Of a stretch of 64,000 nt of DNA, positions 1 to 64,000 are shown one piece after another. Origin of the DNA: Meiothermus ruber DSM 1279 (GTDB taxonomy: Bacteria > Deinococcota > Deinococci > Deinococcales > Thermaceae). The position numbers and the translations under genes are program-made. The notes under the pieces are model-generated. The model searched no databases. It had not been told where the DNA came from and worked only from the letters and a program-made list of their open reading frames with translations. The DNA is taken from NCBI RefSeq assembly GCF_000024425.1, contig NC_013946.1:124001-188000 (forward strand). Reading direction: 5' to 3'. Within the stretch, counting starts at the first letter, position 1; each line of letters opens with the position of its first letter.

Positions 1-131
1 GCCTCGCCGCAGTCGGCCACCTCGGCCACCAGTTCGCCGCTGTAGGGGCTCTTGACCGCAAAGGTTTTGGAGGTTGGCTGCCACCGGCCGCCCACATAGG
101 CGAGGCTTGGAAAATCGAAGTCTTTGACCAT
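1..131 (-). CDS. Aldehyde dehydrogenase, N-terminal fragment (cut by window edge)
   Basis: Only the first 43 codons are in the window; the gene continues past base 1. The start is ATG at 131 on the minus strand. The translation MVKDFDFPSLAYVGG-RW followed by TFAVKSPYSGELVAEVADCG has the layout of the NAD(P)-dependent aldehyde dehydrogenase N-terminus (GGRW, then a P-x-SGE-x-V block), closest in feel to succinate-semialdehyde dehydrogenases. That would fit the nearby polyamine transport and aminobutyraldehyde dehydrogenase genes, because putrescine breakdown runs through GABA and succinate semialdehyde. The catalytic Cys and Glu are outside the window, so the substrate is an inference from context. 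Confidence 0.75.
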   Translation of the reverse strand, partial: MVKDFDFPSLAYVGGRWQPTSKTFAVKSPYSGELVAEVADCGE

Positions 132-238
132 AGCAAGGCCTAGCATACGCCCGGCCTGTGCGTGGTTGGTAGGGGGGCGGCTTGCAATTGCACCCCGCGG
201 GAAAGGGTTCCAGAAAACCAGCGTGGCCCTCAGGCCTG

Positions 239-931
239 CTAGCGGTTGCGCGCCGGATTGAGCATGTTGCGCCAGTCGCGATCCACCAGCAGGGGCAAGG
301 GGTCAATTACCTGATAGTCGCAGGTGCGCCGGCTGCCGGCATACACCCCAAAGTGCAGATGGGGTGGGGTGGTGCGGGCGTTGCCGGTGTTGCCCACGTA
401 CCCCAGCAGAGTCTGGGGGGTTACCCGCTGGCCCTCCCGGAGGCCTGGAGCGTAGCGGTCGAGATGGGCGTAGTAGTAGCGCCGCCCACCCGGCCCAACC
501 ACAAACACGTACAGCCCACCCAACTGCCCCTGACCAATGCGCCAGACAAACCCGCTGGTAGCTGAGTAGACAGGGGTTCCCCTGGGGGCGAAGATGTCCT
601 GCCCTTCGTGGGTGCGCCAGCCGCCGCGGGGGGCGCCGAAGGTGTTGGCTACCTGGCGCACCCGTACCCCCTGTACTGGCATGGCCAGTCGGCGGTCGGG
701 CTCTTTGGGCAGCAGGGCCAGATAGCTCTGTAGCTTTTCCCGGTAGGCCGCCCAGCGTTCCCGCTCACGTCGCTCGGCTTCGGTGCGAGGCTCGGGCCGG
801 CTCGAGCTGGCCGGGGTGCACACCCGCCCGGGCTCGCTATCGGGTTCGCCGCTCCGGTTTTGGGCCAGGCTCTCGCTGCCCCACAGGAGCACACACAGCA
901 GCGCAGAAAAACCCACCTGTCGAGCCAACAT
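239..931 (-). CDS. Secreted M23-family metallopeptidase (LytM/NlpD type)
   Basis: A zinc-dependent endopeptidase of the peptidoglycan hydrolase family, predicted to be exported. The ATG at 931 gives a compact signal peptide (MLARQVGFSALLCVLLW...SLAQ); an in-frame TTG at 952 is possible but adds residues ahead of the signal. A proline/arginine-rich linker precedes the peptidase domain. Zinc-binding motifs are seen as HEGQD (the H-x3-D of M23) and, near the C-terminus, HLHFG (H-x-H), with YAHL between them. About 230 residues is normal for a single-domain LytM protein. It is divergent from the LysR gene, with about 100 bases between them. Which peptide bond it cuts cannot be told. Confidence 0.85.
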   Translation of the reverse strand: MLARQVGFSALLCVLLWGSESLAQNRSGEPDSEPGRVCTPASSSRPEPRTEAERRERERWAAYREKLQSYLALLPKEPDRRLAMPVQGVRVRQVANTFGAPRGGWRTHEGQDIFAPRGTPVYSATSGFVWRIGQGQLGGLYVFVVGPGGRRYYYAHLDRYAPGLREGQRVTPQTLLGYVGNTGNARTTPPHLHFGVYAGSRRTCDYQVIDPLPLLVDRDWRNMLNPARNR

Positions 932-1033
932 AGGTTTAGTTTGCGACCACAAGATTAGTTTTAAAAGAGAGCTGGTCAGGGCAGGCCGGGACAGCTAGAC
1001 TCTATTTATCGGTTCTACCGATGGGAGGCCTCG

Positions 1034-1972
1034 GTGCAGATATCGCTCAAACAGTTGGTGTACTTCATCGCGGTGGCCGAGTCGGGCTCGATTTCCAAAG
1101 CCCTCACCTCGCTCAACGTGACCCAGTCGGTGGTCACGGAGGCCATCAAAAAGCTGGAAGAGACCCTGGGGGCAGAGCTTTTTACCCGGCACGCTCGAGG
1201 CATGATTCTGACCCACGCCGGGCACCAGTTTTTGCGCCACGCTCACGAGGTGCTGGCCGCGCTGCGCAACGCCGAGCAGGCCATCCGCGAGCGCCCCGAT
1301 GCCACCACGGGGCAGCTCAACCTGGGCGTGACCAGCCTGGTAACGGCTTACTATCTGCCCTACCTGCTCGACCGCTTCGAGCGGGTGTTTCCGGGTGTTC
1401 AGGTGGCCGTGGTGGAAGACCGGCGGGGCTACATCGAGCACCTGCTGATTAATGGTGAGCTGGATGTGGCGGTGATGAACGTTTCGATGGTGGATAAGCA
1501 GGCCTTGGAGACCCGCACCCTGCTGCGCGCGCCCTGGCGGGTCTGGCTGCCCACCAACCACCCCTTGGTACAGCAGGAGGCGGTCTCACTGGAGAATTTG
1601 CGGGAGGAGCGGTTCTTGTACCTGAAAAACGACGAGCTCGAGGAGGTCACCCAGCAGATATACCGCCTGAGCGGGTTTCCTCGAGTGGCCGTGCGCACCG
1701 ATTCCATCGAGGCTATGCGCAGCCTGGTGGCCCTGGGCATTGGCGTGGCGGTTCTGCCCAACCTGATGTACCGGCCTTGGAGCCTGGAGGGTGACCGCCT
1801 GGAGTCGCGGCCCTTGCTCGAGAACCTGCCCCGCCTGGAGATTGGGGTGGCCTGGCGGCGGGGTAGTGCGCTGAGCGAGGCCGCCCGGCAGTTTTTGGTG
1901 GTGGTGGGGGAGCACAGCCGGGTGCAGACCTACGGGATCAGCTACAGCGACTTGCTGAGCCCGGCGGAGTAG
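1034..1972 (+). CDS. LysR-family transcriptional regulator
   Basis: A 312-residue LysR-type regulator. The N-terminal winged helix-turn-helix is at residues 1-60 (LKQLVYFIAVAESGSISKA, then TQSVVTEAIKKLEETLGAEL, then the F-x-R-x3-G-x3-T-x-AG wing), followed by a co-inducer-binding domain. The start is GTG at 1034, chosen because GGAGG lies at 1024-1028 with 5-base spacing. It sits on the same strand, 158 bases before the polyamine-type ABC operon, so it is the natural candidate regulator of that operon. The target and ligand are inferred from position only. Confidence 0.9.
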   Translation: MQISLKQLVYFIAVAESGSISKALTSLNVTQSVVTEAIKKLEETLGAELFTRHARGMILTHAGHQFLRHAHEVLAALRNAEQAIRERPDATTGQLNLGVTSLVTAYYLPYLLDRFERVFPGVQVAVVEDRRGYIEHLLINGELDVAVMNVSMVDKQALETRTLLRAPWRVWLPTNHPLVQQEAVSLENLREERFLYLKNDELEEVTQQIYRLSGFPRVAVRTDSIEAMRSLVALGIGVAVLPNLMYRPWSLEGDRLESRPLLENLPRLEIGVAWRRGSALSEAARQFLVVVGEHSRVQTYGISYSDLLSPAE

Positions 1973-2021
1973 GCCCGGCTATCAATCTATTTTCCCGATA
2001 CCTCCTATATCCCCAGGTTTC

Positions 2022-2050
2022 TTGTTGGAGGGCCTGGGGGGCTTTATCGT
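2022..2050 (+). promoter_or_regulatory. Candidate promoter of the potDABC-type operon
   Basis: TTGTTG at 2022-2027 and TATCGT at 2045-2050 are separated by 17 bases, upstream of the solute-binding protein gene at 2131. The 158-base gap also holds CGAC...GTCG inverted bases near 2062-2076, a possible LysR-type site. Pattern match only. Confidence 0.35.
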
Positions 2051-2130
2051 AGGGGGCAGTTCGACAGCTCGAGTCGTCTCGTTGGCATGGCTAGGCCTTT
2101 GGGGCTGTCGTATTTGATTGAGGAGGGGGT

Positions 2131-3300
2131 ATGAGAACGCAGTGGTTCTTGGCCGTGGTGGGTTTAGCAGCAGTGGCGGGCTTGGCGGTGGCGCAGCTCC
2201 CGGCCAGCCGGGCCAAGCAGTCGTTGGGGCCCAGCGAGGGCCAGCTCAACATCCTGGCCTGGCCGGGCTATGTGGAAAACGGCTCTACCGATAAGAGCGC
2301 CGACTGGGTTACGGGCTTCGAAAAAGAGACCGGCTGCAAGGTGACGGTCAAGGTGTTTGGCAGCTCCGACGAAGCGGTGCGCCTGATGAACCAGGGGGGC
2401 TACGACCTGGTGACCGCCTCCGGCGATGCCACCCAGCGCCTGATTGCCGGTAATGTGGTGGCCCCCATCAACTGGAACCTGATCCCCAACACCCGCAACA
2501 TTGATCGTCGCCTGCTCAACGCCCCCTGGTACGTGGTGAACGGGGTGCGCTACGGGGTGCCCTACCAGTTTGGCGTGAACGTGCTGGCCTACAACACCAA
2601 CGTCTTCAAGACCCCGCCGGATAGCTGGAAAGTGGTGTTCGAGGAGATGATTCTGCCCGATGGCAAGAGCAACAAAGGCCGTATTCAGGCCTACTATGGG
2701 CCCATCTACGTAGCCGACGCCGCACTCTATCTGATGCGTACCCGGCCCGAACTGGGCATCAAGGATCCCTACGAACTCAACGAGCGGCAGTACCAGGAGG
2801 TGCTCAAGCTGCTGCGCCAGCAGCGGGCCTTGCTCCAGCGCTACTGGAACGATGCCAACGCCCAGGTGCAGGACTTCACCAACGAGGGGGTGGTGGCCTC
2901 GACCTCCTGGATTTTCCAGGTAAACACCCTCAAGGCCAACAAGCGCCCCATCGATTGGGTGGTTCCCAAGGAGGGCGCCACCGGCTGGGCCGATACCACC
3001 ATGCTGGCGGCCAACTCCAAGAACTCCAACTGCGCCTACCGCTGGCTTAACTGGCAGCTCACCAACAAGGTGCAGGCCGATATCGCGGGCTGGTTTGGTT
3101 CCAACCCGGTGGTGCCGGCGGCCTGCAACACCCCCGGTTCCCTGCTGCCTGCCGATGGCTGCAAGAACCAAGGCTTCAACGACTTCGACAAGATTTTCTT
3201 CTGGCGCACCCCCACCACCCAGTGCCGCACCCAGAACAACCAGTGCGTGCCCTATAGCCGCTGGGTGAGCGATTACATCGCCATCCAGGGAGGCCGCTAA
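2131..3300 (+). CDS. ABC transporter substrate-binding protein, polyamine (PotD) type
   Basis: A periplasmic/secreted receptor of 389 residues with a signal peptide (MRTQWFLAVVGLAAVAGLAVAQ). The mature start LNILAWPGYVE is the family signature of PotD/PotF-like receptors for spermidine and putrescine, followed by GFEKETGCKV, SSDEAVRLM, YDLVTASGD and the GVPYQFGVNVLAYNT block. Four or more cysteines in the C-terminal 90 residues (CAYRW, ACNTPGS, DGCKNQ, QCRTQNNQC) are unusual and could form disulfides. GAGGAGGGGG precedes the ATG. First gene of an operon with an ATPase and two permeases. Polyamine specificity is likely, supported by the ALDH gene downstream, but related members bind other cationic or organic ligands. 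Confidence 0.85.
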   Translation: MRTQWFLAVVGLAAVAGLAVAQLPASRAKQSLGPSEGQLNILAWPGYVENGSTDKSADWVTGFEKETGCKVTVKVFGSSDEAVRLMNQGGYDLVTASGDATQRLIAGNVVAPINWNLIPNTRNIDRRLLNAPWYVVNGVRYGVPYQFGVNVLAYNTNVFKTPPDSWKVVFEEMILPDGKSNKGRIQAYYGPIYVADAALYLMRTRPELGIKDPYELNERQYQEVLKLLRQQRALLQRYWNDANAQVQDFTNEGVVASTSWIFQVNTLKANKRPIDWVVPKEGATGWADTTMLAANSKNSNCAYRWLNWQLTNKVQADIAGWFGSNPVVPAACNTPGSLLPADGCKNQGFNDFDKIFFWRTPTTQCRTQNNQCVPYSRWVSDYIAIQGGR

Positions 3301-3454
3301 AACGATGCTCGGTGTCTCGGCACAAAGGGTAAGACTATAGCCAGGAATCGCACCACCTAAAAGAGCGAAGCACTTCGTGGGTAGGGTTGGGTGCGGCAGA
3401 GTCTGGCATAGCGCCCAGCCCCCACCCACGGCAACAGACGACAACCTCGCTACG

Positions 3455-4486
3455 ATGGTACAGATGTATAAAGAACCCGAAACCCAATCCGTTCAGGCTG
3501 CCGTGGAGCTACGCGGGGTGTCGTGTTACTTCGGCCCGGTGAAGGCGGTGGACGGGGTGGACTTGGAAATCTTGCCCGGCGAGTTCTTCTCCATGCTGGG
3601 GCCCTCGGGCTCGGGCAAAACCACCTGCCTGCGCCTGATCGGCGGCTTCGAGCAACCCACCGCGGGGCAGATTGTGCTGTTTGGGCAGGACGCTTCCAAG
3701 CTGCCGCCCTATGCCCGCGACGTCAACACGGTCTTTCAGGACTACGCGCTCTTTCCCCATATGAACGTGCGCGACAACGTGGCCTATGCGCTGATGGTGC
3801 GAGGGGTTCCCAAACCTGAGCGTCACCGGCGGGCCGAGGAGATGCTGGAACTAGTGAAGCTCTCGGGGCTGGGGGATCGGCGGCCTGGGCAGCTTTCGGG
3901 TGGGCAGCGGCAGCGGGTGGCGCTGGCTCGAGCCCTCATCAACCGGCCCAGGCTCCTGCTCCTGGACGAGCCCCTGGGGGCCCTGGACCTGAAGCTGCGC
4001 GAGGAGATGCAGATCGAACTCAAGGCCCTGCAGCGCCAGCTCGGTATCACCTTCATCTACGTGACCCACGACCAGGGCGAAGCCCTCTCGATGTCGGATC
4101 GGGTCGCGGTGTTTAATCACGGCAAAATCGAGCAGCTCGACAACCCCAAGACCCTCTACGAGTACCCCAAAACCGAGTTTGTGGCCCGCTTTGTGGGGAG
4201 TGCCAACGTGCTCGAGGGCCGCCTGCTGGGGCTTGGAACCGGCAAATACGCCCTGCGCCCGGAGCGCATCGCCATCCAGGCGGGAAGCCACAATGGGCCC
4301 AACAGCCTCTGCGGCACCTTGCTGGACATTCACTACCTGGGCGCACAGACCCGGTACGAGGTTCAGGTTGGCAACGAGCGGCTCACGGTGCTCACCTCAT
4401 CGGAAGAGCAGGGCTTGCAGGTGGGCGGTGCCGTTACCCTGCGCTGGGAGCACAGTGCACTGCGGCCCCTGCAGGAGGTCTCATGA
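3455..4486 (+). CDS. potA: ABC transporter ATP-binding protein, PotA type
   Basis: The cytoplasmic ATPase that powers uptake. The start is taken as ATG 3455 (343 residues); ATG 3464 is equally possible and neither has a clear ribosome binding site. Walker A is GPSGSGKTT (about residues 49-57), the Q-loop is in TVFQDYALFPH, the signature is LSGGQRQRVALARAL (about 147-161), Walker B is LLLLDEP and the D-loop is GALD. The H-loop is VTHDQGEALSMSDRVAVF. The last ~90 residues are a TOBE-type regulatory domain (ALRPERIAIQ), as in PotA/FbpC. It overlaps the next permease gene by the ATGA tetranucleotide, indicating coupled translation. Confidence 0.88.
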   Translation: MVQMYKEPETQSVQAAVELRGVSCYFGPVKAVDGVDLEILPGEFFSMLGPSGSGKTTCLRLIGGFEQPTAGQIVLFGQDASKLPPYARDVNTVFQDYALFPHMNVRDNVAYALMVRGVPKPERHRRAEEMLELVKLSGLGDRRPGQLSGGQRQRVALARALINRPRLLLLDEPLGALDLKLREEMQIELKALQRQLGITFIYVTHDQGEALSMSDRVAVFNHGKIEQLDNPKTLYEYPKTEFVARFVGSANVLEGRLLGLGTGKYALRPERIAIQAGSHNGPNSLCGTLLDIHYLGAQTRYEVQVGNERLTVLTSSEEQGLQVGGAVTLRWEHSALRPLQEVS

Positions 4487-5406
4487 GCGGTATGACCCTG
4501 CGCCGTCGCCTTTCCGATGCGCTCTATGTGCGCCCGCTGCTGCTGTTGTTGCTGCTGCTGATACCACCTTTGCTATGGCTGGGCATCATCTACCTGGGTT
4601 CGCTTTTTAACCTGATGCTCTACAGCTTTTACTCCCTCAACGACTTTACCGGGCAGGTGGAATATAAGTTTTCACTCTCGGCTTTTCAACAATTGTTTAG
4701 CTCCCCGGCCAACGTAGACATCGTGCTACGCACCACCCTGATGGCCCTGGCGGTCACGCTGGCCTGCGCGGCCATTGGCTTTCCCATTGCCTACTACATC
4801 GCCTTTTATACCCAGGGCACGGCCCGAACCTTCTGGTATCTGATGGTGTTGCTGCCGCTGTGGTCGAGCTACCTGGTCAAGGTGTATGCCTGGCGCCTGA
4901 TTCTGGCGGGCGAGGGGGTGGTGAGCTGGTTTTTCAACCTGTTGGGGCTGGGCTGGCTTTTGCAAGGCATCCTGGGCCTGCCGGTGATCGGTGGCCCCAG
5001 CCTGTCCAACAGTTACCTGGGTATGTTTCTGGTCTTTACCTACATCTGGCTTCCCTACATGATTCTGCCCATCATCGCGGCCCTCGAGCGCGTCCCCCGC
5101 TCGCTCATCCAGGCCTCGGCCGACCTGGGGGCCCGGCCCGGCCAGACCTTTCGCAAGGTGATCTGGCCGTTGGTGATACCGGGGGTGGCGGCAGGCTCCA
5201 TCTTCACCTTCTCACTAACCCTGGGCGATTACATCATTCCGCAGGTGGTGGGGCAGCCGGGCTTTTTTATCGGACAGATGGTCTATGTGCAGCAGGGCAC
5301 CGCGGGCAATTTGCCGCTGGCGGCGGCCTTCTCGGTGGTGCCGGTGGTGATCATCGCCATCTACCTGCTCATCGTGCGGCGGCTGGGGGCTTTCAATGCG
5401 CTGTAA
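4483..5406 (+). CDS. potB: ABC transporter permease, PotB type
   Basis: An integral membrane subunit of 307 residues with about six hydrophobic segments, beginning after a basic N-terminus (LRRRLSDALYVRPLLLLLLLLIP). The EAA loop that contacts the ATPase is visible as PRSLIQASADLGARPGQTFRKVIWPLVIPGV. Start ATG 4483 overlaps the stop of the ATPase gene by four bases. The pairing of a ~300-residue and a ~270-residue permease behind a PotD/PotA pair is the standard spermidine/putrescine transporter layout. Confidence 0.87.
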   Translation: MSGMTLRRRLSDALYVRPLLLLLLLLIPPLLWLGIIYLGSLFNLMLYSFYSLNDFTGQVEYKFSLSAFQQLFSSPANVDIVLRTTLMALAVTLACAAIGFPIAYYIAFYTQGTARTFWYLMVLLPLWSSYLVKVYAWRLILAGEGVVSWFFNLLGLGWLLQGILGLPVIGGPSLSNSYLGMFLVFTYIWLPYMILPIIAALERVPRSLIQASADLGARPGQTFRKVIWPLVIPGVAAGSIFTFSLTLGDYIIPQVVGQPGFFIGQMVYVQQGTAGNLPLAAAFSVVPVVIIAIYLLIVRRLGAFNAL

Positions 5407-5438
5407 ACGCTCCACGCCGGTAGCCAGGAGGGACGGGT

Positions 5439-6248
5439 ATGCCGGGTAAGCCATCCCTGGGCCTGCGGCTGGCCTTTTACCTGGGGATGCTTTTTTTGCA
5501 CTTCCCCATCCTGATCATCGTTCTGTATGCCCTGACCACCGAAGACCGCACCTACCAGTTCCCGCCCCCCGGCCTGACCCTGCGTTGGTTCGGCGAGGCT
5601 TTCCAGCGGCAGGATATGTGGGCGGCCTTGTGGTTATCGCTGAAGGTGGCGGCCATGGCGACCGCCATCGCGCTGGTGCTGGGAACCATGGTGGCGGCGG
5701 CCATGTACCGCTTTCAGTTCTGGGGCAAGGACTTTATCACCGTGCTGCTCATTCTGCCCATCGCCCTGCCGGGCATCCTGACCGGTATCGCCCTCCTCAC
5801 CACCTTCAAGCGGCTGGCCCTCGAGCCCGGCTTCTGGACGATTGTGATAGGCCACGCCACTTTTTGTATCGTCACGGTTTACAACAACGTGGTGGCCCGC
5901 TTCCGCCGCACCGGCTACTCCCAGATCGAGGCCTCGATGGACCTGGGGGCCGACTGGTTTACCACCTGGCGGATGGTGGTGCTGCCCAGCATCGCCACGG
6001 CTTTGCTGGCCGGCGGGATGCTCTCGTTTGCGCTGTCCTTTGACGAGGTGATCGTCACCACCTTTACCGCTGCCGACCAGAAGACCCTGCCCATCTGGTT
6101 CCTGAACGAGCTCTTCAGGCCCCGCGAGCGCCCCATCACCAACGTGGTGGCGGTCTTCGTGATGCTCATAACCTTTCTGCCCATCGTGCTGGCCCAGTGG
6201 CTGACCCGCGACACCGACGACCTGCACGGCGGCGGTAAAACGGGCTGA
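5439..6248 (+). CDS. potC: ABC transporter permease, PotC type
   Basis: The second membrane subunit, 269 residues, about six transmembrane segments. The EAA loop reads [23 protein letters not shown]. The C-terminal part [26 protein letters not shown] is characteristic of PotC. CAGGAGGGACGG precedes ATG 5439. It is followed after 49 bases by the aldehyde dehydrogenase gene in the same direction, so uptake and catabolism are probably co-transcribed. Confidence 0.88.
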
Positions 6249-6297
6249 GGCAGCAAAACCATTCCCACATCTTCGGACGAAAGAGAGGAAATCCCAT

Positions 6298-7740
6298 ATG
6301 CTAAAAACCCGCATAACACAGGACAAGATGCTGATTGGTGGCGAGTTTGTAGCCGGGGAGAGCACCCCGCTGGAGATCCTTAACCCGGCCACCGGCGAGG
6401 TGCTCTTGAAGCTGCCGGAGGCCTCGGTGGAGCAGGTTAAGCAAGCCGTAGCCGCTGCAGAAAAGGCCTTTGAGGCCTGGTCACAGACCACCCCCAAAGA
6501 CCGCTCCATGATGCTGCTCAAGCTGGCCGACAAAATTGATGAGCACGCCGAGGAGCTGGCCCGGCTGGAATCGCTCAACTGCGGCAAACCCTACCTGGCG
6601 GCGCTGAACGACGAAATCCCGGCCATCTCGGACTGCTTCCGCTTTTTTGCCGGGGCGGTGCGCTCGATGACTGGGGCGCTGGCGGGCGAGTACCTGGCCG
6701 GCCACACCAGCATGATCCGCCGCGACCCCATTGGGGTGGTGGCGAGCATTGCCCCCTGGAACTACCCCCTGATGATGGCGGCCTGGAAGCTGGCCCCGGC
6801 CCTGGCGGCGGGCAACACGGTGGTGCTCAAACCCAGCGAGCAGACCCCCCTGACCACCCTCAAGCTGGCCGAGTTTATGGCGGAAATTTTCCCGCCGGGG
6901 GTGGTTAATGTGATCACCGGGGTTGGGGAGAGTGTGGGTTCTACGCTCATCCACCAACCGGCGGTGCGGATGATCTCGCTGACCGGCGATGTGGCCACCG
7001 GTAAGCGGGTGCTCGAGGCCGCCGCCGGTAGCCTCAAGCGCACCCACCTCGAGCTCGGCGGCAAGGCCCCGGTGATCGTGATGGACGACGCCGACCTCGA
7101 GGCCGCCGTGCAGGGCATCAAAATCTTTGGCTACTACAACGCCGGCCAGGACTGCACCGCGGCCTGCCGGGTGTACGCCGGCAAGAAAATCTACGACAAA
7201 TTCGTGGCCGAGCTGTCCGATGCGGTCAAGTCCATCAAGGTGGGGGCCCAGACCGACGAAGGGGTGGAGATGGGCCCCCTGATTACCGAGCGGCAGCGGG
7301 CGCGGGTGGCCAGCTTCGTGGAGCGGGCCAAGATGCAGAAGCACATCGAGATTACCGCCGGTGGACACCCCGTGGAGGGCCGGGGCTTCTTCTACGAGCC
7401 CACGGTGGTGGCCGGGGCCTTGCAGTCCGACGAAATTGTGCGGCGCGAGGTGTTTGGGCCGGTGGTCTCGGTCACCCGCTTCTCCGACCCCGAGGAGGCC
7501 ATCGCCTGGGCCAACGACTCCGACTACGGCCTGGCCAGCTCGGTCTGGACGCAGGATGTGGGCAAGGCCATGCGCATTGCCAGCCGCTTGCAGTACGGCT
7601 GCACCTGGATCAACACCCACTTCATGCTGGTCAACGAGATGCCCCACGGGGGGCTCAAGCAGTCGGGCTACGGCAAGGATATGAGCCTGTACGCGCTCGA
7701 GGACTACACCGTGGCGCGGCATATTATGGTCAAGCACTGA
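6298..7740 (+). CDS. Aldehyde dehydrogenase, gamma-aminobutyraldehyde dehydrogenase-like
   Basis: A 480-residue NAD-dependent aldehyde dehydrogenase. The catalytic general base is Glu252 (HLELGGKAP) and the catalytic nucleophile Cys286 lies in [15 protein letters not shown], a block typical of PatD/YdcW-type 4-aminobutyraldehyde dehydrogenases. The cofactor-binding run [20 protein letters not shown] is intact. AGAGAGGAAATCC precedes ATG 6298. With the polyamine-type transporter directly upstream, it likely oxidises the aldehyde made from putrescine to GABA. Betaine-aldehyde or other amino-aldehyde substrates are alternatives within the family. Confidence 0.85.
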
Positions 7741-7799
7741 AGCGTCCGACGGCACACCAAGAACCGGTTGTAGAGCAGCCAACGGGTGGTGTAGAGACC

Positions 7800-8405
7800 A
7801 TGGAACTCACAAACCGCTACGCAGAGGCCCTCGAGCTCGCCTACGAGCTGCACAAGCACCAGTACCGCAAGGGCACCGAGATTCCCTATCTCTCCCACCT
7901 GTTGGCGGTGAGCGCCCTGGTGATGGAACATGGGGGTGGTGAGGACGAGGCCATCGCGGCGCTGCTGCACGATGCGGTGGAGGACGCCGGTAAGGTGCTG
8001 CAGAGCGAAGCGGGGGTACGGGTGCTCGAGCACATCCGGCAGCGCTTCGGCGAGGCGGTGGCGCAGATTGTCCGGGAGTGCAGCGATACCGAGACGGAAC
8101 CCAAGCCGCCCTACCTGGAACGCAAGCAGGCCTACCTGCGCCACCTCACCGAGGCGTCACCTCCTGCCCGACTGGTCTCGGCAGCCGATAAGCTGCACAA
8201 CCTGCGGGCCATTGTGGCCGACTACCGCACCCATGGCGAGGCGCTGTGGCAGCGCTTTGTGAGCGAGGCGGAGACCATCGAGGAAAAACGCCGCCTGACC
8301 CTGTGGTATTACCGCGAGCTGGCTAAGGAGTTCTCGAGTGATGGCGGCTCCAGGCTGATTGGCGCCGAGCTCGAGCGGCTTTTATCCGGTTTCGACGGCA
8401 TGTAA
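7800..8405 (+). CDS. HD-domain hydrolase, small (p)ppGpp hydrolase (SAH/Mesh1) type
   Basis: A 201-residue single-domain protein. The metal-binding histidines/aspartates of the RelA/SpoT hydrolase half are recognisable: AYELHKHQYRKGTEIPYLSHLL, then AALLHDAVEDAG (the HD pair), then SAADKLHNLRAIVADY. There is no synthetase, TGS or ACT domain. It starts at ATG 7800 with no strong ribosome binding site, 59 bases after the ALDH gene. By family it would hydrolyse ppGpp or a related nucleotide such as NADPH; which one is not shown by the sequence. Confidence 0.78.
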   Translation: MELTNRYAEALELAYELHKHQYRKGTEIPYLSHLLAVSALVMEHGGGEDEAIAALLHDAVEDAGKVLQSEAGVRVLEHIRQRFGEAVAQIVRECSDTETEPKPPYLERKQAYLRHLTEASPPARLVSAADKLHNLRAIVADYRTHGEALWQRFVSEAETIEEKRRLTLWYYRELAKEFSSDGGSRLIGAELERLLSGFDGM

Positions 8406-8416
8406 AGAGCTCGAGG

Positions 8417-9775
8417 TCAAAGCTGGCCGGTATCGCCCCAGCCCTTCAGCCGTTGCTGGTAGACCGGGTCTTGGTAGCGCGACAGCAAAAAGGCCGGGGC
8501 ATAGCTGGGCAGGGCCGCGCCGGTCAGATGGGCGGCCAGCAGCTCCCCCGCCGCGCAGGCGGCCATAACCCCAAAGCCCGACAAAGCCCCCACCAGATAG
8601 GCCCCCTTGACCGGCAGCGGGCCAATCAGGGGGCGGTTTTCCTGGGTCTTGAGGTAGTAGCCGCCGTCTATCCAGGGCCGGGGGGCTTTGTCGAAGTACT
8701 GCCGCAGGCCGGGTAGCATCACCGAGAAGCCGCGCAGGGCCACATCGGCGTAGTGGGGCTCCGGGGGGATGGGGAAGGTGGGTGTAAGGGGCTCGGTGTG
8801 GTAGTTGTACAGCACGATTAAGGTGGTGCTTTCCCCGTGGCCGTCGGGCCGGCCATGCACCCCCGAAGGCAGCCGCTCCAGCAGCCACCGGGTGGAGGCG
8901 TCCTCGGCCAGCAGGGCGCGCTCCTGGGGGCTCCAGGGCAGTTCCACTTCGTCCAGCCAGATCAGCATGGGGGCCTCGCGGGGCACCACGCCCAGGTGCT
9001 CGCTGAAGCTCATCTTGCGGTGTAGCTCGGCAAACACCGGCAGCTCGAGCCCCAGCAAGGCCGCCACTTCTTTCTGCATGGGCCCGGCGGCATTGACGAA
9101 GACCGGCGCCTGAATGAAGCGCAGCGCACCGTCTTTCTGCCGCACCTGCACACCCTGCACCGCGCCCCCCGCCGTCTCGACCCCCACCACCTGGCCCGAT
9201 AGAAGCCGCACCCCGTGGCCTCGAGCCTCCTCCAGCAGGTACATACCCAACTGCTGGGCCGAGAGCCAGCCCGCCCGCCGCACGTGCAGCACGGCCTGGG
9301 TGTCGGGGGACAGGTAGGGGAAGTGCTGGCGAATCAGGCTTTGCGAGGTGAGCAGGTCGGCCCCGTCCTGGGGGCCACCGGGGTAGGCCGCAGAAGGGTG
9401 GCTGTGCACCCGCAGGGCCCCCGCGCCCTGCTGGGCGGCCTGCTCGGCGGCCTGGGCCAGCCGGTCAATTTTGCTGGCCTCGGCGGTGGCGTACAGATAG
9501 CCGCGCCGGTTGAGCTGGATGCGGTTGGCCGACTGCTGAGCAATCTCCTCCAGCAGCTCGATGCTGCGGTTCATAAAGGCCACCATGGCCCCATCGGGGC
9601 CGGGCCACCAGTTGCGGTAGGCCTCGGTGGACTTGTCCGAGGTGAGCGAGAGCGGGTCGCCCTGCTCAACGATCACCACCTCCTTCAAGCCCCGCTTCAC
9701 CGCCAGGTGGTAGGCCGCCGCCACCCCGGCAATGCCGGCCCCACAGATCACGACCTCGGCTGTTTGCTCTGGCAT
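8417..9775 (-). CDS. FAD-dependent amine/amino-acid oxidoreductase (DadA/sarcosine oxidase family)
   Basis: A 452-residue flavoprotein starting at ATG 9775. The Rossmann dinucleotide-binding motif is VVICGAGIAGVAAAYHLA, with the ribose-binding acid at VVIVEQGD about 30 residues on. STEAYRNWWPG matches the flavin-attachment neighbourhood of the glycine/sarcosine oxidase group, and the C-terminal FAD motif is YLVGALSGFGVMAACAAGELLAAHL. By family it oxidises a C-N bond of an amino acid or amine. Its position in the polyamine/aminotransferase cluster suggests an amine-derived substrate. The start codon overlaps an 18-bp perfect palindrome, so it is probably repressed from there. Confidence 0.8.
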   Translation of the reverse strand: MPEQTAEVVICGAGIAGVAAAYHLAVKRGLKEVVIVEQGDPLSLTSDKSTEAYRNWWPGPDGAMVAFMNRSIELLEEIAQQSANRIQLNRRGYLYATAEASKIDRLAQAAEQAAQQGAGALRVHSHPSAAYPGGPQDGADLLTSQSLIRQHFPYLSPDTQAVLHVRRAGWLSAQQLGMYLLEEARGHGVRLLSGQVVGVETAGGAVQGVQVRQKDGALRFIQAPVFVNAAGPMQKEVAALLGLELPVFAELHRKMSFSEHLGVVPREAPMLIWLDEVELPWSPQERALLAEDASTRWLLERLPSGVHGRPDGHGESTTLIVLYNYHTEPLTPTFPIPPEPHYADVALRGFSVMLPGLRQYFDKAPRPWIDGGYYLKTQENRPLIGPLPVKGAYLVGALSGFGVMAACAAGELLAAHLTGAALPSYAPAFLLSRYQDPVYQQRLKGWGDTGQL

Positions 9776-9792
9776 ATACTGTATACAGTATA
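9775..9792. promoter_or_regulatory. 18-bp perfect palindrome, candidate operator at the oxidoreductase start
   Basis: TATACTGTATACAGTATA reads the same on both strands and includes the first base of the minus-strand start codon at 9775. On the minus strand it carries the most likely -10 box (TATACT or TACTGT), with no Shine-Dalgarno sequence. A dimeric regulator bound here would block both transcription and initiation. Palindromes of the TGTATACA kind are typical of GntR-type regulators; the regulator is not identified. Confidence 0.6.
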
Positions 9793-9900
9793 CATCTAGC
9801 TTCAAACCAGAGAACAGCACAGCTACATAAAACCGGGTCTAGCATTGGTGTTTAAGAAGGAAAAACTGAATTGTACCAAGTTTATATAGTGATTATCTGA

Positions 9901-9958
9901 TTGACTATACTCGCGCACCCAGTCTAAACTGAGCCAGGCTGCCCAAAATGTAGCCTGG
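9901..9958 (+). promoter_or_regulatory. Candidate promoter and 5' leader hairpin of the lipoprotein pair
   Basis: TTGACT (9901-9906) and TAAACT (9925-9930) are 18 bases apart. Right after comes an inverted repeat, CCAGGCT (9934-9940) and AGCCTGG (9952-9958), then GGAGGTG at 9964-9970 and ATG 9980. The hairpin would lie at the very 5' end of the message. Pattern match. Confidence 0.4.
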
Positions 9959-10002
9959 ACTATGGAGGTGCATTCAGCTATGCGTGTTTCATCTTTTGGT
10001 CG

Positions 10003-11727
10003 TTGGTCGTTGGGCTAGTTCTGTTGCTGGCGGCGTGCGGGACGCAGCAGATTAAAACAGCACATGATGCACAGCCCTGGGATGGTGAACCCGTGCCGCT
10101 TGCTTTGGCCCAAGCCCTAACCCTGGGCATGAAGGTTTCTGCTGGCGGGGTCAGCTTGCAGGAAGCTAAGACCTACAAATTTGCCAGTGAAATCGTTTAT
10201 GACCTATCCCTCAAACCTTTGCATCACCTGTTGTTGGTGGGGCCAGAAACCACCGATTTTTGGGGCACCATAGCCAACCCCGGAGATAAAAACTACGCGC
10301 TCTATGCGGTTGGCGCGACAGATAAGCGTAGCTTCTTCTCGTTCATCATTCCTGCGGGCAGCTTCAAGAGCCTGGCCGAAACACGGGCCAAAGCAGGCTC
10401 GTTCAGGCGCTTCTTGAGTCCTTCGGTTGGGGTGCTGTACCTGGAAGACAACACAGGGCGGGTTTGGGATGTTAACACCGCAACAGAAGTGGGCGCCGAG
10501 CAAATGAAGGTGTGGCGTCAAGCCCAGCGTGTGCTGTTTGAGCAGCGGCAAAAGGACGGTATCTTGGACAAAATCAAGGAAGACTGGGACAGACTGCGCA
10601 CTGAGGCCAGCCAGAAGGGCCTGGCTCAAAGCGGGGGGCTCCCCACTCTAGACGAAGTGACCCTGCCCAACGGCCACCTGGATGTACCTAAACTGATCAC
10701 TGCACTGGAAGCCCAGAAAGCTGCCAAAGGGGTTAGCGCCAACTACACCAACGAGCGGGCCTGGTGCATGGGCTGGTTCTGTGCGGGTATGGGTTATGCC
10801 AGCGTGGTGCGCAAGAACCGCTACAACGGTGACTTGGCGAATAACAACCTCTACAATCCGGATAACCCCCAAGACTACAGTGACTGCAACATCAGCGGGC
10901 AAAAATGCCGTATTGCCAACGACATACATAATGCCGATCCGCTTGGGAACCTACAATGGATCAACTATTACCGGTATGCTCCCGCCGACGGTTACTGGGG
11001 AGCATGGGATGCTGGTCTCAGCGGACTAGGACGTCTAAACAACATTGGTTGTGGGCCGCTTGCAATAACCCGGTTGTTTGCCTGGTACGCTACTGAGCGT
11101 CAGAACTACGGTTCATATAACGTAAACTTTATTAACTCCGGCACCGCGCCCAGTACCGCCTATGTCATTGCGCAGGAAATGTTTGAACCCGTCTACCTTG
11201 GTACACGAGACGGTCAAAATGTCTATCAGCCACGGATTGCTCGCTACACCGATACCTGGTGGTTTCAGAACTCAGATCAAGGTCTTACCCGAGACACCAA
11301 CATGATCCCAGGTGCAAACAACTGGATTCGGGATAGGGCGAGTGCGGAAGGGAAAAACTGGGAGATGCGGGGGAGCCACAAAGCCTGGGTGAATATAGTC
11401 TACGCGGCCACGGGATGGACTGTTGTGGCAATTCCCATCGCATGGATAGACTTCAGTCAACACACCTGGCGCGTGCGCGATATAGCGCGTGGCAAGATTG
11501 GGCGAGACAATGAGCCGGTGATTGCGATGTACGGGCAGGGCACTTTAGGCCACTTTGCTATGTCCCAGGCTTATATTGTGCACGAGGGCTGGTTCTCGGC
11601 CAATCTGTTTCTTTGGATTAGGAGGGAAGCAAACTCCTGGGCGCAAGATTTGTTGCAAGGTGGTTTCGTCAACGTTACCGACATGGCCAGCTACTACAGT
11701 GGGGCATTTGGCATGTATAGGAGATAG
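10003..11727 (+). CDS. Lipoprotein with papain-like (C39-type) cysteine peptidase-like domain; probable frameshift at its start
   Basis: I do not recognise a named family. The 574 residues begin with a lipoprotein signal core (VVGLVLLLAACGT; lipobox LAAC). The C-terminal half has NNIGCGPLAITRLFAWY (Cys about 350) and GTLGHFAMSQAYIVHEGW (His about 517), the arrangement of papain-like C39 peptidases. Cys pairs also occur at WCMGWFCAG and in DCNISGQKC. The open frame begins only at TTG 10003, whereas GGAGGTG plus ATG at 9980 lies in another frame that stops at 10017. One added T in the TTTT run at 9994-9997 would join them as MRVSSFWSLVVGLVLLLAAC, a good signal peptide with an Arg. Its base composition is more AT-rich than its neighbours. 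Confidence 0.7.
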   Translation: MVVGLVLLLAACGTQQIKTAHDAQPWDGEPVPLALAQALTLGMKVSAGGVSLQEAKTYKFASEIVYDLSLKPLHHLLLVGPETTDFWGTIANPGDKNYALYAVGATDKRSFFSFIIPAGSFKSLAETRAKAGSFRRFLSPSVGVLYLEDNTGRVWDVNTATEVGAEQMKVWRQAQRVLFEQRQKDGILDKIKEDWDRLRTEASQKGLAQSGGLPTLDEVTLPNGHLDVPKLITALEAQKAAKGVSANYTNERAWCMGWFCAGMGYASVVRKNRYNGDLANNNLYNPDNPQDYSDCNISGQKCRIANDIHNADPLGNLQWINYYRYAPADGYWGAWDAGLSGLGRLNNIGCGPLAITRLFAWYATERQNYGSYNVNFINSGTAPSTAYVIAQEMFEPVYLGTRDGQNVYQPRIARYTDTWWFQNSDQGLTRDTNMIPGANNWIRDRASAEGKNWEMRGSHKAWVNIVYAATGWTVVAIPIAWIDFSQHTWRVRDIARGKIGRDNEPVIAMYGQGTLGHFAMSQAYIVHEGWFSANLFLWIRREANSWAQDLLQGGFVNVTDMASYYSGAFGMYRR

Positions 11728-11736
11728 GTGGTTGCG

Positions 11737-12183
11737 ATGAAGTTCTACAGGTTGTTTCCCCTCCTAGCGATTGCTCTAGTAGGATGTCAGTTGAGTTACT
11801 ATGTATCAGTCACCGAAGTGGAATACACATCAAAAGGGGTATGTTCGGGGGTTGAACTGACGACCAACAACCAAAAAATAACGGGTATTGGCTACCTGTA
11901 CAGAACAGAGGGTAGAGCCGACTCGGTACGCCTGACACCAGGCCAGCCTGTGCGTATTCCAGACCCGAACCCTGAGCCCAGGCGAACCAGCTATATTCTT
12001 GGTTTTGATGGTCCCGTGCGTAATTCCGCAGAGGTCGACCTAACTTGGAGGTGTCTGCCCGATAAACAGCCGCTAGGGGTGCAGTTTACCTACTATGGTG
12101 GCCAGTCGACCATAAAAGGGCTGCGTATTACTGAAAACCCTGCCTCACCTCACGGATTTGACATTGAGGTAGTGGATTTCTGA
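11737..12183 (+). CDS. Small lipoprotein, unknown function
   Basis: 148 residues from ATG 11737, chosen because AGGTGG lies about 5 bases upstream and the N-terminus then reads MKFYRLFPLLAIALVGCQ, a clear lipoprotein signal with lipobox LVGC. No family is recognised. The mature part is rich in Thr, Tyr and Pro, with a central RIPDPNPEPRR linker and predicted beta-like stretches. It follows the papain-like lipoprotein gene by nine bases and shares its lower GC content, so the two are probably one transcription unit acting together at the cell surface. Confidence 0.75.
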   Translation: MKFYRLFPLLAIALVGCQLSYYVSVTEVEYTSKGVCSGVELTTNNQKITGIGYLYRTEGRADSVRLTPGQPVRIPDPNPEPRRTSYILGFDGPVRNSAEVDLTWRCLPDKQPLGVQFTYYGGQSTIKGLRITENPASPHGFDIEVVDF

Positions 12184-12253
12184 CCGCAAGAGCCGAGTTG
12201 GGAACACTCAACCGAATCGCTTGATTGCACATCTGCGGGTGCGCTGATTGAGA

Positions 12254-13615
12254 CTATCCGATAAGCGCCCTAACCGCCTCCTCGAACACCTCGGTATGCC
12301 GCCGCACCTGGGCCGCGGTGGTCTCGGGCGAGATCAGGGTCATGTTGTGGAAGGGGGTGAGCAGGATGCCACGGTTCAGCATGAAGAGGTGGATGAAGGG
12401 GTCGAGGTCGGGGTCCTGGCCGGCCAGGGCCTCGCTGCCGTTTTGGGCGGGGTTGGGGCGGAAGAGGTACTCGACCCGGCAGCCTACGCGGGTGACGTGC
12501 CAGGGCAGGCGGTAGCGCGTCATCACCTCCTGCACCTCGGCCTCGAGCTGCCTTCCCAGGGCGATCATGTGCTGGTAAGCGGCCTCGGTCAGGACGTGCT
12601 CGAGGGTGGCCCGCATGGCCGCCAGCGAGAGGGCGTTGGCCGCCAGGGTGCCGCCAATCCCGCCGGTGTCGGCGTAGGGGGGCTGGATGACCGCCTGGGC
12701 CCGCCGGCCTACTTCCTCGGTAAAGCCGTAGGCGGCGCTGGGAATGCCGCTGCCCAGGGGCTTGCCCACCGTAAGCATGTCGGGCTCGAGGCCGTGGGCG
12801 CGGGTATAGCCGCCTGGCCCCGCCGAGAGGGTGTGGGTCTCGTCCAGAATCAAAAGCGTGCCGTAGCGGCGGGTGAGCTCGCGCAGGGCCTGATGAAAAC
12901 CGGGGGCAGGCTGCACGATGCCCACGTTGGTCATCACCGGCTCGGCCAATACTGCCGCCACGTCGCCGGGGCGCAGGGCTTCTTCCAGGGCCTCCGGGTC
13001 GTTCCATTCCACCACCTTGGTGGTGAGGGTGGGGTCTACTTGCGGCCCGATGTTGCCGGGGCGGCTAGCGGGTTTGCCCTCTACCAGCCAGGCATAAGCC
13101 TCGTCCACGGTGCCGTGGTAGCAGCCGTGGAAGACCAGCACCCGGGGCCGGGCGGTGATGGCCCGCGCCAGCCGGAGGGCAAAGCGGTTGGCGTCGGTGG
13201 CCGAGAGGGCAAACTGCCAGTACTTCAGGCCAAAGCGGCGCTGCAACTCCTCGGCCACCCAGAAGGCGTTTTCGCTGGGCAGCATGGTGGTGATGCCCTT
13301 GTGGAGCTGTTCGGTAATGGCCGGTAGCGCGGCGGCGGGGGCGTGGCCGGTCATGGCCCCGGTGTCGCCCAGGCAGAGGTCAATGTATTCGTGCCCATCC
13401 ACATCGCGGAACGTAGCACCCCTGGCCTCGGCCACAAAGATGGGGAAGCCCCCCGGCCAGCGGGTCATCCAGTGCATGGGCACGCCCGCAAGGAGGGAGT
13501 GCTGGGCACGGCGGTAGAGCTCTAGCGAACGCGGGTGCTGCTCGGCGAAGCGCTGCTGCTCGGCTTGCATCAGGGCCCTGACTTTGTTGCGATCTATGGT
13601 TGCGGTGTGGGGCAT
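12254..13615 (-). CDS. Class III PLP-dependent aminotransferase (glutamate-1-semialdehyde aminomutase-like)
   Basis: 453 residues. The class III fold signature DETHTLSAGPGGYTRAHGLEPDMLTVGKPLGSG contains the cofactor-contacting Asp and the Schiff-base Lys (in TVGKPLGSG). FHGCYHGTVDEA and SATDANRFALRLAR match the HemL-like subgroup that also contains beta-amino-acid aminotransferases. It lacks features of a true HemL setting (no haem genes nearby). Context in the polyamine cluster suggests an omega- or beta-amino substrate. It starts at ATG 13615 with GGAGAGGTGCC-type purines upstream, 12 bases after the stop of the acetyltransferase gene, in the same operon direction. Confidence 0.8.
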   Translation of the reverse strand: MPHTATIDRNKVRALMQAEQQRFAEQHPRSLELYRRAQHSLLAGVPMHWMTRWPGGFPIFVAEARGATFRDVDGHEYIDLCLGDTGAMTGHAPAAALPAITEQLHKGITTMLPSENAFWVAEELQRRFGLKYWQFALSATDANRFALRLARAITARPRVLVFHGCYHGTVDEAYAWLVEGKPASRPGNIGPQVDPTLTTKVVEWNDPEALEEALRPGDVAAVLAEPVMTNVGIVQPAPGFHQALRELTRRYGTLLILDETHTLSAGPGGYTRAHGLEPDMLTVGKPLGSGIPSAAYGFTEEVGRRAQAVIQPPYADTGGIGGTLAANALSLAAMRATLEHVLTEAAYQHMIALGRQLEAEVQEVMTRYRLPWHVTRVGCRVEYLFRPNPAQNGSEALAGQDPDLDPFIHLFMLNRGILLTPFHNMTLISPETTAAQVRRHTEVFEEAVRALIG

Positions 13616-13627
13616 GGCACCTCTCCT

Positions 13628-14059
13628 TTACAGCGATTTGCGAAAACAGACCGTGCGCTCTACTTCCTGGTAGCCCAGGCGCGCGTGGGCCTGGTGGCTT
13701 GGGGTGTTGGATAGCTCGCTGTCGGAGGCCATCTCGCTACAGCCTTTTGCCCTGGCCCAGTCTTCGGCGGCCTGCACCAGCCGGCGCCCAATGCCGGTTT
13801 TGCGGTGCTTTGGCGCGACGTACCAGCCTTCCAGATAGCCCACCGGGCTGCTGTCGCAACCCTCGGCATACTCGCGGAGCGAAACCTCCACAAAGCCAGC
13901 AAGCCGCCCCTTTTGCTCGGCCACAAAGCTGGCGAGGTGAGGGTGGTTCAGGATTTTGCTTACCTCGAGCTCGAAGTCGGCTGCGCTGTCGGGCCACAGG
14001 GCCGTGCGGAGGACAAAGTAGGCGGGCAGGTCTTGGGGTTGTAATGGGCGGATGGTCAT
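13628..14059 (-). CDS. GNAT acetyltransferase, aminoglycoside 6'-N-acetyltransferase (AAC(6')-I) like
   Basis: 143 residues covering a single GNAT domain. The acetyl-CoA pyrophosphate loop reads GWYVAPKHRKTGIGRRL, and the pattern YLEGWYV, ASDSELSN and ERTVCFRK matches the AAC(6')-Ib/Ii-type layout I know (LEGWYV, A-SD-x-E, V-CFRK). By family it would transfer acetyl from acetyl-CoA to the 6' amino group of kanamycin-type drugs. Many chromosomal relatives act on other amines, so resistance is not established. It is between the aminotransferase and TPR genes, same strand, with very short gaps. Confidence 0.75.
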   Translation of the reverse strand: MTIRPLQPQDLPAYFVLRTALWPDSAADFELEVSKILNHPHLASFVAEQKGRLAGFVEVSLREYAEGCDSSPVGYLEGWYVAPKHRKTGIGRRLVQAAEDWARAKGCSEMASDSELSNTPSHQAHARLGYQEVERTVCFRKSL

Positions 14060-14065
14060 GGGGTC

Positions 14066-14902
14066 TCAGTGCTGTTCCAGCCAGCGCTGTGCATGGGGGT
14101 TCTTGACCCAGGCGGCGCCCAGCTCGACAAAACAGTAAATGGCCTCGGAATCCTGTCCAGGTGAGTAAAAACCGGGTAGCTCCTTGGGTAGGGGCTTCCA
14201 ACCGCCCAGGTAGGATTCGGCGTGGGGGTTGATTTTACGTGCAACCCCCAAGGCTTCCTGGGCCGCCTCGAGGTTCCCCGCAAGAAACTCGAGCAACACT
14301 TTACCCCAGGCCCAGAAGGCGCTGTGCTCCTGATCGTACCGATTCCATAGCTTACGGGCGTCACCAAGCTTGTTGAGCGCCAGGTAATGCCCCAGCAGCG
14401 CGTAGCGCACCCCCTGGTTGTCGTTGGGGTTGAGCTTCAGCATCTGCTCGTAGATTTGCACGGCCTTGGGTAGCTGCCCCGCTTTTTCGTAGAGCCGGGC
14501 CAGCGTATGCAGGGCCCGCATATAGGGCCGGGTCTCCACGAAGCCCCAGAAATGCCCTTTGAATATCTCGATGTTTTTCTTACCTAAGTCGCGTTCGCCG
14601 GCCAGCACGATGCGTTCGTGCAGGGCAATCTGCTCGTCCGGGCTGCCGCCTACAAACCGAGCGAGCAACAGCATGGGATCGGGGTTGTTGGGATTGATGC
14701 GCAGGGCCTTGATGCAACGCTTGATCACAGCGTCTTCGCGGCTTAGTTGCATGGCCCCATAGAAGAGCTCTTGAGAGCGGTAGGCGGCCTCTGGGGTGGC
14801 TTGCTCGGCCTCGAGGTCGAGCGCCGCGTGGAGCACGCGCCGGGCCTCGAGGCGCAGTTCGGCCAGCCTGTCGGGTTTGGGGGTTTTTGCTGTGCGAGGC
14901 AT
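14066..14902 (-). CDS. Tetratricopeptide-repeat protein
   Basis: 278 residues, largely helical, without signal peptide. A TPR-like run is visible at ALHTLARLYEKAGQLPKAVQIYEQMLKLNPND, followed by NQGVRYALLGHYLALNKLGDARKLW and LEFLAGNLEAAQEAL. An earlier repeat is seen near RCIKALRINPNNPDPMLLLA. Such proteins are protein-protein scaffolds; the partner is unknown. ATG 14902 lies two bases after the stop of the upstream amidohydrolase gene, so the two are transcribed together. Confidence 0.75.
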   Translation of the reverse strand: MPRTAKTPKPDRLAELRLEARRVLHAALDLEAEQATPEAAYRSQELFYGAMQLSREDAVIKRCIKALRINPNNPDPMLLLARFVGGSPDEQIALHERIVLAGERDLGKKNIEIFKGHFWGFVETRPYMRALHTLARLYEKAGQLPKAVQIYEQMLKLNPNDNQGVRYALLGHYLALNKLGDARKLWNRYDQEHSAFWAWGKVLLEFLAGNLEAAQEALGVARKINPHAESYLGGWKPLPKELPGFYSPGQDSEAIYCFVELGAAWVKNPHAQRWLEQH

Positions 14903-14904
14903 GG

Positions 14905-16443
14905 TTACGATTCTATTCCGCTCACCAGGGTGCGATGTACTGAGAGGCTGTAGGGGTCGCGCAGGTCACCCTCGAGCACCACCAGATCGGCCCACTGGCC
15001 CACTTCTAAAGTCCCCCGGTTGGCCTCGTCGCCCTGGGCTACGGCCCCGCCCACGGTGTAGGCCCAGAGGGCTTGCTCGAGGGTCACCTGGTTGCCCTCC
15101 ACCAAAGGCTCCCGCAGGGCGGCCTGCAGGCCCTTGAGCGGCTCCACCTGCTGCACCACCGGCCCATCCGAACTGAAGGCCACCGTGAGGCCCGCCTCGA
15201 ACATGGCCCGCAGGTTGAAGCAGCGCGCCAGCCAGGCGTCGGGCACGTAGCGCAGGTAGTTGGCCCGCAGCTCGCGCAGGAAGATGGGCTGGGGCACGGC
15301 GATAACCCCCAGTTGGCGGGCTTTTTGCAGGTGCTCGGGGCCGGCCAGCCCGAAATGCTCGATGCGGTGGCGCGGGCCGGGCGCTTCCTGGTACAGCCGC
15401 TCGTAGACCCGCAAAACCTGATCCAGCGCCCGGTCGCCAATGGCATGGGTGCCAATGCGAAAACCCGCGCGGTGGGCTTCCAGGGCCAGCTCGAGCAGCT
15501 CCTCTTCCGCAAAGCGCAGGAGGCCGTACTGGGGGGGCTCGAGGGTTTTATACGGCTGTGAGATGGCCGCCGTGGCCCCCGAGAGGCCCCCATCGGCAAA
15601 AAACTTGACCGAGTCGCAGCGCAGCCAGTCCGAACGGTGCTTCTCGGGCAGCGGGAAGGTCTCGCTGCCCCCGTCCGGGCGGCGGATGTAGAGCAGATTA
15701 ACCCGGATGGGCAGCTCGCCGCGGGCCTCCAGGGCTCGGTAGGCCGCGTAGAGCGGGGGATCTACGGCCGGGTCGGTGGCGCTGGTGATGCCCAGGCTAC
15801 GCAGGTATTCCAGGCCGGCCCGGATCCAGTGCTCGTACTGGGCCTGGCTGGGCTCGCCCATGGCCCTGAACACCAGCCCGTAGGCGGTCTCGTACAGGAG
15901 GCCCTGCTCGAAATTAATCTCGCCGCCCGGCACCTGGGTCTCGAGGGTGATGCCCGCGAGCTGTAGGGCCTGTGAGTTAACCGCGTGAATGTGGGCGCAG
16001 GTGCGGGTGAGCAGCACCGGGTTGTGGGGGGCCAGCCGATCCAGCGCGGCCTTATCGGGCATGGCCCTCTCGGCCAGCAGGGCCTCGTTCCAGCCGCGCC
16101 CCCACAGCCACTCGCCGGGCTTTAGCGTTTTGGCCCGCGCCCCCACAAGGCAGTAGAGTTCCTCCAGGCTTTTGACCCCCCGCAGGTCGAGCAGGGTGGT
16201 GCGGAGCTGCCCCACCTTCCAGACGTGAATATGCGCGTCGTTGAAGCCCGGCAGCACAGTGCGGCCTTCCAGGTGGATGCGCTGGGTATCGGGGGTGGCC
16301 AGGGGCTCCACCTCCGAGAGCCTGCCCGCCGCGGCGATTTTTCCATCGCGGATGAGGAGGGCCTCGAGGGGCTTTAGAACGTAGCCTGACCCTTCAAGGG
16401 TAGGGGAGAGGATGTTACCGCCAAACAGGAGGTGCTGGGGCAT
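14905..16443 (-). CDS. Metal-dependent amidohydrolase, YtcJ-like
   Basis: 512 residues from ATG 16443. The metal-binding HxH is in GFNDAHIHVWKVGQLR (strand 1), with ARTCAHIHAVNSQAL, a histidine in RIGTHAIGDRALDQVLRVYE and RIEHFGLAGPEHLQKARQLG, and the late Asp in AFSSDGPV. This order is that of the amidohydrolase_3/YtcJ group. Substrates of this group are mostly unknown (amides, imides). A TACAAT box lies six bases before the ATG and no Shine-Dalgarno is seen, so the message is probably leaderless. The TPR gene follows after two bases. Confidence 0.85.
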   Translation of the reverse strand: MPQHLLFGGNILSPTLEGSGYVLKPLEALLIRDGKIAAAGRLSEVEPLATPDTQRIHLEGRTVLPGFNDAHIHVWKVGQLRTTLLDLRGVKSLEELYCLVGARAKTLKPGEWLWGRGWNEALLAERAMPDKAALDRLAPHNPVLLTRTCAHIHAVNSQALQLAGITLETQVPGGEINFEQGLLYETAYGLVFRAMGEPSQAQYEHWIRAGLEYLRSLGITSATDPAVDPPLYAAYRALEARGELPIRVNLLYIRRPDGGSETFPLPEKHRSDWLRCDSVKFFADGGLSGATAAISQPYKTLEPPQYGLLRFAEEELLELALEAHRAGFRIGTHAIGDRALDQVLRVYERLYQEAPGPRHRIEHFGLAGPEHLQKARQLGVIAVPQPIFLRELRANYLRYVPDAWLARCFNLRAMFEAGLTVAFSSDGPVVQQVEPLKGLQAALREPLVEGNQVTLEQALWAYTVGGAVAQGDEANRGTLEVGQWADLVVLEGDLRDPYSLSVHRTLVSGIES

Positions 16444-16566
16444 GGGGCTATTGTATGGCTTTGGGGGCTCGAGTTTCGCCAACAGGCTCCCCTCGAGCCG
16501 CTACGCCCAAACGAGGGGGCGGCTCGCAAACAGTGCGGGCCGCCCGGTGAGGGGTTTGCTGAGGGC

Positions 16567-18084
16567 CTACTGCAGCCAGGTGTAGCGGAAGGCCAGGTAG
16601 CTGGTGTTGGGGAAGTGCAAGAAGCCCTGCACCCGGCGGTTCATGGCCTCGTACTGCGCCGAGTGGAACAGGAAGACCATGGGGCTGTCCTGCAAAACCA
16701 GCTCCTGCACCTGGGTGTAGATGCGCTGGCGCTCGCTCTGGCTCGAGACCCGCCGCCCCTGCTCCAGGAGCTGGGTGACCCGGTCGTTTTTGTACTTGGA
16801 GAGGTTCAGCGCCGAGGAGGGGTGGAAGGTGTTGAAGAGGTAGTCGTCGGGGTCGGCCTGGCCCGAGGTGCCCAGCAAGGTCACGTCGAACTCACTCCGG
16901 AGGGCCTTGGGCAGGTACACGTTCCAGTCCTCGGCCTGGATGTTCACCCGGATGCCCACCTCGGCCAGGTTGTCGCGGATTACGTCGGCGGGGGTGCGCA
17001 GGAAGTCGTAGGTGGAGGTGACGTAGAGGTTCATGGTGAAGCCGTTGGGCAGGCCGGCCTCGGCCAGGAGCTGCTTGGCTTTGGCTACATCGCGGGTGTT
17101 GTAGGGGCTGTTGGTGTAGGCATAGGCCCCCGAGGGGATGGTGGTGCCACGGGCCACAATGCCGCCGGTGCCGAAGAGGGCCAGATCCACGATGGCTTTT
17201 TTATCAATGGCGTAGGCGATGGCCTGGCGCACCTTGGGGTTGTTGTAGGGCTCACGGGTGGTGTTGAAGTACAGCGCCCGGAAGTTGGCCGAGGGCCCGC
17301 CCACCACCACCAGGTTGCGGTCGGCTTTGAGCGGCCGCACATCGGCGGCGGTAACGTACTCAATCCAGTCCACGGCCCCGGCCCGGAGGGCGGTGGAACG
17401 GGCGGCGGGGTCGGGGTAGAAGGTGTAGGTGATGCCGTCCAGGTAGGGCAGGGGGCGGCCCTGGTTGTCTTTTTGCCAGTACTTATCCCACTTGCGCACC
17501 ACCAGGCGGGTCTGGGGGATGTACTCCACAAAGCGGAAGGGCCCGGTGCCGATTACGGCCTTGTTGAGGTCGTTGTTGTGTTCCTTAGCTACCTTCTCTG
17601 AAACGATGGCGTTGGTGCTGAAGGCCAGCTTGGCCAGCAGGGGGGAGAAGGGCTGGGAGAGGGTGATGACCACGGTGTTGTTGTTGGGGGCTGTGACCGA
17701 GCGCACCAGGGCGAAGTCGTTGGCGCGGGGGCTCTTGGTGGCCGGGTCTTTGATGCGGTTGATGGAGAAGACCACATCGGAGGCCTTGAGGGGGTCGCCG
17801 TTGTGGAAGGTGACCCCCGGGCGCAGGCGGAAGGTCCAGGTCAGGCCGTCCGCCGAGACGCTCCAGGACTGGGCCAGCCCCGGCACGATGCGGCCTTTGC
17901 TGTCGAGCATGACCAGGGTGTCGTAGATGTTTTCCAGCACGTTGCGGCTGGCGGTGGCGTTGGTGGTGTGGGGGTCGAGGCCCACCGGGTCGGTCTGCAT
18001 CCCGGCCCGCAGGATGCCCCCCGCCTTTTGCGCCAGTGATACCGTAGCCAGAACCAGCACGAGCAGAACCAACAGTTTTTTCAT
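16567..18084 (-). CDS. dppA: Peptide-type ABC transporter substrate-binding protein (DppA/OppA family)
   Basis: 505 residues from ATG 18084, with AAGGAGG just upstream. The signal peptide is MKKLLVLLVLVLATVSLAQ. The mature protein starts GGILRAGMQTDPVGLDPH, the SBP_bac_5 (cluster C) hallmark, followed by VLENIYDTLVM, TWTFRLRPGVTFHNGDPL and the KVRQAIAYAIDKKAIVD block. It is the third gene of a dppB-dppC-dppA set on this strand. Cluster C receptors bind di- or oligopeptides but also nickel, opines or sugars, so the ligand is inferred. A loose inverted repeat (GGGCGGC...GCCGCCC, about 16519-16548) lies beyond the stop but has no T-run. Confidence 0.87.
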   Translation of the reverse strand: MKKLLVLLVLVLATVSLAQKAGGILRAGMQTDPVGLDPHTTNATASRNVLENIYDTLVMLDSKGRIVPGLAQSWSVSADGLTWTFRLRPGVTFHNGDPLKASDVVFSINRIKDPATKSPRANDFALVRSVTAPNNNTVVITLSQPFSPLLAKLAFSTNAIVSEKVAKEHNNDLNKAVIGTGPFRFVEYIPQTRLVVRKWDKYWQKDNQGRPLPYLDGITYTFYPDPAARSTALRAGAVDWIEYVTAADVRPLKADRNLVVVGGPSANFRALYFNTTREPYNNPKVRQAIAYAIDKKAIVDLALFGTGGIVARGTTIPSGAYAYTNSPYNTRDVAKAKQLLAEAGLPNGFTMNLYVTSTYDFLRTPADVIRDNLAEVGIRVNIQAEDWNVYLPKALRSEFDVTLLGTSGQADPDDYLFNTFHPSSALNLSKYKNDRVTQLLEQGRRVSSQSERQRIYTQVQELVLQDSPMVFLFHSAQYEAMNRRVQGFLHFPNTSYLAFRYTWLQ

Positions 18085-18104
18085 TGCGCCTCCTTGCCGG
18101 TGAT

Positions 18105-18116
18105 TATACCGGTATA
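18105..18116. promoter_or_regulatory. 12-bp perfect palindrome before dppA, candidate operator
   Basis: TATACCGGTATA lies between the dppC stop and the dppA ribosome binding site. It shares the TATAC...GTATA half-sites with the 18-bp palindrome at 9775-9792. It may be an operator for a separate dppA promoter. Confidence 0.4.
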
Positions 18117-18125
18117 CAACCAAAG

Positions 18126-18986
18126 CTAAGCCTTTTGCAGCCGGGGGTCGAGGGCGTCGCGCAGGCCATCGCCCAGCAGGTTGAAGCCCAGCACCATCAG
18201 CACGATGGCGCACCCCGGCACCAGCGAGCCCCAGGGCGAAAGCGAGAGGAAGGCCCGCCCCTCCGAGACCATGGAGCCCAGGGCCGGGAAGGGGGGCTGG
18301 ATGCCCAGGCCCAGGAACGACAGAGCCGCCTCGGCCAGCACCGCATAGGCAAAGCGCAGCGTGACCTCCACGATGAGCGGGGCGGCGGCGTTGGGCAGGA
18401 TGGTACGAAAGATCATGCGGGCATCCGAAGCGCCCATGGCCCGCCCGGCCTCCACGTAAAGTTCCTCGCGCACGGTTAGAACGGCGGCCCGGGCTACCCG
18501 GATAAAGGGCCCCACAAACACCACCGAGATGGCCAGCACCAGGTTGATGAAGCCGCCCCCTAAAAAAGCCAGAAAAGCGATGGCCAGCAGGATGGCCGGA
18601 TAGGCGATCAGGATGTCGGCCAGGCGGGAGATGACCAGATCGAGCCAGCCCCTGAAGTAGCCGGCCAGCAGGCCCAGGGTGCCGCCCACCAGCAACCCCG
18701 CCAGCACCGAGACCGCCGCCACCGAGAGGGAAAAGCGCGCGCCATAGAGCACCCTCGAGAGCAGGTCGCGCCCGTACTGGTCGGTGCCCAGCCAGTGCTC
18801 GGAGGAGGGGCCGCTGAGGCGGTTGGGGGGGTCGAACTTGAGGGGATCCCAGGGGGCTAGGATGGGGGCCAGGAGCGCGCCCAGCAGCACCACCAGGGTG
18901 ATGAGGCCGCCAATGACGGCAGAGCGGTTGCGCAGCAGGGCCCGGATGACCAGGGCCAGATGGGAGTTGGGGGAAGCAGTGGTCAT
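18126..18986 (-). CDS. dppC: Peptide ABC transporter permease, DppC type
   Basis: 286 residues with about six membrane segments. The N-terminal block RNRSAVIGGLITLVVLLGALLAPILAPWDP and the EHWLGTDQYGRDLLSRVLYGARFSLSV run are typical of DppC/OppC. The EAA loop is YVEAGRAMGASDARMIFRTILPNAAAPLIV. It lies between dppB and dppA on the minus strand. The start ATG 18986 is followed by TTASPNSHLALVIRALLRN. Confidence 0.88.
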   Translation of the reverse strand: MTTASPNSHLALVIRALLRNRSAVIGGLITLVVLLGALLAPILAPWDPLKFDPPNRLSGPSSEHWLGTDQYGRDLLSRVLYGARFSLSVAAVSVLAGLLVGGTLGLLAGYFRGWLDLVISRLADILIAYPAILLAIAFLAFLGGGFINLVLAISVVFVGPFIRVARAAVLTVREELYVEAGRAMGASDARMIFRTILPNAAAPLIVEVTLRFAYAVLAEAALSFLGLGIQPPFPALGSMVSEGRAFLSLSPWGSLVPGCAIVLMVLGFNLLGDGLRDALDPRLQKA

Positions 18987-19052
18987 GATGGTAGGGAAAA
19001 GAAAAGGCTCGAGCGCCCGGTTTCAGCGCTTCTGAGGGGTGCCCCGAGTGGG

Positions 19053-20003
19053 TTACTCATACCGAATCCTAGGGTCTATGAGCGAGTAGAGCAAGTCCAC
19101 CAAAAGGTTGACCAGCACCGCTGCGCTGGCTACAAACAGTACCGTGCCCTGCACCACCGGGTAGTCGCGCAGGTTGATGCCCTCGAGGGCAAAGCGCCCC
19201 ACCCCGGGCAGGCTGAAGACCTGCTCGATGATCACGGCCCCGCCCAGCAACGAGCCAAACTGGATGCCAATTACCGTGACTACCGGAATCAGGGCGTTGC
19301 GCAGGGCATGGCGGAAGATCACCACCCGCTCGGCCAGCCCTTTGGCCCGCGCGGTGCGGATGTAGTCGCGCGAGAGCACCTCGAGCATCGAGCTACGCAG
19401 AATCCGGGTCACCGCCCCGGCCAGAATCAGGCCCAACGAGAGGGCCGGCAGCAGCATGTGCCGGAGGTTTTCCAGGGGGTTTTCGGTCAGGGGCACAAAC
19501 CCGGCGGGGGGCAGCCAGCCCAAAGCCAGGGCAAAGAGCAAAATGAGCAGCAAAGCCAGAAAGAACCCCGGCACCGAGAGGCCCAGAATGGCAAAGAGCG
19601 AGGCGAAATAATCCACAAACCCGCCCCGTCGGATGGCCGCCAGCACGCCCAGCGGCACGGCAATCAGCAGGGCGGTGAAAAGGCCCATCAGGGTGAGCTG
19701 GAGGGTGACCGGAAAGCGCAGGGCTAGGTCTTGGGCCACCTCGCGCCCGGTGCGCAGGCTGCTGCCAAGATCGCCCTGGAGCACGGCCCCCAGCCACTGC
19801 CCAAACTGCACGTGCAGCGGCAGGTCGAGCCCGAACAGGCGGCGCAGCTCGGCCATGCGCTCGGGGCTGACGTTGGCCTCGAGGCCCACCAACTGCGTTA
19901 CCACATCGCCCGGCACGGCCCGCATGAGCAAGAAGGTGATGATGGCCACGCCCAGCAGGGTGGGGATGGCGGCAAGCAGACGATTCACGACATAGCCGAC
20001 CAT
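19053..20003 (-). CDS. dppB: Peptide ABC transporter permease, DppB type
   Basis: 316 residues. MVGYVVNRLLAAIPTLLGVAIITFLLMRAVPGD is the standard DppB N-terminus with the first membrane segment. The EAA loop is YIRTARAKGLAERVVIFRHALRNALIPVV, and the C-terminus carries VEQVF-like IIEQVFSLPGVGRFALEGINLRDYP. First gene of the dppBCA unit. No ATPase subunits (DppD/F) are in the unit, so they must be supplied from elsewhere in the genome. Confidence 0.88.
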   Translation of the reverse strand: MVGYVVNRLLAAIPTLLGVAIITFLLMRAVPGDVVTQLVGLEANVSPERMAELRRLFGLDLPLHVQFGQWLGAVLQGDLGSSLRTGREVAQDLALRFPVTLQLTLMGLFTALLIAVPLGVLAAIRRGGFVDYFASLFAILGLSVPGFFLALLLILLFALALGWLPPAGFVPLTENPLENLRHMLLPALSLGLILAGAVTRILRSSMLEVLSRDYIRTARAKGLAERVVIFRHALRNALIPVVTVIGIQFGSLLGGAVIIEQVFSLPGVGRFALEGINLRDYPVVQGTVLFVASAAVLVNLLVDLLYSLIDPRIRYE

Positions 20004-20016
20004 AACGAGTAGCCAG

Positions 20017-20047
20017 AGTATATCGTCCCGCTGCGTTCTTGGGTCAA
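20017..20047 (-). promoter_or_regulatory. Candidate promoter of dppBCA
   Basis: On the minus strand TTGACC (20047-20042) and TATACT (20022-20017) are separated by 19 bases, about 13 bases before the dppB ATG. The spacer is long but both hexamers are good. Confidence 0.4.
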
Positions 20048-20082
20048 TGCCAAATAATCTTCAAGCGACCAAGCCGGGGGTT

Positions 20083-20111
20083 TTGTTCTGCCGTGGCCTT
20101 CAGCATATAAT
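20083..20111 (+). promoter_or_regulatory. Promoter of the thioesterase/ADP-ribosylglycohydrolase pair
   Basis: TTGTTC (20083-20088) and a consensus TATAAT (20106-20111) are exactly 17 bases apart, giving a leader of about 20 bases before ATG 20141. Confidence 0.6.
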
Positions 20112-20140
20112 GAGAGCGTCAAAAGACCTGCTGTAAGCCT

Positions 20141-20557
20141 ATGGAACCCACACTCGAAGCCGCCCAGGCTGTACTCCGCTCACAACCATTTAGCCTACTA
20201 CTTAACGCGCAGATCACATCGTTTGGGCCAGACGCTGTTGAGCTACGCATACCAATAACCGACCAGTTACAGCAGCAACACGGCTTTGTTCATGGTGGGG
20301 TGATCTCGTACGCGGCCGACAACGCCCTCACCTTTGTCGGAGGTGCGGCGCTGGGCCCCGCGGTGGTCACCTCCGAGTACAAAATCAACTACATCCGTCC
20401 GGCCAAGGGTCAGGCCCTGGTGGCCCGCGCCAACCTGGTGCACGCCGGCAAAAGCCAGGCGGTTTGCCAGTGCCAGGTGTTTGTGGTTGCGGATGATAGA
20501 GAAATTCTGTGTGCGCTGGCCCAGGGAACCATCGTTTCTATGAACCAGCCAAAGTAG
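20141..20557 (+). CDS. PaaI-family hotdog-fold thioesterase
   Basis: 138 residues, a single hotdog domain. The family active-site helix is seen as QQHGFVHGGVISYAADNAL (the HGG-x4-A-D motif), followed by VTSEYKINYIRPAKGQALVA. It would hydrolyse an acyl-CoA thioester, often a phenylacetyl or other aryl/acyl-CoA. No phenylacetate genes are nearby, so the substrate is open. It is expressed from the TTGTTC/TATAAT promoter and probably co-transcribed with the next gene, ten bases downstream. Confidence 0.82.
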   Translation: MEPTLEAAQAVLRSQPFSLLLNAQITSFGPDAVELRIPITDQLQQQHGFVHGGVISYAADNALTFVGGAALGPAVVTSEYKINYIRPAKGQALVARANLVHAGKSQAVCQCQVFVVADDREILCALAQGTIVSMNQPK

Positions 20558-20567
20558 GGCTTGGATT

Positions 20568-21488
20568 GTGAACCTAAAGGATCGCTTCCGGGGCTGCCTC
20601 CTGGGTCTTGCGGTTGGCGATGCGGTGGGGGCGGCGGTGGAGTTTTGCCCTCGAGGTAGCTTCGAGCCGCTCACCGATATGGTGGGCGGGGGCCCCCATC
20701 ATCTTCTTCCCGGCCAGTGGACCGACGATACCTCAATGGCGCTGTGCCTGGCTACCAGCCTGAAGGAGTGCGGCGGGTTCGATGCCCTCGACCAGATGAA
20801 CCGGTACTGCCTGTGGCAGGAAACCGGCTACCTGAGCAGCACCGGAAGCTGCTTTGGCATCGGTACAACGATCCGTACCGCCCTGGACAGGTTTCGACAA
20901 ACCAAAGACCCCTATGCGGGCTCGAGCCACCCACGCACCGCGGGCAACGGCTGCATCATGCGGCTGGCCCCGGTGCCCATGTTCTATTTCCCGAACCTAC
21001 AGGCAGCAGAGCACTACGCGGCCGAGAGCGCCCGAACCACCCACGGGGCCGCCGAGTGCCTCGATGCCTGCCGGTTGCTGGCCCGCATCATCTGCCGGGC
21101 GCTTTTGGGCAGGCCCAAGGATGAGGTGGTGCTGGCCGACAGCAACACCTTTACCGGAGCGGAGAAGATTGTGGCTATTGCCCAGGGGGCCTACCTCGAG
21201 AAACCCAGGGAGGCGCTTCGCGGCAGTGGGTATGTGGTCGAGAGCCTCGAGGCAGCCTTGTGGTGCTTTGTGCATACCGACAGCTTTGCCGAGGCAGTCT
21301 TGGCGGCGGCCAACCTGGGCGAGGATGCCGATACCACCGCCGCGGTATGCGGGCAGGTGGCAGGGGCCTACTACGGCGTGCAGGGAATCCCGGCTGCATG
21401 GCTGGAACGCCTGGCGCTGGGCTCGGAAATCACCGCGCTGGCCGATGGGCTGTACGGCTCGAGCCAGGAAAAAGCGGGCTGGTTTTAG
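20568..21488 (+). CDS. ADP-ribosylglycohydrolase (DraG/ARH family)
   Basis: 306 residues from GTG 20568. LKDRFRGCLLGLAVGDAVGAAVEF is the family N-terminus and QWTDDTSMALCLA carries the Thr-Asp-Asp metal ligands. The second metal block is GEDADTTAAVCGQVAGAYYG near the C-terminus. GNGCIMRLAPVPM and ARTTHGA also fit. It would remove ADP-ribose from modified proteins, nucleic acids or small ADP-ribosyl compounds using two magnesium ions. No ADP-ribosyltransferase partner is seen in the window. Confidence 0.85.
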   Translation: MNLKDRFRGCLLGLAVGDAVGAAVEFCPRGSFEPLTDMVGGGPHHLLPGQWTDDTSMALCLATSLKECGGFDALDQMNRYCLWQETGYLSSTGSCFGIGTTIRTALDRFRQTKDPYAGSSHPRTAGNGCIMRLAPVPMFYFPNLQAAEHYAAESARTTHGAAECLDACRLLARIICRALLGRPKDEVVLADSNTFTGAEKIVAIAQGAYLEKPREALRGSGYVVESLEAALWCFVHTDSFAEAVLAAANLGEDADTTAAVCGQVAGAYYGVQGIPAAWLERLALGSEITALADGLYGSSQEKAGWF

Positions 21489-21613
21489 CCCAGCCGTACT
21501 TTCAGCAAATCAAGCGCATTGTTTCGGAGATCGGCTGGAGAGCAACCTAAGCAGCCATCTATTGGCGGCTCGGCTTATTGTCACCTTGGTTGAAACGTTG
21601 CAATACCAAACCC

Positions 21614-22426
21614 CTACCCCTTCACCGACCCCGCCAAAAGCCCCCGGATGAAGTAGCGGCCCAGGAAGATGTACACCAATAGCGTTGGTAGCGCTGCTAG
21701 CAAGGCGCCAGCCATGGGGAGGTTCCACTTGACCGCCTCGCCCCCCGCAAGCTGGGCCAGCGCCACCGTGATGGGCTGGTTGGCGGGGCTGCTCACCAGG
21801 GTTACGGCGAACAAAAACTCGTTCCAGATCTGCGTAAACTGCCAGATGATCACCACCACAAACCCCGGCACCGAGAGCGGAAACACGATGCGGCTGTAGA
21901 TACCAAAGAACCCCGCGCCGTCGATGCGCCCGGCCTCGATCATCTCGTCGGGGATTTCGGCGTAGTAGTTGCGGAAGATCAGGGTGGTGATGGGCAGGCC
22001 GTACACCACGTGCACCAGAATCAGGCCCCACAGGCTGCCGCCCAGCCCAATCTCGCGCACAAACTGGAACAGGGGAATCAGCACCGCCTGATAGGGAATA
22101 AACATCCCAAAGAGCATCAGCGGGAAGACGATGTTGGCCCCGGGGAACTTCCATTTGGCCAGCACGTAGCCGTTCAAGGAACCCAGCAGGGCCGAGAGGA
22201 TGGTGGCGGTGATGGTGAGGAAGAAGCTGTTCTGTAGCTTGGGTGCAAAGGCCGTCCAGGCCTGGGCAAAGCTCTCCCAGTACCAGACCTGCGGTAGCTG
22301 CCAGGTGCTGCTCAGGGTGATGGCCGAGGGCTCCTTGAACGCGGTGACGATGACCAAATACACCGGCAGCAGGAAAAACAGCGTAGCGATAAAGAGAATT
22401 GTGTATTGCAGGATGCGCCCAATCAT
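21614..22426 (-). CDS. Sugar ABC transporter permease, MalG-like
   Basis: 270 residues, about six membrane segments, CUT1 family. The start [30 protein letters not shown] is typical of MalG-type permeases. The EAA loop is [31 protein letters not shown]. Its ATG overlaps the stop of the MalF-like gene by the ATGA tetranucleotide. In the order receptor - MalF-like - MalG-like it completes a glucose-type transporter without its own ATPase, as usual for CUT1 systems that share MsmK/MalK. Confidence 0.87.
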
Positions 22427-23547
22427 CGCCGCACCTCGCTTTTGAGCTGGCTGTACAGGTAGGGCACAATCACGGCGGCTACCAGCAATAGCAGAATCAT
22501 GCCGATGGCCGCGCCTTTAGCTATCTGGTTGGCCCGGAAGGTGGTCAGGTACATGAGCAGGGCTGGCACGTCGGTGGGGGCGTTGTCGGCCCCAGCCATG
22601 GCAAAGATCAGGTCGAAGATTTTGAGCGAGATATGGCCCAGGATAATCATGGCCGAGAGGGTGATGGGGGCCAGCAGCGGGAAGATCACGCGCTGGTAGA
22701 GCTGCCACTCCGAGGCCCCGTCCACCCGCGCGGCCTCGCGCAGCTCCTCGGGGATGCCGCGCAGCCCGGCCAGGTAGAGGGCCATGGTGTAGCCCGACAT
22801 CTGCCAGACCGCGGCCAGAATGATGCCGATAAAGGCCAGGTTGAAGCCGTGGGGTTCGTCGTAGGGGAGGGGTTGCAGGCTACGGCCCAGGGTGAAGGCC
22901 CACAAGAGCAGCAGGGCTGCCGAGCCGGAGGCGATGTAACCCCGCCGCCGCTCACCCCCTCTAAAGGCTGTAATGGCGATAAAAATCAGCACGGCGCTCA
23001 CCACCAGGGCGGTGATGAAGGGCAGGTCGTTCCAGCTCACCTGCCAGATTTGCTCGCGGCTGGTCAGCCAGGCAAACTCGCCCTTGGGCAGCCCCACCAG
23101 GGTGGGGAGCTGGTTAACGCCGCCTTCGGGCTGTAGCATCCAGCGCCAGATGGTGCCGGTTACGATGAACGAGAGCGACATGGGAAACAAAAAAATGGTG
23201 CGGAAAAACCCCTCGCCCCGGGGGCTTCGGTCGAGCACGATGGCCAGCCCCAGGCCCACGCTCAGGCAGCCCAGGATAAAAAACACCGTGAAGAAAAAGG
23301 TGTTGACCAAGTCCTGGCGGAAGCGGGAATCCACCAGACCCGTAAAGAGTTCGCGGTAGTTTTCAAAGCCGATGAAGCGAATCTGCGGGTTGGCCGAGAG
23401 GGCCTGGGCTGGGTCTTTGCCCCAGTCGGTGAGGGAGGTATAGAAGGTTTGAAAAATAAAACCGTACACGAAAATGCCCAGCAGCAGCAGCGAGGGCAGG
23501 ATGACCAGGAAGCCGTACAGGGTATCTTTGTTGTTGAACCAGCGCAT
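22423..23547 (-). CDS. Sugar ABC transporter permease, MalF-like
   Basis: 374 residues from ATG 23547, which has AGAGGTGAAG upstream; longer readings add only non-homologous residues. Eight or so hydrophobic segments begin with [28 protein letters not shown]. The EAA loop is [31 protein letters not shown] segment of about 90 residues between [18 protein letters not shown] and the EAA region looks like an inserted extra membrane pair ([23 protein letters not shown]), which makes it longer than the usual ~300 residues. Confidence 0.86.
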
Positions 23548-23641
23548 CTTCACCTCTGGGGCGGGTACTGCGGTTGAAGTAAAGTCCGCAATCTTAATTT
23601 GTTTGCCTAAAAAGGGGGCCCGCTGGGCCGCTTGTCTGGGG

Positions 23642-23647
23642 ATTATA
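23642..23647 (-). promoter_or_regulatory. TATAAT box between receptor terminator and permease genes
   Basis: A consensus TATAAT on the minus strand lies just after the terminator hairpin and about 95 bases before the MalF-like start. No good -35 is seen. It could restart transcription for the permeases. Confidence 0.35.
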
Positions 23648-23666
23648 CAAACAGAAAAGGAAAAGA

Positions 23667-23691
23667 GGGGCAGGCCCAAAGGGCCTGCCCC
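23667..23691 (-). terminator. Intrinsic terminator after the glucose-binding protein gene
   Basis: An 11-bp perfect GC stem (GGGGCAGGCCC and GGGCCTGCCCC, 3-base loop) is followed on the minus strand by TCTTTTCCTTTT. It sits between the receptor and permease genes, the usual place where expression of the receptor is kept high and that of the permeases is reduced. Confidence 0.8.
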
Positions 23692-23699
23692 GGTGAAGC

Positions 23700-24938
23700 T
23701 TACTGACCCAGACGCACCTGGGTGGCGATGGCCTGGGCGGCGTTGGCCGCGGCCTGGGCGTTGCGGCTCGAGAGGTAGATTTCCATTACGGTGCCAAACT
23801 GGCTCATGAAGGACTCGGGGGCCACCGCGCCGTGCACCAGCGAGCCTACGATGCGGTTGGACTTCCAGTCGCGCATGGCCGACTGCAGGTAGGCGTTGTA
23901 TTTGCTGGGGTCGGAGTCGGTGCGGGCGGCAATGGAGCCCTTGAGCGGGTTGAAGGTGTCCTGGCCTTCTTTAGAGCCCAAAAGCCGCAGCCAGTTGAGC
24001 ACGTTGGTGCGGTTCTTTACGCCTTTGGGCAGGCCGAAGGAGTCGGAGAGCATCATAAACACGCCAGCGGTGCCGGGGGCGGGGGCCCAGCCGAAACCTT
24101 CACCGGGTTTGAGGCCCTTGGTGGTGGTCATGTAGCCGGCGGCCCAGTCGCCCATGATGTTGAAGGCGGCCCGGCCCTCGAGCACCCGGTCTATGGCTTG
24201 CTGCCAGCTCAGGCCCGAGGCGTCCTTGTTGGCGCAGTCCAGCACCCGGCCAAAGGTGTTCCACACCGCCACTGCTTTGGGGTCGTTGAAGCGCAGCTTA
24301 CCGGTCCAGAGGTTGGCGTAGTCGGTGGCGCCCAGCACGCCCAGGGCCACCGACTCCCACAGGTGTTGTTGCGTCCAGTTCTCGCCCAGGGCCAGGGGGG
24401 CCTCGAGGCCCTTGCTCTTCAGGGTCTGGCAGACGGTCAGGAACTCGGCCCAGGTTTTGGGCGGCTGCACCCCCCATTCGCGCAGCTTGGCCGGAACGTA
24501 CCACATCACGTTGGAGCGGTGGATGTTGACCGGCACGCTGTAGATCTTGCCCTTGTAGGAGAGCAGGTCAATGAGCCCCTTGGGGAACTTGGTCATCCAG
24601 CCCTCCTGGTTGAACAGGGGGGTCAGGTCTTCCATGCGGTCGGCCACCACCCAGGTGCCGATCAGCTCCTGCCCGGCATGCACCTGGAAGCTATCGGGGG
24701 GGTCGCCGCCCAGCATACGGGTCTTGAGCACGGCCCGGGCATTCACGCCGGAGCCGCCGGTGACGGTGGCGTTGATGACCTCTACGTTGGGGTAGCGCTT
24801 CTTGTACAGGTCAATCAGGGCTTGCAGGGCGGGGCCTTCGTCGCCGGCCCACCAGGAAAAGATCTCCAGCTTTCCCGATTGGGCCAGCCCCGCGGTGCCG
24901 AGGGCCAGGGCTGCCAGGGTTAGGAACAGCTTCTTCAT
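23700..24938 (-). CDS. Glucose-type ABC transporter substrate-binding protein
   Basis: 412 residues from ATG 24938 with AGGAGG eight bases upstream. The signal peptide is [20 protein letters not shown]. The mature sequence [20 protein letters not shown] and segments such as [20 protein letters not shown] and [20 protein letters not shown] match what I recall of the structurally characterised Thermus thermophilus glucose/galactose-binding protein (CUT1 cluster). The receptor captures the sugar outside the membrane for the two permeases downstream. A ROK regulator directly upstream and a terminator directly downstream complete the unit. Confidence 0.9.
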
Positions 24939-24958
24939 GTATGTCCTCCTATCAGGTG

Positions 24959-26152
24959 CTATACGCCAATGGTTGACCGGGTTCCCAGGGGGGAGATTGG
25001 CGGGCTCCACTCCCCGGTTCCACCATTTGCTAAAAAGCGCTGCAGCACCAGGGCCGCAGCGCCCATAGCCGGAGCCAGATGTCCGAACGCGCTGGGCTTT
25101 ACGGGTATTTCGGCGTGTTCGGGGATAAAAGCCAGGTTGTGAATGGTCTGGCGCAGGGGGGCCTCGAGCCACTTCCAGGCCTCGGCCCCGGCCCCGCCCA
25201 GCACCACCACCGCTGGGTCGAAGGCGACGCACAGGTTGACCACAAAGCGCCCCAGTTCGTAGGCCAGGTTTTGCAGGGCCTGCAGGGCGTAGGGGTCTTG
25301 GTGCTCGGCCCGCTGCAGGATACCCCAGAAGCCTTCTTTGCGGTTGCTGGCGGCCTGGTAGCGCTCCACCATGGCCCGCAGCGATAGGGTTCCCTCCACG
25401 TCCCCAGCCCGGCTGCGGCTGTGGGGCTGGCCGGTGAGCCAGTGGCCCAGCTCACCGGCGGCCCCCAGCCGGCCCCGGTAGACCTGGCCGTCCACCACCA
25501 GGCCGGTGCCCAGGCCGGTGGTCATGAGCACGTAGACCAGGGGGCTTTGCTGCTCGCCCCAGAAGGTTTCGCCCAGGGCGGCGGCGTTGGCATCGTTGTC
25601 TACCAGGGTGGGTACTTTGAGCAGGGCCTCGAGCATCTCTGCGGGCTGCTCGTTGTGCCAGCCGGGGCCTGGTGCATAAAGCAGTCTGCGACCGTTAACC
25701 ACCCCTGGGACGGCCAGCCCGATCCCCAGCAGCCGGGTGGGGTCGGAAAGCCGGCTTTGCACCTGTTCGGCCAGCTTGGTTAGCCGCTCGGCCAGCGGGG
25801 TGTGGGGGCTTTCAACCCAGTCCCATTTGTCGTGGATGGTGTTGTTCAGGTCGAGCAGCACAAGCTGCGTGTTTTCCACGCCCAGCTCGACCCCCAGGGC
25901 CAGGGTGTGCCGGGGAGAGAACTCGAGCGCGGTGCCTGGGCGGCCCAGGCCCGGCTTGTGGCGGCTGCCTTCGTCCAGCAAGCCCTCCTCCAGCATCTCC
26001 TGCACCAGCGTGGAGACCGTGCTCTTGGTAAGACCCACCGCCCGGGCCAGCGCGGCCCGGCTTTGTGGGCCATGGCGGCGCAGGGCCTCCAGGATCAGGC
26101 GGCGGTTGAGCCGCTTGATGGCTTGCTGGTCAAGGGGGGTGGTGCGGGCCAT
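24959..26152 (-). CDS. ROK-family transcriptional repressor (XylR/NagC type) lacking the zinc motif
   Basis: 397 residues. The N-terminal winged helix reads [40 protein letters not shown], followed by a ROK sugar-kinase-like domain with [24 protein letters not shown] and [12 protein letters not shown]. The ROK zinc signature (C-x-C-G-x2-G-C-x-E after GELGH) is replaced by [10 protein letters not shown]: all three cysteines are gone while the final Gly and Glu remain. It is the first gene of the glucose transporter unit, 20 bases before the receptor gene, and very likely represses it until sugar binds. Confidence 0.87.
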
Positions 26153-26176
26153 GGCACGTTTTCAACAAACTGGGTT

Positions 26177-26187
26177 ACTTAGTAAGT
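26177..26187. promoter_or_regulatory. Palindrome ACTTAGTAAGT, candidate ROK operator
   Basis: An 11-base palindrome at about +5 to +20 of the ROK/glucose-transporter promoter. AT-rich palindromes with TTAGT/ACTAA cores are what NagC/XylR-type ROK proteins bind. Suggests autoregulation. Confidence 0.45.
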
Positions 26188-26198
26188 TTAGCGAACGA

Positions 26199-26228
26199 AC
26201 TATATCCCAGCCCGCCCGGCACTGTCAA
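26199..26228 (-). promoter_or_regulatory. Promoter of the ROK-glucose transporter unit
   Basis: On the minus strand a perfect TTGACA (26228-26223) and TATAGT (26204-26199) are 18 bases apart, leading to the ROK start at 26152. Confidence 0.65.
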
Positions 26229-26235
26229 TCGTTGG

Positions 26236-26700
26236 TCAAGTCCGCCGGGGTGAAAGCCGCTCGGCAGAGTCGAGCCACAGGGTGACCGGGCCGTCGTTGA
26301 TCAGGTGCACCTGCATATGGGCCTGGAAGACCCCGGTTTCAACCGGCAAGCCCTGCCCAGCTAGTAAATCGCAAAACTGCTCGTACAGGCGCCGGCCCAC
26401 CGCTGGCGGTGCTGCTTCTACAAAGCTGGGCCGGTTGCCCCTGCGGGTATCGCCATAGAGGGTGAACTGCGAGACCACCAGCACCCCGCCCCCCACATCG
26501 GCCAGCGCCAGGTTCATCTTGCCTTCGGCATCGGCAAAGACTCGCAAACCAGCAATTTTGCGGGCCAGGTAGGCGGCATCCTCGAGGGTGTCGTGCTGAC
26601 CGACCCCCAGCAGCACCAACAGCCCCCGCCCAATCTGCCCGACGATATGGCCGTCTACCTCTACACTGGCCTGGGAAACCCGCTGAACCACCGCACGCAC
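26236..26700 (-). CDS. dtd: D-aminoacyl-tRNA deacylase
   Basis: 154 residues, the normal length of Dtd. It removes D-amino acids (and glycine) mischarged on tRNA. Family motifs are all present: [17 protein letters not shown] at the N-terminus, [19 protein letters not shown] (the SQFTL active-site motif) and the C-terminal cross-subunit NDGPVT, including the Gly-cis-Pro pair. It stands alone; the ROK promoter begins within its 3' end region and reads the same way. Confidence 0.93.
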
Positions 26701-26771
26701 GGCTCAACAATAACAAGGGGGCAGGGAAAAGGCGAGGGGCTTTACCCTTGCAATAAACTGCGTGCTAGGGC

Positions 26772-27602
26772 TTAGCGGGGGGCTGCAAACAACGCCACCG
26801 TGCCGGGGCCGGTATGAGCCGCCACCGCCGGGCCGCACGCGCGCACGTCCTCGACGATCACGCCTTCCTGGCTGATTAGCCTGCGCAACTCCTCGGCCCC
26901 CTGGGGGTTGTAGGCGTGGGCCAGCACCACCCGGGCTCCTTCGGGGAAGGCTTTGTGGAAGGCCTCGGCAAGCTGCTGCAAACCCCTGTGCCAGCCCCGG
27001 GCCCGCTCAAGGGGCCGCACCAGCCCGTCCCGAACCTCCAGCACCGGCAGCAGCTTCAAAAGCGAGCCGATGAAATGCTGCAGTCCGCCGATGCGCCCGC
27101 CCCGGTGCAGGTACTCCAGCGTGGCCGGCAGCACGAAGCCGCGTATGCGCTGCACCAGCGGCGCGATGGCCTCTTCCAGCCGATCCCAGGGCACCCCCGC
27201 GGCCAGCTTGCGCCGCACTTCCTCGATCACAAAAGAAAGCCCGCCGTTCAGGGTCAGGCCGTCAATCACCTTGACGCGGTTGCCAAATTGTTCGGCCACC
27301 TTGCGGGCGGTCGAATAGGTGCCCGAGAGCTTGCTGGAGACGTGCACCGAGACGATGCGGTCGAATTTCTCGAGCAAAGCTTTATACAAAGCTTCCAGAT
27401 CGGCTGCCGAAACCTGGCTGGTGCTTACCTTCTTGCCCGCGAGCTGGGCCTGGATTACCTGGTCGGGGGTCATCTCGAGGTAGTCGCGGTAGCTCTGGCC
27501 CTCGAGGATGACCTGCTGGGGAACCAGGTAGATGCCTCGCTCGAGGGCTTCTTGCGGTGAAAGGCCCAGGGTCGAGTCGGCCACGAAGGCGGTGCGTTCC
27601 AT
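26772..27602 (-). CDS. DegV-family fatty-acid-binding protein (copy 1)
   Basis: 276 residues. DegV (FakB-type) proteins hold a fatty acid and present it to the FakA kinase. The N-terminal strand AFVADSTLGLSPQEALERG, the KKVSTSQVSAADLEALY segment and VSVHVSSKLSGTYSTARKVAEQF are family marks; the serine of SSKLSGTY and the TSQ threonine contact the carboxylate. R-GRIGG (LEYLHRGGRIGGLQHF) and the C-terminal HTGPGTVA are present. A second DegV gene is immediately upstream on the same strand. Confidence 0.87.
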   Translation of the reverse strand: MERTAFVADSTLGLSPQEALERGIYLVPQQVILEGQSYRDYLEMTPDQVIQAQLAGKKVSTSQVSAADLEALYKALLEKFDRIVSVHVSSKLSGTYSTARKVAEQFGNRVKVIDGLTLNGGLSFVIEEVRRKLAAGVPWDRLEEAIAPLVQRIRGFVLPATLEYLHRGGRIGGLQHFIGSLLKLLPVLEVRDGLVRPLERARGWHRGLQQLAEAFHKAFPEGARVVLAHAYNPQGAEELRRLISQEGVIVEDVRACGPAVAAHTGPGTVALFAAPR

Positions 27603-27682
27603 GGTTACCTCCTGGCTGGCGGATTTAATCCAGCATACCAGAAGTCCTCCCCCAGCCAGATTGGCCGCAAAGCGGGGCTGGC

Positions 27683-28522
27683 CTAGAGGCTGTAGGCATA
27701 GAACCCGTACACCCCCGGCCCGGTATGGGTCGAGATCACCCCGCCGATGCTGGTAGTGAGGCGTTCCTCCAGGGGCAGCCCGGCGGCCTGCACGGCGGCC
27801 TTGAAGGCGGCCAGGTCGCTTTCTTCGGCGTTGTAGAGGTAGTAGATGCGGATTTTCTGGCGGCCTGCAGCCCAGCTTTTGAGGGCTTCGACCATCTCGG
27901 CCAGGGCTTTCTTCTCACCCCGGGCCCGGCCTGCGGCCTCTACCCGCCCATCTTTCAGAGTCAGGATCGGCTTGATGCCCAATAGGCTGCCCAGCAGGGC
28001 CTGGGCCCCGCCGATGCGCCCGTTTTTCTTGAGGTAGTCCAGGGTAGCCAGGGTAAAGCGCACCGTGTGGTCGGCGCGGATGCGCTCGAGCTCCACCAAG
28101 ACCTGCCCCAGGTCGGCCCCCTGGTCGAGCAGCTCCTTGGCCCGCTCGACCATCATCCCAATGCCCATGCTGGCGGCCTGGGTATCGAAGATGGTCACCT
28201 TGCCCGGAAACTCCTGGCTGGCGAGCTGGGCCGACTGCACGGTGCCGGAAAGTTTGGAGGAGATGTGAATCGAGAGCACGTGATCGGCTTTCTGCAAGGC
28301 CCGCTCGTAGGCCAGCTTGAAGTCGGTGGGGGAGGGCTGGCTGGTGCTGGGCATTCCGGCCCCGGCCTTAACCCCTTCGAAGATATCGCTGGGGGTAATC
28401 TCAACCCAGTCCTTGTGGATTTTGCCCTTGAAGTTGACGTATAGAGGCACTATTTCGACGCCCATCTCGGCGGCGCGGCTCTGTAGGTCGGAGGTCGAGT
28501 CGGTTACGATGGCTATTTTCAT
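27683..28522 (-). CDS. DegV-family fatty-acid-binding protein (copy 2)
   Basis: 279 residues from ATG 28522 with CAGGAGCC upstream. MKIAIVTDSTSDLQSRAAEMG, MPSTSQPSPTDFKLAYE, VLSIHISSKLSGTVQSAQLA, LDYLKKNGRIGGAQALLGSLLGIKP and STHTGPGVYGFYAY match DegV/FakB. It is about one third identical by eye to its neighbour, so the pair may bind different chain types (saturated and unsaturated), as FakB1/FakB2 do; that division is inferred. Confidence 0.87.
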   Translation of the reverse strand: MKIAIVTDSTSDLQSRAAEMGVEIVPLYVNFKGKIHKDWVEITPSDIFEGVKAGAGMPSTSQPSPTDFKLAYERALQKADHVLSIHISSKLSGTVQSAQLASQEFPGKVTIFDTQAASMGIGMMVERAKELLDQGADLGQVLVELERIRADHTVRFTLATLDYLKKNGRIGGAQALLGSLLGIKPILTLKDGRVEAAGRARGEKKALAEMVEALKSWAAGRQKIRIYYLYNAEESDLAAFKAAVQAAGLPLEERLTTSIGGVISTHTGPGVYGFYAYSL

Positions 28523-28687
28523 CTTGGCTCCTGTTTCTGATCGTGCGCCCATCCGGGCCACCAGCGCCCTTGCGGGTCTGGTTGGGGAGTGGGCGAGGTG
28601 AAAAGCAGCACTTCTTCGTGGTGTAAGTCTAGCACAGGCTTTTATCCTTGCAAAAGCAAGGCTTTGAGCCATTGCTGGGCTTTTATA

Positions 28688-28716
28688 TTGTGCCAAACCA
28701 CACAAAATGATAAGGT
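28688..28716 (+). promoter_or_regulatory. Possible serA promoter
   Basis: TTGTGC (28688-28693) and TAAGGT (28711-28716), 17 bases apart, about 65 bases before serA. Upstream, CCTTGC-AAAA-GCAAGG (28646-28661) forms a short hairpin. The rest of the 259-base gap shows nothing else. Confidence 0.3.
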
Positions 28717-28781
28717 TTGAGGCGTGCTGCTTGGGGGCAAGCGTCCCCAACCCATCCCAAAAACAACCGAGGGCCAGAGCT

Positions 28782-30347
28782 ATGTGGAAAGTGCTAGTGA
28801 CCGACGAGATGCGGCTGGGGGAGGTTAAGCACCCCCAGGTACGCCTGGACTACAAGCCCGGCATGGCGCGGGAGGAGCTGCTTCAGGTGATTGGCGCCTA
28901 CGATGCCCTGATTACCCGCAGCCGCACCCAGGTGGACGCCAGGGTGCTGGAGGCCGGGGTCAACCTGAAGGTGGTGGGCCGGGGTGGGGTGGGGGTGGAC
29001 AATGTAGACCTGGAAGCCGCCTCCCGCCGGGGCATCCTGGTGGTGAATGTGCCCGAGGCCAACACCCGCTCCGCCGCCGAGCTGGCCTGGGCTCTGTTGC
29101 TGGCTACGGCGCGGGGCCTGGTGGAGTCCGATCAGAAAATCCGGCAGGGCCAGTGGGATCGCAAGTACCTGGGCCTCGAGCTCAACCACAAGACCCTGGG
29201 CATCGTGGGCCTGGGGCGCATTGGGGGGCAGGTGGCCAAGTTCGCCAAGGGCTTCGATATGCGGGTGCTGGCCTACGACCCCTACATCCCGCGCAGCCGC
29301 GCCCAGACCCTGGGGGTCGAGCTTTTCGACGACCTGGCCGATATGCTGCGCCAGTGCCACTTCCTGACCGTGCACACCCCCCTCACCGAGGAGACCCGCG
29401 GCCTGATTGGCCGCCGCGAGCTCTACCTGCTGCCCAAAGGGGCGGTGGTGGTGAATGCCGCGCGGGGCGGCATTGTGGATGAAAAGGCCCTGGTGGAGGT
29501 TTTGAACGACGGACACCTGTGGGGGGCCGGGCTGGACGTGTTTGTGGAGGAGCCCCCCAACGCCGAACACCCCCTGGTACACCACCCCAAGGTGGTGCAC
29601 ACCGCCCACCTGGGGGCCAACACCATAGAGGCCCAGGAGCGGGTGGGGGAGGCGGTGCTCGAGCGGGTCATCGAGACCCTGCAGGGCAACCTGGCCCATG
29701 CCCTCAACACCGGCTTCGACGCCGAGGGCCTGCAACTCTTCTCGGCCTGGTTGCCGCTGGGTGAGGCTCTGGGCAAGCTGCTGGCCCAGATCACCCAGGG
29801 CCGTCCCCAGGCGGTGGAGGTCTCGTACTACGGCGATTTCGAGAAAAACCCCGATCCCATCGCCTCGGCGGTGGCCAAGGGCCTGCTGGAGCAGGTGCTG
29901 GAGGCTGGGGCTATCAACCTGGTCTCGGCCCGGCCGCTGCTGCGCGACCGGGGCATTGCGCTGGTGACCCGGCAGGTGCAGGAGCCGCTCGATTACCGCC
30001 AGGTGCTGGAGGTGCGCCTCGAGACCGACAAAGAGACCCGCAAGGTGCGGGGCGCGGTGCTGGGCGGCAAGCCCCGCATCGTGGGCATTGACGACCACAC
30101 GGTGGAGGCGGTGCCCAGGGGCTTTATGCTGGTCTGCATCAACCGCGACCGGCCTGGGGTGGTGGGCAAGGTGGGCACCCTGCTGGGCGAGAACAACATC
30201 AACATCGCGGGTATGCAGCTCGGTCGCGACAACCCCGGCGGCAAAGCCCTGTTTGTGCTGGCTATTGACGAACGGCCCGGCGAGGCGGTGCTCTCGGCCC
30301 TGCGCGGGCTGGATGTGCTGGAGCGGGTGGATTTGGCCGAGCTGTAG
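28782..30347 (+). CDS. serA: D-3-phosphoglycerate dehydrogenase
   Basis: 521 residues, the long (three-domain plus ACT) form of the first enzyme of serine synthesis. The substrate/NAD domain has VVGRGGVGVDNVDLEAA (catalytic Arg), the Rossmann motif LGIVGLGRIGGQVAKFAKG, NAARGGIVDEKAL, the catalytic Glu in DVFVEEPPNAEHPL and the His in HTAHLGANTIEAQ. The intermediate (ASB) domain begins near residue 310 and the C-terminal ACT domain (CINRDRPGVVGKVGTLLGENNINIAGMQLGRD) probably gives serine feedback. The start ATG 28782 was chosen because the protein then begins KVLVTDEM as homologues do. An aminotransferase gene follows. Confidence 0.93.
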   Translation: MWKVLVTDEMRLGEVKHPQVRLDYKPGMAREELLQVIGAYDALITRSRTQVDARVLEAGVNLKVVGRGGVGVDNVDLEAASRRGILVVNVPEANTRSAAELAWALLLATARGLVESDQKIRQGQWDRKYLGLELNHKTLGIVGLGRIGGQVAKFAKGFDMRVLAYDPYIPRSRAQTLGVELFDDLADMLRQCHFLTVHTPLTEETRGLIGRRELYLLPKGAVVVNAARGGIVDEKALVEVLNDGHLWGAGLDVFVEEPPNAEHPLVHHPKVVHTAHLGANTIEAQERVGEAVLERVIETLQGNLAHALNTGFDAEGLQLFSAWLPLGEALGKLLAQITQGRPQAVEVSYYGDFEKNPDPIASAVAKGLLEQVLEAGAINLVSARPLLRDRGIALVTRQVQEPLDYRQVLEVRLETDKETRKVRGAVLGGKPRIVGIDDHTVEAVPRGFMLVCINRDRPGVVGKVGTLLGENNINIAGMQLGRDNPGGKALFVLAIDERPGEAVLSALRGLDVLERVDLAEL

Positions 30348-30374
30348 CGTATGCCCAGCGATAAAATACCTGGC

Positions 30375-31433
30375 ATGTACCGCCCCCGCCTGCTCACCCC
30401 CGGCCCGGTGGAACTCCACCCCAGGGCCCTCGAGGCCCTCGCCCGCCCACAGCTTCACCACCGCAGCGACGCGGCCCGACAGGTTTTCCTCCAGGCCAAG
30501 ACCGGCCTCGAGGCCGCCTTCAAAACCCAGGGCCAGGTCTTGCTGCTCACCGGCTCCGGCACCGCCGCCATGGACGCCCTGGTGCAGAACCTCTTTGCAC
30601 CGGGGGCGCGGGTGCTGGTGCCGGTGCACGGCAACTTCTCCGAGCGCTGGGCCAAAATTGCCCAGCAGGCCGGGCTAGAGGTAGTGCGCCTGGAGCTCGA
30701 GTGGGGCCGGGTGGTGCGCCCGGAGCACCTGGAAAGCGCCCAGGGCCCCTTCGACGGCCTGCTCCTGACCCACTCCGAGTCCTCGACCGGGGCCCTCAAC
30801 GACGTGCGCACCCTGGCCCAGGCCTTCAAGGCCCGCTTCCCCGAGGGGCTGGTGGTGGTGGACGCTATCACCAGCCTGTTTGTAAGCGAGTTCGAGCTGG
30901 AGGGCTGGGGCCTGGACGCTGCCGCCTGTGGCTCGCAAAAAGGCATCATGTGCCCCCCAGGGCTGGGCTATGCGGCCCTCTCGCCCCGTGCGATCGAGCA
31001 CCTCAAGCCTCGAGGCTTCTACCTGAACCTGGCCTCCGAGCTCAAGGTGCAGAGCACGGGCGAGTCGGCCTGGACGCCGGCCATCAACCTGGTGGCTGCC
31101 ACCGCCGCGGTGCTGGCGGAACTGCTGCCCCGGCTGCCCGAGCACATCGCCCTCAAACAGCAGCAGAACGAGATCCTCTACGCCACCGGCCAGGAGCTTG
31201 GGCTAAAACCCGTGCCCGAGGTAAAAAGCCCCGCCACCACCTGCTTTTACCTGCCCGAGGGGGTGAGCTACGCCCAGGTCAAAGAGGCCTTCGCCGCGCG
31301 GGGTGCGACCATTATCGGCGGGCAGGGCCAGCTCAAGGGCAGGGTCTTTCGCCTCTCGCTGATGGGTTACTCCGACCTGTACGATGCGTATGCGGTGGCC
31401 CATATGATGCGCGAGGCCCTGCGCTTCGATTAG
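30375..31433 (+). CDS. Class V PLP-dependent aminotransferase (alanine/serine-glyoxylate or phosphoserine type)
   Basis: 352 residues from ATG 30375, which lies seven bases after a TAAAAT box (leaderless-style); ATG 30351 is an alternative. MYRPRLLTPGPVELHP is the class V aminotransferase start (TPGP). LLTGSGTAAMDALVQNL binds the PLP phosphate, VVVDAITSLFVSE carries the cofactor Asp and CGSQKGIMCPPGLGYAALS the Schiff-base Lys. Because it directly follows serA it may act as the phosphoserine aminotransferase of the pathway, as small class V enzymes do in related thermophiles; this role is inferred. Confidence 0.83.
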   Translation: MYRPRLLTPGPVELHPRALEALARPQLHHRSDAARQVFLQAKTGLEAAFKTQGQVLLLTGSGTAAMDALVQNLFAPGARVLVPVHGNFSERWAKIAQQAGLEVVRLELEWGRVVRPEHLESAQGPFDGLLLTHSESSTGALNDVRTLAQAFKARFPEGLVVVDAITSLFVSEFELEGWGLDAAACGSQKGIMCPPGLGYAALSPRAIEHLKPRGFYLNLASELKVQSTGESAWTPAINLVAATAAVLAELLPRLPEHIALKQQQNEILYATGQELGLKPVPEVKSPATTCFYLPEGVSYAQVKEAFAARGATIIGGQGQLKGRVFRLSLMGYSDLYDAYAVAHMMREALRFD

Positions 31434-31484
31434 ACGAAGGGTGGGCTTGGGCCGTAAAAATTCGAGACCCACAAAGGAGGTGGC

Positions 31485-32288
31485 ATGAAAGTTCAAGGCA
31501 AAGTGGTGGTGGTCACGGGCGGTGGCAGCGGCATGGGGCGGGCGCTGGTCTTGCGGCTGCTTAGCAAAGGGGCCCGGGTGGCGGCGGTGGATCTCAACGC
31601 GGCCAGCCTGCAAGAAACCGCCCAACTGGCCCAGGCCGCCGAGCGGCTCTCAACCCACGTGCTCAACATCACCCAGCGCGAGGCGGTGGAGGCCCTGCCT
31701 GCCGAGGTGATGGCCCGGCATGGGGCGGTGGACGGCCTGATCAACAACGCCGGCATTATCCAGCCCTTTGTGCGGGTCAACGACCTGGATTACGGTGCCA
31801 TCGAGCGGGTCATGAACGTCAACTTTTACGGCACCCTGTACATGACCAAGGCCTTTTTGCCGCACCTTTTGCAGCGCCCCGAGGCGCATATTGTGAACAT
31901 CTCGAGCATGGGTGGCTTCCTGCCGGTGCCGGGGCAGAGCGTGTACGGGGCCTCCAAGGCAGCGGTCAAGCTGCTGAGCGAGGGCCTGTTCGCCGAGCTG
32001 CTCGACACCCCGGTGCGGGTGACGGTGGTTTTTCCGGGGGCGGTGTCCACCAACATCACCGTCAACTCGGGGGTGGCGATCCGGGCCGCCGAGGGCCGCC
32101 AGCCGGCAGCCAGGCCCCTCGAGCCCGAGCGGGCTGCCCAGATTATCGTGGAGGGCATGGAACAGAACCGCTTCCGGGTGCTGGTGGGCTCGGATGCCCG
32201 GCTGATGGACTTCCTCTACCGCCTGTCCCCCGAGCGGGCCGCCCGCTTTATCTACCGGCAGATGCGCTCACTCTTGGGGGCTTCCTGA
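31485..32288 (+). CDS. Short-chain dehydrogenase/reductase
   Basis: 267 residues, classical SDR. Cofactor motif VVTGGGSGMGRAL (TGxxxGxG) with Asp in AAVDLNAASL suggesting NAD preference; LINNAGIIQPF; catalytic Ser in IVNISSMGGF and YxxxK in VYGASKAAVKLL; PGAVSTNI after it. The ATG is preceded by AAAGGAGGTGGC. The oxidoreductase substrate cannot be told. The first copy of the structured repeat begins about 15 bases after its stop. Confidence 0.87.
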   Translation: MKVQGKVVVVTGGGSGMGRALVLRLLSKGARVAAVDLNAASLQETAQLAQAAERLSTHVLNITQREAVEALPAEVMARHGAVDGLINNAGIIQPFVRVNDLDYGAIERVMNVNFYGTLYMTKAFLPHLLQRPEAHIVNISSMGGFLPVPGQSVYGASKAAVKLLSEGLFAELLDTPVRVTVVFPGAVSTNITVNSGVAIRAAEGRQPAARPLEPERAAQIIVEGMEQNRFRVLVGSDARLMDFLYRLSPERAARFIYRQMRSLLGAS

Positions 32289-32302
32289 GGCTGGAGGGCT
32301 TA

Positions 32303-32438
32303 TACGCATTTCGGTAGTATCGTTCAATGTGGCAAGCCTAAACGATACTACCGAAAGGCTTTTCTACTCCCTTCGGTCGGCTTGAATCCTTCACCTCTGC
32401 CTACGCAGGGCGGTGAAGGATTCAAGCAAAAACGGTAT
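32303..32438. repeat. Structured dispersed repeat, copy 1 (two hairpins)
   Basis: About 136 bases between the SDR and ubiA-like genes. Hairpin 1: 16-bp perfect stem, arms 32309-32324 (TTTCGGTAGTATCGTT) and 32341-32356. Hairpin 2: 16-bp perfect stem, arms 32380-32395 (GCTTGAATCCTTCACC) and 32412-32427, with a further CTGC...GCAG pairing in its loop. Between them TTTTCTACTCCCTTCGGT is shared with copy 2, as is the terminal AACGGTAT, which abuts the stop codon of the ubiA-like gene. Confidence 0.85.
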
Positions 32439-33298
32439 TAGAACCAGGTGTCCAGCAGAATTACCGCCAGCATCCCCAGGCTCACCACCACATTAGCCTG
32501 GAAGAAGGCCTGGTCTACCTTGCTCAGGTCATTGGGCCTCACCAGCTGATGCTCGTACCACAGCACCCCGCCCACCGCCAGCACCCCCACAAAGTAGGGC
32601 CAGCCCGCGCCGCAGAGCAGGCCGGTTAGCAGAAAAAAACCGAAGGTGAGGGCGTGGCAGGCCTGGGCGATGCGCAGGGCAGCAGGGAGGCCGAAGCGGG
32701 CCGGCACGCTGTGGATGCCGTTCTCGCGGTCGAACTGGTAGTCCTGGGTGGCGTAGAGGATGTCGAAACCGGCCAGCCAGAAGGCCGTACCGGCCCAGAG
32801 GGCGAACAAAGCGGGTTCAAAAGCCCCGGTAACGGCAATCCAGCCCCCGGCGGCGGCGGCCCCGATGGTCAGGCCCAGCCAGAAGTGGCACAGCCAGGTG
32901 AAGCGCTTGGTGTAGCTGTAGCCCACCAGAAAAAACACCGCCACCGGCAGCAGCTGGGCGGTGAGGGGGTTGAGGTTGAAGGCGGCCAGGGCCAGTAGCA
33001 GCAGGCCCACCACCGCCAGGGCCAGCACCTCGGCGGGTTTGACCAGCCCCCGGGGGAGGTGGCGTCCGGCGGTGCGGGGGTTGGCGGCGTCAATGGCCCG
33101 GTCAATCAGGCGGTTGAGGGCCATGGCCCCGGTGCGGGCCCCCACCATGGCCACCGTAACCCAGGCGAACACCTCCCAGCCCGGCCAGCCCCGGGCGGCC
33201 AGCAGCATGCCGCCGTAGGCAAAGGGGAGGGCGAAGAGGGTGTGCTCGAAGCGGACGAGCTCGAGGTAGGTTTTGAACCGGTGCGAGATAACCTGCAT
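32438..33298 (-). CDS. UbiA-family prenyltransferase (MqnP/UbiA type)
   Basis: 286 residues, about eight or nine membrane segments. The two magnesium/diphosphate-binding motifs are seen as [15 protein letters not shown] (N-x3-D-x3-D, about residues 62-76) and [16 protein letters not shown] (D-x3-D-x3-D). [17 protein letters not shown] is the family N-terminus. It joins a prenyl chain to an aromatic acid in quinone synthesis. In the Deinococcus-Thermus phylum menaquinone is made by the futalosine route, in which this protein is MqnP; that assignment is by taxonomy, not by sequence alone. Confidence 0.85.
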
Positions 33299-33331
33299 AT
33301 CCTGAAGGCCAGTTTACCCTGGGCCGGGGGT

Positions 33332-34168
33332 TTATTCTGGGCCCCTGGCTACCGGACGGCTGGGGTCGGAGACCCAGTCGCTCCAGGAACCGGCGTAGAG
33401 CCGGGCCTGTTTGCCCGCTAGCTCCAGCGCCAGCACATTGGCCGTGGCCGAGACACCCGAGCCGCAGTAGACGATAATCTCGCCCTCGAGACCCTCGAAA
33501 CGTTTTCGCTGTTCTTCGGCGGGTTTGAACCTGCCCGAGGCCTCCAGGCTGTCCAGCCAGTTGCGGTTGATGGCCCCCGGAATGTGGCCGGCCACCGGGT
33601 CTATGGGCTCCACCTCGCCCCGGTAGCGCTCGGGGGCCCTGGAATCTATCAGCACCGTACCTGCCGGGCGATGGGCTACAAAATTGGCGTCCACCACCAT
33701 CTCGGGCTGGGGGTGGGGCTTGAAGGTGGTGGGGGCATACTCAACCGCCGCGGTAGAAACCTCGTAACCCGCTGCTCGCCAGGCCCCGATGCCGCCGTCC
33801 AGCACGGCCACCTGCCCGTGGCCCAGCCAGCGCAGGAGCCACCACAGGCGCGGGGCATACATGCCGCCCACGGGGGGGTCGTCGTAGGCCACCACAAAAT
33901 GCTCGTTGCCGATGCCGGCCCTGCCCAGGGTCTGGGCCAGGGCCTCCGGGGTGGGCAGGGGATGGCGGCCCCCCCGGCGGTCGGGCCGCACCGGCGCCGA
34001 GAGGTCTTGCTCCAGGTCGAGAAACAGAGCGCCAGGGAGGTGCCCGGCTGTGTAGGCCTGCCGACCGGCTGAGGGGTCTTGCAGGGAAAAACGACAGTCC
34101 ACAATCCGGAGCCGCTCGTCGCCTAGGTGTTCGTGCAGCCATTGGGCGCTGACCAGTGGAGAAGGCAT
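33332..34168 (-). CDS. Sulfurtransferase, thiosulfate/3-mercaptopyruvate type (two rhodanese domains)
   Basis: 278 residues with tandem rhodanese domains. The first, inactive domain has [19 protein letters not shown] and [12 protein letters not shown]; the second has [28 protein letters not shown] and the active-site loop [22 protein letters not shown]-[ST]-A is the loop of 3-mercaptopyruvate sulfurtransferases (SseA) rather than the CRKG loop of rhodanese proper. Stand-alone gene, divergent from the AcuI-like gene with 69 bases between. Confidence 0.9.
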
Positions 34169-34237
34169 GCCAACAGCCTAACACTGCCAGCGGAGACGGA
34201 TTGTGCTTGCCCAGCGCCCATCGGGTAATCTAGGGCC

Positions 34238-35218
34238 ATGCAAACCTTCAAGGCACTGGTGGTGGAATCGGGCGACCCCTACACCGCCCAGATCCGGCAG
34301 GCCCGCCTGGACGAGCTGCCGCCGGGTGAGGTGCTGGTGCGGGTGGCCTACAGCAGCCTCAATTACAAGGACGGCCTGGCCATTACCGGCGCGGGCAAGG
34401 TGATCCGCAATTTCCCCATGGTTCCGGGCATTGACCTGGCCGGCACGGTGCTGGAGTCGGCCTCGCCGGAGTACAAACCCGGCGACCCGGTGATCCTGAC
34501 CGGCTGGGGGGTGGGGGAGCGGCACTGGGGCGGGCTCTCGGAGCTGGCTCGAGTGCGCGGGGAGTGGCTGGTGCCCCTGCCCGAAGGGCTCACCCTAAAG
34601 CAGGCCATGGGCATTGGCACCGCGGGTTTTACCGCCATGCTGGCGGTGATGGCCCTCGAGGCCCATTCCATAGACCCCGCCAGAGAAGTGTTGGTCACCG
34701 GTGCAGCCGGGGGGGTGGGCAGCCTGGCCGTGGCGTTGCTGGCCCAGCGGGGTTACCGGGTGGTGGCCTCCACGGGCCGCCTGAGCGAAGAAACCTATCT
34801 GAAGTCGTTGGGCGCCAGCGAGATTCTGGATCGCGCGGTGCTCAGCGCGCCTGGCAAACCCCTCGAGTCCGAACGCTTTGGCGGGGCGGTGGACACCGTG
34901 GGCGGGGCGGTGCTGGCCGGGGTGCTGCCGCGCATGGCCTACGGCGGCAGCGTGGCGGCCTGCGGCAACGCCGGTGGGGCGAAGCTCGAGACCACCGTCT
35001 TCCCCTTTATTCTGCGCGGGGTTAACCTGCTGGGCATTGACTCGGTGATGTGCCCCAAAGAGAAGCGCCTCCTGGCCTGGCAGCGCCTGGCCCGCGAACT
35101 GCCCAAGCCCTTGCTGGAAGCCACCCTGCAAACCGTAAGCCTGGAGGAAGTACCGGTGCTGGCCCAGGCCATCCTGCAGGGTCGGGTGCGGGGGCGGGTG
35201 GTGGTAAAGCTGGACTGA
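34238..35218 (+). CDS. acuI: Zinc-free quinone-oxidoreductase-like reductase, YhdH/AcuI (acryloyl-CoA reductase) type
   Basis: 326 residues, medium-chain reductase fold. MQTFKALVVESGDPYTAQIR, SSLNYKDGLAITGAGKVIRNFPMVPGIDLAGTV and ILTGWGVGERHWGGLSELAR are YhdH/AcuI hallmarks, with the NADPH-binding [20 protein letters not shown]. It would reduce acryloyl-CoA or a similar enoyl group. A TAATCT box lies six bases before the ATG without a Shine-Dalgarno, so a leaderless message is likely. Confidence 0.85.
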   Translation: MQTFKALVVESGDPYTAQIRQARLDELPPGEVLVRVAYSSLNYKDGLAITGAGKVIRNFPMVPGIDLAGTVLESASPEYKPGDPVILTGWGVGERHWGGLSELARVRGEWLVPLPEGLTLKQAMGIGTAGFTAMLAVMALEAHSIDPAREVLVTGAAGGVGSLAVALLAQRGYRVVASTGRLSEETYLKSLGASEILDRAVLSAPGKPLESERFGGAVDTVGGAVLAGVLPRMAYGGSVAACGNAGGAKLETTVFPFILRGVNLLGIDSVMCPKEKRLLAWQRLARELPKPLLEATLQTVSLEEVPVLAQAILQGRVRGRVVVKLD

Positions 35219-35280
35219 ACTCCCTTCTCTCGTGTTTGCGCGGTGCTCAAACCGGGCTTTGTGCTTATGATGGTTGGGCC

Positions 35281-35922
35281 ATGTACGAGTACGGCTTGGG
35301 CGTGTACAAGGTCTGTAAGGTGATTGCGCGCTTCTTGCTTCAGGTCTTGTTTGGCCTGAAGGTGGAAGGGGCCGAGAAAATTCCCAAGGAAGGCCCGGTG
35401 ATACTGGCCTCCAATCACATGTCCTTTCTCGATCCGGTGGTAATGGGGGTGGCCTGCCCTCGGGTGGTGAGCTACATGTCGCGCGACGATGTGTTCAACT
35501 ATCCCATCCTGCGCTGGCTTTTGCCGCGCCTGTACGTGATTCCGGTCTCGAGGGGTTCGGGGGACTTGGGGGCGATTAAAGCCGCTATCCGCGTGCTCAA
35601 AAACGGCATGGCCTTTGGCATCTTCCCCGAGGGGCGCCGCAGCCGTACCGGTTTTATCGAGCCCTTCAAGACCGGCGCGGCGGCCATTGCCCTGCGCACG
35701 GGCGCGGTGATTGTTCCAGCCGCCATCATCGGCAGCGATAAAGCCTGGCCGGTGGGCAAAGGGCCGCGCCTGCGCCGCGGGGTTCGGGTGGTCTTCGGGG
35801 ATCCCCTCGTGCTACCTCCTGGCAAGCCCGATCACCAGACTTTGGAGGAGGTCACTCATCGGCTCGAGGCCGCTGTGACCGCACTTTTGCCCCCCGAGTA
35901 CCACAGAAAACCCACGGTTTAG
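35281..35922 (+). CDS. plsC: 1-acyl-sn-glycerol-3-phosphate acyltransferase
   Basis: 213 residues from ATG 35281; a TATGAT box lies nine bases before it. The acyltransferase motif I is VILASNHMSFLDPVV (NH-x4-D), motif II is near VIPVSRGSGD, motif III is GIFPEGRRSRTG and motif IV is AVIVPAAIIGSDKAWP. A hydrophobic N-terminal segment (VIARFLLQVLFGL) anchors it in the membrane. It makes phosphatidic acid in phospholipid synthesis. The gene ends about 100 bases before the HU gene. Confidence 0.88.
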   Translation: MYEYGLGVYKVCKVIARFLLQVLFGLKVEGAEKIPKEGPVILASNHMSFLDPVVMGVACPRVVSYMSRDDVFNYPILRWLLPRLYVIPVSRGSGDLGAIKAAIRVLKNGMAFGIFPEGRRSRTGFIEPFKTGAAAIALRTGAVIVPAAIIGSDKAWPVGKGPRLRRGVRVVFGDPLVLPPGKPDHQTLEEVTHRLEAAVTALLPPEYHRKPTV

Positions 35923-35966
35923 GCATTCTGTCTGAAACGAAATTGCCTCGAACACTGCTCTGGTGC

Positions 35967-35996
35967 TTGCAATTTGTAGATTAGCTGTGATACACT
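35967..35996 (+). promoter_or_regulatory. Promoter of the HU gene
   Basis: TTGCAA (35967-35972), 18-base spacer, TACACT (35991-35996) preceded by TG. The HU start at 36030 follows with AGGAGGTAAC as ribosome binding site. Confidence 0.5.
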
Positions 35997-36029
35997 CCGT
36001 GCTGAAGGGAAAACATAGGAGGTAACAAT

Positions 36030-36332
36030 ATGGCACGAGCCGCAGCAAAGAAAACCAAGACCAAAGCCGATCTGATTGACCAGGTAGCCGCTACCGCCGG
36101 TTTGAAGAAGAAGGATGCCAAGGCCGCTGTAGACGCTTTCCTGAGCAAGGTCGAAGAAGCCCTCAAGGCCGGTAATAAAGTGCAGTTGACCGGCTTCGGT
36201 ACCTTCGAGGTGCGCAGCCGTAAAGCCCGCACCGGCGTGAAGCCTGGCACCACCCAAAAAATCAAGATTCCTGCTTCTAAGTACCCTGCCTTCAAACCTG
36301 GCAAAGCCCTGAAGGAAACCGTCAAGAAATAA
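36030..36332 (+). CDS. hup: DNA-binding protein HU
   Basis: 100 residues; a histone-like dimer that bends and compacts DNA. After a lysine/alanine-rich N-terminal extension (MARAAAKKTKTKADLID) of about nine residues beyond the usual start, the standard HU fold follows: VDAFLSKVEEALKAGNKVQLTGFGTFEVRSRKARTG and the arm residues around KIKIPASKYPAFKPGK. A strong AGGAGG site precedes the ATG, and a terminator follows directly, so the gene is monocistronic and probably highly expressed. Confidence 0.95.
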   Translation: MARAAAKKTKTKADLIDQVAATAGLKKKDAKAAVDAFLSKVEEALKAGNKVQLTGFGTFEVRSRKARTGVKPGTTQKIKIPASKYPAFKPGKALKETVKK

Positions 36333-36347
36333 ACTGGCAGTCCCTTC

Positions 36348-36377
36348 CAATAGAGGAGGCTAAGGCCTCCTCTATTG
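36348..36377 (+). terminator. Terminator of the HU gene
   Basis: A 13-bp perfect stem (CAATAGAGGAGGC and GCCTCCTCTATTG, loop TAAG) begins 15 bases after the HU stop. The downstream T-rich tract (ATTTCTAT) is weak but the stem is strong. Confidence 0.7.
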
Positions 36378-36387
36378 ATTTCTATAT

Positions 36388-36528
36388 CGACGCGCACTTC
36401 GGCAGTATCGTTTACTTCAGCAAGCCTGAAAGATACTGCCGAAGTGCTTTTCTACTCCCTTCGGTTAGCTTGAATCCTTCACCCCTGACTGCGTGTGGCG
36501 GCGAATGATTCAAGCGGAAACGGTATGA
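36388..36528. repeat. Structured dispersed repeat, copy 2 (two hairpins)
   Basis: Second copy of the repeat at 32303-32438, just after the HU terminator. Hairpin 1: arms CACTTCGGCAGTATC (36395-36409) and GATACTGCCGAAGTG (36432-36446), plus an inner TTCAG/CTGAA stem. Hairpin 2: arms 36468-36483 and 36500-36515 with 14 of 16 pairs. Relative to copy 1 the stem base pair T-A becomes C-G on both sides (GGTAG/CTACC to GGCAG/CTGCC), a compensatory change. Confidence 0.85.
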
Positions 36529-36571
36529 GTGGATCGATTGAGCAGCCTTTGGTTTTTCTATCAGTAAAAGT

Positions 36572-37015
36572 TCACCCGAGGCGCAGTAGAGGCCGCCACC
36601 AGGGGACGGCCAGCAACACCAGGGCTACGCTCAGCCCGTACCAGATCAGGGCTTGGCGGTGCTTGAGCAGGGCGTCGGCGGCTTTTTTGACGCGGACGTT
36701 GCCCAGATGCGCCAGTATCACGGCGGCGAGCATCAGCACCCAGTGTTCGGCGATAAAAAAGCGGGTTTGGCTGTTTTGCATGGCCGCGCCAGGGTTGTTC
36801 AGCGCGCTTTGAACAAAGGGACTCAGCAGCATCAACAGAATACCCAGAAGCAGTTGAAGATCCATCAGACCGGTATACACCTGGCCGGCGCGGCGATCGG
36901 CGGCAGTATAGGTGTGGTTTTTGAGCCCCATGATGCTCCGATAGATCAGGTACACAGCGGCGAGCAGCACCAGCCAGCGGGCGATGTTGTGGAAAGAGAG
37001 TAGAAACTCGTACAT
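36572..37015 (-). CDS. Four-helix membrane protein, possibly cytochrome b-like
   Basis: 147 residues with four hydrophobic segments. Histidines sit at or near membrane ends: FHNIARWLVLLAAVYL (His9), AEHWVLMLAAVILAHLG (two His in helix 3) and LKHRQALIWYGL. This spacing could bind haem, as in small cytochrome b-type membrane proteins, but no definite family motif is seen. No signal peptide. It stands alone between the structured repeat and the nitroreductase gene. Confidence 0.65.
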   Translation of the reverse strand: MYEFLLSFHNIARWLVLLAAVYLIYRSIMGLKNHTYTAADRRAGQVYTGLMDLQLLLGILLMLLSPFVQSALNNPGAAMQNSQTRFFIAEHWVLMLAAVILAHLGNVRVKKAADALLKHRQALIWYGLSVALVLLAVPWWRPLLRLG

Positions 37016-37109
37016 ACCTTTATCCTACAGCCCGATGGATGCAGCCAGGCCGGCAAAAAGGCGCCAGCTTGGCTGATAAAAACACACGCACCAATGTCAT
37101 GCGCGCTGG

Positions 37110-37730
37110 CTACTGCCAGCGCACCACCCGCTGTAGGTTGTGGCGGTGGTGCTCAAAACCGGCTTCATCGGCGATGCCAATCGGTAGCAGCGCGGTGATG
37201 GCAACATGTGGGGGTAAGTTCAGAATTTCTTTTACCTTGCTGGCATTGAACCCACCCATCGGTACGGTGTCATAGCCATACGAGCGAGCAATCAACATCA
37301 GGAAAGCCAGCAGAATAAAGCCCTGGGCCTTACCCCAGTTTTCGCGCTCCTCGTCGCTTTTGCTTTCCCAGGCTTTGCGCAGATTGGCGGCCCGAAGTTG
37401 TTTTTGCTCCTCGGAAAAGCCCGGATGAAAGATTTCTTCTACGTGCTCGAGGGTGTCCTTCATATCGCTGTATACCACCAGCACGGCAGGGGCCGAGCTG
37501 ACCTGGGCCTGGTTGTTGGCGGCTTCGCGCAGACGCTCTTTGAGTTCGGGATTCTGCACCACCACCACCCGCCAGGGCTGGAGGTTGTTGGAGCTGGGCG
37601 CTTTGAGCGCCAGTGACAGGATTTCCTCGAGCACTTCTTGGGGAATGGGCTGGGGTTTGAACTTGCGGATGCTACGACGGGTAAGCACCGCGTCTTTGAC
37701 CGAGAGGATGCGCTGGCCTACTGCTTCCAT
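37110..37730 (-). CDS. Nitroreductase-family protein
   Basis: 206 residues from ATG 37730. FMN-binding features are seen as TRRSIRKFKPQPIP (Arg pair), APSSNNLQPWRVVVV (family block APSSxNxQPW), YDTVPMGGFNASKVKEIL and a C-terminal basic tail. It would be an FMN-dependent NAD(P)H oxidoreductase acting on nitroaromatics, quinones or similar. LMLIARSYGYDTVPMGGF matches the group that includes YfkO/YdgI-like proteins. Confidence 0.87.
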   Translation of the reverse strand: MEAVGQRILSVKDAVLTRRSIRKFKPQPIPQEVLEEILSLALKAPSSNNLQPWRVVVVQNPELKERLREAANNQAQVSSAPAVLVVYSDMKDTLEHVEEIFHPGFSEEQKQLRAANLRKAWESKSDEERENWGKAQGFILLAFLMLIARSYGYDTVPMGGFNASKVKEILNLPPHVAITALLPIGIADEAGFEHHRHNLQRVVRWQ

Positions 37731-37855
37731 ACAGGGGCTCACTCTACCGGATGGGCCTCAACCAACCATGCTTCACTTTACAATTTATAGCTTAGGGGTT
37801 TGGGGCCTGGGCTGGGGCTTTTTTGCATACCACTTTTCATTTTTGAATAGTCTGC

Positions 37856-37899
37856 TATAATTATCTTTAGCGCGGGAGATATCCCGCCTATTTTATTTT
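37856..37899 (+). promoter_or_regulatory. Plus-strand TATAAT box followed at once by a terminator-like hairpin
   Basis: TATAAT at 37856-37861 (TTTTCA 16 bases upstream), then GCGGGA-GATA-TCCCGC (37872-37887) and CTATTTTATTTT. A transcript started here would end after about 35 bases, pointing into the 3' end of the pseudouridine synthase gene from the antisense side. The hairpin may also simply serve as that gene's end. Confidence 0.4.
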
Positions 37900-38627
37900 C
37901 AGCCGGGCAAGCCAACCACCTCGTAGAGGGCTTTGATCTCATCTGGGGTAAGTTGGCGGCTGGCCCCAGGGGGCAGGTTGGGCGGAAGTTGGAGAGGCCC
38001 AAAGGCCAGGCGTTTGAGGTAGGTTACCTGGTTGCCGCGAGCGGCGAACATTCGTTTGACCTGGTGAAACCGGCCCTCGCGGAGGACGAGCTCGACCTTA
38101 CGAGGGTCGGGGCCCAGGTACAGCTCTGCTGGCTGAAGTGGTTCGCCCTCGAGCTCGAGCGTACCCGCTGCAAAGACCGCGACATCCTCGGGGGTTGCGG
38201 GGCTGGCTAACTCCACGTAATAGCGCTTGGTTACCTTCCAGCGCGGATGGGTGAGCCGGTGCAATAGCTCACCGTCGGTGGTGAGCAGCAAAAGGCCCTC
38301 GGTATCTTTGTCCAGGCGACCCACGGGCATCCAGTCGTTGCGCCAGAATTCTTCGGGCAGGAGGGCCGTGATGGGGGTGCCGCTGGGGTCTTTGGTGGAG
38401 GTGATGTAGCCGGCGGGTTTGTTGAGCAGAAGGTAGAAGAATTTTTGATATACCAGCGGCTCCCCAGCCACCTCGATGTGGGCCTGGCTGGGGTCAAACT
38501 TAAAGCCTGCATCGGCGACGATCTTGCCGTTGATGGTAATCAGGCCTGCTCGAGCCAGCCGGTGTATCTCTTTGCGGCTGCCCACGCCCAGGTGCCCCAG
38601 CACTTTGTCTAAACGCTCGTAGGCCAT
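37899..38627 (-). CDS. rRNA pseudouridine synthase, RsuA/RluB family
   Basis: 242 residues from ATG 38627. An S4 RNA-binding domain is at residues 1-60 (ERLDKVLGHLGVGSRKEIHRLARAGLITINGK), followed by the catalytic domain: LLNKPAGYITSTKD, the catalytic Asp in PVGRLDKDTEGLLLLTTDG and the C-terminal EGRFHQVKRMFAARGN. The family modifies 16S U516 (RsuA) or 23S U2605 (RluB). RsuA seems slightly more likely from length (no long tail). Its 5' region has a promoter, palindrome and short hairpin right before the start codon. Confidence 0.87.
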   Translation of the reverse strand: MAYERLDKVLGHLGVGSRKEIHRLARAGLITINGKIVADAGFKFDPSQAHIEVAGEPLVYQKFFYLLLNKPAGYITSTKDPSGTPITALLPEEFWRNDWMPVGRLDKDTEGLLLLTTDGELLHRLTHPRWKVTKRYYVELASPATPEDVAVFAAGTLELEGEPLQPAELYLGPDPRKVELVLREGRFHQVKRMFAARGNQVTYLKRLAFGPLQLPPNLPPGASRQLTPDEIKALYEVVGLPG

Positions 38628-38630
38628 GTT

Positions 38631-38696
38631 AAATAAAAAACCCCCGATTACCGGGGCTGATAGTATCAGCATACACCCATATACGCTATGCGTCAA
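38631..38696 (-). promoter_or_regulatory. Promoter, palindrome and leader hairpin of the pseudouridine synthase gene
   Basis: On the minus strand: TTGACG (38696-38691), 17-base spacer, TATGCT (38673-38668), then the palindrome GCTGATACTATCAGC (38670-38656) over the expected start point, then CCCCG-GTAAT-CGGGG (38656-38642) followed by TTTTTTATTT (38640-38631) four bases before the ATG. The leader therefore contains a small terminator-like hairpin. Confidence 0.55.
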
Positions 38697-38715
38697 GGCT
38701 ATGCAGGCCTGCGGG

Positions 38716-38742
38716 GGTAAGCTAACGCAAACCCCCGGACAG
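38716..38742 (+). repeat. Left direct repeat (attL-like) of the element
   Basis: 27 bases starting GGTAAGCTAACGC and ending CCCCCGGACAG. The left flank supplies GCAGGCCTGC (palindrome, 38703-38712) and GGG, giving a GGGGGT...ACCCCC stem. The right flank gives GGACAG...CTGTCC around the palindrome TTCCTAGGAA. Confidence 0.8.
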
Positions 38743-38765
38743 TTCCTAGGAAGGAAGCTGTCCAG

Positions 38766-39053
38766 ATGCCCAAAAATCGCCAAGACGATAATCTCACAAG
38801 CCCTGCAAGACCCCAACCTGTAGACCCCCCTACAACCAGGAACTATTTCGAGGCCCTTGCTCGCGCATCTGCGTGCAAGGCGGCTGTGGATGAGGCGCTG
38901 CTGACCAACGACATGGCAATGCTCGAGGCCCGCCTGGCTATGTTTGCCCAGGCCCGGCGTGAGCTGGTGGCGGCTCGGGCTGCATTGTTTACCGAAACAG
39001 CCCGTTGGGTGCGGGCCATGTTCCGCCCCTGGAAGGGAGTGCGGTATGGATAG
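38766..39053 (+). CDS. Hypothetical element protein, 95 aa
   Basis: Not recognised. First gene of the element, starting at ATG 38766 with AAGGAAGC upstream. The N-terminal third is Pro/Asn/Gln-rich and probably disordered. From residue 27 on it is a continuous charged helix (YFEALARASACKAAVDEAL, then MLEARLAMFAQARRELVAAR), predicted coiled coil. The stop overlaps the start of the next gene by eight bases, indicating a tightly packed operon. Confidence 0.65.
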   Translation: MPKNRQDDNLTSPARPQPVDPPTTRNYFEALARASACKAAVDEALLTNDMAMLEARLAMFAQARRELVAARAALFTETARWVRAMFRPWKGVRYG

Positions 39054-39189
39054 GGCCCAGCTCGCCTACCAAATCTGGCTGGCCCAGCTAGCCCTATACC
39101 GCTCTCGCTTGCAGGTGCACGAGCTGTTCTTTGTTACCGAGTACCTCGAGTTCACCCGAGAGAAAAGCCGGGAGGTGTACCGTGCCTAG
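39046..39189 (+). CDS. Hypothetical element protein, 47 aa
   Basis: Not recognised. ATG 39046 is preceded by GAAGGGAGTGC as ribosome binding site and overlaps the previous stop. The peptide (MDRAQLAYQIWLAQLALYRS...) is an amphipathic helix with a charged C-terminus. Its stop overlaps the GTG of the next gene by eight bases. Support comes from the overlapping packing and the ribosome binding site. Confidence 0.55.
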   Translation: MDRAQLAYQIWLAQLALYRSRLQVHELFFVTEYLEFTREKSREVYRA

Positions 39190-39577
39190 CCCCACCTCCC
39201 CTTACGCCCAACAAGATGAACAGTTCAGAAAGCTGCTTGAGCAGGTACATCACGCCACCCAGCAACCGGGTGTGAAATTCCTGGCGCTGATACGCAAGCG
39301 CTACCAGGGGGCCATCATCTGGGTCTGTGCCTCCACCTCCAAGGCCCCCCAGTACGCCGAAATCTGGGGCACTGGCGAGTCACCCCTCGAGGCCCTCCTC
39401 GACCTGGTCGAGCTGCTGGGTATGGTGCCGGCCTCTCCACCGGAACAAGGGGGCACACCCACTATACAAAATGAAGCTTGTCCCTCACGCAAAAATCGAG
39501 GCTCTGTAAGCCACGCTAAGGCCCCTCGCAGAGGTGGCCCAGGGTCTACCACCGGAGAAAGGGGTGATCGGGCATGA
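39182..39577 (+). CDS. Hypothetical element protein, 131 aa
   Basis: Not recognised. GTG 39182 is chosen over earlier in-frame codons because GGGAGGTG lies seven bases upstream. The N-terminal 90 residues look folded (QFRKLLEQVHHATQQPGVK, FLALIRKRYQGAIIWVCAS, then SPLEALLDLVELLGM), alternating helix and strand. The last 40 residues are basic and Gly/Pro-rich, likely disordered. It overlaps the next gene by the ATGA tetranucleotide. Confidence 0.6.
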   Translation: MPSPTSPYAQQDEQFRKLLEQVHHATQQPGVKFLALIRKRYQGAIIWVCASTSKAPQYAEIWGTGESPLEALLDLVELLGMVPASPPEQGGTPTIQNEACPSRKNRGSVSHAKAPRRGGPGSTTGERGDRA

Positions 39578-40668
39578 CCGCACCCCGCCCATCCATCGAA
39601 TCCCCAGCCTTCAGCAACCTCAAGGCCGACCTGGCCGCCAACCCGCCCAAGGTACGCAAGACCATAGACTACTACCGACAGCAAATCGCCCTTGAGGCCA
39701 GGGAACGCCACAAGCTCAACCAACAATCCTTTGAGCTATACAGCCACCTGCTAAACGCCGCCTTGCTGTGGCTGGGGCACAAGCGACTCTCTACCCTGCC
39801 AAAACAGGTTACTTTGCACGCCCCTCTCGAGCAGGTGGCCCTGGACTTCGGGGTGCACCGCCACACCATCAAGCACTGGCTACGGCCCCTGGTACAGGCT
39901 GGCCTGGTGGTCTACCGGCCTCAGAAGGTCACAGCCTGGGGCCGCACCTGCCATACCGGCACGGTCTGGTTCGTGAGCCTTGACCCCACCCGTAAAGCCC
40001 GCCTGATCTGGAGCGACATGAAAGAAACCTACCGCAACCTGGAGCAGGATAAAGCCAACGGAAAGCTGTCCTACACGGTGATTCGACATACAAAAGAAAG
40101 TGGACAGTTAGGATTGGATGCAGGTCTTCTTAACTGGGCGATCCCCTCCAGATCTATCCAACCCGAGAATAATCTGTATGTCGAAAACTCGTCCAGCACG
40201 GTAGAAGTGCTATTTGAAGTCGAGTTTGCCAGCCGAAAAGAGGTGGGCGAGGTGGTGGAGCGGGCGGCCAGGGCTATCCTGGCGGCTCTGGGCGACGACC
40301 CCAGGCGGTTTGGGGGGTGGTGCTGGTTGCTCTGGCAGGCCCGCCGGCTGGCCGATGTGGGGCAGAGCATTTTTACGCGTCTGTATGAGCAAATCCGACG
40401 AGGCATGGATGCCCGCGAGCGCGGCCGGCTCAACAACCCGGCAGCCTACACCCGCCACCTGCTGGACGAAACCGGGCTGCTGGACATGCTACGGAACGCT
40501 CCGGTGCGTCGGTGGCCTACCTGGGAGGGCGGTCATGAACATCTACCAGCAAAAAGCCGCCTGGCGGATGCTATCCGACATTCGTATCGGTCTGCGGCTG
40601 TACACCGGCCTCGAGCCCCACACCAGCACCCGCCACCGCATCCACAGCGGCTACCGACTGGCTCTTAA
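39574..40668 (+). CDS. Winged-helix protein, putative replication initiator of the element
   Basis: 364 residues, the largest protein of the element. A winged helix-turn-helix is seen at about residues 81-118 (LEQVALDFGVHRHTIKHWLR, then PLVQAGLVVYRP), followed by a strand-rich part (TCHTGTVWFVSLD). A second helical domain spans about 210-310 (EVVERAARAILAALGDDPRR, RRLADVGQSIFTRLYEQIRR). This size, domain order and position resemble plasmid/phage replication initiators, but I see no diagnostic Rep motif. The last ~45 residues overlap the next gene and look like translation of that gene's other frame. Confidence 0.6.
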   Translation: MTAPRPSIESPAFSNLKADLAANPPKVRKTIDYYRQQIALEARERHKLNQQSFELYSHLLNAALLWLGHKRLSTLPKQVTLHAPLEQVALDFGVHRHTIKHWLRPLVQAGLVVYRPQKVTAWGRTCHTGTVWFVSLDPTRKARLIWSDMKETYRNLEQDKANGKLSYTVIRHTKESGQLGLDAGLLNWAIPSRSIQPENNLYVENSSSTVEVLFEVEFASRKEVGEVVERAARAILAALGDDPRRFGGWCWLLWQARRLADVGQSIFTRLYEQIRRGMDARERGRLNNPAAYTRHLLDETGLLDMLRNAPVRRWPTWEGGHEHLPAKSRLADAIRHSYRSAAVHRPRAPHQHPPPHPQRLPTGS

Positions 40669-40744
40669 CAGGGCCCGGCAACTGGTGGCCCTGCTGGAAA
40701 GCCTGGAAAAGGAGCATGCATGGCAAAACCTGGCCGAAAACTAG
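40535..40744 (+). CDS. Hypothetical element protein, 69 aa, nested start
   Basis: Not recognised. ATG 40535 lies inside the 3' end of the putative initiator gene in another frame, with GGGAGGGCGG six bases upstream. The product (MNIYQQKAAWRMLSDIRIGL...) is helical and basic, ending LLESLEKEHAWQNLAEN. The 134-base overlap is long, so either the initiator really ends earlier or both frames are used. It overlaps the next gene by 25 bases. Confidence 0.5.
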   Translation: MNIYQQKAAWRMLSDIRIGLRLYTGLEPHTSTRHRIHSGYRLALNRARQLVALLESLEKEHAWQNLAEN

Positions 40745-40953
40745 GCTACCGCACCCCCAATAGCCTGCTGACCTACCCCATCCTGGAGAACCTGTATCTG
40801 ATGGGTTACAGCTCTGATAAAGCTGCACAGATCGTGCGAGAACTGGGCTACACCTGTAGCAACCATACCGCCTGGAGGCGCTGGAAGGAGTTTGAGCGTA
40901 AGCACCCCGAGGCCCTATTGCGGTACGGCCAACCCAAACGGGAGGTTGTGTGA
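40720..40953 (+). CDS. Small helix-turn-helix-like element protein, 77 aa
   Basis: ATG 40720 follows AAGGAGCATGC. The peptide has LENLYLMGYSSDKAAQIVRELGYTCSNHTAWRRWKEFER, which reads as a recognition-helix type HTH (S-x2-KAAQIVRELG, then a turn, then HTAWRRWKEFE). A small DNA-binding protein, possibly an excision or copy-control factor. Function is inferred only from the HTH-like segment. Confidence 0.55.
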   Translation: MAKPGRKLGYRTPNSLLTYPILENLYLMGYSSDKAAQIVRELGYTCSNHTAWRRWKEFERKHPEALLRYGQPKREVV

Positions 40954-41102
40954 TTGCTTTTGGTTTGCTTTTTGTCCTGGTCGTGGCAGTGGTTTGGCTG
41001 GGGCCGGAGAACACCTTTTGGCAGGCCGTGTTCCTGGCTGCACTGGCCGTTGCTATTGGATTGTGGATATCCACAGCGCTCAACACCCTCAGGAGGAAGT
41101 AA
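40950..41102 (+). CDS. Two-helix membrane microprotein, 50 aa
   Basis: GTG 40950 overlaps the previous stop (GTGTGA), with GGGAGGTTGT upstream. The product is almost entirely two membrane helices (IAFGLLFVLVVAVVWLG and FWQAVFLAALAVAIGLWIS) joined by PENT and closed by a basic tail (LNTLRRK). Such small proteins occur in phage and plasmid operons as holin-like or exclusion proteins; that is only a possibility. The following GTG at 41103 directly abuts its stop. Confidence 0.5.
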   Translation: MIAFGLLFVLVVAVVWLGPENTFWQAVFLAALAVAIGLWISTALNTLRRK

Positions 41103-41174
41103 GTGCGCCGGCACATTGAGCGCGTCTTGCAAGCCGGCCCAGCGACGCTCGAAGAGATCGCCAGTCGGTTGTAG
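41103..41174 (+). pseudogene. Winged-helix N-terminal piece cut off by an amber codon
   Basis: GTG 41103, right after the previous stop with AGGAGGAAGTAA overlapping. It encodes 23 residues (VRRHIERVLQAGPATLEEIA + SRL) that form the first two helices of a winged helix, ending at TAG 41172. The same frame continues after the TAG as VTPVEVLNQMERAGTVLEMG, the recognition helix and wing, and runs on into the BrnT-like toxin gene. Without the TAG the two would be one HTH-toxin fusion of 147 residues. Confidence 0.55.
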
Positions 41175-41201
41175 GTTACCCCTGTGGAGGTGCTAAATCA
41201 G

Positions 41202-41546
41202 ATGGAACGGGCCGGCACAGTTTTGGAGATGGGGGGCTACTGGTCTTTGCTGCCATCAGCAGATAAAAACTGGGAGCCCAATGTAATCATCACCGCCGAA
41301 ATAGAGGGCAAGATCAGGCGCAAGCACAACGTGAGGCCCCAGGAGGTGCACCAGGCTCTTGCCGATCCCAAGCGGCGCAGCAGGCCCGTAATGAGCGAGG
41401 GGGAAAACCCGGTGGCTCTTGTGGTGGGCAGCACCGACGCTGGGCGCAAGCTCACAATGATTGTGATTTTGCTGCCCGACAGCTTGTATCTGGTATCGGC
41501 TCGAACTGCTAGGGCCAGAGAAATCGCTGAGGTACACTATGAGTAG
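41202..41546 (+). CDS. BrnT-like toxin candidate
   Basis: 114 residues from ATG 41202, which has GGAGGTG nine bases upstream; the frame is open from 41175. After a remnant of a wing (GTVLEMGGYWSLLP) comes the BrnT pattern: ITAEIEGKIRRKHNVRPQEV (the K-x2-KH motif), HQALADP, VVGSTDAGRKLTMIVIL and YLVSARTARAREIAEVHYE. These match the R-KH-V, DP, GRS-GR-L and ISAR-A-x3-E-x3-Y landmarks of BrnT ribonuclease toxins. The overlap of its stop with the next small gene is the usual toxin-antitoxin arrangement, here toxin first. Confidence 0.6.
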   Translation: MERAGTVLEMGGYWSLLPSADKNWEPNVIITAEIEGKIRRKHNVRPQEVHQALADPKRRSRPVMSEGENPVALVVGSTDAGRKLTMIVILLPDSLYLVSARTARAREIAEVHYE

Positions 41547-41739
41547 AGCCATGGCTAGAACCACCTCCAAAACCCCCCGCAAAGTTAAGGTGCCCCGCCG
41601 TCTGACCCAAGGGCCCGAACAACTGGGCCCCCTTGCCGACTGGGTCGATCGGCACAGCACCCGGCTGGAGCTGGGCCCGATTGACCCGGAGCTTGACCGG
41701 CAGATCACCCACCGCCTAACCAAGCCGCGCTATGAATGA
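41539..41739 (+). CDS. Putative antitoxin partner, 66 aa
   Basis: ATG 41539 overlaps the toxin stop by eight bases. A very basic N-terminus (ARTTSKTPRKVKVPRRLTQ) precedes a short acidic/helical C-terminus (DWVDRHSTRLELGPIDPELD, RQITHRLTKP). It is the size of a BrnA-type antitoxin, which follows its toxin in the same overlapping order, but no clear ribbon-helix-helix motif can be read, so the assignment rests on position. It overlaps the next gene by eight bases. Confidence 0.45.
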   Translation: MSRAMARTTSKTPRKVKVPRRLTQGPEQLGPLADWVDRHSTRLELGPIDPELDRQITHRLTKPRYE

Positions 41740-42106
41740 TGCACCCCCTTTTACAACCCGTCGCAGGGCTACCTATGAACGCTCGCTAGCCTACCGTTTG
41801 GGCCTGCGGGCCTGTGCCAAGCGGAATAGCCTATCGCCTGCTGAGATCGAGCACCGCCACATCCTCGAGGTCATTACCGGCTCCGCCGAGGCTGCCGAGT
41901 ACCTGGCCCACGAGTTCCCCACCCTGTACGCCCTGGCCCAGTTTGGTAGCCGTTACGGGTTCAAGCGGCTGGAGTTCTGCCCAGGGATCAGTTACGCGGC
42001 CATTGGCAAGCTGGAGGTGTGGCTCGAGTCCCAGGGCCGCGTAGGGATGCAGCTCACGGTGGCGCATGGTTCGGATTGGCCAAAACGAAAACATCGGAGG
42101 GGGTGA
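41732..42106 (+). CDS. Hypothetical element protein, 124 aa
   Basis: Not recognised. Last gene of the element, ATG 41732, overlapping the previous stop. Compact and probably globular, with a basic start (TTRRRATYERSLAYRLGLRA), a helical middle (IEHRHILEVITGSAEAAEYL) and aromatic-rich strands (YGFKRLEFCPGISYAAIGKL). It ends 18 bases before the right direct repeat. No membrane segment or signal peptide. Confidence 0.6.
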   Translation: MNDAPPFTTRRRATYERSLAYRLGLRACAKRNSLSPAEIEHRHILEVITGSAEAAEYLAHEFPTLYALAQFGSRYGFKRLEFCPGISYAAIGKLEVWLESQGRVGMQLTVAHGSDWPKRKHRRG

Positions 42107-42124
42107 GCGGCTTTTCAAACTGAC

Positions 42125-42151
42125 GGTAAGCTAACGCAAACCCCCGGACAG
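42125..42151 (+). repeat. Right direct repeat (attR-like) of the element
   Basis: Identical over 27 bases to 38716-38742 and in the same orientation. Its right flank makes GGACAG-AC-CTGTCC (42146-42159), a 6-bp hairpin; the same two hexamers are 15 bases apart at the left copy. Confidence 0.8.
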
Positions 42152-42179
42152 ACCTGTCCTGAGGCCATAACTTTGCGCG

Positions 42180-42821
42180 TCAGGTCTCGAGGGTTGGTGC
42201 CAGACCCAGGTGCAGCACATATTTTTCCGAGCCGTTCCGGTGAGCATAACGCTCATATAGCTCCCAAAGTTCGCGTTGCAGGGCTTTGGCATCATCTCTG
42301 TCCAGCATCAGGCCTCCGTTCCAGAGGTTGAGGATGGCGGGGTGCTGGGGGTTTAGGTGTTCGGGTGGGTGGGCTTCCTCCTCGAGGTAGGAGCCCCAGA
42401 CCAGCAGCCCATCAGCGTTGCGGTAGACCACAATTTCCGATCCGGGGTGTTCTCGCAGGGCTTTTTGCAGGCTGCGCTCGAGGCGGGCCTTCCAGAAAGC
42501 ATGACCGGTTAAGTTCTCCAAGAGGCGCTGGGGTATCAGTTCCAGGGGAACGCGAAAAGAGGTAGAGATGGCCTGGTAGTGCTTGATGGGCCGCCCTTGT
42601 CTTTTGGAGACCGCTACCACCTTCAACAAGCCGGCCTTGTGCATCTGCTCGACCCGGTAGTGCAGGGTTTGGATGGGTAGACCGAACGCCTCGGCCGCGG
42701 CTTTGATGGTGGTGGGGCTGCGCATAAAGGGCTTGAGAAATACGGCGCTCTTGGGGTCGGCCAGAATGCGGGCGGCCAGCGCGTTATCGACCAGGTGTGC
42801 CCTGGGCATGCTCTGGGACAT
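42180..42821 (-). CDS. Winged-helix transcriptional regulator (ArsR-like)
   Basis: 213 residues. The DNA-binding domain is at about residues 15-75: LADPKSAVFLKPFMRSPTTI, KAAAEAFGLPIQTLHYRVEQ (recognition helix), MHKAGLLKVV and the wing RQGRPIKHYQA. The C-terminal ~130 residues are an unassigned effector or dimer domain. It is divergent from an MFS transporter gene with an inverted repeat between, so it probably controls that exporter and itself. Before insertion of the 3.4-kb element its 3' end would have faced the pseudouridine synthase promoter directly. Confidence 0.8.
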   Translation of the reverse strand: MSQSMPRAHLVDNALAARILADPKSAVFLKPFMRSPTTIKAAAEAFGLPIQTLHYRVEQMHKAGLLKVVAVSKRQGRPIKHYQAISTSFRVPLELIPQRLLENLTGHAFWKARLERSLQKALREHPGSEIVVYRNADGLLVWGSYLEEEAHPPEHLNPQHPAILNLWNGGLMLDRDDAKALQRELWELYERYAHRNGSEKYVLHLGLAPTLET

Positions 42822-42830
42822 ATTTGTAGC

Positions 42831-42862
42831 CTACTCTAAGTTTTGTATTTTTTGTGGAGTAG
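42831..42862. promoter_or_regulatory. Inverted repeat between regulator and MFS gene, candidate operator
   Basis: CTACTCTA (42831-42838) and TGGAGTAG (42855-42862) are inverted halves matching at 7 of 8 positions, separated by an AT-rich tract (TTTTGTATTTTTTG) that can hold promoters for both directions. It starts ten bases upstream of the regulator ATG. Confidence 0.5.
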
Positions 42863-42896
42863 ATATTCCCTAAACTCGAGGGCTAGGAAGGTGCTT

Positions 42897-44264
42897 GTGG
42901 GTAGCACACAAACCAATATGCAGCCGTACTTAACTGGATTGAGGGGCTTCACGCTGGTGGCCCTGGGGCAGTTGGTCTCGCTGGTGGGCAGCGGCATGAG
43001 CCAGTTTGCCCTTACCATCTGGGCCTTCGAAAAAACTGGGTTGGCCACCTCGCTGGCTCTGATGGGCTTTTTCTATATGGTTCCGCTCATCCTGATCTCG
43101 CCCCTGGCCGGGGCCTGGGTCGATCGGGGCAACCGCAAGCTCATGATGATGCTCTCCGACCTGGGCGCTGCGGGGGGTACGCTGGTGGTATTTTTGCTGT
43201 ATTTGAGTGGAAACCTTGAGATATGGCATCTGTACGTGGTGGGCACGCTCAACGGCCTGACCAGTGCCTTCCAGTGGCCTGCCTACTCGGCGGCCATCTC
43301 CACCATGGTGCACAAGCGAGACTACGCCCGGGCCAATGGCCTGCTCTCGCTGGCGGAGTCGGCTTCGGGCATTGGGGCTCCCATTCTGGCGGGTATCCTG
43401 CTAGGGCTGGTGGGGCTGAGGGGCATTCTTCTACTGGATCTGCTCACGTTTACGGCGGCTTTCACTACCCTTATGCTGGTGCATGTACCGCAGCCCAAGC
43501 CAAGCGCAGCGGGCAGGGAAAGCCGGGGCAGCCTGCTGGGTGAGGCCCTGTATGGCTTCCGGTTCATCTTTGCCAGACCCAGCCTGCTGGGCTTACAGAC
43601 GGTGTTCTTGCTGGGTAATTTGGTGGCCAACCTGGGTTCAGCCATCATGGCCGCAATGATTCTGGCCCGCACAGCCTCGAGCGAAACCGCCCTGGCAACC
43701 GTGCAGAGTGCCGCAGGGGTGGGGGGGGTTCTGGGTGGGGTGCTGCTCTCTACCTGGGGCGGCCCCCGCCGCAAGGTGCACGGAGTGCTTATGGGCTGGG
43801 TGCTCTCGAGCTTTTTTGGCAGCGTGTTGCTGGGCCTGGGACAGAGCGTGTGGGTCTGGGCTACCTGTGCCTTTATATTTGCCCTGATTGTGCCCATCCT
43901 GAACGGCTCTAATCAGGCCATCTGGCAGGCCAAAGTGCCCCCCGATGTGCAGGGCAAGGTGTTCGCGGCCCGGCGCATGATCGCCTGGGTGGCTGGGCCT
44001 TTGGCGATGCTGGTGGCCGGCCCCCTGGCCGACCGGGTGCTGACCCCAGCCATGATGCCCGATGGGGCCCTGGCGGGTGTTTTTGGAGGTTTGGTGGGGG
44101 TGGGGCCCGGGGCCGGAATGGCGTTTTTGTTGGTGATTAGCGGTCTGCTGGGGATGGTGGTGGGCCTGGGGGGGTACTTGTTCCGGGTGGTGCGGGAGGC
44201 CGAAGACCTGATCCCCGACCACGACCACACCCCTGAGGTTCGTCCAGAACCGGTAGCATCGTAG
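42897..44264 (+). CDS. Major facilitator superfamily transporter (multidrug/macrolide exporter type)
   Basis: 455 residues with about 12 membrane segments. GTG 42897 is chosen because AGGAAGG ends five bases upstream; ATG 42918 is an alternative. The first loop carries MFS motif A as PLAGAWVDRGNRKLMMMLSD, and the pattern LGQLVSLVGSGMSQFALTIWAFEKTGLA is typical of the MFS_3/enterobactin-exporter and MefA-like group. NGLLSLAESASGIGAPILAG is motif C-like, pointing to an exporter. The C-terminus has DHDHTPEV. Substrate unknown; the divergent regulator suggests induction by a toxic compound. Confidence 0.85.
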   Translation: MGSTQTNMQPYLTGLRGFTLVALGQLVSLVGSGMSQFALTIWAFEKTGLATSLALMGFFYMVPLILISPLAGAWVDRGNRKLMMMLSDLGAAGGTLVVFLLYLSGNLEIWHLYVVGTLNGLTSAFQWPAYSAAISTMVHKRDYARANGLLSLAESASGIGAPILAGILLGLVGLRGILLLDLLTFTAAFTTLMLVHVPQPKPSAAGRESRGSLLGEALYGFRFIFARPSLLGLQTVFLLGNLVANLGSAIMAAMILARTASSETALATVQSAAGVGGVLGGVLLSTWGGPRRKVHGVLMGWVLSSFFGSVLLGLGQSVWVWATCAFIFALIVPILNGSNQAIWQAKVPPDVQGKVFAARRMIAWVAGPLAMLVAGPLADRVLTPAMMPDGALAGVFGGLVGVGPGAGMAFLLVISGLLGMVVGLGGYLFRVVREAEDLIPDHDHTPEVRPEPVAS

Positions 44265-44323
44265 CCGCATTTAGAGAGGGCCGAATGAAGCGCCTGGCTT
44301 TGGTGTGATATAAGGAAGCTCGG

Positions 44324-44962
44324 ATGATTCGAGGACGTTTCACGCTGGTGGTGGCTTTGCCCAAGGGGCGCAACTTCGCAGATGGCTACAGGGCCCTGGC
44401 GCAGGCCGGGCTGGAACTGCCCCCCCTCGAGGGCGAACGGGCCTTGCTGCATGGGCAGGAGGGGGGGGTGGCGGTGCTCGAGCTGCGCAACCACGACGTG
44501 CCCACCTACGTCGACCTGGGCATTGCCGATGTGGGGGTGGTGGGCAACGACGTGCTGCTGGAGTCGGGGCGCGATGTGTACGAGCCGGTGGATCTGGGCA
44601 CGGGGGCCTGCCGCCTTTCGCTCATCCGCCACCCGGCTGCGACCGACCCCATTCGCCGAATTGCCACCAAATACCCCCGCTTTACCGCGCAGGTGCTGCG
44701 CGAACGGGGGATGGTGGCCGATATCATCGAGCTGGCCGGTAATGTTGAGCTGGCCGCCCTCACCGGGCTGGCCGATGCGGTGGTGGACGTGGTGCAGACC
44801 GGGGCTACCCTCAAAGCGGCGGGCTTGCTCGAGGTCGAGGTGCTGGCCCACTCCACCGCCCGCTTTATCGTGAACCGCCAGTCGCTTAAGCTCAAGCGCG
44901 ACCTGTTGCGTCCCCTTATCGAGCGCCTGCGGGCCAACGCCCACAACCTGCCCGCTTCCTAA
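44324..44962 (+). CDS. hisG: ATP phosphoribosyltransferase, short form
   Basis: 212 residues; catalyses the first step of histidine synthesis, joining ATP and PRPP. The short (HisG-S) length without the C-terminal regulatory domain means it works with a HisZ subunit, not present in this window. Motifs: [63 protein letters not shown] (the PRPP-binding loop) and LIVNRQSLK-type [22 protein letters not shown] precedes ATG 44324. Confidence 0.92.
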
Positions 44963-45035
44963 GCCCAGAGCTGCCAAGGGCAAAGATGAAAAACGTTGCA
45001 ATGCTCGAAGGCCGATGGCCGTAGAATCAGGCCCT

Positions 45036-46052
45036 ATGCGCTACCGCAAACTAGGAAAATCCGGTCTGTTTGTTCATCCCATCGCCCTGGGCACCATGCA
45101 GTTTGGCTGGACGGCCGACGAGCCCACCGCCTTTGCCATTATGGACGCTTTTGTGGAGGCGGGCGGTAACCTGATCGATACCGCTGACATCTACAGCACC
45201 TGGGCGCCAGGCAACCCCGGCGGGGTCTCGGAGGAAATTATCGGGCGCTGGCTCAAAAGCCGGGGGCTGCGCGACCGCGTGATTGTAGCTACCAAGGTGC
45301 GCGGCCCGATGGGGCCGGGGGGCTCGGAAGGGCGCAACCACCCCCTGCAGCGCGAGGGGCTCTCGCGGGTCTGGATTATGCGGGCGGTGGAGGACAGCCT
45401 GCGCCGCCTGCAGATCGATCACATCGACCTGTACCAGGTGCACTGGGTGGATAACCAGGTGCCCATCGAGGAGACCCTCTCGGCCCTGACCGACCTGGTG
45501 CGCAAGGGTTATGTGCGCTACATCGGCTGCTCCAACTTCTCGGCCTGGCGCTTAATGCAGGCCTTGTGGGCCTCGGATAAGCACGGCTTTGAGAGCTTTA
45601 TCTCGATCCAGCCCGAGTACAGCCTGACCATGCCCACCCGCATGAACTTCGAGCGCGAGCTGGCTCGAGTCTGCGAGACCTATGGCCTGGGTGTCATTCC
45701 CTACAGTCCCCTGGCCGGTGGTTTCCTGACCGGTAAATACCGGCGCGACCAGCCCCTACCCGAGAGCGTGCGGGCCCAGGGCATCGCCAGCGGACGCTTT
45801 AGCGAGCAGAACTGGAAGATACTGGATAAGGTTCTGGAAATTGCCCAGCAGCGCGGAGCGCATCCGGCCCAGGTGGCCCTGGCCTGGCAGCTATCACGCC
45901 CCTTCATCACCGCCCCGATTGTTGGAGCCAACTCCGTGCAGCAACTGCAAGATCTGCTACCGGCTGCGCAGCTACAACTGAGCGCGGAAGAGGTGGCGGC
46001 GCTCAACGAAGTGTCGAGCTGGCCGCTCTCCCGCACCGAGCGGGAAGTTTAG
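45036..46052 (+). CDS. Aldo/keto reductase
   Basis: 338 residues from ATG 45036; TAGAAT lies seven bases upstream and no Shine-Dalgarno is seen. The tetrad is complete: Asp and Tyr in [12 protein letters not shown], Lys in [12 protein letters not shown] and His in [34 protein letters not shown] is the family start, and [16 protein letters not shown] follows. NADPH-dependent reduction of an aldehyde or ketone, similar to YajO/general stress protein 69 types. It converges with the quinone reductase gene, the stop codons overlapping. Confidence 0.9.
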
Positions 46053-47017
46053 GGATAGAGCAGGATTTTGCCGGTGCTCTGCCGGCTTTCCATTAGGGCG
46101 TGGGCTTGGGCGGCCTGCTCGAGGCTGTAGCGCGCTCCAATGTGAAGCCGGATCCTACCTGACCGGAGCAGGGCAAAGACGGCCTCCACGGTGGGCCGCA
46201 GCAGCTCGGGCCGATTGCGCCGGTAATGCCCGCTGCTGTAGCCGATGACGGCTTTGGTCTGGCGGTGCAGCGGGCGGGTCTCGAAGCTGCCGGCCTGGCC
46301 GCTGGCATGCCCGTACACCACCAGGCGGCCAAAAGGGGCTAGGCAGCGCATGCCCTGGCTAAAAACCTCCCCCGCCACCGAGTCGAGGATCAGATCAGCG
46401 CCTTTTTGCTGGGTTCGCTCGAGCACCTGTTCAGCAAAGCCCTCGTACCCCACCACGGCATCGGCCCCCAGACTGCGGACGAACCCGGCCTTGGCCGGAT
46501 GCCCCACGGTTCCGATGACCAGCCCCGCGCCCAGGGCCTTCGCCATCTGCACCGCCAGGCTGCCCACGCCACCCGCAGCGGCGTGCACCAGCACGGTCTC
46601 GTTTGGCTGCAAGCGCCCAGCCCAGGTCAGGGTGTTGTAGGCCGTGACCAGGGCGGTCAGGCCCGCGACCGCTTCGTCGGGCAGGTCGTCGGGAACTGGG
46701 TAGGTTAGCACCCCTTTAGCCAGTACTTTTTCGGCGTACGAGCCCCCACTCGCAAAGACTGCCACCCGTTGCCCCAGCGCCAGGCCCCTGACCTCCGCGC
46801 CCAGGGCTTCCACCACCCCTACCGCATCCAGCCCCGGTATAAAAGGGGGCGGTGAACCGGCCTCGTAGCCGCCCCGCCGGGCCTGGACGTCGGCGTAGTT
46901 GAGGCTGGTCAGGCTGGTGCGCACCAGCACCTCGTCGGGCCCGGGGCTGGGTTCGGGCACCTCCCGGTAGCGCAGGTGTTCGGGCGGGCCGTTCTGTTCA
47001 ACCACGATGGCTTTCAT
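46049..47017 (-). CDS. NADPH:quinone oxidoreductase (zeta-crystallin-like MDR)
   Basis: 322 residues from ATG 47017. [56 protein letters not shown] and [23 protein letters not shown] identify the quinone oxidoreductase group of medium-chain reductases; zinc ligands are absent. It would reduce quinones or enones with NADPH. The 3' end overlaps the convergent aldo/keto reductase gene by three bases; the 5' end is 32 bases from the divergent trmH gene. Confidence 0.88.
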
Positions 47018-47049
47018 GCCGTCATTTTGGCACAGTACAATGAACCTCC

Positions 47050-47682
47050 GTGACGCCAGAACGCCTTGCCAGGATTCGCGCCGTATTGAACAAACGCCAG
47101 CCCGACCTGACGGTGCTGATGGAGCGGGTGCATAAGCCCCACAACTTTTCCGCCATTCTGCGCTCGTGCGACGCGGTGGGGGTGCTCGAGGCCCACGCCA
47201 TCCCGGCCAAGCACGGTATTCCAAACCTGGAGGAAGCCGAGGATCTGAGCCTCAAAGGCAAAACCTTCAACGAGACCTCCGGCTCGGCGGCCAAATGGGT
47301 GGGGCTGCAACTGCACGCCGATACTGCCTCGGCTTTTGCCCACCTCAAGGCGCGGGGATTTCAGGTGCTGGCCGCGCATTTTTCCGAGCGGGCCGTGGAC
47401 TACCGTCAGGCCGATTACACCCGCCCAACCTGCATCCTGCTGGGTACCGAGAAGTGGGGGGTCTCGCCGGAGGCCGCCGAGCTGGCCGATGCCCACATTC
47501 TGATTCCCATGGTGGGCATGGTGCAGAGCCTGAATGTTTCGGTGGCGGCGGCGGTGATTCTGTTCGAGGCCCAGCGCCAGCGCTTGCAGGCAGGTTTTTA
47601 CGAACAGGTTCGTCTTGCCCCCGAGCAGTATGAGGCTGTGCTGCAAAGCTGGATGGCCCGGCATGCGCAGGGCCAGGGTTAG
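47050..47682 (+). CDS. trmH: tRNA (guanosine-18-2'-O)-methyltransferase
   Basis: 210 residues, start GTG 47050 eight bases after a TACAAT box. A SPOUT methyltransferase: [23 protein letters not shown] is motif 1 with the catalytic Arg (ILRSCDA), [14 protein letters not shown] is motif 2 and [20 protein letters not shown] motif 3 of the trefoil knot. The N-terminal helix ([20 protein letters not shown]) and C-terminal helix are those of TrmH rather than rRNA-type SpoU enzymes; it closely recalls the well-studied Thermus enzyme. It makes Gm18 in the tRNA D-loop. Confidence 0.93.
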
Positions 47683-47723
47683 TTTGCACACTTTTTGTGT
47701 ATTTGGGGCCTTAGAGTGGGGGT

Positions 47724-48905
47724 ATGCGTACTACCACATTGGCTATTTTTTGCTGGATTTCGCTAGCTTTGGCAGGGCCGGACGGCCTTTACTACGCTTT
47801 AGAAAACCGCATTGAAAAGGGCCAGATTGTGACCGTGGGGGTGTCCCAGCGCATCAAGATTGGGGGGGTGGGGCAGCTTCCGCTTCTGCTCAAGCAGGCG
47901 GCCCGGCCCGCGCTCGAGGCCCGCTGGCGCTACGACGCGGCTTTGAAGGACTGGGTGCTGCAAGACCAGATGGGTCATACCTTCGATCTGGCCGAGGCCA
48001 AGAAGCGCTACCTTGAGGCCCTGCAATCCGGCCAGACAGAGTTTTTGCTACCGGTGCGCCACACCCTGCACCCTCGAGGCACGCCGTATTTCTACAACCT
48101 GGGCATTCGTGAGCTTTTAGCCGAGGCCACCACCTCCTTTGCTGGTTCCTCCTACGAACGCCGCTACAACATTCAGCTTGGGGCCAGCCGCCTTGATGGC
48201 GCGCTGATTCCTCCAGGCGAAATTTTTTCGTTTGCCAGGGCCATGGGCGAGGTCTCCGAACGCACCGGCTTCAAAAAAGCCTTTGTGATCTCCGGCGAAC
48301 AAACGGTAGAAGGGGTGGGTGGGGGGATGTGCCAGGTCTCAACCACCCTCTTCCGCTCAGCCTACTTTGCGGGACTGCCCATCGTGCAACGCCAGCCCCA
48401 CAGCTACCAGGTGCGCTACTACCAGCCCACCGGCCTGGATGCCGCGGTGTTTCTGCCCTCCCTCGACCTCAGGTTCAAAAACGATACCCCCGGCCACCTG
48501 CTAATCCAGAGCAGCGTGCGCGGCAGCCAGATCACCTTCCGCATTTTCGGCACCAGGGACCGCCGGGTCACCTGGAGCAACCCCATCGTGCTAAACCGCA
48601 CGCCGGCCCTGCCCACCCGCTACATCGCCACGCTCGAGCTGCCAGCCCAGCGCTTTGTGCAGGTAGACTGGGCCGCCGAAGGCGCCACGGTGCAGGTTCA
48701 CCGCACCATTCGATTCTCCAATGGCAGGGTGCAGAAAGACACCCTCACCAGCACCTACCGGCCCTGGGGGGCGGTGTATCTGGTGGGGGAGGGCACCCAG
48801 CTTAAATCGGGCCGGGTTATTACCGCTGCCACCGACGACGCCCCCGACAACCACGGTTACCGCCTGCCCACCCAGAACATTCTGCGTCCCACCCGCAGCC
48901 CCTAG
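47724..48905 (+). CDS. Secreted VanW-family protein
   Basis: 393 residues with a signal peptide (MRTTTLAIFCWISLALAGP). The VanW domain fills the C-terminal half: YNIQLGASRLDGALIPPGEI, SFARAMGEVSERTGFKKAFV, GVGGGMCQVSTTLFRSAYFA and DAAVFLPSLDLRFKNDTPGHLLI. The family is often found with peptidoglycan-binding domains and in vancomycin-resistance clusters, but its activity is unknown. There are no other glycopeptide-resistance genes here, so a general envelope role is more likely. Confidence 0.87.
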   Translation: MRTTTLAIFCWISLALAGPDGLYYALENRIEKGQIVTVGVSQRIKIGGVGQLPLLLKQAARPALEARWRYDAALKDWVLQDQMGHTFDLAEAKKRYLEALQSGQTEFLLPVRHTLHPRGTPYFYNLGIRELLAEATTSFAGSSYERRYNIQLGASRLDGALIPPGEIFSFARAMGEVSERTGFKKAFVISGEQTVEGVGGGMCQVSTTLFRSAYFAGLPIVQRQPHSYQVRYYQPTGLDAAVFLPSLDLRFKNDTPGHLLIQSSVRGSQITFRIFGTRDRRVTWSNPIVLNRTPALPTRYIATLELPAQRFVQVDWAAEGATVQVHRTIRFSNGRVQKDTLTSTYRPWGAVYLVGEGTQLKSGRVITAATDDAPDNHGYRLPTQNILRPTRSP

Positions 48906-48959
48906 ACAGGGCAAAAGAACACCGGTTGTGAATAGGGGTTGGCGGGGGAGCAGCCCACC

Positions 48960-49775
48960 CTACAGCACCTTGACCTGAACCAGCACGTTCAGGCGCTCCT
49001 GGCCCCCCCCACGGCGAAGCCCCTTAAGCGGTGGGCAGTCGTCGTAGTCGCGCCCATGGGCTTTTTTGATGTACTGCTCGGTAATGGTGGAGTTGTTGGT
49101 GGGATCGTAACCATACCAGCCTGAGCCGGGCACAAAGGCTTCAACCCAGGCGTGGCTGCCCTGTGAGCCAACCCCTGTGGCCAGGTACCCCGAGACGTAC
49201 CGGGCCGGAATTCCCACGCTGCGTAGAACCGCCAGCATGGCCTGGGCGTAGTCCTGGCAGACCCCAGCCCGGCCTTCCACAAATTGCAGCAGTGGGGTGT
49301 TGAGCTCGGTGGCGGTGGCGTCGTAGCGAAAACTCCGGTGGAGGTGCTCCGTCACTTCCAGCAGGTAGCTGTGCAGGTTTTCGTGGGGAAGAGGGCGGCG
49401 CACACCCAGCAGCTCGAGCCAGTTGTGGTGCAGGGGTATCCTGGCCGTGGGGGCCAGAAACTCAAAGAACCTGGGCTGCAGGCTTCTTAAGGCCTGAACG
49501 GGTACCGGCCGGGGCTCGGGTATGGCAAAGGTCAGGACTTTGGCCTGGGTTTCTACCCGCAGGGTGGTGTGGGGATGATGCAGGTGAAAGCTGTACACCC
49601 GGTTATGAAAGTAATCCTGCCGGCTGCGGGCTGGGGCATGGGGCGTAATCTGAAGGCGAAACTCCAGAAGCCCCTGGCGGTGATCATCGACTGGATAGAG
49701 CCACAACTCGTTGAAGGAGTCCCGCGCCGCGTCGGGGTAGAAGTACTCGGTTAGGTGGTAGACCGCAAGCAGCAC
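48960..49775 (-). CDS. Transglutaminase-like cysteine peptidase-fold protein
   Basis: About 271 residues; GTG 49775 has GAAGG eight bases upstream, and TTG 49784 is an alternative. The N-terminal part is the bacterial transglutaminase-like N domain (FNELWLYPVDDHRQGLLEFR, HHPHTTLRVETQAKV). The catalytic triad is visible as Cys in GRAGVCQDYAQAMLAVLRS, His in GSHAWVEAFVPG and Asp in YGYDPTNN. No signal peptide. It follows the ribokinase gene closely, so it is read from the same message, though a functional link is not evident. Confidence 0.87.
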   Translation of the reverse strand: MLLAVYHLTEYFYPDAARDSFNELWLYPVDDHRQGLLEFRLQITPHAPARSRQDYFHNRVYSFHLHHPHTTLRVETQAKVLTFAIPEPRPVPVQALRSLQPRFFEFLAPTARIPLHHNWLELLGVRRPLPHENLHSYLLEVTEHLHRSFRYDATATELNTPLLQFVEGRAGVCQDYAQAMLAVLRSVGIPARYVSGYLATGVGSQGSHAWVEAFVPGSGWYGYDPTNNSTITEQYIKKAHGRDYDDCPPLKGLRRGGGQERLNVLVQVKVL

Positions 49776-49787
49776 CGCTGGCAACCT

Positions 49788-50729
49788 TCAAAGCTCGAGC
49801 CGCGCGCACACCTCCTCGCGCCAGGGCAGCGAGGATTGAGCGCCGGTTTTGGTGGTAGCCAGGGCCCCGGCCACACAGCCGTGGGCCACCGCCTGGGCCA
49901 GGGGCCTTCCCTCACAGAGGGCTGCGGCCAATGCCCCGATAAAGGCATCCCCGGCCCCAGTGGCATCGACGACCTCTACTTCGGGAACTGGCTGATGTCC
50001 CTGGCCCTCGGGGGATGCCCACACTGCTCCCTGTTCACCCAGGGTGATGATGACGGTGGGCACTTTTTTAGCCAGTAGCTGGGCTACCTCGAGGGCCATC
50101 TCGGGTGAGTCGGGCTTGACCCCGCTCAGGCCCAGGGCTTCGATTTCGTTGACCACTAGGATGTCGATATGGTGTAGGAGTTTATCGGGCAGTTTTTGCG
50201 CAGGTGCAGCGTTCAGGATGACCTGAGCGCCGGCCTGGCGGCCCAGCTCGGCCGCCCGTCGCACGGTCTCGAGGGGAATCTCGAGCTGCAAGACCACCAC
50301 CCGGGCCTCCTCGAACTCGGCGGGGGAGAGGTGCTCGGGCCGTAGGCGGTGGTTGGCCCCCGGCGAGACGATGATGGTGTTCTGCCCTTCCTCATCAATC
50401 GCAATGAAAGCCACGCCGGTGGGGGCCGCGATGGGAAGGGTGGCGCTCACATTGATCCCCTCGCGCTTGAGGGCGTTGCGCAGTTGCTGGCCGAACTCAT
50501 CCTGCCCCACCCTACCAATCATGCGCACCCCGGGGGCTGGGCCGGGGCTGGCGCTTTTGGTGGGCATGGGGCGGGCCAGCATGCGCGCGGCGGCCACGGC
50601 CTGGTTGGCCCCTTTACCGCCGTGATGGGTCTCGTAATCCGAGCCCAGGAGGGTTTCGCCGGGAACCGGATGTCGCTTGACCCGCACCACCAGATCCATG
50701 TTGATGCTTCCCACCACCACAATGCTCAT
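49788..50729 (-). CDS. rbsK: Ribokinase
   Basis: 313 residues, pfkB family. IVVVGSINMDLVVRVKRHPVPGETLLG and HHGGKGANQAVAAARM are the ribokinase N-terminal signatures; the C-terminal signature DATGAGDAFIGALAAAL contains the catalytic Asp and the anion hole. An insert SASPGPAPGVRMIG lies near residue 60. It phosphorylates ribose to ribose 5-phosphate. It lies 41 bases after the nucleoside hydrolase gene, which supplies free ribose, so the pair forms a nucleoside salvage unit. Confidence 0.92.
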   Translation of the reverse strand: MSIVVVGSINMDLVVRVKRHPVPGETLLGSDYETHHGGKGANQAVAAARMLARPMPTKSASPGPAPGVRMIGRVGQDEFGQQLRNALKREGINVSATLPIAAPTGVAFIAIDEEGQNTIIVSPGANHRLRPEHLSPAEFEEARVVVLQLEIPLETVRRAAELGRQAGAQVILNAAPAQKLPDKLLHHIDILVVNEIEALGLSGVKPDSPEMALEVAQLLAKKVPTVIITLGEQGAVWASPEGQGHQPVPEVEVVDATGAGDAFIGALAAALCEGRPLAQAVAHGCVAGALATTKTGAQSSLPWREEVCARLEL

Positions 50730-50770
50730 GGCCTATAGCTTATATCTTTACGGCCAACAGGACTCCCGTG

Positions 50771-51700
50771 CTATGCGTAGCGCGCAATGCGCTCCAGCAG
50801 CAGCTCGTAGAAGCCGTCTACGTCAACCTCGAGGCCCACTTCGCAGTTGGGTTGCCTGCCGGTCACCCGCCAGTAATCGCAGACCGTGCGCCCAAAGGTC
50901 AGCCCCTCATTGGCCTCGATCTCCACGTTGAACATCGCGGTTTTGAACAGCTCGGGACGTAGCAAATAAGCCACCGCGCAGGCATCGTGGATGGGGGCCC
51001 CGTCCCATTTGTAGCGCTGAACGTGGTGTTCGCGGAAGAACTCGAGCAGCTCGGCCACGAAATTGCCAACCCGTGTTTCCAGGGCCCGGAAGCGCGCCAC
51101 CCGGGTGGGGTGGGCGATGGTTTGATGGGTCAGGTTGAGGCCCATCATCACCAGCGGAACCCCGGCTCCAAAGACAATTTTGGCGGCATGGGGGTCACAC
51201 AGGATGTTGAACTCGGCGCTTGGCGTCCAGTTGCCAATGTCAATCGAGCCGCCCATCAGCACAATTTCTCGAATCTGGGGAATGATGCGGGGCTCGAGCC
51301 GCATAGCCAGGGCGATGTTGGTGAGAGGGCCCACCGGCACCAGCGTGACCTCGCCGGGATGCTGGAGCACCTGCTCAATAATGAAGTGCACAGCGTGTTC
51401 CGGCTCTGCCTGGCCGCTAGGGGTGGGCAGATGGGGGCCTTCCAGCCCCGAGACCCCATGCACAGCCTCGGCGCTGATGCGCTCGCACACCAGGGGGCGG
51501 TCGGCTCCGGCGTAGATGGGCACGCTTTTGCCCAGCACCTCCCGCACCACCAGGGCGTTGCGGGTGGTGCGCTCGAGGCTCACGTTGCCATACACGGTGG
51601 TGATGCCCAAGACCTCGAGCTCCTCGCTGGCCAGGGCCAGCATGATGGCGATGGCATCGTCGTGTCCGGGGTCGCAGTCGAGGATAATTTTGCGCGGCAC
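50771..51700 (-). CDS. Inosine/uridine-preferring nucleoside hydrolase
   Basis: 309 residues. The calcium- and ribose-binding motif DCDPGHDDAIAIMLAL is at residues 8-23. GNVSLERTTRNALVV, VPIYAGADRPLV, HFIIEQVLQHPGEVTLVPVGPLTNIALAM and PSAEFNILCDPHAAKIVF complete the active site; HDACAVAYLL carries the late His/Asp. It splits nucleosides into base and ribose, the ribose being taken up by the ribokinase encoded next. Base preference (purine or pyrimidine) cannot be read with confidence. Confidence 0.92.
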   Translation of the reverse strand: MPRKIILDCDPGHDDAIAIMLALASEELEVLGITTVYGNVSLERTTRNALVVREVLGKSVPIYAGADRPLVCERISAEAVHGVSGLEGPHLPTPSGQAEPEHAVHFIIEQVLQHPGEVTLVPVGPLTNIALAMRLEPRIIPQIREIVLMGGSIDIGNWTPSAEFNILCDPHAAKIVFGAGVPLVMMGLNLTHQTIAHPTRVARFRALETRVGNFVAELLEFFREHHVQRYKWDGAPIHDACAVAYLLRPELFKTAMFNVEIEANEGLTFGRTVCDYWRVTGRQPNCEVGLEVDVDGFYELLLERIARYA

Positions 51701-51753
51701 GCCAGATAGCTTACACCAGCGGCGGTCTTGCTTGGAGTAGAATCGCCTTATCT

Positions 51754-52017
51754 ATGCTCGAGGTCAAAGAAGCGGTCAGGATCGCCACCGAGTATATCCA
51801 GACCCTCTTCAACGAAAAGCAGATTCCCGAGTTGCGGCTCGAGGAGGTCGAGCTCACGCCCGACAACCGGTTCTGGGAGGTCACACTGTCCTTCGTGGTG
51901 CGCGAACCCACCGCCTACCTGAGCCTGGGCGATGCGGCCCGCACCCGTGAGTACAAGATCTTCCGCATCAACGCCGAGACCGGCCAGGTGCAGAGCATGA
52001 AGATTCGCAAAGTATAA
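51754..52017 (+). CDS. Small conserved-looking protein, 87 aa
   Basis: Family not certain. The layout (VKEAVRIATEYIQTLFNEKQ, then ELRLEEVELTPDNRFWEVTL, SFVVREPTAYL, EYKIFRINAETGQVQSMKIR) looks like one helix plus a four-strand sheet, as in PepSY-like domains. No signal peptide. A TAGAAT box lies ten bases before ATG 51754. The alanine racemase gene begins ten bases downstream; its own TAAACT box overlaps this gene's stop codon. Confidence 0.7.
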   Translation: MLEVKEAVRIATEYIQTLFNEKQIPELRLEEVELTPDNRFWEVTLSFVVREPTAYLSLGDAARTREYKIFRINAETGQVQSMKIRKV

Positions 52018-52027
52018 ACTAGCAGTC

Positions 52028-53125
52028 ATGCGGCCTGCCTGGCTGGAAATCAACCTCGATGCTTTAGCCCACAACTACAACCTGCTGCGCTCCCGAGCTG
52101 GAAATACCCAGGTGATCGGTGTGGTCAAGGCCAACGCCTATGGGCATGGGGCGGTGGAGGTGGGCAAGGAACTGCTGCGCCTGGGGGCCTGGGGGCTGGC
52201 GGTGGCCACCACCGACGAGGCCCGCGAGCTGCGCAAGGCGGGCATTGTGGCCCGTATCCTGCTGATGGGGAGTCTGCACCCCCAGCAGGCCAGGGAGGTG
52301 GTCGAGCTGGATCTGATCCCTTCCATCTCGACCCTCGAGAGCGCCGAGGCCCTCAACGCCCTGGGTAAGCCGGTGACGGTGCACCTCGAGTTCGACACCG
52401 GCATGGGCCGGGTGGGCTTCCAGCCCGAAGAAGCCCCACAGGTCAAAGAACACTTGGTTCGCTATGAAAACCTGCTCGTCCAGGGCATCTACTCCCACTT
52501 TGCCGATGCTGAGGAGGATGTGCTCTGGACTAAAGAGCAAATTGCTCATTTCAAGCAGGTGCAGCAGGTGTTTGGGCCGGGCTACTTTTACCACCTGTGC
52601 AATACGGCCGGAACTTTTAATTTTGGCGAATACGGCCTGAGTGCGGTGCGTCCGGGCATCGGCCTGTATGGCCTCCTGCCCCACTTGGGCCTGAAGCCCA
52701 TTGCCCGCCTGCTGGCCAAACCCACCCAGGTCAAAGAGCTGCCGCCGGGGCGCAGAATCGGCTACAGCGGACTCTACACCACCCAGGGCCGGGAATGGAT
52801 CGCCACCCTGCCGGTGGGCTACGCCGATGGCATCCCCCGCCTGGTCTTCAACCGGGCGACGGTTCGGTATTACCCGGATGACCAGCCCTGCACCTGCCCG
52901 GTGGTGGGCCGGGTCTCGATGGATCAGATTACCGTGAAGCTTCCGGGGCCGGTGGGCCTGGAGCAGGTTTTTGAGGTGGTCACCCCCGACTTCGACCCCA
53001 CCAGCAGCCTGTGGGGCTGGGCCGAGCTGACCGGAACTGTCAGCTACGAGCCGGCGGTGCGGCTTGCGGCCCGCCTGCCCAGGGTATACCTACGGGATGG
53101 AACCGAGGTGGCGCGGGTGGGATAG
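52028..53125 (+). CDS. alr: Alanine racemase
   Basis: 365 residues. Makes D-alanine for peptidoglycan with PLP. The PLP lysine is Lys34 in VIGVVKANAYGHGAVEV; HLEFDTGMGRVGF, HLCNTAGTFNF, AVRPGIGLYGLLP and the second catalytic Tyr in RRIGYSGLYTTQGREWIATLPVGYADG are all present, as is VGRVSMDQITV. TAAACT lies seven bases before the ATG (overlapping the preceding stop), without a Shine-Dalgarno. Confidence 0.93.
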   Translation: MRPAWLEINLDALAHNYNLLRSRAGNTQVIGVVKANAYGHGAVEVGKELLRLGAWGLAVATTDEARELRKAGIVARILLMGSLHPQQAREVVELDLIPSISTLESAEALNALGKPVTVHLEFDTGMGRVGFQPEEAPQVKEHLVRYENLLVQGIYSHFADAEEDVLWTKEQIAHFKQVQQVFGPGYFYHLCNTAGTFNFGEYGLSAVRPGIGLYGLLPHLGLKPIARLLAKPTQVKELPPGRRIGYSGLYTTQGREWIATLPVGYADGIPRLVFNRATVRYYPDDQPCTCPVVGRVSMDQITVKLPGPVGLEQVFEVVTPDFDPTSSLWGWAELTGTVSYEPAVRLAARLPRVYLRDGTEVARVG

Positions 53126-53183
53126 AGGGCCAAAGCCACTTTTGGTTTCGCCCCCAGCGGCGAAAATCAGACCTGTGACTGCG

Positions 53184-53504
53184 ATGAAGGCCATCAAGCT
53201 GTTTCAGGGTTATCTGTGGCACCCCAAGGAACTCTCCTTCGACCCCCGCGAGGCAATTCCCCGCCAACTGGGGGAGGTGCACGTGCTGATTGATAAAGTG
53301 CGGGCCCCCATGACCTTTTTCGAGGACGGCACCCCCACCGAGACCCAGCAGTTTTACCAGGTGACCCTGCTGGTGCGCACCGAACAGGAGCCACAAGACC
53401 TTAAGCCGCTGGCGCTGTGGGTGAGCCAGGCGCTAAAGCCCTACCTCGAGGCCACCCCCAAGGAGGTGGGCTGGCAACTGCTGGAAGACCTGCGGCAGGT
53501 TTGA
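53184..53504 (+). CDS. Hypothetical protein, 106 aa
   Basis: Not recognised. ATG 53184 is used; GTG 53175 is an in-frame alternative. The sequence looks globular: KAIKLFQGYLWHPKELSFDP, EVHVLIDKVRAPMTFFEDG, QFYQVTLLVRTEQEP, then a helix LKPLALWVSQALKPYLEA. No membrane segment. It follows alr in the same direction and converges with the acetyltransferase gene, six bases apart. Confidence 0.65.
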   Translation: MKAIKLFQGYLWHPKELSFDPREAIPRQLGEVHVLIDKVRAPMTFFEDGTPTETQQFYQVTLLVRTEQEPQDLKPLALWVSQALKPYLEATPKEVGWQLLEDLRQV

Positions 53505-53509
53505 GCTGG

Positions 53510-54103
53510 CTAGCGATACAGCCGGGCCTCGAGGCCTTTTTTCACCTGGGGCCACTCGTCGTCGATAATCGAATAAACCGCGGTGTTGCGGATGGTGCCG
53601 TTGGGGTAAATCTGATCCTTACGCAGAATGCCCTCAAAGGTAGCCCCCAGCTTCTCGATGGCCTTGCAGCTACGGGTGTTACGGGCGTCGGCCCGAAACT
53701 GCACCCGGATGGCCTTCAGATCCTCGAAAGCCCTGCACAAAAGCAGGTATTTGCTCTCAGGGTTGGCATAGCCCCCTTGAAAAGGGGTAAAAATCCAGGT
53801 GGTGGTCTCTAAACCGCGGTACTCTGGGTTGATCCGCACATAGCCGGTGCGCCCGGCCATCTGGCCGCTGGCCCTGTCGACGATGACCCAGTTCACCCGA
53901 TCTTTAGCGCTCAACAACGAGCGGATGTAATTTTGCATGGCCTCTAGGGTGGCTTCCCTGGGGGCGTTGCTCAGGTACTGCACCATCTCGGCGTCGTAGT
54001 GCTCGAGCAAAGCCGGGGCGTGCTCCAGGCGCAGGGGCTCTAGTCGAATATACAGACCCTCCAGGATTGGGCAATCGTGCCACATATAACCCAAAACTAC
54101 CAT
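53510..54103 (-). CDS. GNAT acetyltransferase, RimJ/RimL type
   Basis: 197 residues. The RimJ/RimL-like fold is seen in GLYIRLEPLRLEHAPALLEH, WVIVDRASGQMAGRTGYVRI, the acetyl-CoA region TTWIFTPFQGGYANPESKYLLL and ARNTRSCKAIEKLGATFEGILRK. Acceptor unknown; the family includes ribosomal-protein N-acetyltransferases and small-molecule enzymes. ATG 54103 is used; ATG 54085 would also give the conserved domain. It is divergent from the MogA-like gene with 24 bases between start codons. Confidence 0.85.
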   Translation of the reverse strand: MVVLGYMWHDCPILEGLYIRLEPLRLEHAPALLEHYDAEMVQYLSNAPREATLEAMQNYIRSLLSAKDRVNWVIVDRASGQMAGRTGYVRINPEYRGLETTTWIFTPFQGGYANPESKYLLLCRAFEDLKAIRVQFRADARNTRSCKAIEKLGATFEGILRKDQIYPNGTIRNTAVYSIIDDEWPQVKKGLEARLYR

Positions 54104-54127
54104 CTTTATGCTCTAAATTTGTACTGA

Positions 54128-54634
54128 ATGATTCGAGTCGGCATCCTTACCATTTCCGATCGTGAAGCCCGCGGGGAGAGCGAAGACCACGCTTATGCGG
54201 CGTTGCGCGAGAGCCTGGCCTTAGGCCCCTACGAGATTGCCAATTACGAGATTATCCCCGATGAGCCGGCCCAGATTAAGCGGGTGTTGCGCTTGTGGGC
54301 CGACCGCGATGGGCTGGACGTGATCTTGACACTGGGCAGCATCCGCCTCAGCAACCGCGATCACGCCCCGGAGGCCACCCGCGAGATGCTGGAGAAAGAG
54401 GCGCCCGGGATTGCGGAGCTTATCCGCATGGAAACTTACAAGAAAAACCCTTTAGCAGCGCTATCCCGTGGGGTGGCGGGCGTGCGGGGCAAAACCCTGA
54501 TTATCAACCTACCGGGAGGGCCGCAGGGCAGCAAGGACTCCCTCGAGGTCATCCTGCCCCTCATTCCCGAGGCGGTGCAGCGCATCACAGGCCGCCCGGT
54601 GGCCCATCTGGCCAACGGCTTTTCCTTCGACTGA
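54128..54634 (+). CDS. MogA/MoaB-like molybdopterin-binding protein with altered GGTG motif
   Basis: 168 residues. The fold start IRVGILTISDREARGESED and the C-terminal blocks VAGVRGKTLIINLPGGPQGS and SLEVILPLIPEAVQRITGR are typical of MogA/MoaB. The family's TTGGTG-[LI]-x-x-RD molybdopterin-binding motif reads TLGSIRLSNRD here, so the GGTG loop is lost while RD and PEATREML follow normally. It may not be an active molybdopterin adenylyltransferase. TAAATT lies eight bases before the ATG. No other molybdenum cofactor genes are in the window. Confidence 0.82.
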   Translation: MIRVGILTISDREARGESEDHAYAALRESLALGPYEIANYEIIPDEPAQIKRVLRLWADRDGLDVILTLGSIRLSNRDHAPEATREMLEKEAPGIAELIRMETYKKNPLAALSRGVAGVRGKTLIINLPGGPQGSKDSLEVILPLIPEAVQRITGRPVAHLANGFSFD

Positions 54635-54747
54635 CCCTAAGCCCAGAGGCACCCCAAGGCTGGGGGTGCGGCCCCCGGGTTCACCGGGTGGTTTGTATAT
54701 GGGTGAGGGGCAGCGCAAAACGATGATAACCTTGGCCTGGGTCGCTT

Positions 54748-54862
54748 ATGCATTTTGAAGAAATGCTGGTTTTGCTGGTTCACAAAGGGGTCTCCGATAT
54801 TCACCTGCACGCCGGCATGCCGGTGCTGGCTCGCATTGGCGATGAACTCAGAACCGTTAGTT
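54748..54862 (+). pseudogene. pilT remnant (N-terminal domain only)
   Basis: ATG 54748 opens a frame that reads MHFEEMLVLLVHKGVSDIHL then HAGMPVLARIGDELRTV, the PAS-like N-terminal start of PilT/PilU twitching-motility ATPases (LL-x4-KG-SD-HL-x-G-P-x-R-GEL). After about 37 residues the similarity stops and the frame runs on to 54951 through low-complexity sequence antisense to the next gene. The ATPase core is missing, so this is a truncated leftover. Confidence 0.65.
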
Positions 54863-55114
54863 CAGCCACCGGCTCCGCTGGTAGGGGCAGCGGGCCATCT
54901 CCGGGCATTTGCGTCGGCCCTGGCGTAAAGCGGCAACCTCCGCGGGGTTGAGCAGTTCCTTGCAGACCTCACAGCGCTGATGCGACCGGCTCAGCAGGCG
55001 CAGCCCGCGCGAGCGGGTGCGGGCCTTCCAGCCTGCCGGCAGCACCCCCTGCAAGACCCGGAGGAGAAAATAGAGCACCAGCCCAACCGATAATGCGGCG
55101 ACCAAATAATCCAC
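54857..55114 (-). CDS. Small membrane-anchored protein with cysteine motifs, 85 aa
   Basis: Family not recognised. One N-terminal membrane helix (MDYLVAALSVGLVLYFLLRVL) is followed by a basic cytoplasmic part with CEVCKELL and CPEMARCPYQ, four cysteines in two C-x2-C/C-x4-C pairs that could hold zinc. Its 3' end abuts and overlaps the breakpoint of the pilT remnant, so it may mark the rearrangement that cut pilT. Confidence 0.65.
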   Translation of the reverse strand: MDYLVAALSVGLVLYFLLRVLQGVLPAGWKARTRSRGLRLLSRSHQRCEVCKELLNPAEVAALRQGRRKCPEMARCPYQRSRWLN

Positions 55115-55213
55115 CCCATCATCCTAAGGCCTCATAGGGGCGCTGGAGCAAGCGCGGGCTTGGTCAATTGCAGCACCCATCCTTGTCTTCGTGTGAAAGA
55201 AGGCTCATCTTGA

Positions 55214-57430
55214 GTGAGTTTTCGTATGCTTGCCCCCCTGGCCCGCCTGGTTGCCCGCTATCCTGTACAGATCGTTCTGGTGTGGCTGTTGCTGGTGCTG
55301 TTGGCCATACCGGCTGCCCGGCTGGCCCCGCAAAACCTGGCCGCCAACGCCAGCGCTGTAAAAAACAGCGAAGCCCAGAAGGTTTTGCAGATCTTGACCG
55401 AGGCCTTTGGTCTACCTCCGGTCGACCGTACGGTGCTGGTCAGTGAATCCAGCCTACCTGAGCACGACCCCCGCTTTCGCCAGACCTACAACCAACTGAT
55501 GGCCCGGATGCAGACCCTGGAGGGGGTGCTGCGGATTCACCGCTACGACGCGCCCAGCCCGCTCCAGCAGCAAAGCCAGGATGGCAAAATAACCGCCACC
55601 CTGCTGGACACGCGCCTGGAGAACGGCGAGGCCGTGATCGAGGCTTTGAGACGGGAAGCCAGGGCTGCCCAGACACCCGAAATTCGCTTTTATGTCACCG
55701 GGGCCACCGCCGTTACCAAGGACTTTTTGCACCTGCTGGAGGCCGATGTCAAGCGCAGCGAACTGATGGCCCTGCCCTTAACCGGGCTGGTGCTGCTCCT
55801 GGCCTTTGGCGCCCTGGTGGCGACCGGCCTGCCCCTTTTGGTGGGGGTGGTGGCCATCACCACCGGCCTGGCCTGCTTGTTTTTCCTGACGCTTTGGGGC
55901 GAGGTGAGCAGTTTTGCGCTTTCGGTGATTACCATGCTCTCGCTGGGCGCGGGCATCGATTACGCCTTGCTGATGGTCAATCGCTTCCGTGAGGAACTGG
56001 CCGCGGGCCGCCCGGCGCAGGCGGCGGCCGCCATCACCACCCAGACCGCCGGCCGCACGGTGGCCTTTAGCGGGCTGGTGGTGGCCATTGCCATGGGGGC
56101 CATGCTGGTGCCCGATCTGACCTTTATCCGTTCGATGGGGGTGGGCGGGGTGATGGCCATTACCCTGACGGTGCTGGTTTCCATCACCCTGCTCCCGGCC
56201 CTTCTGGCCTTGCTGGGCGAGCGGGTTAACGCGCCACGCCGCTGGGCCTTCAAACCCACCAGCAGCGGGAAGGCCAGCCCCTTCTGGGGTCGGTGGGCTA
56301 GCGTGGTGATGCAGCGCCCCTGGATGTGGTCGTTTGGGGTGATGGGGCTGCTTCTGGCGCTGGCCTGGCCGGCCACCCAGATGAAGCTGGGCTACACCGG
56401 CGCGTTTGGACTGGGCCCCCATGTGGAGTCACGCAAGGGCCTGGAGCTCATCCGACAGCTCGAGCTCGGGGGGGCGCTGGACGCCTTCGAGGTGCTGCTC
56501 GACCTGGGCGAGGAGGGCTTTACCCCTCAGAACCGGGCCCGCTGGCGGGCGCTCGAGCAGCGTCTTTCGGCCTGGCCGGAGGTGCGGCTGGTGGTCTCGC
56601 CCTTCCTGGCGGGCCGCCTGGAAGGCCAGGGCGGGTTTGCTGAGCTGGTGGGCCTCACCAACCAGTACATCAGCCAAGACCGCCGCTACCTGCGTCTTAC
56701 GGTCATTCCCCGCGACGCTGTTCACGCCCCTAGCATCCCCGATTGGTATGCCCGCCTCAAACAGGAAGCGCAGCAGGCTGGGTTCCAGCGGGTGCTGCTG
56801 GGCGGCGCGCCGGTGGGTTCGATGGAGTTTACCCAGGCCCTGGTGGGGGCCATGCCCGCTGCCATCGGGACGGTTTTTGTGGCCACCTTCCTTTTGCTGG
56901 CGGTGGCCTTTCGCAGCCTGGTCATCCCCCTCAAGTCCATCCTGATGAACACCCTGACGGTGGGGGCGGCCTATGGCCTCATTACCCTGGTGTTTCAGGA
57001 GGGGTTTGCAGCGAGGCTGGTGGGTGCGCCCACCGATGTGGGGGGCATCGACAGCTCGCTCCCGATCCTGATGTTTGCGGTGATTTTTGGGCTTTCCATG
57101 GACTACGAGATCTTTTTGCTCTCCCGCGTGCAGGAGGCCCACCTGGCCGGGCTGGACACCCCCCAGGCCGTGCGCTACGCCCTCGAGCGCACCGCCGGGG
57201 TAATTGGCAGCGCCGCCCTGATTATGGTGATCGTCTTCTCGGCCTTTGTGGTGGGGCAGGTGGTGGCCAACAAGACCATTGGTCTGGGACTGGCGCTGGC
57301 GGTGCTCCTGGATGCCACCCTGGTGCGGCTGGTGCTGGTGCCGGCGGTGCTGGTGCTGGCGGGCCGGTGGAACTGGTGGTTGCCCGAGCCGCTCCAGCGG
57401 GTCATGCCTAGGGTGCGCCTCGAGCCGTAG
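55214..57430 (+). CDS. MMPL-family (RND-type) membrane transporter
   Basis: 738 residues with two sets of about six membrane helices, each after a large external loop. GTG 55214 or ATG 55226 may start it. The proton-relay motif GxxxDY occurs in each half: LGAGIDYALLMVNRFREEL and FGLSMDYEIFLLSRVQEAH. The N-terminus RYPVQIVLVWLLLVLLAIPAARL and TQTAGRTVAFSGLVVAIAM are typical MMPL. Exports lipids, drugs or other hydrophobic compounds by proton exchange; the substrate is unknown. It stands alone, downstream of the pilT remnant region. Confidence 0.9.
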   Translation: MSFRMLAPLARLVARYPVQIVLVWLLLVLLAIPAARLAPQNLAANASAVKNSEAQKVLQILTEAFGLPPVDRTVLVSESSLPEHDPRFRQTYNQLMARMQTLEGVLRIHRYDAPSPLQQQSQDGKITATLLDTRLENGEAVIEALRREARAAQTPEIRFYVTGATAVTKDFLHLLEADVKRSELMALPLTGLVLLLAFGALVATGLPLLVGVVAITTGLACLFFLTLWGEVSSFALSVITMLSLGAGIDYALLMVNRFREELAAGRPAQAAAAITTQTAGRTVAFSGLVVAIAMGAMLVPDLTFIRSMGVGGVMAITLTVLVSITLLPALLALLGERVNAPRRWAFKPTSSGKASPFWGRWASVVMQRPWMWSFGVMGLLLALAWPATQMKLGYTGAFGLGPHVESRKGLELIRQLELGGALDAFEVLLDLGEEGFTPQNRARWRALEQRLSAWPEVRLVVSPFLAGRLEGQGGFAELVGLTNQYISQDRRYLRLTVIPRDAVHAPSIPDWYARLKQEAQQAGFQRVLLGGAPVGSMEFTQALVGAMPAAIGTVFVATFLLLAVAFRSLVIPLKSILMNTLTVGAAYGLITLVFQEGFAARLVGAPTDVGGIDSSLPILMFAVIFGLSMDYEIFLLSRVQEAHLAGLDTPQAVRYALERTAGVIGSAALIMVIVFSAFVVGQVVANKTIGLGLALAVLLDATLVRLVLVPAVLVLAGRWNWWLPEPLQRVMPRVRLEP

Positions 57431-57442
57431 TCGGTTTGGGTT

Positions 57443-58615
57443 TTAGCGCTCCTGGGCCAGGTATCGCTGAAAGGCTAACAAAGCCGGGTGGAGTGATTTC
57501 AGGGGCATAACCCCCAGCTTGACCAGCGCCCCTCCGCCCCGGGCCCCCAGCGGCTTGAGCACCTCCTCCCAGATGGCTTGCAGGTCTTCGCTGCGGCTGG
57601 GGTGTTTGAGCAGGACATAGCGGGCTTTGTCCTCGGCCTGGGCTACCAGCAGGGCCAGCACCCCCGGCCACTCGGCCAGGCGCTTGCCCACCATGTCCAG
57701 CACGCTGTGGGGCACCTGGGCGGCCATGGTCTGTGTGGGGAACTCGGTCAGCAGGTCGCGCATAATGCGCTCGGCCAGCTCGTCCTTGAGGGCGGCGTTT
57801 TCGGCCCGCGCCCTGCGCCACTCCTCGCGCAGGTTGCCGATGGGTTTTTCGACCTCGAGGGGGCTCGAGCTAAACCACTCCCCCAGGCGGGCCAGCAGGC
57901 GGTGCTCCTGCTCAAAGAGCTCGAGGGCCTCCCAGCCGGCCATGAAGTAGACGCGCGTGCCGCCTTTGTAACGCTCGAAGCGGGTTATTTTGATGGGGCC
58001 AGCCTCGCCGGTGCGGGCCACGTGCAGGCCGCCGCAGGCCACCCTGTCCCAGCCTTCAATCTCCACCACCCGGATAAGCCCGGCCACCTTGGGGGCGCGG
58101 CGCAGGCCGTGGGCTGGGGCCTCCGCGTCGTTTATGAAATAGGTACGCACCGCTGTGTTGGCGTACACCGCCCAGTTGGCCAGGGCCTCGGCCTGGCGGA
58201 TCACCGCTTCGTCGGGTGGGCCGTCGAAGTCCATGGTGCAGACCGGGTTGCTCATATTCACAGCCACCACGTTCCAGCCTGCGGCCCGCAAAAAGGCCTG
58301 GCCCAGCATGTGCTCGGCGGTGTGGCGTTGCATATGCCGGTAGCGCCGGGCCCAGTCGAGCTGGCCCACCACACGCTGCCCCTCCAAAAGGGGGCTTTCC
58401 AGCCGGTGGATCACCGGGCCGGTGGCCTTGGCGTCCTCGAGCACCTCCAGCACCGCAACCCCACCCAGGTGGCCGGTATCACAGGCCTGACCGCCCGAGG
58501 TGGGGTAGAAAAGGGTCTGATCCAGCACGGCAAAGTGCTTGCCGCCCTCGCTCCAGGCCCGCACCACCTGGGCCTCGAACTGGCTTTCGTAGGGGTGATC
58601 CCAGTAAGCGCGCAC
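57443..58615 (-). CDS. alaX: Alanyl-tRNA editing protein, AlaX type (long form)
   Basis: 390 residues. It resembles the editing half of alanyl-tRNA synthetase: DQTLFYPTSGGQACDTGHL, the zinc ligands HTAEHML (H-x3-H) and GGLHVARTGEAG (with the Cys of ACGGLH), and KITRFERYKGGTRVYF. The C-terminal coiled-coil and DHHA1-like portion (RRARAENAALKDELAER onward) make it an AlaX-L form. It hydrolyses Ser-tRNA(Ala) or Gly-tRNA(Ala) in trans. Its ATG lies 23 bases after the ftsH stop, same strand. Confidence 0.9.
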   Translation of the reverse strand: MRAYWDHPYESQFEAQVVRAWSEGGKHFAVLDQTLFYPTSGGQACDTGHLGGVAVLEVLEDAKATGPVIHRLESPLLEGQRVVGQLDWARRYRHMQRHTAEHMLGQAFLRAAGWNVVAVNMSNPVCTMDFDGPPDEAVIRQAEALANWAVYANTAVRTYFINDAEAPAHGLRRAPKVAGLIRVVEIEGWDRVACGGLHVARTGEAGPIKITRFERYKGGTRVYFMAGWEALELFEQEHRLLARLGEWFSSSPLEVEKPIGNLREEWRRARAENAALKDELAERIMRDLLTEFPTQTMAAQVPHSVLDMVGKRLAEWPGVLALLVAQAEDKARYVLLKHPSRSEDLQAIWEEVLKPLGARGGGALVKLGVMPLKSLHPALLAFQRYLAQER

Positions 58616-58637
58616 GCCGACAGCTTACCCAAAAACC

Positions 58638-60518
58638 TCAGGCCCCGCCCAGGTTGGGTTTGACCTTGGGGACAACCCGTGGGGGCTCCTTTTCCTCTTT
58701 GTCCTTGGGGGTTTCGCTGGTGGGCTCGAGGCGCTCCAGCTTCTCGCCTTCCACCACCCGCACAAACTCTTCGGCGTTCAGGGTCTCACGCTCCAGAAGC
58801 GTCTGCGCGACCCGCTCGAGCACCTCCCTCTTTTCGGTGAGCAGGCCCAGCACCCGGTCGTGCTGCTCCTGCAACAGCTTTTGCACGGCCTCGTCAATGC
58901 GCCGGGCGGTGTCCTCGGAGTACTGCCGGGTGTCGTAGCCACCCAGGTAGGTGTCCTCGCGCACCTGGTAGGCCACCATGCCAAAGTCGGGGTGCATCCC
59001 CCACTCGGTAATCATGCGGCGGGCCAGGTCGGTGGCCTGGCGGAAGTCGTTCTCGGCCCCGGTGGTCACGTCGTCGAAAATGAGTTCCTCGGCCACCCGG
59101 CCCGCCAGGGCCACGGCGATCTGGTCGGTCAGGCGCTTTTTGCTCCAGTGCAGGGTGTCCTGGCGGCTGGGCATCATGAAGCCCATGGCCCGTCCCCGCG
59201 GGACGATGGTCACCTTGTGCACCTTGTCGGCGTGCTCGAGGAAGTGCGCGGCCAGCGCGTGCCCGGCCTCGTGGTAGGCGGTGACCTCGCGGTCTTTCGG
59301 CGTGATCACCATGCTCTTTTTGGCGGGGCCCATCATCACCCGGTCGGCGGCTTCTTCCAGGTCTTTCATGGTGATTTTTTTGCGGCCATCGCGGGCGGCC
59401 AGCAGGGCTGCCTCGTTGAGGAGGTTTTCCAGATCGGCTCCCACAAAGCCGGGGGTGCGCCTGGCCAGCAAAGATAGATCCACATCTTCGGCCAGGGGCT
59501 TGCCCTTGGCGTGAATCTTGAGGATTTGCTCACGCCCCTTCACATCGGGGGCATCAATGGCCACCTGGCGGTCGAAGCGGCCCGGCCGCAGCAGCGCGGG
59601 GTCGAGCACGTCCGGGCGGTTGGTGGCTGCCATAATGATGATGCTGGTTTCTTTCTCAAAGCCGTCGAGCTCCACCAGCAGTTGGTTGAGGGTCTGCTCG
59701 CGCTCGTCGTTGCCGCCGCCCACGCCGCCCCCGCGCCGGCGGCCCACCGCGTCAATTTCATCGATGAAGATGATGCAGGGTGCGTGGCGCTTGGCGGTCT
59801 CGAACAGGTCGCGCACCCGGGCGGCCCCCACCCCCACGAACATCTCCACGAAGTCGGAGCCCGAGGCGGCGATAAAGGGCACCTTGGCCTCACCGGCCAC
59901 CGCCCGCGCGATATGGGTTTTGCCCGAGCCGGGCGGCCCGACCAGCAGCACCCCCTTGGGAATGCGGGCCCCCATCTCGTGAAAGCGGGCCGGGGCTTTG
60001 AGGAACTCCACGATCTCTTTGAGCTCCTCTTTGGCCTCTTCGCAGCCGGCCACGTCTTTGAAGCTGGTTTTGGGCGCCTCGGTCAGCACCTTGGCCCGGC
60101 TTTTGGTGAAGCTAAAGGCGTTGTCGCCCGATGGGCCCCGGTTGCGCGAGAAAAAGAAGAAAACCCCGATCAGCAAACCGATTAGCAGCAAAGGGATCAG
60201 GAATCCCAGCAAGGGATTTTCTCGTCTGGGTGCGGCAATATCCACCTGGATTTTTTTGTCGCCCCACTCGCGGATGGTGCTGGTGTCTATGGGGCCCGGC
60301 GCAAAGGTGACGTATTGATCGCCGTCCTCGCGGCGGGTGACGTTGAGCTGCCGTCCATCAACCGTAATTTTGGCCACCCGGCCCTGGTCAATTTCGTTAA
60401 GAAAAGTGGTATAGGCAACCTGGTTGGCGGGCTGCTGATGCGAGGTAAGGCTGAAAGCCCAGGCAATCAGGATAGCTGCCAGCAGGATAAACCATAAGTT
60501 GAACGGCAGGCGGTTCAT
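58638..60518 (-). CDS. ftsH: Membrane ATP-dependent zinc metalloprotease FtsH
   Basis: 626 residues. Two membrane helices flank a periplasmic domain (residues about 7-24 and 104-123). AAA module: Walker [14 protein letters not shown] (about 194-206), Walker [13 protein letters not shown] (about 249-260), second region of homology with [19 protein letters not shown]. The zinc site is HEAGH (416-420), with the third ligand Asp in [15 protein letters not shown]. It degrades misfolded membrane and regulatory proteins. It is divergent from dnaK, and the 282-base gap holds a HAIR-like operator, so co-regulation with the chaperones is likely. Confidence 0.95.
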
Positions 60519-60704
60519 TGTTTTTTTAGCCTACACCGATTTACAGGTATAAAGGTAGTCAAAAGAACCGTGTTGGGATAAGGGCTGTTTATCGCTTTTC
60601 GGGCCCCCAGCCGAGCGGTGCTGCTTGCCGCTACGGAGCCATCTGCCGCGCACAGGTTGAGGGTGTGCGCTATACATCGGTACGCGGCTGGAGCGGGGTT
60701 CAAA

Positions 60705-60725
60705 CTTGATAATACTAGACTCAAC
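60705..60725. promoter_or_regulatory. HAIR-like inverted repeat (HspR operator candidate)
   Basis: CTTGATA-N7-ACTCAAC matches the HspR-binding HAIR consensus CTTGAGT-N7-ACTCAAG at 11 of 14 half-site positions with the exact 7-base spacing. It ends five bases before the dnaK -35 box and lies between the divergent ftsH and dnaK genes. Confidence 0.6.
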
Positions 60726-60729
60726 TCTA

Positions 60730-60758
60730 TTGACTATATCAATAATAACTGGTATCAT
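60730..60758 (+). promoter_or_regulatory. dnaK operon promoter
   Basis: TTGACT (60730-60735), 17-base spacer, TATCAT (60753-60758), about 42 bases before the dnaK ATG. A housekeeping-type promoter next to the HAIR-like repeat, which fits repressor-controlled heat induction. Confidence 0.65.
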
Positions 60759-60800
60759 ATGGCTCAGTGAGCCGTGCTTAGTGCGGCCAGCGGAGGATGT

Positions 60801-62666
60801 ATGGCAAAAGCCGTAGGAATTGACTTAGGAACGACCAACAGCGTTATCGCCATCATGGAAGGTGGCAGCCCGGTGGTGCTCGAGAACGCCGAGGGCGAGC
60901 GCACCACCCCCAGCGTGGTGGCTTATAAGGGGAGCGACCAACTGGTGGGCCGGGTGGCCCGCCGTCAGGCCGTGCTTAACCCCGAGGGCACCGTCTTCGA
61001 GATCAAGCGCTTCATCGGGCGCCGGTGGGAAGAGGTGCAGGACGAGGTCAAGCGGGTGCCCTATAAGGTGGTCAAGGGCCCCGATGGCGGGGTGCGGGTG
61101 GATATCGCCGGCAAGCTCTACACCCCCGAAGAGATTTCGGCCATGATCCTGCGCAAGCTGGTGGACGACGCCTCCAAAAAGCTGGGGGAGAAGATCACCA
61201 AGGCGGTGATTACCGTACCAGCCTACTTCAATAACGCCCAGCGCGAGGCCACCGCCAACGCCGGTAGGATTGCCGGCCTCGAGGTGCTGCGCATCGTCAA
61301 CGAGCCCACCGCGGCGGCCCTGGCCTATGGCCTGGACAAAAAAGGCCACGAGACCGTGCTGGTCTTCGACCTGGGCGGGGGTACCTTCGACGTGACGGTG
61401 CTGGAGATCGGCGACGGCGTCTTTGAGGTCAAGGCCACCGCGGGGGATACCCACCTGGGCGGCTCCGACTTCGACCACGCCATCGTGAACTGGCTGGCCG
61501 AGGAGTTCAAGAAGGAGTCGGGCGGGGTGGACTTGAAGGCCGACCGGCAGGCCCTGCAGCGCCTGATTGAAGCCGCTGAGAAGGCCAAGATCGAGCTTTC
61601 GGCGGTTACCGAGACCACCATCAGCCTGCCCTTCATCGGCCTCGACCCGATCTCCAAGACCCCCCTGCACCTCGAGCGCAAGCTCACCCGGGCCAAGTTC
61701 GAGGAGCTGATCCAGCCCCTGCTGAAGAAGATCCGCGGCCCGGTAGAACAGGCCCTGCGCGATGCCGGCCTGAGCGCCAGCCAGATTGACGAGGTGCTGC
61801 TGGTAGGTGGTTCTACCCGTGTGCCGGCGGTGCAGCAGATTGTGAAGGAGATGCTGGGCAAAGAGCCCAACCGCAGCGTCAACCCCGACGAGGTGGTGGC
61901 CCTGGGGGCGGCGGTGCAGGCCGGTGTGCTGACCGGGCAGGTGGAGGACGTGGTGTTGCTGGACGTGACCCCGCTCTCGCTGGGGGTGGAGACCAAGGGT
62001 GGGGTGTTCACGGTGCTGATTCCGCGCAACACCACCGTACCGACCCGCAAGTCGGAGATCTTCACCACCGCCGAGCACAACCAGCCCTCGGTGGAGATCC
62101 ACGTGCTGCAGGGTGAGCGCCCCATGGCCGCCGACAACAAGAGCCTGGGCCGCTTCCGTCTCGATGGCATCCCGCCCATGCCGGCCGGCGTGCCCCAGAT
62201 CGAGGTGACCTTCGACATCGACGCCAACGGCATCCTGCATGCGACCGCCAAGGAGAAATCCACCGGCAAGGAAGCCTCCATTACCATCCAGAACACCACC
62301 ACCCTCTCCGAGCAGGAGATCGAGCGCATGATCAAGGAAGCCGAGGCCAACGCCGAGGCCGACCGCAAGCGTAAAGAGCACGCCGATCTCAAGAACAACC
62401 TCGATGCCGCGCGCATTCAGGCGGAGCGGGTGATGGGGGAGAAGGAGAGCACCGCCGAGGCCAAGAGCCGCCTCGAGGCCGCCATCAGCCGGGCCAAGAC
62501 CCTGGTGGACACCGACGGCTCCGACGCCGACCTGCGCCAGGCCACCGAGGAGCTGCTCGCGGCCCTGCAGGCCTACGAGCAGGGGGCGGCTGCGGGCAGC
62601 CAGGCCCAGAGCAGCACCCCCAAGTCCGACGACGTGATCGACGCCGATTACAAACCCGCCGACTAA
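60801..62666 (+). CDS. dnaK: Chaperone Hsp70 (DnaK)
   Basis: 621 residues from ATG 60801 with GCGGAGGATGT upstream. [21 protein letters not shown] (phosphate 1), [39 protein letters not shown] (phosphate 2) and [17 protein letters not shown] are standard. The linker [19 protein letters not shown] and the substrate-binding domain follow, with a short lid ending in a Gln/Ser-rich tail and [12 protein letters not shown]. The nucleotide-binding domain lacks a ~24-residue stretch after SVVAYK, as in Gram-positive-type DnaK. First gene of dnaK-grpE-dnaJ. Confidence 0.97.
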
Positions 62667-62677
62667 GCCGCCAGCGA

Positions 62678-62720
62678 TGGGGTGTGGGGAAGCCTGGCCT
62701 AGGCCGCGCCCCACGCCCCA
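62678..62720 (+). other. Strong intercistronic hairpin between dnaK and grpE
   Basis: TGGGGTGTGGGG (62678-62689) pairs with CCCCACGCCCCA (62709-62720) over 12 positions (one G-T pair), with GGCCTAGGCC in the loop, followed by CTTT only. It may lower grpE/dnaJ expression relative to dnaK or protect the dnaK mRNA end. Confidence 0.6.
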
Positions 62721-62744
62721 CTTTGGCCCACAGAGGTGCGATGT

Positions 62745-63299
62745 ATGGAGAATAACGAACCGGTGGTTGAGACCCCAGAGGCCCAGAACGATCTGCCTGA
62801 AGTGGAGCGCCTCAAGGGTGAGGTGGAGTTTTTGAAAGCGGAGCTCGAGGCCTCCAAAAACAAATTCCTGCGCCTGTACGCCGACTTTGAAAACTACAAA
62901 AAGCGCATGGTGCAGGAGCTCGAGGCCGCCCAGCGCAACGGCAAATTCGATGCGGTGCGGGCCCTGCTGGGCACCCTGGACGACCTCGAGCGGGCGTTGG
63001 GCTTTGCCAGCGTGAAGCCCGAAGATCTGATTCCGGGCGTTAGAAGCGTGCTGGAAAACTTCACCCGCAGCCTCAAGAGCCTGGGGGTAGAGGCCGTGCC
63101 GGGGGTGGGGGCCGAGTTCGACCCGCGCTACCACGAGGCCATCGGGGCCGTGGAGGGCGAGGAGGGCAAGGTCATGCACGTCTACCAGCAGGGCTTCAAG
63201 TACGGCGACCTGCTGGTGCGGCCGGCGCGGGTGGTGGTTGGCAGCGGCGCTAAACCGGAAGAGGCCGAAGGCCCAAAACCGAGCGCCGAGAGCAACTAG
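62745..63299 (+). CDS. grpE: Nucleotide exchange factor GrpE
   Basis: 184 residues from ATG 62745 with AGAGGTGCG upstream. A long N-terminal helix (VERLKGEVEFLKAELEASKN) is followed by the family block RLYADFENYKKRMVQE, LLGTLDDLERALGFA and the beta-wing domain GVGAEFDPRYHEAIGAVEGEEG, then VYQQGFKYGDLLVRPARVVVG. It releases ADP from DnaK. Second gene of the operon. Confidence 0.95.
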   Translation: MENNEPVVETPEAQNDLPEVERLKGEVEFLKAELEASKNKFLRLYADFENYKKRMVQELEAAQRNGKFDAVRALLGTLDDLERALGFASVKPEDLIPGVRSVLENFTRSLKSLGVEAVPGVGAEFDPRYHEAIGAVEGEEGKVMHVYQQGFKYGDLLVRPARVVVGSGAKPEEAEGPKPSAESN

Positions 63300-63348
63300 C
63301 CTCCGGCGTTCGGCCCTCGGCCTCGAGCCTTACGTCTAACTTGCGGGG

Positions 63349-64000
63349 ATGAATATGGCCTACAAGGACTACTACAAAATTCTTGGGGTTCCTAAGAACG
63401 CCAGCGAAGATGAAATCAAAAAGGCCTTCAAGAAGCTGGCCCGTAAGTACCACCCGGACGTGAACAAAGAGCCGGGGGCCGAGGAGAAATTCAAAGAGAT
63501 TAACGAGGCCTACACGGTGCTGTCCGACCCGGAAAAGCGCCGCTACTACGATACCTACGGTGCGGCTGCGGGCAGCGCGGGCTGGCAGGGCCCCCCGCCG
63601 GGGCCGGGTGGTTTTGGGGGTTTTACCGGCAATGTGGGCGATTTCTCCGACTTTTTCCAACAGCTTTTTGGCGGCCGGGGTGGTTTTGGCGGCCTGGGTG
63701 ACCTGTTCGAGCAGACCCCAGGCCGGGGTGCGCGCCGGGTGGCGGGCGACCTCGAGGCCGAGCTTCCCCTGAGCCTCGAGGAGGCCTACCGCGGCGGAGA
63801 AAAAACCATCTCCGTTGGCGCCGAGCGCCTTACGGTGCGCATCCCACCAGGGGTGCGCGAGGGCCAGAAGATCCGCCTGGCCGGCAAGGGGCGCGCCGGG
63901 GGCGACCTGTACCTGCACGTCAAGCTGCAGTCCCGGCCGGAGATGCGCCTGGAAGGCGATGACATTTACACCGTGGTGGAAGTACCGGCCCCCATTGCGG
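63349..64000 (+). CDS. dnaJ: Chaperone DnaJ, zinc-free (CbpA-like) form, cut by window edge
   Basis: 217 codons are present; the gene runs off the end. ATG 63349 (or 63355). The J domain starts [20 protein letters not shown] with the essential HPD in [12 protein letters not shown] Gly/Phe-rich linker (about residues 85-125, [20 protein letters not shown]) leads straight to the substrate-binding domain ([39 protein letters not shown]) with no CxxCxGxG zinc repeats. This matches the short DnaJ of Thermus dnaK operons. A DafA-type gene could follow outside the window. Confidence 0.93.

What the first reader, a model, noticed from the sequence alone, without database searches (positions are those of the whole stretch)
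38716..42151. A 3.4-kb integrated element with perfect 27-bp direct repeats and no recombinase
Perfect direct repeats at 38716-38742 and 42125-42151 enclose about ten overlapping plus-strand genes between minus-strand host genes. Cargo seen: coiled-coil protein, putative winged-helix replication initiator, small HTH, two-helix membrane microprotein, toxin/antitoxin candidate. No integrase, relaxase or transposase is readable. Joining the outer flanks through one repeat copy gives a compact predicted empty site with two hairpins (GGGGGT...ACCCCC and GGACAG-AC-CTGTCC), and the host genes 42180-42821 and 37899-38627 become direct neighbours. This would be a new kind of very small satellite or plasmid-like element that uses a recombinase in trans.
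Basis: partly seen in the sequence, partly recalled or inferred. Interest (0 to 1): 0.85.

Follow-up and report, generated by a model that had tools for sequence, protein, structure and literature searches.

The report
Deleted provirus of a membrane phage
The 3.4-kb insert is not a new miniature satellite but the left-over early end of an internal-membrane bacterial virus related to Thermus phages P23-77 and IN93; intact relatives of this virus in neighbouring species carry a transposase next to their ends and sit in chromosomes like giant transposons, which is not described for this virus group in the papers I could search.

Summary
Observation confirmed. The 27-bp direct repeats at 38716-38742 and 42125-42151 are exact, are the only repeated 27-mer in the window and occur nowhere else in the genome. 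The predicted empty site, one 27-mer between the two host genes, exists in two related species. The satellite reading is not supported. A Meiothermus MAG (KatS3mg071) holds the same DNA, 98% identical, in a closed 17,732-bp circle with the capsid proteins, packaging ATPase and gene order of the P23-77/IN93 phages (Matshushitaviridae). The window keeps about a fifth of it, with a frameshift, an in-frame stop, a 1.3-kb internal deletion and no capsid genes: a provirus remnant. The "missing recombinase" was deleted with the rest: intact relatives carry an IS481-like DDE transposase (usually with a small serine recombinase) beside the virus ends and no tyrosine integrase. Three such proviruses have TG...CA inverted ends and 14-15-bp target duplications; one has an empty site in a relative. 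The 27-mer looks like this virus's left inverted end (shuffle p about 1e-4). Virus circle and chromosome of the same MAG each carry one copy, so crossing-over at the 27-mer explains the insertion. The enzyme is inferred; the origin of the chromosomal copy is unexplained.

The parts
38716..38742 (+). left copy of the 27-bp repeat; corresponds to the left inverted end of the virus circle in KatS3mg071
38743..38765 (+). leader with palindrome around TTCCTAGGAA before the first gene; G015 has TTTCTAGAAA at the same place
   Evidence: sequence
38766..39053 (+). early virus gene 1 (95 aa), no family
39046..39189 (+). early virus gene 2 (47 aa), no family
39182..39577 (+). early virus gene 3 (131 aa), no family
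39574..40668 (+). Rep-like replication initiator, homologous to P23-77 ORF1 and Thermus/Deinococcus plasmid proteins; 1-base deletion near 40511 changes the C-terminus relative to the KatS3mg071 copy (321 aa there, 364 here)
40535..40744 (+). small virus gene (69 aa)
40720..40953 (+). small virus gene (77 aa), possible helix-turn-helix, no significant family match
40950..41102 (+). two-helix membrane microprotein (50 aa)
41103..41546 (+). winged-helix plus BrnT-like gene, broken by TAG at 41172-41174; uninterrupted homologue in G015
41539..41739 (+). small virus gene (66 aa)
41732..42106 (+). truncated fusion of a 147-aa virus gene with a downstream virus gene; a 1,338-bp virus stretch is missing at about 42062
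42063..42124 (+). 62 bp of a further virus gene; its end CTGAC abuts the right 27-mer directly; about 13 kb of virus (capsid, ATPase, lysis and recombination genes) is missing here
42125..42151 (+). right copy of the 27-bp repeat

Best explanation
The insert is a decayed remnant of a provirus of a P23-77/IN93-like tailless internal-membrane phage. SHOWN: a closed 17,732-bp circle of this virus exists in MAG KatS3mg071 with one 27-mer; the same MAG's chromosome has an empty site with one 27-mer; in the window the virus DNA lies between two 27-mers at that site. So the virus most simply entered by a crossing-over at the shared 27-mer. SHOWN: close relatives lack a tyrosine integrase and carry an IS481-like DDE transposase, mostly with a small serine recombinase, at the virus end; three of their proviruses have TG...CA inverted ends and 14-15-bp target duplications. 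INFERRED: the 27-mer is the left inverted end recognised by this transposase; the chromosomal copy is either a solitary left end from an earlier insertion or an end-like target; insertion used this pair by homologous recombination or by the transposase. INFERRED: the remnant arose by a transposase-type adjacent deletion, in which the tip of the right-hand 27-mer was joined to an internal virus site (CTGAC|GGTAAG), plus an ordinary 1.3-kb deletion and point mutations. It is probably inert now.
For: Window 38716-41080 and 41235-42062 are 97.6% and 98.6% identical to the circle. The circle's ends join without a gap inside a stretch that is continuous in G012. Virus identity: VP17 against PDB 3zmn E=1.6e-12 and P23-77 VP17 E=9e-17; VP16 E=3e-5; ATPase against IN93/P23-77; Rep against P23-77 ORF1 E=6e-8. 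Empty site in G016 and G017. DDE: IS481 model E=1e-40, 1e-38 and 5e-57 in three viruses, D-D-E residues conserved in four. No tyrosine recombinase inside these proviruses; serine recombinase in three of four. Ends and duplications: G003 GGACTGCGATTTCAC, G015 GCTAATAGATGCAT, G012 AAAAAAGCCGGGGTG with a single copy of the homologous target in G020. 27-mer end against the opposite virus end: 17 of 24 in register, shuffle p about 1e-4. Three different sequences abut the 5' edge of the 27-mer at the same base.
Against: The 27-mer starts with GG, not the TG seen at the other virus ends. It is present in two relatives' chromosomes without any virus next to it, so a solitary-end origin needs an unseen older event. 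No provirus of exactly this lineage with both intact ends was found, so its target duplication could not be read. The circle comes from a MAG, so the virus may belong to another cell of the sample. The serine recombinase could be the real integrase in this lineage.
Confidence: 0.8

Rival explanations
1. Conservative site-specific integration: the 27-mer is an attP/attB core recombined by the virus's small serine recombinase, by host XerCD, or by another tyrosine recombinase in trans, as in IN93-type prophages; the transposase is only a passenger.
For: 27 bp are identical between virus circle and empty chromosomal site, typical of an att core; IN93 itself carries a tyrosine integrase; a serine recombinase is present in the circle.
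Against: No tyrosine integrase in the circle. Related proviruses with the same kind of transposase insert at unrelated sequences with 14-15-bp duplications. G015's provirus has no serine recombinase. The window's right arm is not the attP left arm and starts exactly at the core edge, an unexplained coincidence under this model.
Confidence: 0.2
2. The 27-bp repeat is simply a long target-site duplication made by the transposase; the single copy in relatives is the untouched target and the copy in the circle came from recombination between the two duplicates.
For: IS1202-group members of the IS481 family have duplications of 24-29 bp (PMC10045372); relatives hold a single copy.
Against: Under this model the virus ends would be TTCCTAGG... 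and ...TTTTTCAAT, which are not TG...CA and show little mutual similarity (score 19, p 0.036, against score 28, p 1e-4 with the 27-mer included). Relatives have 14-15 bp.
Confidence: 0.12
3. A true small satellite or plasmid-like element that excises as a 3.4-kb circle through the 27-mers, replicates with its own Rep and uses a helper virus for mobilisation and packaging.
For: Two intact 27-mers and a nearly complete Rep gene remain; a related virus exists to act as helper.
Against: No second, independent occurrence of the 3.4-kb form: the other loci with a Rep at 80% identity or more are full viruses. Frameshift, stop and a deletion-made fusion gene point to decay.
Confidence: 0.08

Closest known systems
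Matshushitaviridae (Hukuchivirus): Thermus phages P23-77 and IN93
   Same: VP16/VP17 capsid pair, packaging ATPase, M23-type endolysin, transglycosylase, Rep, gene order, circular genome of 17-20 kb
   Different: In the KatS3mg071 circle the capsid and ATPase proteins are only 22-29% identical; in place of IN93's tyrosine integrase after the transglycosylase gene there is an IS481-like transposase, usually with a serine recombinase; the window copy has lost all virion genes
IS481 family insertion sequences, including the IS1202 group
   Same: DDE transposase of IS481 type, TG...CA inverted ends, duplications of about 15 bp as reported for some members (PMC10045372)
   Different: The unit moved is an 18-kb virus genome, not a short insertion sequence; transposase scores lie below the NCBIfam equivalog cut-off
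IN93-type proviruses in the same genome and genus (G000 at 1,443-1,455 kb, G018, G021)
   Same: Same virus group, integrated
   Different: Use a tyrosine integrase about 57-60% identical to that of IN93
Transposable phages of the Mu type (from memory)
   Same: A virus that inserts with a DDE transposase
   Different: Mu is a tailed phage with MuA/MuB and 5-bp duplications; no relation of virion genes

Membership tests
Matshushitaviridae-like virus | two major capsid proteins VP16 and VP17 | tested here: met
   intact relative L029: VP17 to PDB 3zmn E=1.6e-12, VP16 E=3e-5; absent from the window itself, which is a remnant
Matshushitaviridae-like virus | packaging ATPase of the group and gene order | tested here: met
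   (L029, G015, G012, G003)
Matshushitaviridae-like virus | circular genome of about 17-20 kb | tested here: met
   17,732-bp contig whose ends join without a gap in a stretch continuous in G012
Matshushitaviridae-like virus | icosahedral virion with internal membrane | not testable with these tools
   inferred from capsid proteins
IS481-type transposition | IS481 DDE transposase | tested here: met
   NF033577 is the best model in three viruses, though below its equivalog cut-off; D-D-E conserved
IS481-type transposition | TG...CA terminal inverted repeats and target duplication | tested here: met
   G003, G015, G012
IS481-type transposition | same features at the window's own ends | tested here: inconclusive
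   the 27-mer matches the opposite virus end in register, but the tip is GG and the right end is deleted
tyrosine-integrase prophage (IN93 kind) | tyrosine integrase in the element | tested here: not met
   none in the circle or in the G003, G012 and G015 proviruses
phage satellite / minimal mobile element | recurrent compact unit found apart from the full virus | tested here: not met
   only the full virus or solitary 27-mers were found

The most novel reading that the evidence does not exclude
This virus lineage has turned transposase-driven insertion into site-specific insertion: the DDE transposase joins the virus circle to a host copy of its own left end (end-targeted insertion), and the 3.4-kb product can still circularise through the two end copies and be moved and packaged by an intact relative.
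Probability: 0.12. Interest if true: 0.75.

Novelty: new variant of a known kind. Interest (0 to 1): 0.5.

Why it matters
Internal-membrane phages of the P23-77 group were known to me, and in the searchable literature, as lytic (P23-77) or temperate (IN93, whose record carries a tyrosine-type integrase). Here relatives in two capsid clades carry an IS481-like transposase at the matching genome position and sit in chromosomes with inverted ends and 14-15-bp duplications: an exchange of integration modules between integrase and transposase. It gives a natural system, with circle, empty site, remnant and full provirus in sister species, to test how a single-ORF transposase inserts an 18-kb virus. 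The window itself is a remnant and of modest interest alone.

Tried and rejected
Rep in IMG/VR and in the phage collection: no hits. 27-mer in IMG/VR: none. Transposase and ATPase in IMG/VR: none confirmed. Pfam and PHROGs name almost none of the small genes. I first took the transposase beside the circle's 27-mer for a random IS insertion; rejected because it sits at the same place in four viruses. I considered a dif/Xer site from the look of the repeat; no dedicated test was made. I considered the 27-mer as a dispersed repeat; rejected. I could not decide whether the chromosomal 27-mer is itself an insertion: the intergenic region in G021 and G005 lacks it but does not align well enough.

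Full report
The window is G000:C1:124001-188000 of a complete 3,097,457-bp genome; the size equals that of Meiothermus ruber DSM 1279 from memory. The 27-bp direct repeats are exact, the only duplicated 27-mer of the window and unique to this site in the genome.

Searching the family gave two further single copies at the same intergenic place: G016 and G017:C1. G017 is MAG KatS3mg071, and its 17,732-bp contig C26 carries a third kind of copy: the 27-mer followed by the same early genes as the window. Window 38716-41080 and 41235-42062 match it at 97.6% and 98.6%.

C26 is a virus. The large capsid protein finds P23-77 VP17 in the PDB (3zmn, E=1.6e-12) and by BLASTP (9e-17); the small one finds VP16 (3e-5); the packaging ATPase finds IN93, P23-77 and Tsatsa; Rep finds P23-77 ORF1 (6e-8) and Thermus and Deinococcus plasmid proteins. 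Its ends join without a gap in a stretch that is continuous in the G012 relative, so it is a complete circle. The window lacks 1,338 bp inside and all of the virus beyond 42124 (about 13 kb). The Rep reading frame is shifted near its end, the winged-helix/BrnT-like gene has a TAG at 41172, and the last gene is a fusion. This is a remnant.

Full proviruses of the same clade lie in G015 and G012, and one with a more P23-77-like capsid in G003. None of these contains a tyrosine recombinase. All of them, and C26, have an IS481-like DDE transposase gene at the same end of the genome; C26, G012 and G003 also have a small serine recombinase beside it. IN93 has its tyrosine integrase at the matching place, after the transglycosylase gene, and the IN93-type proviruses of G018, G021 and M. 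ruber itself carry a homologue of that integrase.

The provirus ends support transposition. G003: ends TGAATTGTTCGAATAGTTCGCCGACAG / TGAAACGTTCGGATAGATCGCCGACAG and duplication GGACTGCGATTTCAC. G015: ends TGTAGATTCCAAGCAAACCCAGGA / TGTTAATTCCAACAAAGTCCAGGA and duplication GCTAATAGATGCAT; a related genome, G009, has the two flanks next to each other. G012: same left end, right end on contig C46, duplication AAAAAAGCCGGGGTG, with one copy of the homologous target in the empty site of G020. IS481-family elements with TGT...ACA ends and about 15-bp duplications, and IS1202-group members with 24-29 bp, are described (PMC10045372).

In C26 the two virus ends abut...CAGGTAACTGTAATCCGGAAGTTGGCGTTATTTTTCA AT GGTAAGCTAACGCAAACCCCCGGACAGTTCC.... 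The 27-mer and what follows match the reverse complement of the opposite end (TAACGCxAACxxCCGG...ACAGTTxCCT; 2 of 20,000 shuffles score as high), and the TG of the right end predicts the 5' edge of the 27-mer to the base. Three different sequences abut that edge: chromosome (GGG|), right virus end (CAAT|) and an internal virus site (CTGAC|, window 42124). I read the 27-mer as the left virus end, and the window's right junction as an adjacent deletion made from that end. The solitary chromosomal copies in G016 and G017 are then either old left ends or end-like targets; this point is open.

Mechanism, with steps marked. Shown: circle with one 27-mer, chromosome with one 27-mer, integrated remnant with two. 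Inferred: crossing-over at the 27-mer by homologous recombination or transposase; later adjacent deletion, an ordinary deletion and point decay. Not shown: any enzymatic activity.

Novelty: the window is an ordinary remnant. The transposase-carrying Meiothermus branch of the P23-77/IN93 group seems undescribed in the searchable papers, but subscription papers were not searched, so this is a limited statement.

Noticed in passing
G000:C1:1443530-1454900 (L042), outside the window: The same chromosome carries a separate, far more complete IN93/P23-77-like provirus with an IN93-type tyrosine integrase (60%), Rep (57%) and VP16 (69% to P23-77).
   Followed up: partly
G000:C1:71112-71732, outside the window: A further packaging-ATPase homologue of this virus group, suggesting another provirus or remnant in the same genome.
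   Followed up: no
L099:2160 to L100:2942 (G003): Provirus with a P23-77-like capsid but the transposase/serine-recombinase module, inserted just upstream of rpsL; suggests that integration modules are exchanged between capsid clades.
   Followed up: partly
L029:12299-12733 and window 41184-41546: BrnT-like ribonuclease domain (below the Pfam cut-off) in the virus early region; in KatS3mg071 a 154-bp deletion fuses it to the two-helix membrane protein.
   Followed up: no
L033, L034, L035 (Thermus contigs of 18-20 kb): Small contigs, probably plasmids, carry distant relatives of the same Rep and, in L033, an IN93-like integrase.
   Followed up: no
G009 and G001 genomes: Dozens of IS481-family transposase copies or fragments (39 and 40 hits listed).
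   Followed up: no
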